Assembly (NCBI GenBank): GCA_030747675.1
Contig: JASLKH010000044.1
Location: 1 to 33,695, forward strand
From: Candidatus Thalassarchaeaceae archaeon
GTDB lineage: Archaea > Thermoplasmatota > Poseidoniia > Poseidoniales > Thalassarchaeaceae
DNA: 33,695 nt
Direction of reading: 5' to 3'
A program made the translations under genes and the position numbers. Shown piece after piece: positions 1-33,695 of this stretch (position 1 is the first letter of the stretch; the number at the start of each line of letters is the position of its first letter). The notes under the pieces are model-generated. The model saw only the letters and a list, made by a program, of their open reading frames with translations. It made no database searches and was not told the DNA's origin.

Positions 1-1809
1 TCGGGGTGGTTTACCTCATTCACTCAAACTACATTTTCACTAAGTGGTTCTGAATCAGCAAATGTTGGGTTTACATTAGTGCACGACTCACCACCCAACC
101 CAGGACTATACCAATTTGTGATTACAGCCAAGGATGAAGACAACAATATTGAATTCCCCCTCTCAATTACATTGGATGTCCCCGTTCTCCCTGAAATTGA
201 CTTCCAGAGCGTTCTTTCAGTTATTCCAGTTCATCCCACTGAACCAACAAGTTTCACCGTTGATGTTAAGAATATAGGAAATGGAAATCAAGGGTATAAC
301 ATCTATCTTGAACCACCGCTTGGTTGGTGGCTTGGATTGGATAATTTGGGTTCTACAAGTGGATCAACAACTGGTTCAACAGGAGCAATCCCAGTTGATG
401 CGGCTAGAACTGTTGAAATGACTTTGATTCCACCTTCAGGCACACCTTCAGCTGCTGGATTATCAGTATCTGGAAATATGAAAATCATTTCACAAATAGA
501 CCCTGATCAAGAGTGGGATTTACCACTCAACTTTGAAGTAATTGAGTTTGAGTCAGCATTAATTGAAATTGAATCTGAAATGAACCCCCTGCGTCCAGAT
601 TCTACAACTTACTTACAATTCACTGTGACCAATATAGGCAACATACCGTTGACATTAACTCCTAACACTGATGATCGCCCAGGGGGTTGGTCTGTAACAA
701 TGGGAACCCAAAATTTGGAAATCCCAATCGGTGAATCTATTGGCTATGTATTGGGACTTGAAGGAAATGGGTTTGCAGCAGAAGGCCCACTCAATCTTTA
801 CTTTTCAACTCAAAATGGCTATCAATTAACATGGGTGGGTCAACTTGATGTTTTGGAAGAAACAAAACCTGCAGTAAATTTCTATGGCACCACAGATGTA
901 AATGGGAATCTGATACAGGAACAGCCGGTTGGTGAACCGGGATTCATTGGAACATGGCTCATCACTAATGATGGATCTACAGCCTGGACACCGACTGTTT
1001 CTCTCGCACTACCTGATTCTTCCTGGTCTGCATTATGTGACCCAGTTTCCGAAATTTCAGGAGGAGCATCGGCTGAAATTTCTTGTGTTATAATCGCACC
1101 ATCATTTGCCGAGGCTGGATGGCAGCCAGAAATCTCTCTAAATGTAGATGCCCAAGGGACGGTTGCAACATCGATAGATGCGCTTTATATTGCTTCTAAT
1201 CCAAGTGTTGTATGGCAAACAATTTCGATTGATGAATCGATGGCTGATGAAGAATCATACATTTATCTTGAAGTATTGAACACAGGGAATACTGAAATTA
1301 GTGATAGAATATTGATTACATCTCCGAGTGGTTGGGATGTATCTGTTCAAGATGGAGATATTGCCAGTATATCTATCGGTGGTAGGTTAGGAGTTGTCTT
1401 AGTTGTCACTCCAGATTCATCCGGTGAGGGTGTTATAGAAATTGGTTTTGAAACATCTGAAAGTGATGCAATTTTGGATTCCCAGCATTTGGTGAGTATG
1501 GATGTAATATCAAATCCTGATAGTCAAGATACAGGTAGTAGTGTGGGGTTGACAATAGCAATAACTGGGTTAATTGTATTCATCATAGGTGGCCTGATTT
1601 TAGCAGGAATTCTGGTGGTTAAATTACGACAAAAAGCACCTAGTAAAGCCCCCTCTTCCGTTCAGTTTACACAGTATCAAAACAACCCACAAATAGCAAA
1701 TCAAAACCAAGTCATAGCAAACCATCATGCTCAGTCAGGCTTACAGCAAAACTCTGTACAACAACAAGTTCAAACATCAAATCAAGGGGGTCAAAATAAT
1801 GCTAAATAG
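1..1809 (+). CDS. Partial surface protein with CARDB/NEW3-like repeats, TM anchor and Q/N-rich tail
   Basis: The frame is open from base 1, so the gene starts upstream and only its C-terminal ~600 residues are here. The visible part is a chain of beta-sandwich modules of the CARDB/NEW3 (alpha-galactosidase NEW3-like) kind, recognised by repeated phrases such as VDVKNIGNGNQGYNIYLEPP, FTVTNIGNIPLTL and LEVLNTGNTEISDRI followed by GW(D/S)V. A hydrophobic helix (about bases 1540-1620) is followed by KLRQK, giving an extracytoplasmic N-terminal mass and a cytoplasmic C-terminus. The last ~50 residues are very rich in Gln and Asn. The stop overlaps the next gene's start (ATGCTAAATAG), which implies co-translation with a second surface protein. 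The exact function is unknown; a cell-surface or adhesin-like role is inferred from architecture only. Confidence 0.8.
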   Translation, partial: SGWFTSFTQTTFSLSGSESANVGFTLVHDSPPNPGLYQFVITAKDEDNNIEFPLSITLDVPVLPEIDFQSVLSVIPVHPTEPTSFTVDVKNIGNGNQGYNIYLEPPLGWWLGLDNLGSTSGSTTGSTGAIPVDAARTVEMTLIPPSGTPSAAGLSVSGNMKIISQIDPDQEWDLPLNFEVIEFESALIEIESEMNPLRPDSTTYLQFTVTNIGNIPLTLTPNTDDRPGGWSVTMGTQNLEIPIGESIGYVLGLEGNGFAAEGPLNLYFSTQNGYQLTWVGQLDVLEETKPAVNFYGTTDVNGNLIQEQPVGEPGFIGTWLITNDGSTAWTPTVSLALPDSSWSALCDPVSEISGGASAEISCVIIAPSFAEAGWQPEISLNVDAQGTVATSIDALYIASNPSVVWQTISIDESMADEESYIYLEVLNTGNTEISDRILITSPSGWDVSVQDGDIASISIGGRLGVVLVVTPDSSGEGVIEIGFETSESDAILDSQHLVSMDVISNPDSQDTGSSVGLTIAITGLIVFIIGGLILAGILVVKLRQKAPSKAPSSVQFTQYQNNPQIANQNQVIANHHAQSGLQQNSVQQQVQTSNQGGQNNAK

Positions 1810-4609
1810 GGTATTTTCACATCTTACTCCTCAAGCAGTGGACCTTTTGAGGGGGTCTACCCGTGGCCCCTCTATGCGCACACCTGCACGCGGCCCTAGT
1901 TTGTGCTTAGCCGCAATTTTACTTCTTGTTGTTGCTGCACCAATGGCTTCTGCAACAGGAGCCCGCTCCGTTGATGTTTCTTTGTCTGCTGATTCAACAG
2001 CGAAAGACGCAAGTCCAGGAGAACCTGCAGAATACACAATCCGTGTTCGAAACACAGGTGATGAGGATATTACTGTTCAGTTATCCACTTCCCAAGAAGC
2101 CGGGGGCTGTCAAGGCTATACAAGCGCGATTGAACAGGTCCCAGGTACTATTTCAGCAAATTCTTTTGAAGACGTAATACTCACCGTAAATGTCACAGAT
2201 GACACAGCCGAACAAGTAGCAGATGATTGCGATACTACAGTAAATGCCAATGCAAATCCCGCAGAACCTCTTTCCACTAGTCCACCTACTCAAGCTGATA
2301 TCACTGTAACAACTTCAAAATCCGAAGGTTCAGGAAATGCACTTTATGGCGTGGAATTATCCACGAATACTGCTACAAAAAATTACAACGGACAAGAAAC
2401 AGTCGAATTTATTGTGAATGTCAAAAATAGTGGACAATCCCAAGCCTCAATATCTCTTGAAATGACAGATTCATCTTCGTGTAGATCGGATGGGCTGAAT
2501 CCATCGATAGACCCTACAACTATGACATTGCAATCTGATGATGAAGAAGAAGCAACAGTATCAATTCCTGTACCTGATGGTGAGCAAACTGAAGCAGGGA
2601 GCCATTGTTTCATAGTTCGTGCGACGGTCACAAATGATCCTAACCAACAAAACCAGGCTCAAGACAACTTGTCCTTAACATTGAATATACCTGAACTCCA
2701 TGAATGTGAGGCTAGCGTTTCACCACAATCAATGACATTATCTCCAGGTGAATCTGAAACAGGAACTCTCAGTTTGAGCAATGCTGGAAATAGTGATTGG
2801 ACAGTAACATTTGGTAAATCTGGAGAAAAAGCAAGTTGGGTGAATCCTTCCCAAAGTACAAGTTTACTAGAGTACGATAACGGGAATGGTGAAACCAGTT
2901 TTTCATTCACTATTCAAGCAGATGATAGTTTATCCGCTGGCTCAACAACATCGATTTTGATTAGAGGTTTAGATGGGAATAGTATGCGCTGTGAGGATAC
3001 AATTCAAATCACAGTTGGGCAATCATATGCTGTTTCCGCCTCACTTTCGAGTAATAACCTCCACCAGATTGACCCAGGGACATCAGATTCAACGCAATTG
3101 ACAGTTACAAATAATGGCAATGGACAAGACACATTTTCAATCAGTCATTCTCCAGTGCCTAGCGGTTGGACGATTACATTGGAAGAGTCGACTGTATCAT
3201 TGGAAGGAAAGCAAGCATCGAATAGTGCACGACAGACTAGTGTAGAAGTAACTGTTTCCGTTCCTACTGATGCCTTGGCTGATGAGGCAGAGGAAATTAC
3301 AATCACTGTGACTAGTTTGGGCTCATCATCAGCAAGCGCATCAGATAATTTAGATGTGACTGTTGCTGAAAGACATGCCTTGATTGGTGAAGTCCTTTCA
3401 GTAGATCAAACTGGTCGGAGTGATGAAAATATTCTCTTCCCATTAACAATAACAAACGATGGTAACGTTCAGGATTCGTTCCGACTACGGGCTTGTGATC
3501 CATCCCAAGGAGCAGGAGGGTCTTGTGCATCCCCAACATGGTCTTCTCGCTATGTAGATTCAACTGGACAAGTATTGACACAAATTTCGCTTAATGCTGG
3601 CGAATCTCAACAGGTATATCTTGAAGTTGAGATTCCCGCAGAAGGGAATGTTGAAGAAGGCGATTATCTCCAAATTGAAATCAGAGTTAACATTCTTTCA
3701 GCCCCATCAAATGAATTTTCGAAAGTTGTTACCGCTAGAGTCTCAAATTTTGATTATCTGATGCAGCTAATTCTTTCAAACCCACAAGGTGCACCAGATT
3801 CAATGAGCATGAAACTACCTCCTGGTGGCGAATTTACTGTTCTGATGACTTTGACCAATGTTGGTAATTCATACTTCACAGAAAATGCTTTATTCACAGT
3901 TAATGGGTTGGAATCGACAATTTCAAGAGAATTATCTGTGAATGGGTTAGATGTTGAAATTGCAACTCAACCCTACGAAATAGGACAAACAAATGCTTCC
4001 GCTTCCGTTGAGGTCACTTTCAAGGTTTTACCAGGTGTTCCAAATGGGGAAGGGGGCGTAGTCAACGTTTGTGCAGCATCAATGAGGAATACTGCAACCC
4101 CATCTTGTGTTGCTGTGGTGATCACTGTTGAAACTGTCCATGATTTATCGGTTGAAGTAGTCGATGGCCCAGAGCGCAATATTTCATTTACATCGGGTGA
4201 ATTAAACTATGCCGATTTTTATGTTGAGATCACAAATTCAGGAAATGTTGAAGAAGAAGTAGTCGTCAGTTCAACAGAAGGTCTTCGAGGATGGACTGTA
4301 GATATTGATGTCTCTCAAGATGGATTCAAATTAGAACCGGGAACTTCTCGCACAATTCAGGTTCGTGTCAAACCTCCTGTTGAAATGTCATTTTCAGATG
4401 AGTTTGAGTTCACATTGATTGTGACACCAGAAAGCGCTCCTGTGGCGGCTCAACCAATTGATATGAAAGTCAATGCCGATTTGGAAGAAAGTATGTTTGG
4501 ATTGAGCTCAGAAACTTGGAACATGGTCACATGGGGAGTATTGGGTGTAATTGCAATTGCAATTCTAATACTAGTCTTTTCTAATCGCCGTCGCAGCCAA
4601 CTTATTTGA
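1799..4609 (+). CDS. Large surface protein with NEW3/CARDB-like repeats and C-terminal TM anchor
   Basis: About 936 residues. I chose ATG 1799 because AAGGGGGT lies about 8 nt upstream and the ATG overlaps the preceding stop; an in-frame ATG at 1874 would give a more compact signal peptide. The N-terminus contains LCLAAILLLVVAAPMASA, a clear signal peptide, although from ATG 1799 it is preceded by an unusually long 33-residue leader. The body carries at least six repeated beta-sandwich modules with hallmarks such as VRNTGDEDITVQL, VKNSGQSQASISL, VTNNGNGQDTFSISH, ITNDGNVQDSF, LTNVGNSYF and ITNSGNVEEEV. A single helix near the end (VTWGVLGVIAIAILILVF) and NRRRSQLI form a stop-transfer anchor. 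Scattered cysteines could make disulfides. It is probably co-transcribed with the upstream surface protein. No enzymatic motif was seen; it may be a cell-wall or S-layer-associated protein. Confidence 0.85.
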   Translation: MLNRVFSHLTPQAVDLLRGSTRGPSMRTPARGPSLCLAAILLLVVAAPMASATGARSVDVSLSADSTAKDASPGEPAEYTIRVRNTGDEDITVQLSTSQEAGGCQGYTSAIEQVPGTISANSFEDVILTVNVTDDTAEQVADDCDTTVNANANPAEPLSTSPPTQADITVTTSKSEGSGNALYGVELSTNTATKNYNGQETVEFIVNVKNSGQSQASISLEMTDSSSCRSDGLNPSIDPTTMTLQSDDEEEATVSIPVPDGEQTEAGSHCFIVRATVTNDPNQQNQAQDNLSLTLNIPELHECEASVSPQSMTLSPGESETGTLSLSNAGNSDWTVTFGKSGEKASWVNPSQSTSLLEYDNGNGETSFSFTIQADDSLSAGSTTSILIRGLDGNSMRCEDTIQITVGQSYAVSASLSSNNLHQIDPGTSDSTQLTVTNNGNGQDTFSISHSPVPSGWTITLEESTVSLEGKQASNSARQTSVEVTVSVPTDALADEAEEITITVTSLGSSSASASDNLDVTVAERHALIGEVLSVDQTGRSDENILFPLTITNDGNVQDSFRLRACDPSQGAGGSCASPTWSSRYVDSTGQVLTQISLNAGESQQVYLEVEIPAEGNVEEGDYLQIEIRVNILSAPSNEFSKVVTARVSNFDYLMQLILSNPQGAPDSMSMKLPPGGEFTVLMTLTNVGNSYFTENALFTVNGLESTISRELSVNGLDVEIATQPYEIGQTNASASVEVTFKVLPGVPNGEGGVVNVCAASMRNTATPSCVAVVITVETVHDLSVEVVDGPERNISFTSGELNYADFYVEITNSGNVEEEVVVSSTEGLRGWTVDIDVSQDGFKLEPGTSRTIQVRVKPPVEMSFSDEFEFTLIVTPESAPVAAQPIDMKVNADLEESMFGLSSETWNMVTWGVLGVIAIAILILVFSNRRRSQLI

Positions 4610-4740
4610 CACAATAATTTCACTGTTAATCTCAGTGTAATTATGGCTACTCTTACCTCCATTTGTTGTACAAAGTCTAGCACTAGGGGCGACGCCTTTC
4701 AGGATATGCTTATGATGCCTCTTTGAGTCGAACGTTCTGT

Positions 4741-4759
4741 AGGAACCCATAGGGTTCCT
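4741..4759. repeat. Perfect hairpin upstream of nuoA
   Basis: AGGAACCCATAGGGTTCCT has 8-bp perfect arms and a 3-nt loop, and ends 14 nt before the nuoA ATG. It is immediately preceded by the palindrome GAACGTTC (4730-4737). In the leader of the complex I operon it could be a protein-binding dyad or an RNA hairpin near the ribosome-binding region. There is no poly-T tract directly after it, so a terminator is less likely. The rest of 4610-4740 holds only a weaker inverted repeat (CACTG at 4621-4625 / CAGTG at 4633-4637) and no gene. Confidence 0.6.
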
Positions 4760-4773
4760 TCGGGGCGATATGA

Positions 4774-5241
4774 ATGGCTACTGTGTCTGCCGACTATCTA
4801 TCTCTTGGATTGATGACCATTGTCGGTATTTTATTCCCTCTATCTGCCTTCATACTCTCACGCTTCCTACGTCCAATGCCTGATCCAAATGACCCTACCA
4901 AACTCCGCTCTTTTTTGCTAGACGGGTATGAAACTGACCAATCTTTGTATGTTCGTCGACTAAGCTCATACGAATGTGGCGCAGATCCAGTTGGAGATGC
5001 CATGATTGACTTTCATTTCCAATATTATTGGTATGCAATAGTATTCCTTGTTTTTGACATCGCCTTCATGTTCTTGGCATTCGGCGGTATTGTGGCCATG
5101 AATGCGGATCAAAGCATTGTAGAGGGTTCAGGTAGTGTTGACGCGGCAATTGGAGCCCTCACCACATTACTTGTCTTCATGACTTTGATGGGCTTGGGTG
5201 TTTGGTACGTATTCCGAAAGCGAGGCAGAATTTACATCTGA
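4774..5241 (+). CDS. nuoA: NADH-quinone oxidoreductase-like subunit A (complex I)
   Basis: A 155-residue membrane subunit of complex I, which with NuoH, J and K shapes the quinone-site/membrane-arm junction. It has three predicted helices (about 6-28, 85-108, 122-146). The loop motif YECGADPVGDA and the helix start FHFQYYWYAIVFLVFD are classic NuoA. The family motif FDVE reads FDIA here, so the aspartate is kept but the nearby glutamate (Glu81 in E. coli) is missing. It is the first gene of a 12-gene operon in the order ABCDHIJ-N J-C KLMN. nuoB follows 9 nt later with its Shine-Dalgarno overlapping this stop. The upstream leader has two dyads that may regulate the operon. Confidence 0.95.
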   Translation: MATVSADYLSLGLMTIVGILFPLSAFILSRFLRPMPDPNDPTKLRSFLLDGYETDQSLYVRRLSSYECGADPVGDAMIDFHFQYYWYAIVFLVFDIAFMFLAFGGIVAMNADQSIVEGSGSVDAAIGALTTLLVFMTLMGLGVWYVFRKRGRIYI

Positions 5242-5250
5242 GGTGATTTG

Positions 5251-5844
5251 ATGGAAGATGGTACAAATTATACTGCATTCAGTAGTCGAGGATTACTTGA
5301 TGTTATTGGGGAAGTCAATGATAATGCCCTCAAGGCTTCACGAATGAAAGATTTCATTTCAGTCCTTGGTGGCCGATTTTTGAATTGGGCACAAAGAAAA
5401 TCACTATTCCCCCTGCATTTGGGGATAAAGTGCTGTGCTTTGGAAATGGCAGCTTCTGGTGGACCAAGATTCGATGCTGAAAGCTTTGGAGTAGTATTTC
5501 GAAGCAGCCCTCGTCAATGTGATGTTTTACTAGTTAATGGTCCAATCTCAAAGAAATTTGCAGACCCCATTGTCCGCCTTTGGGAACAAATGCCAGAACC
5601 AAAGTGGTGTATTGCCATGGGTGAATGTGCAATTTCTGGTGGTCCTTACTATCAGTCCTACAATATTCTTGAAGGAGTTGATACGATAATTCCCGTTGAT
5701 GTTTACATTCCAGGGTGCCCCCCTAGGCCCGAGGCTCTGATAGACGGGTTTAGCAAATTACGCGAGAAGATTATCCGAATAGGAGCAGTACCAAGTAATG
5801 AGGAAGAAGTACGTGGAACTCCAATCATTATCGCAGACGATTGA
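5251..5844 (+). CDS. nuoB: NADH-quinone oxidoreductase-like subunit B, carries cluster N2
   Basis: 197 residues. It is the hydrophilic subunit that holds the terminal 4Fe-4S cluster N2, which reduces quinone. Visible ligand motifs are KCCALEM (tandem cysteines), MGECAISGG and PGCPPRPE, matching the NuoB/NdhK family. ATG 5251 is preferred over an in-frame TTG at 5248 because GAGGTGA, overlapping the nuoA stop, sits 4-5 nt before it. Length and motifs are complete. Nothing suggests truncation. It acts on the cytoplasmic face with NuoC, D and I. Confidence 0.97.
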   Translation: MEDGTNYTAFSSRGLLDVIGEVNDNALKASRMKDFISVLGGRFLNWAQRKSLFPLHLGIKCCALEMAASGGPRFDAESFGVVFRSSPRQCDVLLVNGPISKKFADPIVRLWEQMPEPKWCIAMGECAISGGPYYQSYNILEGVDTIIPVDVYIPGCPPRPEALIDGFSKLREKIIRIGAVPSNEEEVRGTPIIIADD

Positions 5845-5853
5845 GGTGTTGAA

Positions 5854-6501
5854 ATGGGAATGTCAGTTTCAGCAAAGCAAGCCAAATCCGCATCCTCGGA
5901 CATGGTCAAAGATCTCAATTCAAAATTTGGAAAAGAGGGTCTTGAAGCAGAAGTACGTAACAAAACAGGTGGATCACGAAAATACGCATATGTGTATGTT
6001 GAAACACCCCCTGAAATCTGGAACAAAGTTGCCAAATGGATGTTGTGGAAAAAAGGCGTTGATCATTGTTCAATGATTACAGGGATTCATTGGCCTGAAA
6101 AGGAGAACCATTGGCAAGTTGTTGTTCATCTCATGCGCATGGGTGTCAAAAACCCGAAAGGCGAACCAATAATAGTAGATACATCCAATCTTGTCACATC
6201 ACAAGTCCCTGTTGAAATTGAAGTTAACATGTCTCTTCCTGCAGGTCGCGAACCCAGCGTTCCCAGCGTGGCAGACGTGTGGGTTGGCGCTGATTGGAAT
6301 GAGAAGGAAACATGGGATTTATTGGGTATAGATTTCGAGGGTCATGAAGGTATGCGACGAGTCCTATTACCTCATGATACACCAACAGGATATCATCCAT
6401 TACAGAAACAGCACAAACTCCGTTATCATGATTTTAATGAAATGTATGATGATCCACAAGGCTTTGGACGAAAGCCCGCAGACATTGGGAGGCAGAAGTA
6501 A
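5854..6501 (+). CDS. nuoC: NADH-quinone oxidoreductase-like subunit C
   Basis: 215 residues, the 30-kDa hydrophilic subunit of the peripheral arm. The signature is in the C-terminal third: WVGADWNEKETWDLLGIDF followed by GHEGMRRVLLPHD, the family pattern W-x-GA-x-W-x-E-x-E-x2-DL-x-GI-x-F-x-GH-x2-LRR. The ATG follows GAGGTG that overlaps the nuoB stop. Its stop TAA shares a base with the nuoD start (TAATG), so the two are probably translationally coupled. NuoC and NuoD are separate genes here, not fused as in E. coli. Confidence 0.96.
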   Translation: MGMSVSAKQAKSASSDMVKDLNSKFGKEGLEAEVRNKTGGSRKYAYVYVETPPEIWNKVAKWMLWKKGVDHCSMITGIHWPEKENHWQVVVHLMRMGVKNPKGEPIIVDTSNLVTSQVPVEIEVNMSLPAGREPSVPSVADVWVGADWNEKETWDLLGIDFEGHEGMRRVLLPHDTPTGYHPLQKQHKLRYHDFNEMYDDPQGFGRKPADIGRQK

Positions 6502-7637
6502 TGGCAGAGATGTGGATTTCAATGGGCCCTCAACACCCTATGACACATGGTCTTTGGACTTTGAAAGTAAAAGTTGATGGTGAAACTGTTGTTGATACAG
6601 AGCCTGATTTAGGTTATATCCACCGGGGTGTAGAAAAGATTTGTGAAGCTAGAGACTTTACTCAAATCACCCCCTATTGCGATAGGTTATGCTATGCAAG
6701 TGCAAATACGTGGTCACATGCATACATTTACGCCGCAGAAGACTTACTTGAGGTTGAAGTTCCAGAACGTGCTGAATATATTCGATTAGTTGCCGTTGAG
6801 TTACAACGCATTGCTAGCCACCTGATGTGGTTGGGCGCATATTGTCCAGATATTGGAAGCCTTACAGGGATGGTTTGGTGTCTTAGAGAACGTGAGATGA
6901 TGATGGACCTTCTTCAAGAATTAGGTGGTTCCCGTATGCATTACAATTTCCCACGAGTTGGAGGGGTGAAGCGTGATTTACCAATCGGTTTCGCAGTTAG
7001 ATGCAGAGCAAAACTAAAGCTATTTTTGGATAGAATACAAGAATACGAGGCAATACTTGACGAATCAACAATTTTCCTTGTACGCACCCAAGGAGTAGGT
7101 TATGCTAAGGCAACAGACATGGTCAACCACGGAGTAACTGGGCCAAATGTTCGCGCTGCTGGGCATAATTACGATGTCCGATGGGCCCACCCTTATTCTG
7201 TGTATGACGAGGTAGACTGGACTCCGTCTGTGGAACGTCCATCAATTAAGGGCAGTGATTGCTATGATAGATACCGAGTCCGAGTTGAAGAAATGCGTCA
7301 GAGCGCACTCATGGTCATGGATGCTTTAAACAAAATTCCAGGAGGTGCAGATACACATTACTCCCCCGGTGATGAAGCAATTATCGGCAAGGCGCCAACG
7401 AGATCAGCAGATGGACAAACTGGATTCCATCATTTTGAAGACACTCGCGGTGAATCAATGTTCTATCTTGCAGGTGGCGGAGCTGAACGAGGTAAAAACC
7501 CCTACAGGGTATCAATACGTAGTCCAATGTTCATTACAATTCCTTACGCTTCGAAGTGTATGATTGGTTACAAAATTGCAGACATACCAGCCATCATGGG
7601 TTCATTTGACCCATGCATTGGAGAAACAGACAGGTGA
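6501..7637 (+). CDS. nuoD: NADH-quinone oxidoreductase-like subunit D
   Basis: 378 residues, the 49-kDa subunit, a relative of the [NiFe]-hydrogenase large subunit that lines the quinone cavity next to cluster N2. Motifs seen are MGPQHPMTHGLW (quinone-site His region), GYIHRGVEK, ERAEYIRLVAVELQRIASHL and the C-terminal FDPCIGETDR. GGGAGG lies 8 nt before the ATG. Two small oddities: HPMTHG where HPSTHG is usual, and a cysteine in the C-terminal DPxxGExDR motif, the place where [NiFe]-hydrogenases have DPCxxC. Only one of those cysteines is present, so a Ni site is not implied. Confidence 0.96.
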   Translation: MAEMWISMGPQHPMTHGLWTLKVKVDGETVVDTEPDLGYIHRGVEKICEARDFTQITPYCDRLCYASANTWSHAYIYAAEDLLEVEVPERAEYIRLVAVELQRIASHLMWLGAYCPDIGSLTGMVWCLREREMMMDLLQELGGSRMHYNFPRVGGVKRDLPIGFAVRCRAKLKLFLDRIQEYEAILDESTIFLVRTQGVGYAKATDMVNHGVTGPNVRAAGHNYDVRWAHPYSVYDEVDWTPSVERPSIKGSDCYDRYRVRVEEMRQSALMVMDALNKIPGGADTHYSPGDEAIIGKAPTRSADGQTGFHHFEDTRGESMFYLAGGGAERGKNPYRVSIRSPMFITIPYASKCMIGYKIADIPAIMGSFDPCIGETDR

Positions 7638-7641
7638 TACA

Positions 7642-9090
7642 ATGACAAGTGATGTTCTTGATTTACGTGGATGGGTCCGTCAAGCGATGGATTTTGTTGC
7701 CGAGAATACAGTAGGGGCATCAAGGCATTGGGAATATACGGATAGCACTGCTTGGTTTTTGACTGAATTTATCATGTGTGTTGCTGCTTTTTCTGGAATC
7801 ATGGGGACACTTCCTGTTTTGCTTTGGATGGAGCGAAAATTGTTAGGCAGATTCATGGATAGACGTGGAGCTAGAACTTCACTTCGAAGTTTGTGGGTCG
7901 GAGAGAATGGGGTTACTGCAGGAGAATGGTGGAACCAATTACCATTTGGGACAGGTGTTCCTATTGGAATGCTCAATAGAACACTAAACAATGTTGCAGG
8001 TAATGATCATGAGTCCGCAGAAGTATCACGTGTCAATAATCGTTCATATCATGGAGTATGGTGGCTTTTACCCGGCTTTTTCCAGAATGTCGCTGATGGC
8101 ATGAAATTCTTGACAAAAGAGCATATGGTACCCGAGAGAGCAGACCGTTCAGTATACGAAATCGCTCCATTCCTAATTATAGCAACAACAGTCATGTGCT
8201 TCGTATTCATCCCGCTAAGCCCCCACTATTATGCAAATAATTCTGAACTCTCAATCTTATTCTTGTTCGCAGTATTCAGTGTTGCCCCCCTTGGTGTATT
8301 CTTTGCTGGTTGGTCTTCAAATAACAAGTACACACTACTAGGCGGAATACGTTCAGCAGCACAATTGACGGCTTACGAAATTCCATTGCTGATTACCGTG
8401 CTCAGTGTAGTTGTACTTTCGGGTTCATTCAATATGATTGAAGTCATTGAATTCCAAGCAGATAGTGGCGTATGGAACTTGTTCCTTCTACCACTGGGGG
8501 CTTTGTTATTCATAGTCACAATGGTTGCAGAAGTTGAGAGAATACCATTCGATATGCCTGAGGCTGAGGCAGAACTTGTTGAAGGGTGGTGGACCGAATA
8601 TGGTGGTTTGCGATGGGGCCTAATGTTTGCAAGTGAATATTTGCGAACATATGCTGCATGTATCCTCTTCGCTCACTTTTTCCTTGGAGGTTGGGAAGCA
8701 CCAATGGAAGACACTATACCATATGTATCAATGATTCCTCACATACTCTGGGTTTTCCTCAAGGCTTGGTTCATTTTCATATTCTTTGTATGGTTTAGAG
8801 CGGCTTTGCATCGTGTACGTACAGATCAAATACTCGAGTTTGGATGGCGATGGCTCCTTCCATTAAGCCTTGTTAATTTGGCCATGGCTGTTGTACTTCG
8901 ACTTTGGGTGTATGATGGTATTGAGGGAGAATGGCCCATTCTTGTACCAATTTTGATTACCACCATAGGATTGACATTATTCATATTGTTGTCAATTGAT
9001 GAAGATCCAGAAGCACTGGAAGCACGTACTCGTCCATACAATGTACAAACACCGTCTGGCCCGGCAGGACCCGGTCAACATAGGGAGTGA
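7642..9090 (+). CDS. nuoH: NADH-quinone oxidoreductase-like subunit H with ~60-residue insertion
   Basis: 482 residues, whereas NuoH is usually about 320-360. It is the membrane subunit that forms the mouth of the quinone tunnel. Recognisable parts are MERKLLGR (63-70), GFFQNVADGMKFLTKE (145-160), WSSNNKYTLLGGIRSAAQ and AEVERIPFDMPEAEAELVEG. In ordinary NuoH the glycine of RRG is about 11 residues before the glutamine of GLLQ; here the distance is about 72 (G76 to Q148), so roughly 61 residues are inserted in the first cytoplasmic loop, where the GPNxVGP motif normally lies. About 30 extra residues precede the first helix. ATG 7642 is chosen because AGGTGA overlaps the nuoD stop just upstream; the frame opens further upstream but lacks such a site. 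Confidence 0.95.
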   Translation: MTSDVLDLRGWVRQAMDFVAENTVGASRHWEYTDSTAWFLTEFIMCVAAFSGIMGTLPVLLWMERKLLGRFMDRRGARTSLRSLWVGENGVTAGEWWNQLPFGTGVPIGMLNRTLNNVAGNDHESAEVSRVNNRSYHGVWWLLPGFFQNVADGMKFLTKEHMVPERADRSVYEIAPFLIIATTVMCFVFIPLSPHYYANNSELSILFLFAVFSVAPLGVFFAGWSSNNKYTLLGGIRSAAQLTAYEIPLLITVLSVVVLSGSFNMIEVIEFQADSGVWNLFLLPLGALLFIVTMVAEVERIPFDMPEAEAELVEGWWTEYGGLRWGLMFASEYLRTYAACILFAHFFLGGWEAPMEDTIPYVSMIPHILWVFLKAWFIFIFFVWFRAALHRVRTDQILEFGWRWLLPLSLVNLAMAVVLRLWVYDGIEGEWPILVPILITTIGLTLFILLSIDEDPEALEARTRPYNVQTPSGPAGPGQHRE

Positions 9091-9095
9091 ATAAG

Positions 9096-10067
9096 ATGCC
9101 ATATCACAAGCACGCGACTCCAAATTTCAGAAACCTAATTGTCCGCCCCTTGTGGATGACTTTGAAAACAGCCCTTCGAACAATCCCATACATTGGCCGA
9201 TTAAAATTCCTTCAGGCGCACAATGGTGGCGATCCATACCATGGCCAAGAAACAAACATGCTCTCTGATGAAGAACGTGCAATGTACACACAGCAAGCAC
9301 ACCCGTGTGTAGACCAAACATACTCAGCAGATCGTGAAACTAGTGATTTGTTCCCATATTTCGAACGACCTGTAACGATCATGTATCCATATGAACGATT
9401 AGAGGAGATGGAACCTTGGTTATTTGTCCCAGGGAATTACAATGGAAGAATAGGTGTCATATGGGAAACTTGTACTGCGTGCAAAGCATGCGTGCGTATT
9501 TGTCCTAATGACTGCCTTCATATGGAAACAGAGACAAGAGTGAACGTCCTTGATCTAGCAGAAGATGGTGATGAAAATCATGGGCATGGAATTGATTTGG
9601 AAGTAGGAGGTTTGGCAGCACGCCGAATTGAAGGTAGTGCCGAAGCTGCAGCAGAATTTAATTTATCAACAGCTCACGAATCTGCACCACAAGAGTTTGA
9701 ATTTGGTGAAATCATTGATCTTTCTGGAGAAATTGTGAGTGTCAAGTGGAATTCATCGGGTTCAACAGAAGAACTTGCTACGAGTGAGGTGCTTGGTGCC
9801 GAGGTCGACATTGTATCAGGTCGCATTGACATGGGCCGCTGTATGTTTTGTGGCCTTTGCATGGAATCTTGCCCATTTAATTCGTTCTTTATGACAAATG
9901 AATATGATGGTATGTCCGGTCTAACACGTTCTGATCTTTGGTACGAAGCAGAACGGACACGAGTTTTACCAATCCAACATGCAGAAGCAGTAGATATTGA
10001 ACTTGCGAAGCGTGCAGAACAAGCAAGGAAGAAAGCGGAACGGGCCGCGGCTAAATCGGAGGCATAA
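9096..10067 (+). CDS. nuoI: Complex I ferredoxin-like subunit I with extended N-terminus and inter-cluster insertion
   Basis: 323 residues against a usual 150-190. It holds two 4Fe-4S clusters (N6a/N6b) that pass electrons to N2. The first motif is CTACKACVRICP with Cys 126, 129, 132 and 136; the second is CMFCGLCMESCP with Cys 249, 252, 255 and 259. The first-to-first spacing of 123 compares with 39 in E. coli NuoI, so about 84 residues are inserted between the clusters. That segment is acidic and Ala/Glu-rich and contains a possible small beta unit (FGEIIDLSGEIVSVKW). About 120 residues precede the first cluster, and the C-terminus is a charged Ala/Lys/Glu helix. ATG 9096 follows GGGAGTGA with good spacing; a GTG at 9087 is the alternative. 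All eight cysteines are intact. Confidence 0.95.
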   Translation: MPYHKHATPNFRNLIVRPLWMTLKTALRTIPYIGRLKFLQAHNGGDPYHGQETNMLSDEERAMYTQQAHPCVDQTYSADRETSDLFPYFERPVTIMYPYERLEEMEPWLFVPGNYNGRIGVIWETCTACKACVRICPNDCLHMETETRVNVLDLAEDGDENHGHGIDLEVGGLAARRIEGSAEAAAEFNLSTAHESAPQEFEFGEIIDLSGEIVSVKWNSSGSTEELATSEVLGAEVDIVSGRIDMGRCMFCGLCMESCPFNSFFMTNEYDGMSGLTRSDLWYEAERTRVLPIQHAEAVDIELAKRAEQARKKAERAAAKSEA

Positions 10068-10069
10068 TC

Positions 10070-10378
10070 ATGGAATTACCTGCGATAATCATGGACCCAA
10101 TTGGTGATATTTTTTCATCCGTTGAAGGAATCTCATTTGGGATACTTGCAATATTTGCAATAGCGGGTGCTTTGGGCACTGTGTATTCCAAACGTGTTGC
10201 ACATTCCATGCTCTCTTTGATTATGTGTTTCTTTGCAGTGGCTGGTGTCTTTTTACTAGCACAAGCAGAAATGCTAGCAGCCATCCAAATATTGGTTTAT
10301 CTTGGTAGTGTTATGCTAGTGTTCGCATTCGGCGTGATGTTGTCACGTCGACAAATCATGGAGGAGGACTTTGAATGA
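10070..10378 (+). CDS. nuoJ: Complex I subunit J, N-terminal half (split NuoJ)
   Basis: 102 residues with three predicted helices, equal to the first half of NuoJ/FpoJ. The family core is VYSKRVAHSMLSLIMCFFAV followed by AEMLAAIQILVYLGSVMLVF, the helix that carries the pi-bulge region in complex I structures. A Shine-Dalgarno GGAGG lies in the end of nuoI. The stop overlaps the start of the second half (ATGA), so the two halves are translationally coupled. A split NuoJ is known in archaeal complexes such as Methanosarcina Fpo, so this is family precedent and not a frameshift. Confidence 0.93.
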   Translation: MELPAIIMDPIGDIFSSVEGISFGILAIFAIAGALGTVYSKRVAHSMLSLIMCFFAVAGVFLLAQAEMLAAIQILVYLGSVMLVFAFGVMLSRRQIMEEDFE

Positions 10379-10647
10379 GATTAATCGGGACCTTCGCACG
10401 TATTGGTATGATTATCTTGCTAGGAACATTGCTTGCAGTAGTCATGGACACTTCAAATTGGGGTAGTGGTAATGATACTGTTTTGACAACAGCAGATTTC
10501 GCTGTCTCAATGTTGGTAGACTGGGCCTTTGCTCTGGTTGCATTAGGTGCATTGTTGGCAATGGCAATGGCAGGTGCAGCCTATCTAGTCCGTGACGAGC
10601 GTGAAGTCAACCTCATGTGGGAACTCACAGGAGGTGAAGAGGAATGA
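10375..10647 (+). CDS. Complex I subunit J, C-terminal half (split NuoJ)
   Basis: 90 residues with two predicted helices (about 8-24 and 43-70) and a charged end (RDEREVNLMWELTGGEEE). Sequence similarity to NuoJ is weak by eye, so the call rests mainly on position between the NuoJ N-terminal half and NuoK and on two-helix topology. The start overlaps the previous stop (ATGA) behind GGAGGAGG, and its stop overlaps the nuoK start (ATGA) behind AGGAGGTGA. This dense coupling suggests stoichiometric synthesis. Confidence 0.8.
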   Translation: MRLIGTFARIGMIILLGTLLAVVMDTSNWGSGNDTVLTTADFAVSMLVDWAFALVALGALLAMAMAGAAYLVRDEREVNLMWELTGGEEE

Positions 10648-10946
10648 TTGATCCAACTTGGATTGCAGGATTAGGCGCATTCTTATTTTGTATAGGACTT
10701 GCAGGTACATTCACTCGTAAGAATGCAATTATTGTTCTCATGTGTGTTGAGATTATGCTCAATGCAGCCAATTTGAATTTCGTTGCCGCCGCAAGCCATC
10801 ATGGAGACATGAATGGTTGGATTTACACAGCAATTGCAATTGCAATTGCTGCTGCTGAAGTTGCAGTTGGTTTAGCTATATTCTTGGCATTGTATAGTCA
10901 ACGTGAAACAATATCGTTGGATGAGGTAACTTTACTCAAGAATTGA
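10644..10946 (+). CDS. nuoK: NADH-quinone oxidoreductase-like subunit K
   Basis: 100 residues, the usual NuoK length, with three helices. The diagnostic segment MCVEIMLNAANLNFVA contains the buried glutamate (Glu36-equivalent of E. coli) used in proton transfer, and a second acidic residue appears in AAAEVAVGLAIFLALY (Glu72-equivalent). It overlaps the preceding gene by four bases. The third helix is encoded over a short GCAATT triplet repeat (about 10834-10851), which only reflects Ala-Ile alternation. Confidence 0.96.
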   Translation: MIDPTWIAGLGAFLFCIGLAGTFTRKNAIIVLMCVEIMLNAANLNFVAAASHHGDMNGWIYTAIAIAIAAAEVAVGLAIFLALYSQRETISLDEVTLLKN

Positions 10947-10958
10947 GGAGGTGAGATT

Positions 10959-13238
10959 ATGGGACAACATGCTAAATCAGAATGGAACCTACTACTCCCC
11001 GTCCTTGCGATGGTAACTTTCCCTTTTATCCGATATGGAATCGGCTATGATGCAACCGAGAGTGCATTTCTAATCGCGGCAGTCCCGCTCATTGTATTCC
11101 CTGCAATTTTGATATTAGGTCAAATTTACAAGGGCACCGACATGTGGAAAAACCAACTCAAAGAAGGCGGAATTATTGCTCTTGCCACACTCGCAATTAC
11201 ACTTTCATTGACCATTTGGCTACTAATTGAATTCCTTTACAATCATGCCGACTTTGGCGCACAAGGGACAGTTTTCGATTGGATTAGCTTTGACATCTTA
11301 AGTCATGAAAATAGCATTGAAGGAAATGGTTTTACTATTGGATTTGGAATTTACATTGACGCAGTATCCCTTACAGTGTTATTTGTTGCAGCATTCTTGT
11401 GCTTCCTTATATGTTGGTTCGCAATTGGTTATATGACAACTGATCCAATCAACGAAGATAGAAACCATCGCTTCTTTGCAGAGTTCATTCTGTTCTCATG
11501 TGGTATGTTTGGAATGTTATTAGCAGATAATTTCCTCTGGCTTTTCATATTCTGGGAAATCATGGGCCTTTGTTCATACCTATTGATTGGATTTTATTGG
11601 GAAAAACCTAGTGCAGCAGCAGCTGCCAAGAAGGCTTTCCTAACCACACGAGTAGGTGATGTATTCCTTATGGTTGGATTATTCATGATGTATGATTTGT
11701 ATCATAGCCTTGAATTTTCAGTTATTTTTGGTGATCCTACCCTTGGAGGAACAATTACTGGTGATCAATTGCAATGGCCTTTGTTCCTGATGTTCATTGG
11801 ATGTGTAGGTAAATCAGCACAATTCCCTCTGCATGTGTGGCTTCCTGATGCTATGGAAGGACCCACTCCTGTATCAGCCCTTATTCATGCGGCTACAATG
11901 GTAAATGCAGGCCTCTATCTAGTTGCTCGAATGTTCCCTATATTCTCCGAGGCATCATTCCAAGGGGATCTTTCAGATCTTGCAATGTTGATAGCGTGGA
12001 TTGGAGGAATTACTGCTTGCATGGCAGCATTCATCGCATTTGTTGCAAATGATATCAAACGTGTTCTTGCATATTCTACCATGAGTCAACTTGCATACAT
12101 TTTCACAGGCCTTGGCTCAGCATTGTGGTTTGCAAATGAAGGGCATAGTGAATTAGCAGCAGTTGCTTTCGGAGCGGCATTATTCCATCTTTTCAATCAT
12201 GCCATGGCCAAAGGAATGTTATTCATGGCATCAGGTTCGGTAATTCATGAAATGCACCATGCTCATGATCATGTACATGTGTACGATGATGATGAACATG
12301 ACCATGATTTCGATCCACAAGACATGCGTAATATGGGTGGACTTGCTAGCAAATTACCAGTTACAAGTACGGCGATGATGCTTGGTTCGATGTCGATTAT
12401 AGGGATTCCACTCATTGGTGGTTTTTGGTCAAAGGAAGGTATTGTGGGCCAGGCATGGAATGTTTACCTCAATGGGGGAACACTGATTTTATTCCCCGCA
12501 CTTCTTGTTTTAGCAACTGCAGGTATGACAGGATTCTACATGTCAAGAATGTGGTTCATGACATTTGCAGGGAAACCCAAATCTGAGGCTGCAGAACATG
12601 TTCATGAACACACTCCATGGATTAAGACCCCATTGGTTACTTTATCTATCGTAACTGCATTCAGCGGCTTCTTGTTAGCATTATTTAGCTTCCAACATTT
12701 CCTTGGGGAATCTGATGGCCATCTTGGATTACATGGTGATCTTTTACATGGCATCACGTATACTCTAGAGCACGCATTCCTGCCCAAAGAGGATACGTTG
12801 CGTATTGTTGGTTGGACTGCGATTGTAATTTCAAGCCTATTGGGTCCATTCATCGCGGCGCGTTTGCACGGCGGTATCCTTGCGGAAGGAGAGGAAGCAA
12901 TACCGATTGTGTCCTGGTTAGTAAAAATCTCAGGAAAAGCAGGGCATACCGATGTATCTGCACTAGCTGACGGTGGTTTTGCTAAGGCATTGCACAACCG
13001 CCTGTATATTGATGACGCATATGAATGGTTGATCGCTAAAACCATTTTACCCCTATCAGCAATTTCTGCATGGTTTGATCGCCGTGGAGTTGATGGAGTC
13101 ATTAAGGGAATTGAATCAGGCAGTCAAGCCGCAAGTACCTGGATTCGTCAATTAACCACAGGTCGCGCTAGTGATTACATTCTCATGACTGCATTAGGGA
13201 TGCTTGCGTTAGTTGGAATACTTTGGGGGGTTGCTTGA
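10959..13238 (+). CDS. nuoL: NADH-quinone oxidoreductase-like subunit L with His-rich loop
   Basis: 759 residues, longer than the typical 610-670. It is the distal antiporter-like proton pump subunit with the lateral helix. Conserved elements are FLWLFIFWEIMGLCSYLLIG (channel glutamate in TM5), GKSAQFPLHVWLPDAMEGPT (channel lysine) and HAMAKGMLFMASGSVIHEMH. The last motif runs into an expanded loop: residues 430-449 hold eight histidines and several aspartates before the usual QDMRNMGG. A strong GAGGAGGTGA precedes the ATG. The C-terminus includes the long horizontal helix region and a final membrane helix. The stop overlaps the nuoM start (TGATG). Confidence 0.96.
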   Translation: MGQHAKSEWNLLLPVLAMVTFPFIRYGIGYDATESAFLIAAVPLIVFPAILILGQIYKGTDMWKNQLKEGGIIALATLAITLSLTIWLLIEFLYNHADFGAQGTVFDWISFDILSHENSIEGNGFTIGFGIYIDAVSLTVLFVAAFLCFLICWFAIGYMTTDPINEDRNHRFFAEFILFSCGMFGMLLADNFLWLFIFWEIMGLCSYLLIGFYWEKPSAAAAAKKAFLTTRVGDVFLMVGLFMMYDLYHSLEFSVIFGDPTLGGTITGDQLQWPLFLMFIGCVGKSAQFPLHVWLPDAMEGPTPVSALIHAATMVNAGLYLVARMFPIFSEASFQGDLSDLAMLIAWIGGITACMAAFIAFVANDIKRVLAYSTMSQLAYIFTGLGSALWFANEGHSELAAVAFGAALFHLFNHAMAKGMLFMASGSVIHEMHHAHDHVHVYDDDEHDHDFDPQDMRNMGGLASKLPVTSTAMMLGSMSIIGIPLIGGFWSKEGIVGQAWNVYLNGGTLILFPALLVLATAGMTGFYMSRMWFMTFAGKPKSEAAEHVHEHTPWIKTPLVTLSIVTAFSGFLLALFSFQHFLGESDGHLGLHGDLLHGITYTLEHAFLPKEDTLRIVGWTAIVISSLLGPFIAARLHGGILAEGEEAIPIVSWLVKISGKAGHTDVSALADGGFAKALHNRLYIDDAYEWLIAKTILPLSAISAWFDRRGVDGVIKGIESGSQAASTWIRQLTTGRASDYILMTALGMLALVGILWGVA

Positions 13239-14851
13239 TGGATGCGATAACTTTGCTTGGAAATCCGCTCACAGTTCTAACACTACTTCCAATTTTAACC
13301 GCGTTAGTATTAATGCTATTACATTGGGTTTCTGATACTGCTCGCCAAGAAAAATTAGCCGCTCCAATTCGATATGTGAATATGGGCATGGCTCTACTGA
13401 TGTTTGTTCTAGCGAGTTTAATAGCGCTAGAATGGGCCGATATGGGGTGGGGTGAATATCTCTATCAAAATTGTGAAACTGGTGAATTAAGAGACGGCTC
13501 TTGCTCATTAGTAGGCAGTATCGGGGTGTCTTGGCATGTTGGTATTGATGCACTTTCTTTCCCAATGGTGTGGCTTACAACATTGCTTATACCAATTACA
13601 ATGCTAGTTGAGTGGAATGCCAAAGAAGGTGCATATTTCCACAGTTTAATTCTGATGATGGAAGGAGCCCTGATTGGTGTTTTCGTTAGTTTAGATTTAT
13701 TTGTATTCTACGCATTTTGGGAATTAACTTTGATACCGATGTTCTTCTTAATCCTGATTTGGGGTGGTACAGATCGTCGATATGCTGCTCAGAAGTTCTT
13801 CATCTATACATTCACAGCCAGTGTATTCATGCTTGCTGGAATTTTGATTATGTACTACAATAACGATGCTAGTTGGGCTGGGAATCTTACGGGGAAGTCG
13901 TTTGATTTCGTTTTAATGCAAAGTCAAACTGAATTTATTTCAAGTAGTGGATTACGAAGTGTAGTATTTCTCTTACTATTGATTGGATTTGCAACTAAAC
14001 TGCCAAGCGTCCCAGTTCATACTTGGCTCCCTGATGCTCACGTACAAGCACCAACAGCAGGATCAATGTTGTTAGCTGGTGTGATGTTGAAGATGGGTGC
14101 GTATGGCTTCCTTCGACTAGGTGTTTCTTTGTTCCCTGATCAACTGATTGAATTCCAAACCTTGCTGATTGTTTTGGGAATGGTGAGTCTAGTCTATGGA
14201 GCAGTTGTATGTTTAGGACAAACTAATTTGAAACGCATGGTAGCATATTCATCAGTAAGCCATATGGGATTAATTTTCCTTGGTATTGCAACTATGCAAC
14301 CATTGGGTATTGCAGGAGCAATTTTCATGATGTTTGCCCATGGAATAATCAGTCCACTTTTGTTTGCTGTTTGTGGTGCTTTCAAACATCATTACCACAC
14401 GCTTGAGATTGGCTCAATGCGTGGTTTAGCACACCATAGTCCTTGGATGAGTGCACATATGATGGTCGGATGGATGGGTAGTTTAGGATTACCATTGATG
14501 GCTGGATTCGTTGCTGAAGTTGCCGTATTAATTGCTTTCTACATGGCCTTCGGTTGGTTGGTATTACTCCCAGCAATCACGTTAATAATCACCGCAACTT
14601 ACTATTTGTGGAGTATGCAGCGCACCATTTTCGAAGGTAGTGGTGAAGCAATTCTACCAGACACTATGCATGGAGATGAACCAAGTGATATCACTTGGCA
14701 TGAGAATGCAGGTATGCTAATTCTAGGTGTTCTTACTGTGATATTTGGAATCCTACCATTCTTCTTCTTTGATATGATGTCAGACTGGTCGACTCTTTTA
14801 GTCGAAAACGAATTGATATCTGCATTGAATGATGCGGGGGTGAAGCCTTGA
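13238..14851 (+). CDS. nuoM: NADH-quinone oxidoreductase-like subunit M
   Basis: 537 residues with about 14 helices, an antiporter-like proton pump subunit. The channel residues are visible: glutamate in FYAFWELTLIPMFFLI and lysine in FATKLPSVPVHTWLPDAHVQ, then APTAGSMLLAGVMLKMGAYG and LKRMVAYSSVSHMGLI, all NuoM hallmarks. ATG 13238 overlaps the nuoL stop and follows a G6 run; an in-frame codon at 13223 would only add five residues. The frame is intact. Confidence 0.96.
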   Translation: MDAITLLGNPLTVLTLLPILTALVLMLLHWVSDTARQEKLAAPIRYVNMGMALLMFVLASLIALEWADMGWGEYLYQNCETGELRDGSCSLVGSIGVSWHVGIDALSFPMVWLTTLLIPITMLVEWNAKEGAYFHSLILMMEGALIGVFVSLDLFVFYAFWELTLIPMFFLILIWGGTDRRYAAQKFFIYTFTASVFMLAGILIMYYNNDASWAGNLTGKSFDFVLMQSQTEFISSSGLRSVVFLLLLIGFATKLPSVPVHTWLPDAHVQAPTAGSMLLAGVMLKMGAYGFLRLGVSLFPDQLIEFQTLLIVLGMVSLVYGAVVCLGQTNLKRMVAYSSVSHMGLIFLGIATMQPLGIAGAIFMMFAHGIISPLLFAVCGAFKHHYHTLEIGSMRGLAHHSPWMSAHMMVGWMGSLGLPLMAGFVAEVAVLIAFYMAFGWLVLLPAITLIITATYYLWSMQRTIFEGSGEAILPDTMHGDEPSDITWHENAGMLILGVLTVIFGILPFFFFDMMSDWSTLLVENELISALNDAGVKP

Positions 14852-16611
14852 ATCTAGGAACTTTGTTCAGCGGTTCAGATATGGCAAGTGCTTTGATGCC
14901 TGAATGGATATTAATACTTGGAATAGTTGCAATGATTCTTATTCCAAATTTAGGTAATGGTACCTTCCGATTACCGATTCCGGGGACAAGTATTCGGGTC
15001 CCCTATTTCCTTGGCGGAAAGCGTTACGCCTTCACCAACGATCCTCGATTGCCTGCAGGTATTGCAGGTTTCACTCTTATTGCTGCCTTTGTAACAGCAT
15101 TCATGAGTCAAATGATTGATTCTGATGTGGGAATGGGCTATGCTTGTTTGGCGGCAAACGGTGTTGTGGATTCAACCTCAAGTTGTGCAGATGCAGAACA
15201 CCTTTTACGAATTGATGCATTTAGTCGCACATTCGAGATGATATTCTATGGTGCATTAATCATTGCACTTTTCGCGAATTGGGATCGATTGCAAGCAACT
15301 GCACCGAATCGAATCGCATTAAAGAAACAAGAAGATGATGCTGTAGAAAGTCTTAGACTTACCCGTTTGCTAAATAATAGGAGGCAAGTTGACTTTTATC
15401 TCCTTGTGCTCATGGTCGCATTTGGAATGTCGGTTGTTGCATTATCTGCGAACTTATTCGTTCTATTTATCGGATTAGAAATAGCTAGCCTTGGTTCATA
15501 TGTTCTTATCTCTTTCCTAAAGGAAACAAAAACAGGACCCGAGGCTGGGTTGAAATATTTCATTGTAGGGAGCGTGTCAAGTGCAATAGGATTGTACGGA
15601 ATGTCTTTACTATACATTTGGAATGGTAACCTTTCAATGACAGGTACAACCGGGTTAGCAGCAGGTTGGCTTTCAGACGGTTCAAACGGTCTTGCAGTTT
15701 TGGGACTAACATTCATGTTGGTTGCTTTTGGCTTCAAGGTGAGTGCTGTACCATTCCATTTTGCCACACCAGATGCCTATGAGGGCTCAAGTGCACCAAT
15801 TGCAGGTGTATTGTCTACTGCTAGTAAGGCAATGGGTTTTGCTGCATTGATGCGTGTACTAATTGGCATAACACTTGGAGATGGTGAGAGTGATTGGTAT
15901 GTCTTGATTGGCCTCATTGCAGCAATCACCATGACTTGGGGCAACATTGCGGCTCTTGGAAGTCGTAGTCCAAAGCGAATGTTGGCTTATTCAAGTGTAG
16001 CCCATGCTGGATACATATTAGCAGGTATTGCAGCTATAGGTGCTATTGGTCCGGGTTCTGCTAGTGAATTAATTGCTACAGCAATTATATTCCATCTTGC
16101 AGTTCTAGTCACTTTCAAGTTAGGGGCATTTTTAGTAATTGGTTTACTTGAATGTGAAGGTCGTGGAAATAATCTTGAAGATTTCTATGGCTTAGCAAAG
16201 CGTGATCCACTGATTGCAGTATCAATGTTCATCTTCATGCTAGCACTCGCTGGAGTGCCACCATTAGCAGGATTCCTCTCAAAATTGATGATGGTAAATG
16301 GAATTATTTCTAGTACAATTGGTGATGTTGGTGGTTCTGGATTGTTTGATACTCTTGGAAACCTTTCATGGGTTTTCTGGCTTGCTATACTGATTTTCAT
16401 GAATAGTGCGATGTCTGTGTTTTACTATCTACGAATTGTCGTCGTCATGTTCTTCGAAGAAACGGACCGCCCAGTCAGGTTATCTCGTGCACCAATGCTT
16501 CGAATTGCAATTATGCTGTGCACAATGGGCACAGTTGTCTTTGGTTTTGGTATACTCGCAGATGCGCTTGCTGAAGCAGCAGCTGAAGCCGCCTCTACAT
16601 TATTCCCTTAG
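14848..16611 (+). CDS. nuoN: NADH-quinone oxidoreductase-like subunit N
   Basis: 587 residues, longer than the usual 450-500. It is the third antiporter-like subunit and last gene of the operon. The body shows GLEIASLGSYVLISFLKE, FGFKVSAVPFHFATPDAYEG and PKRMLAYSSVAHAGYILAG. The extra length lies N-terminally, where a loop (about residues 45-80) and a Cys-containing segment (about 105-125) separate the first helices from the core. The start is probably TTG 14848, because GGGGGTGA lies 4-5 nt upstream and the codon overlaps the nuoM stop; ATG 14881 is the alternative. About 65 nt without a gene follow. Confidence 0.94.
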   Translation: MNLGTLFSGSDMASALMPEWILILGIVAMILIPNLGNGTFRLPIPGTSIRVPYFLGGKRYAFTNDPRLPAGIAGFTLIAAFVTAFMSQMIDSDVGMGYACLAANGVVDSTSSCADAEHLLRIDAFSRTFEMIFYGALIIALFANWDRLQATAPNRIALKKQEDDAVESLRLTRLLNNRRQVDFYLLVLMVAFGMSVVALSANLFVLFIGLEIASLGSYVLISFLKETKTGPEAGLKYFIVGSVSSAIGLYGMSLLYIWNGNLSMTGTTGLAAGWLSDGSNGLAVLGLTFMLVAFGFKVSAVPFHFATPDAYEGSSAPIAGVLSTASKAMGFAALMRVLIGITLGDGESDWYVLIGLIAAITMTWGNIAALGSRSPKRMLAYSSVAHAGYILAGIAAIGAIGPGSASELIATAIIFHLAVLVTFKLGAFLVIGLLECEGRGNNLEDFYGLAKRDPLIAVSMFIFMLALAGVPPLAGFLSKLMMVNGIISSTIGDVGGSGLFDTLGNLSWVFWLAILIFMNSAMSVFYYLRIVVVMFFEETDRPVRLSRAPMLRIAIMLCTMGTVVFGFGILADALAEAAAEAASTLFP

Positions 16612-16640
16612 TGTTGGACTAGTGTTTAGTTTCCTCCCTG

Positions 16641-16676
16641 TTTATGTAGGGCTGGTGAGTCGGCGGTCTGAACACC
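16641..16676 (+). promoter_or_regulatory. Putative promoter for aIF1A/rio1
   Basis: TTTATGTA at 16641-16648 resembles an archaeal TATA box and lies about 30 nt before the ATG at 16677, so the transcript would have a very short leader. No convincing Shine-Dalgarno sits immediately before the start. The call is based on spacing and A/T content only. Confidence 0.35.
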
Positions 16677-17285
16677 ATGGGTCGAAGACGCGAAGAATTA
16701 GTGGATGAAGAATTGCTAGCGCAACTTGAAGGCGGTGCTGGTGATAAGATTCGAGTCCCTCTTCCCAATGAAAGAATCAATGAAATGTTTGCCATTGCAG
16801 ATACAATTCTTGGCGGTAGAAGAGTCCGAGTAGTCTGTGCAGATGGAGAAACACGCCTTGCTCGTATTCCAGGAAAAATGCGCAGAAGGCAATGGGTTCG
16901 TGAAGGGGATTTGATAGTCGTCCAACCATGGGATTTCCAAGATTCAAAAGCGGATGTGAAAAAGCGATATTCAAAAACTCAATCACTATATCTTTCACGC
17001 AAAGGAGTACTACCTGAAATCGTAGATGTCTTTGGCACAGGAAATGAATCTTGGGATGATATTGACGATGCAGGAATTTTCGGTAGAAATGATGATGATT
17101 ATTCCGATGAAACTGTTGAGGATACGGTGGAAGAAGAGCAAGTCGACCAAGAAGAAATTGTTGATGATATAGAATCCGAAGTTGAAGAAATCGTTGAATC
17201 TGAGGGCGAGTCTCTTCCAGAACCTGTTTCTTCAGATGATGATGTGACCGATGAGGACATAGACAGTTTGTTCGGTCCAGCCTGA
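16677..17285 (+). CDS. eif1A: Translation initiation factor aIF1A with acidic C-terminal extension
   Basis: 202 residues, whereas archaeal aIF1A is usually about 100-115. The S1/OB-fold core spans about residues 20-105 and reads INEMFAIADTILGGRRVRVV, LARIPGKMRRRQWVREGDLI and VVQPWDFQDSKADVKKRYSK, which match the family closely. It binds the small-subunit A site during start-codon selection. From about residue 115 the chain becomes extremely acidic (Asp/Glu-rich), similar in character to the acidic tail of eukaryotic eIF1A but not alignable by eye. It is followed directly, in the same frame and separated only by TGA, by the Rio1 kinase frame. Confidence 0.93.
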   Translation: MGRRREELVDEELLAQLEGGAGDKIRVPLPNERINEMFAIADTILGGRRVRVVCADGETRLARIPGKMRRRQWVREGDLIVVQPWDFQDSKADVKKRYSKTQSLYLSRKGVLPEIVDVFGTGNESWDDIDDAGIFGRNDDDYSDETVEDTVEEEQVDQEEIVDDIESEVEEIVESEGESLPEPVSSDDDVTDEDIDSLFGPA

Positions 17286-17297
17286 GGAGGGATTTGT

Positions 17298-18296
17298 ATC
17301 GGTCGGCGGCGTAAGGCTCGCCGCGAAAGCGAATCACGCGACTGGTCAGATATTTCCGATGAGCAAACTGAAATTGCTAATCTAGATTCAGATCCTACTG
17401 CAGAGGAATTAGTTAGGGAAGCAGAGATACTAGCTCTTGCTGAAGAAAAGTGGAATGAAAAGGAAGAGCATGAAAATCTCCATGCTGATATGGATAGGCA
17501 AGTCGATGACTGGGCATGGATGAAGGAGAAGAAATTTTCAAAGATGTTCAAAGAGATTGAACATAGGTTAGAGGGCGTTCTTGGAGTGGGGAAATTCGAG
17601 TGGGTTGATCGCAGAGTTTTCGATCAGGTTTTTGATCAAAGAACACTGTTGGCAGTATACAAGTTGATGCAACAAGGTCACATCGAAACTCTTGATTGGC
17701 CTATTGCACGTGGTAAAGAAGCGCACGTATTCCATGCAACAACGCCTAATGGTGTTGCAGCAGTGAAAATTTTCCACACAAGTAACGCAGTTTTCAAGGG
17801 CTTAATGCAGTATATTGAGGGTGATCCAAGATTTGGAGGACTCCGTCGCCGTCACCATGAGTTGGTGAATATATGGGTTCGTAAAGAACATCGAAACATG
17901 ATGCGAATGGCGAAAGTAGGCTTGAGAGTCCCTGAACCACATGCACTTTTCCGTAATATACTGGTGATGGATTATCTTGGTAATGCGGAAGGACCTAGCC
18001 CAAGATTACGTGATGTGGAAGTTTCAGATCCGGAAGCAGTAGTAGAAGAATTACTCGAATGGTTGCGGATATGCTGGAATGATGCGAAATTAGTACACGC
18101 AGATTTTAGTGAATATAACATCCTTTGGCATAATGAGAAACCGAGAGTTATTGACGTCGGCCAATCAGTAGCGAAAGAACACCCACATGCAGATGAATTT
18201 CTTGTTAGAGACGTAACTAGGCTGGTTGAATGGGGTCAGAGACAAGGAGTTGCAATTGAACTAGCAGATGCAATGGCCCATGTTATTTTCGAATAA
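17298..18296 (+). CDS. rio1: Rio1-type serine kinase (probable non-AUG start)
   Basis: A RIO1 family atypical kinase/ATPase that acts in small-subunit maturation. Motifs are GKEAHVFHA (nucleotide loop), VAAVKIFHT (lysine), HADFSEYNILW (catalytic Asp) and VIDVGQSV (metal-binding Asp). The first ATG in frame is 17490, but the coding frame is open and plausible far upstream (GRRRKARRESESRDW... to ...HADMDRQ). A strong GAGGAGGGA at 17285-17293 with 7 nt spacing points to ATC 17298 as the initiator; ATT 17292 is too close to the Shine-Dalgarno. No ATG, GTG or TTG exists in this frame between the aIF1A TGA and 17490. TGA readthrough from aIF1A or a sequence error are other explanations. The kinase assignment is firm; the start is not. 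Confidence 0.85.
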   Translation: MGRRRKARRESESRDWSDISDEQTEIANLDSDPTAEELVREAEILALAEEKWNEKEEHENLHADMDRQVDDWAWMKEKKFSKMFKEIEHRLEGVLGVGKFEWVDRRVFDQVFDQRTLLAVYKLMQQGHIETLDWPIARGKEAHVFHATTPNGVAAVKIFHTSNAVFKGLMQYIEGDPRFGGLRRRHHELVNIWVRKEHRNMMRMAKVGLRVPEPHALFRNILVMDYLGNAEGPSPRLRDVEVSDPEAVVEELLEWLRICWNDAKLVHADFSEYNILWHNEKPRVIDVGQSVAKEHPHADEFLVRDVTRLVEWGQRQGVAIELADAMAHVIFE

Positions 18297-19031
18297 TCAC
18301 TCTTCACCGTAGGAGATTGATTCATCCTCAGCAAGTTCCATCATATCTTCTATGCCTTCAGAATCATCAGGGTCCACTTGCGCATCTTTGTATTTCCTCG
18401 ATCGTTTGCGTTGAGCGGCATCTAAACCAGGGACCAATGCAGCGAAGCGACTGCTTGTATCGCGTGAGATTGATTCTAATTGCCTTGAAGCCATTTTCCT
18501 TTTTCGTCGTTCAGTTTCGAGATGTTTTAGAACTGATGAATGTTCAGCACCATGCAGAAGACGTTCCACCGCTTGACTTGCAAGTGGCAATGCATCTTCG
18601 TCGCCAATGATGACAATTGTAGAACCATAAATCGCCATTTCTGCTCCAGAATGTTCCTCTATCAATTCGCGAATCCGTCCATTCCTACCTATGACTCTTG
18701 AACGAATTCTTCTTTGTTGATTTGATCCTTTCCCAACATATTCTCGGATATCAAATAATATTAAATGTTGATTATCTTGCAAAAGTTGGATTGCTCTTTC
18801 AGGATTCATCCCCCGTCCAATTGCTCTAACGACATCAGGAAATTTCATTCGAGTGACAGGATCAGCATTTTCATTCCAAGTGACCGATACATCGCCTGTT
18901 GAAGAGTCAATATACAATTTAGCATTGGAAGCTTTTTCAATTGCTTTTCGAGTAACGCCTTTACGACCAATAAGGACCGCAATGCGATCCTGGGGTATAC
19001 GGGTGACGCCCTCCATTGGACGGGCGACCAT
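18297..19031 (-). CDS. Dim2/Pno1-like KH-domain ribosome-biogenesis protein
   Basis: 244 residues with two KH domains. The first has the loop LIGRKGVTRKAIE (near residue 20) and the second has VIGRNGRIRELIEEHSGAEM (near 115-135), with LILFDIREYVGKGSNQQRR between them. This is the archaeal homologue of Dim2/Pno1, which binds the 3' end of 16S rRNA. The tail is acidic (DDSEGIEDMMELAEDE). ATG 19031 follows GAGGGGA on the minus strand; a TTG at 19046 is an alternative. It is convergent with rio1 with no gap, and aIF1A-Rio1-KH clustering is common in archaea, supporting the call. Upstream on the same strand is an unrelated surface protein gene. Confidence 0.9.
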   Translation of the reverse strand: MVARPMEGVTRIPQDRIAVLIGRKGVTRKAIEKASNAKLYIDSSTGDVSVTWNENADPVTRMKFPDVVRAIGRGMNPERAIQLLQDNQHLILFDIREYVGKGSNQQRRIRSRVIGRNGRIRELIEEHSGAEMAIYGSTIVIIGDEDALPLASQAVERLLHGAEHSSVLKHLETERRKRKMASRQLESISRDTSSRFAALVPGLDAAQRKRSRKYKDAQVDPDDSEGIEDMMELAEDESISYGEE

Positions 19032-19042
19032 AGTCCCCTCTT

Positions 19043-20827
19043 TCAAGACGCCGATTCACGGCGTTGTAGAATATGGCTTGCAAATACGCCTGCTAAAAGA
19101 ATCAATAGGATGTTAGGGGCAAAACCAGATACGGTTCCAATTACGGTTGGGTCGGCTGCACTAATCATCAGAAAAACTTCATTATTTCCTTCATCATTTT
19201 CATCAATATTGTTTCCGGGATCAATTATCAGCCGCAAATCATATTCTCCTGCCGCAATCATAGACAGTTCTGCTGAAATCAATTGTTCTTTATCGATTAA
19301 TTCTCCTGATGCTGTGGTGATGGTTTCGAGTGTAGTCCATTCAGTGACAGAGTTTCTATCTGCAGGGGCACTCTGAATCTCGACGATAACACTCCCTGTA
19401 TATGCTTGTGATGTTTCAATTGTTGCTTGAACTAACACTGGATCGTTTTGCCCCGCTCTCACAATTAATCGATTTAGTGAGGGGTCTGAAATTGTGAAAT
19501 CAAGTCCTGGTAAAATCTGGAAATGAGATGCTTGTGTTGTGATAGTATTACCTGCAATATCTGTAAGGACCGCACGGAGAGACAGATACTGGCCTGCGCG
19601 AGTACTCCAATCAATAGCTGCAGAGAGGCTACCTGATGTACCAGTTCCAATATCAAGCCACGAGGACGTGATATCTGGAATTGAGCCACTTCCATCCGTA
19701 TCAAATCCATACTCTAGGCTGGACAATGTAATATCTATTCCAGAATGTTGGTCGGTTGCATCAACTGCAACCGGAATCTGTCCATACATGGAATCAGTGA
19801 GTTCGGGAATTACCCAACCACCAGCTACTGGTGCTGTACGGTCGACTTTGATGGAGACATCAAGTGGATTACCCACATTGTCGACCTTGTCTATTGCTCG
19901 GAATTGTATTGTACGAATACCTTCTTCAAGGGCCAACATTCCACTACCATCAGAACCGATATCTCCCCATTCATTTGCACTATCTCGTGCATGATATGTT
20001 GAAATTCCAGACCCTCCGTTATCACTTGCACCACCACCTAACCCACTAAATTGCAAGGTTGTGCTACTCGTCCAGTCCCCTGCTGTTTCTGAAAGAGATG
20101 GGTTGCCAACAGACGGCCCAGTTCGATCTATACCTATATGGATTGTAGATTGTGCTGAAGCACCCCCCTCGTCGAATACAGTAAGTAGTGGACTCCAAGT
20201 CCCTTCGCTGAAGTCACCCGGTGACCAATTCCATTCGTTTAGTATAGTCCCTGGACCATCTTGAGATGGATTTCCTGAACCGGGTACATTAGTCAATGTT
20301 GCATGAGAAAGGTGAGCATCAGTGGCAGTCCAATTGAATGTTAGAGAACCACTTTCCGATGTAGTAAACCACGCTCGATTTATTGTTGAACTACCATCCC
20401 CCATTAAAGCATTAGAAATTTCAAAATTAAGATTACTTGGAGCAGTGTTGTCTAAGGTGAATGTGGGACTCTCAACCCAATTGGTAGTTGATGCATTGTC
20501 ATATGTGCCTTGTATTCTGAGTTTGTAGTTCCCATCGGAATGACTTGATGTGTCCCAGGCAGTTAACCAAGGTGCTCCAGAAATGGTTGCTATAGAGACC
20601 CATGCACTGCTTTCCCATAGTTCAACAGCAATCGAATCCATATTAGCCACGTTTGTTGTACGAATGGTGTAAGTTCCAGAAATAATTTGATTTGAATTCG
20701 GTCCACTACTGAAGTCTAAACCTCCACTACGACCACTAGCTGCTTGTGCATTAAGCAATGTAACATGAACGGAACAAGTCACCATTACAACCATCGCAGC
20801 GGCGAGTACGAGGCGGCGTGTAAGCAT
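19043..20827 (-). CDS. Secreted Ig-like repeat protein with C-terminal CARDB module and TM anchor
   Basis: 594 residues from ATG 20827, chosen because MLTRRLVLAAAMVVMVTCSV begins a good signal peptide; the longer open frame to 21265 runs under the oppositely oriented neighbour and is not supported. The body has Ig-like/fibronectin-like modules with the recurring phrases LDNTAPSNL, GIDRTGPSVG and KVDRTAPVAGGW, typical of bacterial Ig-like modules. Near the end comes LIIDPGNNIDENDEGNNEVF, a CARDB hallmark, then a hydrophobic helix (GFAPNILLILLAGVFASHIL) and QRRESAS. It is likely anchored with its mass outside the cell. Function is unknown; it may bind carbohydrate or other cells. Confidence 0.85.
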   Translation of the reverse strand: MLTRRLVLAAAMVVMVTCSVHVTLLNAQAASGRSGGLDFSSGPNSNQIISGTYTIRTTNVANMDSIAVELWESSAWVSIATISGAPWLTAWDTSSHSDGNYKLRIQGTYDNASTTNWVESPTFTLDNTAPSNLNFEISNALMGDGSSTINRAWFTTSESGSLTFNWTATDAHLSHATLTNVPGSGNPSQDGPGTILNEWNWSPGDFSEGTWSPLLTVFDEGGASAQSTIHIGIDRTGPSVGNPSLSETAGDWTSSTTLQFSGLGGGASDNGGSGISTYHARDSANEWGDIGSDGSGMLALEEGIRTIQFRAIDKVDNVGNPLDVSIKVDRTAPVAGGWVIPELTDSMYGQIPVAVDATDQHSGIDITLSSLEYGFDTDGSGSIPDITSSWLDIGTGTSGSLSAAIDWSTRAGQYLSLRAVLTDIAGNTITTQASHFQILPGLDFTISDPSLNRLIVRAGQNDPVLVQATIETSQAYTGSVIVEIQSAPADRNSVTEWTTLETITTASGELIDKEQLISAELSMIAAGEYDLRLIIDPGNNIDENDEGNNEVFLMISAADPTVIGTVSGFAPNILLILLAGVFASHILQRRESAS

Positions 20828-20957
20828 GGGAACAATTGCGCCACTATCAGTAACATCCTTCAAGGCTTTCGACGGCGAAGGCCAAAAAGTGCTATGCTGG
20901 GTGTTGAATTGACCTTTGGGAAGCAGGATTGAAGTGCCTCTCCCTCCACCGGTATGT

Positions 20958-23660
20958 ATGGGTCGGCATCTTCGAGCACATTCTGTGTGTGTTTTACTAC
21001 TGATGACTCCACTCCTAATATTACTCCCAACTGCAACAGGTGAGACAGTAGGTTCAGTATCCTTCGATAGCAGCGGGATAACTACACGTTCAGATCCCAT
21101 TGAAGGAAACTCAGTCATCATTGATTTTTCCTTACAGAATATAGGAGGTACTTTGGCCGAGAATGTTGCAATCGAATTCCACAAATCGAATTTTGTCTCT
21201 GGGGAACCTGCTGCAGCGACCCTGATTGACATAGATGCTGGTGAGTGGGCAGTGGTTAATTTCACTTGGACAAATTTGCAATATGGTTCTCAAGATATTT
21301 GGATTAAAGTTTCCCATTCAGGGGAAAGCCAGTTGATTTCAAAGTCATTTGATGTAGCCGGTTTACCAAATCTCCGCTTTGAAATTTTTGAACTAAATCC
21401 TGTAAATAATGTCCATGAAGGTGATTTAGTCGATGTTCAAATCCAAGTTGAAAATTCTGGACATGCAGTAGCCGATGCATCACACATGGAGTTGATTTTT
21501 GCAGGCTCATCGAGTTTGATTAGTGTACCTTCGTTACAAATTGGGGCTAATTATTGGTTGAATCAATCAGGAGTTGCACCAGCAGCAGGAACTTACGACA
21601 TTAGTGGAGTATTGAATGCAGATAGTTCAGATGAGGTCGTAGAATCATCTACAGGAGACAATCAAGAAACACGGACACTAAATGTGGAGAGTTTACCTGA
21701 TTATATTCATTCATTGGGGCCAGTTGTAGTACAGAGTTCAGGTCTTGCAGGCCCATGGTCGATTACAGGTACTATTGCACGTGAATTAGGCTCTGGGGAT
21801 TCTTCCATACCTCTGCACCTTTCAATTTCAGATGGTATAACATTGGAAATAATTAACTTACAATTCACTCAGTCTGATGAATTTGCAGAATATGAATTTG
21901 TTGTGCAAACTGCTGATTTGACTAATCAGAACCCAGGTGGTACCGTTTTAGAAGTTGAGATTGATCCCATGGAAAGTGTACTACAATCAAATTCATTCAA
22001 TGATATGCAACAAGTTTTGGTTACTATACACCAAGAGCCAAATGTTGTAGTCACTCCGGCTGCAGTGGCGCGCCCCTCATCAGTAACCCCTGGGGAATCA
22101 GTTACTTTCGATGTAAGTTTACAGAATGTCGGTATGGTTTCTGTAACTGGGGTAATTTCAGCAACTTTTGATGGTGTTGAATTACAATCTCAAAGTATTA
22201 TTATTCCGGCATCAAATACTGGCACACAGGGACAGCGCACTGTATCTTTCACTGCTACAGTCGGTGGTGGTGAAAGCAGAGACGTCCCATTCACGGCTTC
22301 TTGGCAGAAAGAAACAACATCACATGATCGGATCGCTGAAGACAATACAGCCACAGGGTATGTCCACCTCAATTCTGATTTACAACTTCGACTATTGCAG
22401 ACTACTGAAGGTTGGTCACCAGGATTACCATTACATCCTGGATATGAGTACGTCTATTCGATAGATGTCGTAGCTTCGCAGTCATCAGGGTCAGAGACAT
22501 TTGAGTGCCGGGATAATAATCGTGGAGTCACCTTTGATGTAGAAACATTGCAATTTGAAGAAGGAGAAACAAAATCACTCTCTTGTGAAATTGATATTGA
22601 GAAGAATCTAAGAGGGTCAATTGAATTAACAATTATTTCCTATGGAGGGAGCACATCATCTTATTCAAAAATTTGGAATATTGAGAGTTCTGATGACCAA
22701 TCATCAACAGAAAGTGAGAATAGATCTACAACAGTAATATTACTTATTTTGGGTGGTGCTCTAGCAATTATTTCTTTGATTGCAGCAGTTATTCTTACAC
22801 GGAGAGGTTTAGCCAATACAGAACGTGAAACATGGGCATTATGTCCAGCATGTGAAGGAGAAATCGAAGGTGATGAGGACACATGTCCTTATTGCGACTT
22901 CAATTTAGACATAGCACGGTCCAAATTTCATGATTGTGAATCTTGTAATGCAACAATTCCATCAATGATGGAACACTGTCCATATTGTGGCGAAGGTCAA
23001 GATTTGAGCAGTCATTATGACCGACGTGAAAGAAAATTCATCTCATTACCAGATTCCCAAGCTGATTCAGAAGTTGAACCAGATGATGATGAAGAGTCTG
23101 ATGAAGTTGTACGAGGATCTCAAATCTTTGAAGAGCAAGCTGCTGAAATGGGTTTCGCAGAAGATCAATGGGAAGGTGAATGGGATTCAAAACTTGATGA
23201 AGCCGAATCTTACTTCGATGATAAAGAGGAAGCGAGAATTGCTGCTGAGGAAATGGGAGCAGAATCTGAAGAAGTTGACGATGTCGTTGGTGAAACTGAA
23301 CTCAGTCAAGCAATGGAAGAAATGCCAGAACATGATCTTGATGCCTTCCTCGGCGATGTTGAAAAACGTCAACATCTATCTGACGAAGATGTTGAGCTGT
23401 CGGCATCTGATGCCCATTACCGTGAAAAGTTGTTTGAAATGACTGGTGAAGATGGTGTATTGCCCGGTCAATCGGTTGATGTTGAAGCAATAGTTGACAA
23501 TACCGTGGTTGGTAATGAATTACGAAGCGCCAGTAGCGATTTTACCGTGACCGATGGAGAACCTTCTCCATCAGTTGAATCAGAGACTGATGAGGGATCT
23601 GAAGCAGTCAAAGACACATCGAAACGCAGGTCTGTACGTCGCAGAAAGAGGGATGATTGA
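20958..23660 (+). CDS. Membrane protein with outer CARDB repeats and inner double zinc ribbon
   Basis: 900 residues from ATG 20958, which directly begins a signal peptide (CVLLLMTPLLILLPTATG); GTG 20934 is possible. Outside the membrane are CARDB-type modules (FSLQNIGGTLAENVAIEF, IQVENSGHAVADASHME, DVSLQNVGMVSVTGVI). A helix near residues 592-615 is followed inside by two zinc-ribbon halves: CPAC...CPYC beginning at Cys 629 and CESC...CPYC after it. A long very acidic region then ends in a basic tail (KRRSVRRRKRDD). The arrangement suggests a surface sensor or structural protein with a cytoplasmic protein- or nucleic-acid-binding part. It is divergent from the Ig-like gene, sharing about 130 nt of upstream DNA. 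Confidence 0.85.
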   Translation: MGRHLRAHSVCVLLLMTPLLILLPTATGETVGSVSFDSSGITTRSDPIEGNSVIIDFSLQNIGGTLAENVAIEFHKSNFVSGEPAAATLIDIDAGEWAVVNFTWTNLQYGSQDIWIKVSHSGESQLISKSFDVAGLPNLRFEIFELNPVNNVHEGDLVDVQIQVENSGHAVADASHMELIFAGSSSLISVPSLQIGANYWLNQSGVAPAAGTYDISGVLNADSSDEVVESSTGDNQETRTLNVESLPDYIHSLGPVVVQSSGLAGPWSITGTIARELGSGDSSIPLHLSISDGITLEIINLQFTQSDEFAEYEFVVQTADLTNQNPGGTVLEVEIDPMESVLQSNSFNDMQQVLVTIHQEPNVVVTPAAVARPSSVTPGESVTFDVSLQNVGMVSVTGVISATFDGVELQSQSIIIPASNTGTQGQRTVSFTATVGGGESRDVPFTASWQKETTSHDRIAEDNTATGYVHLNSDLQLRLLQTTEGWSPGLPLHPGYEYVYSIDVVASQSSGSETFECRDNNRGVTFDVETLQFEEGETKSLSCEIDIEKNLRGSIELTIISYGGSTSSYSKIWNIESSDDQSSTESENRSTTVILLILGGALAIISLIAAVILTRRGLANTERETWALCPACEGEIEGDEDTCPYCDFNLDIARSKFHDCESCNATIPSMMEHCPYCGEGQDLSSHYDRRERKFISLPDSQADSEVEPDDDEESDEVVRGSQIFEEQAAEMGFAEDQWEGEWDSKLDEAESYFDDKEEARIAAEEMGAESEEVDDVVGETELSQAMEEMPEHDLDAFLGDVEKRQHLSDEDVELSASDAHYREKLFEMTGEDGVLPGQSVDVEAIVDNTVVGNELRSASSDFTVTDGEPSPSVESETDEGSEAVKDTSKRRSVRRRKRDD

Positions 23661-23721
23661 ATATCATTTGACCGTCATAAAGAAATGTACTAGATTCTAC
23701 CGCCTATTTGGGGGAGATACA

Positions 23722-24381
23722 TTGTCCACACTACGGCGACAGACAATTAGTGCTACATTGGCGCTTCTTTTCGTGTCGATGGCCCTTCCTGGTTGCCTTT
23801 CTCTAGTGATTGGTCGAGAGTTAATGGAAGGTGCTCGTGGTATGCCAGAAACTAAACCAAAATACACCTCTTATGATTTATCACACACTTGGCAAAACTC
23901 AACAGAATTAGACGATTACCAAGAAAGCAAAACTCAACTCATTCCAATCGACCACACTGTCCAAGAAATACTAATACAATTCCAGGTTTCAATTCGTAAT
24001 GATGACATTGATGACCTTGCAGAGCCCATTCTTGAAGCATTGAATGATGCAGGAATCACGCAAACAAATTTGGCTCAGCGATATGTTGAGGTATGGTTGT
24101 ATCCTTGTGAAGTTATGGACGATTGTGATTATATCTATCATGAAAGAACAAATGGTTCATTTGAACAGACTCAGACAAAATTCACTACAGACAATACTAC
24201 ATTTAAAGAAAGCACTTGGCGATTAGTTGTTGAAGGACAAGGCGTCGATGCAAGTTCCGTTCCGTTTGTTGGCTTCCAAGATTCATGGTTGCTTATTTTA
24301 AGTGTCAAACGCCCTTGTGTTGAATTTCCAGAAAGTAGTGGTGATGAAGACGAATGCATACCTAAGGTCGATTTAGAATAG
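23722..24381 (+). CDS. Small predicted lipoprotein
   Basis: 219 residues from TTG 23722. That codon follows GGGGGAGA by five bases and gives an N-terminus STLRRQTISATLALLFVSMA ending in LPGC, a textbook lipobox with the cysteine at residue 25. An in-frame ATG at 23653 overlaps the previous stop but would place 23 polar residues before the signal peptide. The mature part has no domain I recognise. It contains paired cysteines (YPCEVMDDCDY; RPCVEF...DECIPK) that could form disulfides. It may be co-transcribed with the zinc-ribbon membrane protein. It converges on the nuclease gene with a 2-nt gap. Confidence 0.75.
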   Translation: MSTLRRQTISATLALLFVSMALPGCLSLVIGRELMEGARGMPETKPKYTSYDLSHTWQNSTELDDYQESKTQLIPIDHTVQEILIQFQVSIRNDDIDDLAEPILEALNDAGITQTNLAQRYVEVWLYPCEVMDDCDYIYHERTNGSFEQTQTKFTTDNTTFKESTWRLVVEGQGVDASSVPFVGFQDSWLLILSVKRPCVEFPESSGDEDECIPKVDLE

Positions 24382-24383
24382 GA

Positions 24384-25601
24384 TTAAATTAGGCTTTGAG
24401 GACATTTTGATTGTCGTGAACAATTTTTGCATTTGCCAGGTCTCTCATGATTCCTTTTCGCGCCTCCTTCAATCATTAATCGCTGTATTTCTTTTATATC
24501 ACGGGATAAATCATCCCGTGCTTCATCATCCCAGGGTATCGTGAAAAGAGAATCAGCCCCATATCGTAATATTCCATACTCAGGAGTTGTGTTTGTAGTT
24601 TCAGCAACAAGTTGGATATATGCAAGTACTTGCATTCTATGACTTTGATGAAATTTCTTTGGCACCTTCCCGGTTTTTTGCTCAACGGGAATGTATTGAT
24701 TATCGATTACTAATATTTGATCAGGCCTACCTCGTAAACCAGTTTCTTCATCAATCAAAAGAATAGCACTTTCTCCTGAATCATCACTATAAGCAATTTC
24801 TTCATCACCTCCGAGGCCAATTCTTTCTCGAGAAATTTGTGCAATATTCCCAAATGAGAGAGCACGATGCAATCTCCAAGAGCAGATGAGTAGCCAGATT
24901 AGAGAAAGTACAATCAACCCAAAAGCGAATAAATTTCTATCTTTAGCATAGTGAATTGCAATACCATGTAAAGCAATTGCAATTGAACCGAGGAGCATCA
25001 AGGCCTCTAACGAACCACCTTTGATGTAATCATCTTCGTCACTAATTGAAAAGGGCGATTCAATTTTTAATTCATTAAACTCTTTACCTTCAAAGTGAGG
25101 TGGTTGAGCAAGTCCAAATGGACGCCCTAACCACCTTCTCCAAGGAACCCAAATTAGGACAATTGCAGTAATTAACCACACTAGAGCTAGGCTGACTAGA
25201 TAACGACCCATATCTTCAACAAAATTTTCAGAGATTTGTCCCTGATCTACGAATAGAAATGCCGCAGAGTCAGCTGAAAGAGCTATGACTACTGTAAACC
25301 ACCAAGACCAAATTACTAACTCGTGATTTGCACGAGACTCTTTTGTCTTGAATTCAACCATATCTTTGTGAATACGTTCATGCTCTTTCATTCCTTGAAT
25401 TAGAGCATCGCCTTCTCCACTTACACCGGCCTTGGATAATTGCCACGAAACTGGGCAGTATGCATGACGCTCAAGATCTGACGCAGACACTGGCAGAGCC
25501 AAACCATTGAAATCACTCCAATATCCATCTTTACGGAGTTTTCCGGCCGAAATTGGATTATCAAAGTCCATGGCCTCATCAACAGTTTTCTGAGGGGCCA
25601 T
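24384..25601 (-). CDS. Cas4-like PD-(D/E)XK nuclease with four inserted transmembrane helices
   Basis: 405 residues. The N-terminus has ASDLERHAYCP (Cys 49) and HERIH (74-78), as in Cas4/RecB-type exonucleases. The nuclease core is C-terminal: GLRGRPDQILVID (Asp 294), YIPVEQKTGK (Glu 307, Lys 309) and HRMQVLAYIQLV (Gln 324), then CKNCSRQSKCP (Cys 391, 394, 400). Cys 49 plus these three would bind a 4Fe-4S cluster as in Cas4. Between the halves, residues about 96-118, 134-152, 199-219 and 222-241 are hydrophobic helices, so the enzyme appears membrane-embedded. No CRISPR repeats or other cas genes are near. The likely role is DNA end processing or defence at the membrane, which is inference. 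ATG 25601 is used; ATG 25571 is an alternative. Confidence 0.8.
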   Translation of the reverse strand: MAPQKTVDEAMDFDNPISAGKLRKDGYWSDFNGLALPVSASDLERHAYCPVSWQLSKAGVSGEGDALIQGMKEHERIHKDMVEFKTKESRANHELVIWSWWFTVVIALSADSAAFLFVDQGQISENFVEDMGRYLVSLALVWLITAIVLIWVPWRRWLGRPFGLAQPPHFEGKEFNELKIESPFSISDEDDYIKGGSLEALMLLGSIAIALHGIAIHYAKDRNLFAFGLIVLSLIWLLICSWRLHRALSFGNIAQISRERIGLGGDEEIAYSDDSGESAILLIDEETGLRGRPDQILVIDNQYIPVEQKTGKVPKKFHQSHRMQVLAYIQLVAETTNTTPEYGILRYGADSLFTIPWDDEARDDLSRDIKEIQRLMIEGGAKRNHERPGKCKNCSRQSKCPQSLI

Positions 25602-25675
25602 GAAACTCGCTCACAGATAGAAGGGTTAAGCATTATTCCGAACTGCATCAACCTCTTTGTTGATTCTTAATTCAA

Positions 25676-25685
25676 GATTATAATC
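25676..25685 (+). promoter_or_regulatory. TATA-like box of the rpsB leader
   Basis: GATTATAATC is the clearest TATA-like element in 25602-25770. Transcription would start near 25705, leaving a leader of about 65 nt. That leader holds a hairpin (GCTTTG 25708-25713 / CGAAGC 25720-25725) and a 14-codon ORF described separately. Confidence 0.45.
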
Positions 25686-25729
25686 AACGTACTGCGCAGA
25701 ACTCTCTGCTTTGCTTTAGCGAAGCGGTT

Positions 25730-25774
25730 ATGAAGAGGTGGAGGGTGGCGAGGCCGCACGAGGCATTCCAATGA
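25730..25774 (+). other. Possible 14-codon leader ORF overlapping rpsB start
   Basis: ATG 25730 opens a frame encoding MKRWRVARPHEAFQ and stops at the TGA inside ATGA of the rpsB start. The overlap is the same kind used for coupling within this window. Several GGTG/GAGG stretches inside it could serve as Shine-Dalgarno sites for rpsB. Coincidence cannot be excluded with so short a frame. Confidence 0.25.
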
Positions 25775-26379
25775 GTGAATCTCCACTAGTTCCCCATGAA
25801 ACTTACGAGGATCATGCAGTGCATATTGGCACTCAACAGAAGAGTGCTGATATGAAGCCATTCTTGAGTGATATTCGCGGCGATGGAAGCGGTTTGCATC
25901 TCATCGACCTAGAGCAAACAGATGAGAGAATACGTGTAGTTGCAGAGTTCTTGAATCGATATGATTGTAGTAGAATTTTAGTTGTCAGCGCGCGTCAGTA
26001 TGGACAGCGCCCCGCTCGAATGTTTGCTCAGGCAATTGGTGCGACTCACAACGTGGGGCGATTCATTCCAGGTACACTTACGAATCCGCGCCTACGAACA
26101 TATATTGAACCAGAATTGATTTTTGTTACAGACCCACAGGCAGATCAACAATCACTTTCAGAGGCAGTTAGCAGTGGTTTACCAGTTGTTGCAATTTGTG
26201 ATGCAAATAATAATCTCCGAAACGTTGATCTTTGCTTGCCAGCAAATAACAAAGGTCGCAGAAGTCTTTCTCTTCTTTACTGGATACTAGCAAGAGAAGT
26301 CCTGAAGGCGCGAGGTACAATGGACGATGATACTTGGGCTACTATGCAAGATGTAAATGACTGGGAATCTACGTTTTAG
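25771..26379 (+). CDS. rpsB: Small-subunit ribosomal protein uS2
   Basis: 202 residues from ATG 25771. The sequence is a standard archaeal S2: HAVHIGTQQKSADMKPFLS, TDERIRVVAEFL, ILVVSARQYGQRP, GRFIPGTLTNP, FVTDPQADQQS and LPANNKGRRSLSLLYWILAR. An in-frame GTG at 25738 would add 11 residues of low similarity. uS2 joins the small subunit late in assembly. In many archaea it neighbours enolase and RNA polymerase subunits; here the upstream neighbour is the divergent nuclease gene and the downstream one a tRNA-modifying enzyme. The C-terminus (DDDTWATMQDVNDWESTF) is acidic. Confidence 0.96.
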   Translation: MSESPLVPHETYEDHAVHIGTQQKSADMKPFLSDIRGDGSGLHLIDLEQTDERIRVVAEFLNRYDCSRILVVSARQYGQRPARMFAQAIGATHNVGRFIPGTLTNPRLRTYIEPELIFVTDPQADQQSLSEAVSSGLPVVAICDANNNLRNVDLCLPANNKGRRSLSLLYWILAREVLKARGTMDDDTWATMQDVNDWESTF

Positions 26380-26402
26380 ATAACCATCTAGTCCTTGTCT
26401 TG

Positions 26403-26410
26403 AATATATA
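26403..26410 (+). promoter_or_regulatory. TATA-like box for leaderless dus
   Basis: AATATATA-type sequence centred about 24 nt before ATG 26430. The spacing matches archaeal TATA-to-start distance, so the dus mRNA probably begins at or next to its ATG. Confidence 0.45.
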
Positions 26411-26429
26411 GGAACACTTCGGTGTGATT

Positions 26430-27461
26430 ATGTTGGACCCTGTCCCCCTCTTTCTTGCGCCGATGGCAGGAGTCACAGATCTAGCATTTCGCTTGCTTGC
26501 ACGTGAATGTGGGGCTGATGTTACGGCAACTGAATTTACTGCAGCAAGTGGACTATCCAGAAAGGACACAAAATCTTGGGCGAAATTAGAAACTCATCCC
26601 AGAGAAAGCCCATTTATCCCGCAAATCTTTGGAGGGGTAGAGGAAGAAATGGTTGAAACTGTCCGAATTTTGTCTGAAAGTGCAGATGTCATTGATCTAA
26701 ATTTTGGCTGCCCTGCACCAAAAGTGACCAAGACTTGCGCAGGTGCTGCTCTGATGGGAGAACCTGATACACTTGTTAGCATGGTTGAAAGATGTATTGA
26801 AGTGTCACAGGTACCAGTTTCAGTAAAAATGCGTTTAGGCACTGGAAGTAACAATATCAACGTCTTAGATATAGCCGAAAGTTGTGCTCAATTAGGTGTT
26901 TTACGAGTCTGTATCCATGGTCGTACACTTTCACAGAAGTATAGAGGTGTGGCTGATTGGAATATAATCCGAGAAGCAGTCGATTTGCTAGAATCATATG
27001 GCACTCCAGTTATCGCTAATGGCGACATTGTTGATGCAAAAAGTGCTGCAAAATGTTTGGAAAGGACAGGTGCATCTGGATTGATGATTGGCCGAGCTGC
27101 AATTGGGAACCCATGTATTTTTGGTCAGATAAAATCCAAACTTGGTTGGAATAATTATTCAGCACCATGGTCCAATCAATCAGAAGTCATTGCAAAGCAT
27201 TGGGCTTGGAATCGGTATGTAGATCTGGTTGATGAAGTCGGGGGCCCCCGTGGTGCTAGAAATATGAAACAACATGCAATATCATTCACTAAAGGACTTC
27301 CTGGTGGTAAAGAAATCAGGCCACACTTACACTCAATTAAAGATTTTAGAAAGATTGGCGAACCACTAAATTTGGCATTTGAGAAATATGCTAAAGGTGA
27401 ATCAAATACTCTTGCTAATCCGGAGGCTATTGCAATGGCACAATCAATATATTCTATTTGA
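26430..27461 (+). CDS. dus: tRNA-dihydrouridine synthase
   Basis: 343 residues, a full-length FMN-dependent Dus that reduces uridine in tRNA. N-terminal FLAPMAGVTDLAFR is the family start. VIDLNFGCPAPKVTKTCAG holds the catalytic cysteine (GCP) and the KV motif, VSVKMRLG binds flavin, IHGRTLSQKYRGVADW contributes the RNA/flavin histidine, and PVIANGDIVDAKSAAKCLE plus GLMIGRAAIGNPCIFGQI form the phosphate-binding end. The ATG at 26430 is preferred over GTG 26424 because a TATA-like box lies about 24 nt upstream. It converges on a regulator gene with 15 nt between stops. Confidence 0.94.
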   Translation: MLDPVPLFLAPMAGVTDLAFRLLARECGADVTATEFTAASGLSRKDTKSWAKLETHPRESPFIPQIFGGVEEEMVETVRILSESADVIDLNFGCPAPKVTKTCAGAALMGEPDTLVSMVERCIEVSQVPVSVKMRLGTGSNNINVLDIAESCAQLGVLRVCIHGRTLSQKYRGVADWNIIREAVDLLESYGTPVIANGDIVDAKSAAKCLERTGASGLMIGRAAIGNPCIFGQIKSKLGWNNYSAPWSNQSEVIAKHWAWNRYVDLVDEVGGPRGARNMKQHAISFTKGLPGGKEIRPHLHSIKDFRKIGEPLNLAFEKYAKGESNTLANPEAIAMAQSIYSI

Positions 27462-27476
27462 TAACTAATACTGAAT

Positions 27477-28574
27477 TTATTGTTCAAGAGCTTTTTCTAA
27501 AGTTTCGGCAACTCTCTTCATCCTACGAAAAGTGCGATCAACTCGTGCAAGAATTCTTTCTCGGATTGCTGCAGCATTGATACCTGCTAATCTCCAACCA
27601 ACGGGCAATCTACCTCCAAGCAGATTGAGTAAAATCATCTGTTCTTTGGCACTTACATCAGAGAATATTTTTTCACATTTTGAAACGTTGAATTTACCAT
27701 TATCCAGGGCTTTGATAATTTTATTTGCCAAGCCTGAATCAATGCGATTCAAACCTCCCTTTGAAATGAGCCAGTCCCCCCCTCTTCTTCCATGTTGACT
27801 TGAAATTGCCGACCATAGAGTAACTGGTAACCTGTCAATGCGTGGAATTCGTTCTGCTAAACCTGCGGCACAGAAGCGGTCTAATGTTCGGGTTAACCTT
27901 GGCCGTGTAGTACCCCATAAATCTAATGCCTCATCTAATGAAAGTGGTAGGTTTGAATCCAAGAGATACTCAAAAATCCCTTTTCCTAAGGGTGCCCCAT
28001 TGGGGCCACTGCGCACACGATCACCGTACAATCCTAAGTCTTGCAGAAACGAATCCATTTCATCCTGACCTTCAGTTAGAGGGACTCTGGAACGAATATG
28101 AATACGAAATGGAGCATCCTTATTTTTTTCTGATGGAATTTTCATCCGCTCTTCACTTTCTTTCATCCATGAATTCAAAACTCGTAATCTCTGTTCCAAT
28201 ACTAGTCTTGCTTCAACTGCCATCACCTCCACTGCATTTGTTAGTGAACCATTTCGCAAATGATGAACACGCCACCCGTCAATATTTACTGAGTCGATTA
28301 ATCCACATTCAGTTAGTTTTGTAATTTGGTTATGTAATGCTGTAATGGCCAAACCCAGTTCATCTGCTAGTTCTTGTGCATTCCAACCATTTTTTGGGTA
28401 TTGAATCAGATAATCGCGCACCAAGCGATGTAGGGGGGAATGAATACCTTCCCCACTCCATTCATCCCCTTTGCGTCGGATTAAATCTAATGTGTCCATT
28501 AACCAAGATACCAATTGGTCTACATCTTTTGAACCCGCAGGTGCAGGTTGCTCTAGCAACCGCATGTTCATCAT
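27477..28574 (-). CDS. Winged-helix transcriptional regulator, unknown family
   Basis: 365 residues from ATG 28574, which follows AGGTG by five bases; TTG 28601 would add nine residues. Residues about 40-105 form an ArsR/MarR-like winged helix (HRLVRDYLIQYPKN, AQELADELGLAITALHNQIT, CGLIDSVNIDGWRVHHL). The middle (about 190-250) may contain a second HTH-like unit (LSLDEALDLWGTTRPRLTRT). The last ~90 residues are basic and helical (IRERILARVDRTFRRMKRV). No ligand-binding domain is recognised. It lies in a row of three minus-strand regulator genes, downstream of the membrane-anchored one, with a strong hairpin between them. Confidence 0.7.
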   Translation of the reverse strand: MMNMRLLEQPAPAGSKDVDQLVSWLMDTLDLIRRKGDEWSGEGIHSPLHRLVRDYLIQYPKNGWNAQELADELGLAITALHNQITKLTECGLIDSVNIDGWRVHHLRNGSLTNAVEVMAVEARLVLEQRLRVLNSWMKESEERMKIPSEKNKDAPFRIHIRSRVPLTEGQDEMDSFLQDLGLYGDRVRSGPNGAPLGKGIFEYLLDSNLPLSLDEALDLWGTTRPRLTRTLDRFCAAGLAERIPRIDRLPVTLWSAISSQHGRRGGDWLISKGGLNRIDSGLANKIIKALDNGKFNVSKCEKIFSDVSAKEQMILLNLLGGRLPVGWRLAGINAAAIRERILARVDRTFRRMKRVAETLEKALEQ

Positions 28575-28638
28575 GGCGGCACCTGACGCTCGACGGCTCA
28601 AAACACCTATGTCGATAATTCAGCATCAGACCTAACTA

Positions 28639-28661
28639 TCCCGAATTTGTTCTATTCGGGA
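28639..28661. repeat. 8-bp perfect inverted repeat between two regulator genes
   Basis: TCCCGAAT (28639-28646) and ATTCGGGA (28654-28661) flank a 7-nt loop. The repeat spans the stop codon of the membrane-anchored regulator and lies about 65 nt upstream of the next regulator's start on the minus strand. No poly-T follows on that strand, so it may be an operator or an mRNA-processing hairpin and not a simple terminator. Confidence 0.55.
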
Positions 28662-29293
28662 AGTGGCCTTTCGTCTAACCATTCATATTGAACGGAACTT
28701 GATTGTAATCCAGCAAGATGTGGTGCTAATTCTAAATCATGGGAATGCACAATACCACGGCGACGAAGAACTTTGATTGCCGAGTGTACAGTGGCCCTAG
28801 ATCGTCCTAATTCGCGTGACAATTCAGCTTGACTTTTCGGTTTAGGCTTTTTTGCTAGACGAGCGACTACCAGTCGTTGTGCTCCCGAAAGCCCAACAGG
28901 CATCATTCTAGCAGCCCTTTCAGAGTCACCAACATTCATCTCTTGTAGAATTTCAATTTGTTGTGGGGCCCCTGCATAATGACAAGATCTTCCATTCACA
29001 GGTACAACAGTAATTGAGCGATTGGAAATTAATACATCAAGATGATGTCTAAGCGTTCCATTTGCAGCTCCTAATTCCCGCTGAAGTTCTCGGTATGCCA
29101 ACCCAGGTTGAGATTCAAGAACTTGCAGGATTCTTTTACGAAGTGGATGCTCCCAAGGATTTTCGACTTGGGTAGATATTACCCCAGATGCGCTCCAATT
29201 CCAAGGCATTACTGCGCCCATACTTGCTCCGAGTGCAGCCACACCCGCCATGAGCCAAGGACGCTGTCGGTGCCATTGCTGAAGCAGTGCCAT
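28652..29293 (-). CDS. Membrane-anchored regulator with two winged-helix domains
   Basis: 213 residues. A hydrophobic N-terminal segment (LMAGVAALGASMGAVMPW) predicts a membrane anchor. Two winged-helix units follow: the first about residues 45-110 (LRKRILQVLESQPGLAYREL, NGTLRHHLDVLI), the second about 135-190 (LSGAQRLVVARLAKKPKPKS, AELSRELGRSRATVHSAIKV). Proteins with an N-terminal helix and tandem winged helices are frequent in marine Thermoplasmatota and haloarchaea, but a target is not known. The ATG at 29293 has no strong Shine-Dalgarno. Possible roles are membrane-linked transcription control; this is inference from topology. Confidence 0.75.
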   Translation of the reverse strand: MALLQQWHRQRPWLMAGVAALGASMGAVMPWNWSASGVISTQVENPWEHPLRKRILQVLESQPGLAYRELQRELGAANGTLRHHLDVLISNRSITVVPVNGRSCHYAGAPQQIEILQEMNVGDSERAARMMPVGLSGAQRLVVARLAKKPKPKSQAELSRELGRSRATVHSAIKVLRRRGIVHSHDLELAPHLAGLQSSSVQYEWLDERPLPE

Positions 29294-29346
29294 GAACCTC
29301 TTTGATACTCAGTGCTTATTCAAGCAATTGGTCCACTGTTCGGACA

Positions 29347-29799
29347 TTATTCACTGGTAACTGAGCCTTTTTTGATTTTCATATATGCGACCAAGGAACC
29401 AAGTAAACGTCCAGAGCGTTGACCATGATCGGTGAGACGGTAAGTGACTCTAACTGGGGGGCCATCAACAACTACCCTGTCAACAAGACCATTTTTCGTG
29501 CATTTTTTGAGTTTGTCAGACAGAGTCCTGCTTGAGATTCCTGAAAGCAATTTTCTCAATTCATTGAATCTCCTATCTCCTGCAATGTACAGTGTTGCTA
29601 GAATTTCAATAGTCCACCTACTTGTGAATACATCTAGGGCTTCAACTGCAGCTTCTACTTCCCATGACAAGCCCTTTTGGTCAATTGAATCGTCTCCCAG
29701 TATATGTCTAATACGTGCTCCCATTCCTTCTGTTGTGACAATACATGATTCAATTTCTTTCAGATTTTCATTGCTAATTTTCATCGCTGGCCCTATCAT
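29347..29799 (-). CDS. HxlR-family transcriptional regulator
   Basis: 150 residues with one HxlR-type winged helix at about 53-140: FTSRWTIEILATLYIAGDRR, FNELRKLLSGISSRTLSDKL and RVTYRLTDHGQRSGRLLGSL match the family order (W-x3-IL-x-L, RF-EL, IS-x-R-LS, Y-LT-x-G). About 50 residues precede the domain. GGTGAT lies three bases before the ATG. It is divergent from a micro-ORF operon across 127 nt that contains repeated CCACAC sites, suggesting autoregulation and control of that operon. HxlR proteins often sense aldehydes, quinones or redox state, but no ligand can be assigned here. Confidence 0.88.
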   Translation of the reverse strand: MIGPAMKISNENLKEIESCIVTTEGMGARIRHILGDDSIDQKGLSWEVEAAVEALDVFTSRWTIEILATLYIAGDRRFNELRKLLSGISSRTLSDKLKKCTKNGLVDRVVVDGPPVRVTYRLTDHGQRSGRLLGSLVAYMKIKKGSVTSE

Positions 29800-29827
29800 T
29801 TTATCACCGGTTTACTATTTATCATGT

Positions 29828-29914
29828 AGTGTGGAAAATGCACCTTAATTTAAACTTTGTAACTCCTCAGTCTAAATACAACGGGCCACACATGGTTTAC
29901 TATCCACACTGGTT
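29828..29914. promoter_or_regulatory. Repeated CCACAC operator-like sites between hxlR and micro-ORFs
   Basis: Three related sites: AGTGTGGA at 29828-29835, which is the exact inverse of TCCACACT at 29903-29910, and a direct repeat CCACACATGGTT (29886-29897) / CCACACTGGTT (29904-29914) spaced 18 bp. TAAATACA (about 29873-29880) is a TATA-like box for the plus strand and TTAATTTAAA (about 29847-29856) one for the minus strand. The sites lie near both predicted transcription starts, where a repressor would block both promoters. Confidence 0.55.
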
Positions 29915-29926
29915 GGAGGTATTAAC

Positions 29927-30091
29927 ATGGATGAATGGTTGAAAAATTGGATTGATGAATGGAGCGAAGAATACGATCGACTTGAAGCTGAAAAGCAAGA
30001 TAATCAGAAGAAGAAGGTAAGCCTATCTGAACAGATTCGTTTGAAGGTGTTTGGGCGCATCTTCAACATTAACAAAAAGGTGAAGGTATGA
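29927..30091 (+). CDS. Micro-protein A (54 aa), highly charged, unknown
   Basis: A 54-codon frame beginning MDEWLKNWIDEWSEEYDRLE. A perfect GGAGGT sits six bases upstream, the best ribosome-binding site in this part of the window. The first half is acidic, with tryptophans at 4, 8 and 12 spaced one helical turn apart, followed by a Lys-rich stretch (QDNQKKKVSLSEQ) and a basic end (FGRIFNINKKVKV). No cysteines or membrane segment. The stop overlaps the start of a second micro-ORF (ATGA). I do not recognise the protein; helix-mediated binding to a partner is only a guess. Confidence 0.6.
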   Translation: MDEWLKNWIDEWSEEYDRLEAEKQDNQKKKVSLSEQIRLKVFGRIFNINKKVKV

Positions 30092-30174
30092 TTCAAAAAA
30101 TCACTGAATGGTTTTTGAGAAACTCAAGATACTTGCCTAGGTTTTCAATGATGAGTCATTTTCCTCGTTATTGA
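30088..30174 (+). CDS. Micro-protein B (28 aa), basic amphipathic peptide, unknown
   Basis: A 28-codon frame (MIQKITEWFLRNSRYLPRFS...) coupled to micro-protein A by an ATGA overlap and preceded by AGGTGAAGG, a good Shine-Dalgarno. It is basic with five aromatic-rich positions (W, F, Y) and could form a short membrane-active helix. The overlap and ribosome site are the main support; the length is too small for statistical coding evidence. The following 70 nt (30175-30244) before the convergent dehydrogenase hold nothing recognised. Confidence 0.4.
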   Translation: MIQKITEWFLRNSRYLPRFSMMSHFPRY

Positions 30175-30244
30175 ATGATGACGATAAACCTGGATTGACT
30201 ATACAGATTTGACTCTAATATCACGTTGACCCAACTAAATCGAA

Positions 30245-32341
30245 TCAGGAGTTGCTGTAGTTGGGTCTCCGACCCTCAATTAAGGCTGAAAGGCCTTCAA
30301 GGCTATCTGCAGTGCTGAAGATATTTTCAAGCCCCTTTAATTCAAGATTGAGACCTTCTTCAAGTGTAGTGCTAGTGGCTGCGTCTAGTAATTCATTTGC
30401 CATTTTTAATGCAATAGGGGCAGTTCTACTTAGAGATTTGAGTTGCCTTCCAATGTTTCGATCATCTACATCAAACCCTTCAGGGCAATTTCCAGACAAG
30501 AGTGTAGCCATGTTTTGGTCGTTGTAGAACGCTGAAGTGAAGGTAGCAATCGGGTGTTCGGCTTGTAATGGTGCATGGGGGTATTTTTGATTTGGTTTAC
30601 CAGTTATTGAAATACTCTCAACAGTTGAAGTCACTTCTGCAGGTTCAACTAAATGTGTAAGCAAACCAAGTGCATATGCTGTTTTGTGGTCAATAAAATT
30701 CCCTGCAAGTACTGCCCACCTAGCGGCTTCAATACCACATATACGAACCGTGCGTTGTGTGCCACCAAGGCCTGGATAAATACCAATACTAGTTTCAGGG
30801 AATCGGAATTGCGTCCTTCTAGTTCCTACCCGATAGTCACAAGCAAGTGCTAGTTCTAACCCTCCACCAAGTGCAAGCCCTGTAGTGAGTGCAACAGTAG
30901 TCTTTGGACTATTTTCAAGCTTATCGAGAACAACATGGCCGTTTGCAGTAAATTCGTAGATATCAGGAAAAGAATCTGCTCGGATTTTGTCGACAAAGAA
31001 TTTGACATCTGCTCCAGCAACAAATGCCTTCCCTGCTCCCTCGAGGGCAATTGTTGTGACACTCGAATCTGAATTTAAATCATCTAGTACAGCACCAAGT
31101 TGCCCAACAACAGTTTCATTGAGAGCATTCATGGCTTCTGGGCGATTCAAACGAACAGTTGCAACCCCCCCTCTTTGGACAACATCGATAAAATTGAAAT
31201 CCCATCCGTACCCAGTTTCTGCCTTTATCGCAAAAAAATCAGGGAGAGTAAAGTTCGCAAGGTTAGCATATGATTTAGCCATCCTGTATGCTTCTGAGAT
31301 GCCAATTGAGTTCATGATTTCAAATGGTCCATTCATCCACCTCAAACCAACTTTCGCTCCACGATCAACATCTTCCATTGAACAAATTTCTTCGGAGACG
31401 ATTTGTGCACTTACTGCAAAAACTTGGCCCAGTAACCTTTCACTAATTGTGGTTGCAGCATCAACTGAGCAATTTTCATCATCACCGATATCCCACATGG
31501 CGCCTGCTCCAACCAAATCTTGTAGGCTCTTTGCACCGGTATATCGTGGTGTATTCAATTGCTCTGCAAGGTAATTCGTTGCATGAAGAGCAATCGGTGG
31601 CCCTGTTAAATTCATCAACGCAAAAGGGCCCATTCCAATGTCGAATGCTTTGCATGCGACAGCATCAATTTGTGCAGTGCTCGCAATTCCTTCTTCTAGG
31701 AGTAAACAAGCTTCATTCAACCAAGGGACAAAGAATCGGTTTACTACAAACCCAGGCCTATCTTTGCACACAATTACAACTTTCCCTAACATCTTGCAAT
31801 ATTGTTCAACCCTAGCAACTGTTTCTGGAGAAGACAGTTCAGAAGGAATAACTTCGACGAGTCTATTTTTTGCTGGGTGGTAAAAAAAGTGTAACCCTAC
31901 AAATCGGTCAGGACGTGCTGTTGCTTCAGCCAATGCGTTTACTGAGAGAGATGATGTATTGGATGCCAGAATTGTGTTTTCTCCACAGGCACTATCGAGA
32001 GTGTTGAAGACAGCAGATTTGATGTCAAAGTCCTCAAAAACGGCTTCAATAACAAGATCAGTATCTCTTGAAACATTTTCAACACCGACTACACTAGTAA
32101 CTCTTTTTTTGATACCTTCAACTTGTTCAGGAGAAAATATTCGACGTTCAACGGCTTCTGCAAGAAAATTTGAAATTGTTTCTTGGCCACGATTTACCCA
32201 TTGCTCTTCTCTATCGACCATTTGAACGTCGAATAGCTCTTGAGCAGATTTTTGAGCAATACCAGATCCCATATTGCCTGCTCCAATAATGGCGATAGTT
32301 TCGATAGGTTGCATATTCAACGGGGATAGAGTGACCTCCAT
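30245..32341 (-). CDS. 3-hydroxyacyl-CoA dehydrogenase / enoyl-CoA hydratase fusion
   Basis: 698 residues for two steps of fatty acid beta-oxidation: hydration of enoyl-CoA and NAD-dependent oxidation of 3-hydroxyacyl-CoA. The dehydrogenase is N-terminal: [15 protein letters not shown] (Rossmann loop), [25 protein letters not shown] and [16 protein letters not shown] (catalytic His, then Glu), with a repeated C-terminal HAD domain to about residue 375. The hydratase follows: [24 protein letters not shown] (oxyanion loop), [11 protein letters not shown] (Glu 496) and [17 protein letters not shown] (Glu 516), the two glutamates 20 apart as in crotonase. The order is opposite to bacterial FadB but known in archaea. 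ATG 32341 is used; ATG 32314 ([11 protein letters not shown]) is a plausible alternative. Confidence 0.94.
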
Positions 32342-32361
32342 GAATGCACCGATGTAGTCAA

Positions 32362-32377
32362 CAGCCCTTTAGGGCTG
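32362..32377. promoter_or_regulatory. Perfect 7-bp dyad in the HADH divergent promoter region
   Basis: CAGCCCTTTAGGGCTG has 7-bp arms and a 2-bp centre. It lies 20 nt upstream of the dehydrogenase/hydratase start and about 55 nt before the oppositely oriented gene's ATG, a good position for an operator or for a short hairpin in the leader of the minus-strand transcript. Confidence 0.5.
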
Positions 32378-32394
32378 AAAGATATTGATTCAGG

Positions 32395-32407
32395 CATTAA
32401 ATTATAC
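32395..32407 (+). promoter_or_regulatory. TATA-like box for leaderless downstream gene
   Basis: TTAAATTATAC ends about 25 nt before ATG 32432. The distance fits a transcript starting at that ATG and favours it over the TTG at 32411. Confidence 0.45.
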
Positions 32408-32431
32408 AACTTGACTGACCAGCCACGTTTC

Positions 32432-33421
<990 letters not shown>

Positions 33422-33476
33422 TTTGTCAAATTAATGCACCAACTGGCATTATAGTCACCCTTTGCCTCGGAAAAAT

Positions 33477-33695
33477 ATGCGAGTACGTGTAATTGTACTG
33501 AGTTTCTTATTGTTGGCCGTTTCAGGAGCCAATCTTGTGGATGCCAATTCAAGTGGAAAGTACCAGAGTGCATCAGGTTGTAGTTGCCATTATGGTGGAA
33601 GCGCAACGGTTTCTATGTCTGGTCAACCAGCAACATACACAGCTGGACAAACATACACGCTTTCAATATCAGTTAGTGGTGGCGTTTCAGGTAGT
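33477..33695 (+). CDS. Secreted protein with CxCH motif, partial at window end
   Basis: 73 codons are visible and the frame runs off the end. The start MRVRVIVLSFLLLAVSGANL is a signal peptide. After it comes SGCSCHYGGS (Cys 35, Cys 37, His 38) then GQPATYTAGQTYTLSISVSG. The G-x-C-x-C-H-x-GG followed by Y-x-(P/A)GQTY-(T)L pattern resembles the choice-of-anchor V / Reelin-like domain found in secreted proteins of marine bacteria and archaea, in which the motif is usually CxxCHxGG. A TATA-like CATTATAGTC (33447-33456) lies about 25 nt before the ATG, suggesting a leaderless transcript. Heme or metal binding is possible but not shown. Confidence 0.7.
   Translation, partial: MRVRVIVLSFLLLAVSGANLVDANSSGKYQSASGCSCHYGGSATVSMSGQPATYTAGQTYTLSISVSGGVSGS

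What the first reader, a model, noticed from the sequence alone, without database searches (positions are those of the whole stretch)
24384..25601. Membrane-embedded Cas4-like 4Fe-4S nuclease without CRISPR context
The protein keeps the Cas4 layout of one N-terminal Cys (49) and three C-terminal Cys (391, 394, 400) around PD-(D/E)XK motifs (Asp 294, Glu 307-x-Lys 309, Gln 324), but has about 145 residues with four hydrophobic helices spliced between Cys 49/His 78 and the nuclease core. A nuclease fixed at the membrane could process incoming or damaged DNA, act in uptake, or be a defence effector. No array or other cas gene is in the window.
Basis: partly seen in the sequence, partly recalled or inferred. 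Interest (0 to 1): 0.75.

Follow-up and report, generated by a model that had tools for sequence, protein, structure and literature searches.

The report
Membrane-embedded Cas4-like nuclease of archaea
This gene encodes a DNA-cutting enzyme of the Cas4 kind that has membrane-spanning helices inserted in the middle of its catalytic domain; it has no CRISPR system around it, is an old and widely shared gene of one archaeal phylum, and in some relatives is made as two separate proteins that divide the active site between them.

Summary
Window 24384-25601(-) encodes a 405-aa Cas4/RecB-clade PD-(D/E)XK protein with four hydrophobic helices inserted between RecB motif I and motif II. One correction: the motif I histidine is His74 (GxxxH), not His78. 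C49, H74, D294, E307, K309, Q324, Y328, C391, C394 and C400 are invariant in 23 homologues of the same order and nearly so in 82 across the phylum. A deep-alignment AlphaFold2 model (pLDDT 87, pTM 0.80) has Cas4 of a Cas4-Cas1-Cas2 complex as its best PDB match, then Dna2. None of 60 genomes of the order carries Cas1. The gene is vertically inherited in a conserved housekeeping locus (rpsB) and can be lost cleanly.

The protein belongs to a phylum-wide (Thermoplasmatota) membrane family. The insert is a duplicated transmembrane hairpin present in 1, 2 or about 4 copies. In three other families it is cut in two inside the hairpin: a ~90-aa subunit carries the first Fe-S cysteine and catalytic histidine, a ~180-aa subunit carries D/E-K and three cysteines (40 pairs checked). 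I found no description of this in the papers held. Most likely role: a membrane-tethered, cytoplasm-facing single-strand DNA nuclease for housekeeping DNA processing. The activity is inferred.

The parts
24384..25601 (-). CDS of the membrane-embedded Cas4-like protein, 405 aa (P0001), stop codon included
   Evidence: ORF and translation; homologues in 87 of 146 genomes of the order
25368..25487 (-). Residues 39-78: N-terminal Cas4 part with Fe-S Cys49 (SASDLERxxYCP) and RecB motif I G70xxxH74
   Evidence: C49 82/82, G70 82/82, H74 81/82, H78 only 24/82; aligned with 4R5Q
25149..25310 (-). Residues 98-151: transmembrane hairpin 1; the helix of motif I runs straight into TM1 in the model (helix 65-119)
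   Evidence: hydropathy; AlphaFold2 secondary structure
24867..25013 (-). Residues 197-245: transmembrane hairpin 2, homologous to hairpin 1
   Evidence: hhalign of hairpin 1 against hairpin 2 in 48 homologues outside the order: probability 98.9, score 78.5; 60 block-shuffled controls max 22.6
24462..24758 (-). Residues 282-380: PD-(D/E)XK core with P293-D294, E307-x-K309 and Q324xxxY328
   Evidence: Pfam PF01930 and PF12705; strands 295-299 and 302-309, helix 319-336; Foldseek best match Cas4 8d3l
24402..24455 (-). Residues 383-400: RNH and the three C-terminal Fe-S cysteines C391, C394, C400
   Evidence: R383, H385, C391, C394, C400 82/82
25738..26379 (+). Divergent neighbour rpsB (ribosomal protein S2), conserved next to the nuclease gene in the order; stays in place when the nuclease is absent
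   Evidence: Pfam PF00318; synteny; genomes without the nuclease
23554..24381 (+). Convergent neighbour, predicted lipoprotein-like protein, conserved in place also where the nuclease is missing, so not an obligatory partner

Best explanation
It is a CRISPR-independent, membrane-anchored member of the Cas4/RecB 'iron-staple' clade of PD-(D/E)XK nucleases. The polypeptide starts in the cytoplasm with the helix that carries the first Fe-S cysteine and the motif I histidine. That helix continues into the membrane. One to about four copies of a transmembrane hairpin (two here) follow, and the chain returns to the cytoplasm as the D...ExK...QxxxY core and the three closing cysteines. The two cytoplasmic halves fold back into one Cas4-like nuclease held at the inner face of the membrane. 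Its most likely work is metal-dependent trimming or degradation of single-stranded DNA (ends, flaps, or strands arriving at or held near the membrane) as a housekeeping function of Thermoplasmatota. Architecture, motif conservation, fold and CRISPR independence are shown by computation. The Fe-S cluster, nuclease activity, DNA rather than RNA as substrate, and the cellular role are inferred.
For: Cas4 profile matches. Invariant catalytic and cysteine residues over 27-63% identity. AlphaFold2 with 82 sequences: pLDDT 87.1, pTM 0.80, all five models 85-87; Foldseek top hits are Cas4 of 8d3l/8d3q, then Dna2, with probability 1.00. Topology: K/R content is 0.175-0.217 in predicted inside segments and 0.089-0.102 in outside loops over 63 four-helix homologues, which puts both catalytic halves in the cytoplasm. 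All hydrophobic segments lie between motif I and motif II in 108 of 108 scored homologues. The hairpin is duplicated. In 40 split gene pairs the small subunit keeps the Cys and GxxxH and the large one keeps PD and CxxC...C in all 40 (ExK 39/40 by the regex used), with one membrane helix each apart from one large subunit scored with two. No Cas1 in 60 genomes and one PF01930 gene per matching genome. Conserved housekeeping locus and clean absences. [quoted passage not shown]
Against: No biochemical data were found for any member. The gene is absent from 7 of 11 sampled genera of family f1, which mostly have smaller genomes, so it is not essential everywhere. One homologue (L092, G183) carries a C-terminal TRAM domain (PF01938, E=1.2e-10), which hints at RNA. 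L097 has Asn for the catalytic Asp, and six of 82 have Asp for Glu307. Proximity of the four cysteines could not be measured on the model.
Confidence: 0.6

Rival explanations
1. Innate defence effector: a membrane-tethered nuclease that degrades viral DNA as it enters the cell or is triggered by infection, as in abortive-infection systems that pair membrane helices with a nuclease.
For: The Cas4 and PD-(D/E)XK families are common in defence, and PADLOC lists Cas4 and DruK models among the matches. Membrane placement suits meeting incoming DNA. Solo-Cas4 has been suggested to have unknown defence or repair roles (PMC5704561).
Against: No defence genes nearby; the window is complex I, ribosomal and metabolic genes. 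Locus and orientation are fixed across the order. The order's proteins form one clade. No homologue in viral contigs or phage records, and only CRISPR Cas4/Cas1 or plain Cas4-like matches in plasmids. Defence genes usually show a patchy, mobile distribution (general knowledge).
Confidence: 0.15
2. DNA-uptake or salvage nuclease: it degrades one strand of DNA imported through the membrane, for nutrient use or transformation, much as membrane nucleases work with competence channels.
For: Catalytic core at the cytoplasmic face of the membrane; many sampled genomes lacking it are smaller.
Against: No import channel gene was recognised next to it in the lineages examined. Neighbours differ between orders (GlmS/GlmU, Trm1, THEP1, rpsB), so no partner is indicated.
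Confidence: 0.2
3. RNA-directed enzyme: a membrane-associated RNase, perhaps acting on translating ribosomes or membrane-bound mRNA.
For: One homologue has a TRAM RNA-binding domain at its C-terminus. The gene lies beside rpsB in the window's order.
Against: The characterised Cas4, Dna2, RecB and MGME1 proteins, which are among the closest structures, act on DNA. TRAM was seen in one genome only.
Confidence: 0.1
4. The nuclease is degenerate and the protein is now mainly a membrane or Fe-S structural protein.
For: Scattered substitutions at catalytic positions in single members (Asn for Asp in L097; Asp for Glu in six of 82).
Against: Catalytic residues are about as conserved as the cysteines across the phylum and are kept in the 40 split pairs; the one ExK that the regex missed (L252) reads IEMK.
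Confidence: 0.05

Closest known systems
Cas4 family nucleases, PF01930/TIGR00372 (SSO0001, Pcal_0546), above all solo-Cas4 (Hudaiberdiev et al. 2017, PMC5704561)
   Same: RecB motifs I, II, III and QhXXY; one N-terminal and three C-terminal cysteines; Foldseek best match; encoded outside CRISPR loci; vertical inheritance
   Different: About 180 extra residues with duplicated transmembrane hairpins between motif I and motif II; 405 aa against 171-221 aa (the DUF83 range in PMC4176176); conserved RNH before the last cysteines; some relatives split into two genes. A transmembrane form is not mentioned in the main text of the 2017 survey.
Dna2 nuclease domain
   Same: Iron-staple RecB-like nuclease fold; second-best fold match
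   Different: No helicase domain; membrane helices instead
PF12705 PDDEXK_1 (AddB/RecB-type and UvrD-Cas4-like)
   Same: The profile also matches above its cut-off, 31.8 against 22 bits
   Different: No helicase fusion or partner seen
Cas4 domain of type I-MYXAN Cas4/Cas1 fusions on cyanobacterial plasmids
   Same: Closest plasmid matches to the core, 30-35% identity over about 125 aa
   Different: Fused to Cas1 in CRISPR loci; no matching membrane region

Membership tests
Cas4 family (PF01930 / TIGR00372) | Profile match above the curated cut-off | tested here: met
   PF01930 36.1 bits against 22.7. TIGR00372 63.4 against 65 is just missed; only the C-terminal half of the profile is covered because the N-terminal part is displaced by the insert.
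Cas4 family (PF01930 / TIGR00372) | RecB motifs: motif I His, motif II Asp, motif III ExK, QxxxY | tested here: met
   H74 81/82, D294 81/82, E307 76/82 plus 6 Asp, K309 82/82, Q324 79/82, Y328 82/82
Cas4 family (PF01930 / TIGR00372) | Four cysteines, one N-terminal and three C-terminal, binding a Fe-S cluster | tested here: inconclusive
   All four cysteines 82/82; binding of a cluster, and their proximity in the model, not measured
Cas4 family (PF01930 / TIGR00372) | Cas4-like three-dimensional fold | tested here: met
   Model pLDDT 87, best PDB match Cas4 in 8d3l, E=7e-5, probability 1.00
Cas4 family (PF01930 / TIGR00372) | Compact soluble protein of about 171-221 aa | tested here: not met
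   405 aa with four transmembrane helices inserted; size range from PMC4176176
CAS-Cas4 (CRISPR adaptation) | Encoded with cas1/cas2 in a CRISPR locus | tested here: not met
   No Cas1 in 60 genomes of the order while the control genomes ring; no array in the window
solo-Cas4 | Cas4 gene outside CRISPR loci, mainly vertically inherited | tested here: met
   the order's proteins form one clade, support 100/99
Known defence systems (PADLOC) | Match to a non-Cas4 defence system or defence-gene neighbours | tested here: not met
   Mainly generic Cas4 models, with weaker Cas1-fusion and DruK matches to the same nuclease core; neighbours are housekeeping genes
Cas4 family (PF01930 / TIGR00372) | Metal-dependent ssDNA nuclease activity | not testable with these tools
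   Needs biochemistry

The most novel reading that the evidence does not exclude
Thermoplasmatota possess a previously undescribed family of membrane-integral Cas4-type nucleases in which the catalytic domain is interrupted by a repeatable transmembrane hairpin. In several lineages the enzyme is a two-gene heterodimer whose active site and Fe-S cluster are completed only when two single-pass membrane proteins meet, so that nuclease activity could be switched by assembly in the membrane.
Probability: 0.45. Interest if true: 0.8.

Novelty: new variant of a known kind. Interest (0 to 1): 0.62.

Why it matters
What solo-Cas4 proteins do is an open question. A Cas4 fixed at the membrane, kept across an archaeal phylum and in an order where no Cas1 was found, points to a non-immune role for this nuclease clade and makes it testable. 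The architecture is unusual: a soluble nuclease fold interrupted by membrane helices between two catalytic motifs, with hairpins gained or lost in multiples and, in some lineages, the fold divided between two proteins. The split form predicts an enzyme whose Fe-S cluster takes one cysteine from one subunit and three from another.

Tried and rejected
His78 as the conserved histidine was rejected; His74 is the conserved one. Fusion in G092/G031 (636-639 aa frames) was rejected: the extra N-terminal sequence is read-through upstream frame without a plausible domain. The neighbouring lipoprotein as a partner was rejected: it stays in place in genomes that lack the nuclease. Assembly error as the source of the split genes was rejected: it is found in all 30 f16 loci examined, several of them single-contig genomes, and in f27, f6 and a second copy in f35, with both parts conserved. 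Programmed -1 frameshifting at the f16 junction is disfavoured: the codons before the stop vary (TTA, CTA, ATA, TCA, ACA, TTT) and form no slippery heptamer, and ATG, TTG or CTG occupy the same start position in some genomes. The first genome-contig scan with the single protein found nothing. Occurrence in other archaeal phyla could not be tested: the genome search accepts only genome handles, and all I had were of this phylum, and the contig scan kept only the 80 best of 395 relatives.

Full report
CHECK OF THE OBSERVATION. The ORF at 24384-25601 on the minus strand is real: 405 aa from an ATG. Its C-terminal half matches Cas4 profiles in Pfam (PF01930, 36.1 bits, cut-off 22.7), NCBIfam (TIGR00372, 63.4 bits, cut-off 65) and PADLOC. 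Homologues occur in 87 of 146 genomes of the order, nearly all of full length. In a 23-sequence alignment (45-63% identity) C49, G70, H74, D294, E307, K309, Q324, Y328, C391, C394 and C400 are invariant. In 82 sequences across the phylum they stay nearly so, while H78 is found in only 24. The alignment to 4R5Q places both halves on Cas4.

THE MEMBRANE INSERT. H74 to D294 is 220 residues, against 37 in SSO0001 (PMC4176176), so about 180 residues are inserted between motif I and motif II. They hold four hydrophobic helices. In 108 homologues that could be scored, every hydrophobic segment lies inside this insert and none outside: 4 segments in 85 proteins, 3 above threshold in 16, 2 in 6 and 8 in 1. 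Charge distribution over 63 four-helix proteins puts both catalytic halves on the positive, cytoplasmic side. An AlphaFold2 model with 82 sequences reaches pLDDT 87.1 and pTM 0.80; the motif I helix runs unbroken into TM1 (residues 65-119), and the core shows strands 295-299 and 302-309 followed by helix 319-336. The same protein with 23 sequences gave pLDDT 74.5. Foldseek against the PDB gives Cas4 in the type I-C Cas4-Cas1-Cas2 complex as best match (8d3l, E=7e-5), then Dna2, Cas4/Cas1 and MGME1.

A REPEATED HAIRPIN. The first and second transmembrane hairpins of the four-helix proteins are homologous: hhalign probability 98.9 and score 78.5 over 59 columns, while 60 block-shuffled controls reached at most 22.6 and a reversed control 13.5. 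Spacing between the YC motif and the PD motif grows in steps consistent with hairpin number: about 142-146 with one hairpin, about 201 with two, 423 with four. So one to about four copies are found in the phylum.

A SPLIT FORM. In families f16, f27 and f6, and in a second copy in G236 (f35), the protein is encoded by two adjacent or overlapping genes cut inside the hairpin. In 40 pairs the small product keeps the cysteine and GxxxH, and the large one keeps the PD, QxxxY and CxxC...C motifs; ExK is met in 39 by the regex used, and the remaining one (L252) reads IEMK. One hydrophobic helix is found in each product, apart from one large subunit scored with two. In f16, 38 of 45 genomes carry the large subunit, with open frames of 178-232 aa, and the junction was read in 30. 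The catalytic site and the Fe-S ligands must then be completed by two polypeptides meeting in the membrane. This is inference from conservation, not shown biochemically.

CONTEXT AND DISTRIBUTION. No Cas1 was found in 60 genomes of the order although the control genomes rang, and this gene is the only PF01930 match per matching genome. In the order the gene sits between a predicted lipoprotein gene and rpsB in nearly every genome examined. In genera of f1 that lack it, the lipoprotein and rpsB genes lie about 100 bp apart, so the nuclease alone is missing. Elsewhere in the phylum the neighbours are other housekeeping genes (glmU, glmS, trm1, THEP1, named here from their sequences and not by a profile search) with no constant partner. 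The window itself encodes a complex I operon, a RIO kinase, rpsB, a dihydrouridine synthase, regulators and a fatty-acid oxidation protein. With the 23-sequence profile, 186 of 293 genomes of the phylum gave a match, a lower bound. A scan of GTDB contigs confirmed 395 relatives, and the 80 kept are titled Thermoplasmatota, Methanomassiliicoccales or unclassified euryarchaeotes. No relative was found in viral contigs or phage records, and plasmid hits are only CRISPR Cas4/Cas1 or Cas4-like domains. The order's proteins form one clade.

INTERPRETATION. The best-supported reading is a membrane-tethered, CRISPR-independent Cas4-clade nuclease working at the cytoplasmic face. [quoted passage not shown] Defence is disfavoured by the fixed locus and vertical inheritance. 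Uptake, repair and RNA roles remain open; the single TRAM fusion is the only pointer to RNA.

NOVELTY. The main text of the 2017 survey of Cas4 family nucleases does not mention transmembrane Cas4 or Thermoplasmata, and seven searches of the held open-access literature found no description. Subscription papers are not covered. I file it as a new variant of a known kind: a membrane-integral branch of solo-Cas4.

Noticed in passing
L233-L262, e.g. L234 and L098 (about 5370-5392): Junction of the split genes in family f16: the sequence GRGGTGATNNTATAG recurs, a Shine-Dalgarno-like stretch followed by ATA overlapping the stop of the upstream gene. The codon at the expected start is ATA in 23 of 30 genomes and ATG, TTG or CTG in a few; some have no ATG/GTG/TTG nearby. 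This suggests initiation at AUA by termination-reinitiation.
   Followed up: partly
L092:4929-6884 (G183): A homologue with many membrane helices carries a C-terminal TRAM domain (PF01938, E=1.2e-10), a possible RNA link.
   Followed up: partly
window 24384-25601, residues D111 and H212: A charged Asp in TM1 and a His in TM3 are invariant in 23 homologues of the order, unusual for a mere anchor.
   Followed up: no
L078:7717-9174 and G141:C17: Two genomes of genus g20 have longer frames (486-487 aa); in L078 an extra extracytoplasmic-looking domain of about 80 residues lies between TM1 and TM2.
   Followed up: no
L195 (G022:C6:83000-87149): A broken second copy of the gene, spread over several frames, in a genome that also has an intact copy.
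   Followed up: partly
window 20916-23660: Large protein with CARDB repeats, a membrane segment and a double zinc ribbon, next to the nuclease locus and conserved with it in the order.
   Followed up: no
window 32967-33086: 12-nt coding tandem repeat (PE-rich protein) at the right end of the window.
   Followed up: no
G236 (f35), L086 and L187: One genome holds both a one-gene four-helix form and a split two-gene form.
   Followed up: partly
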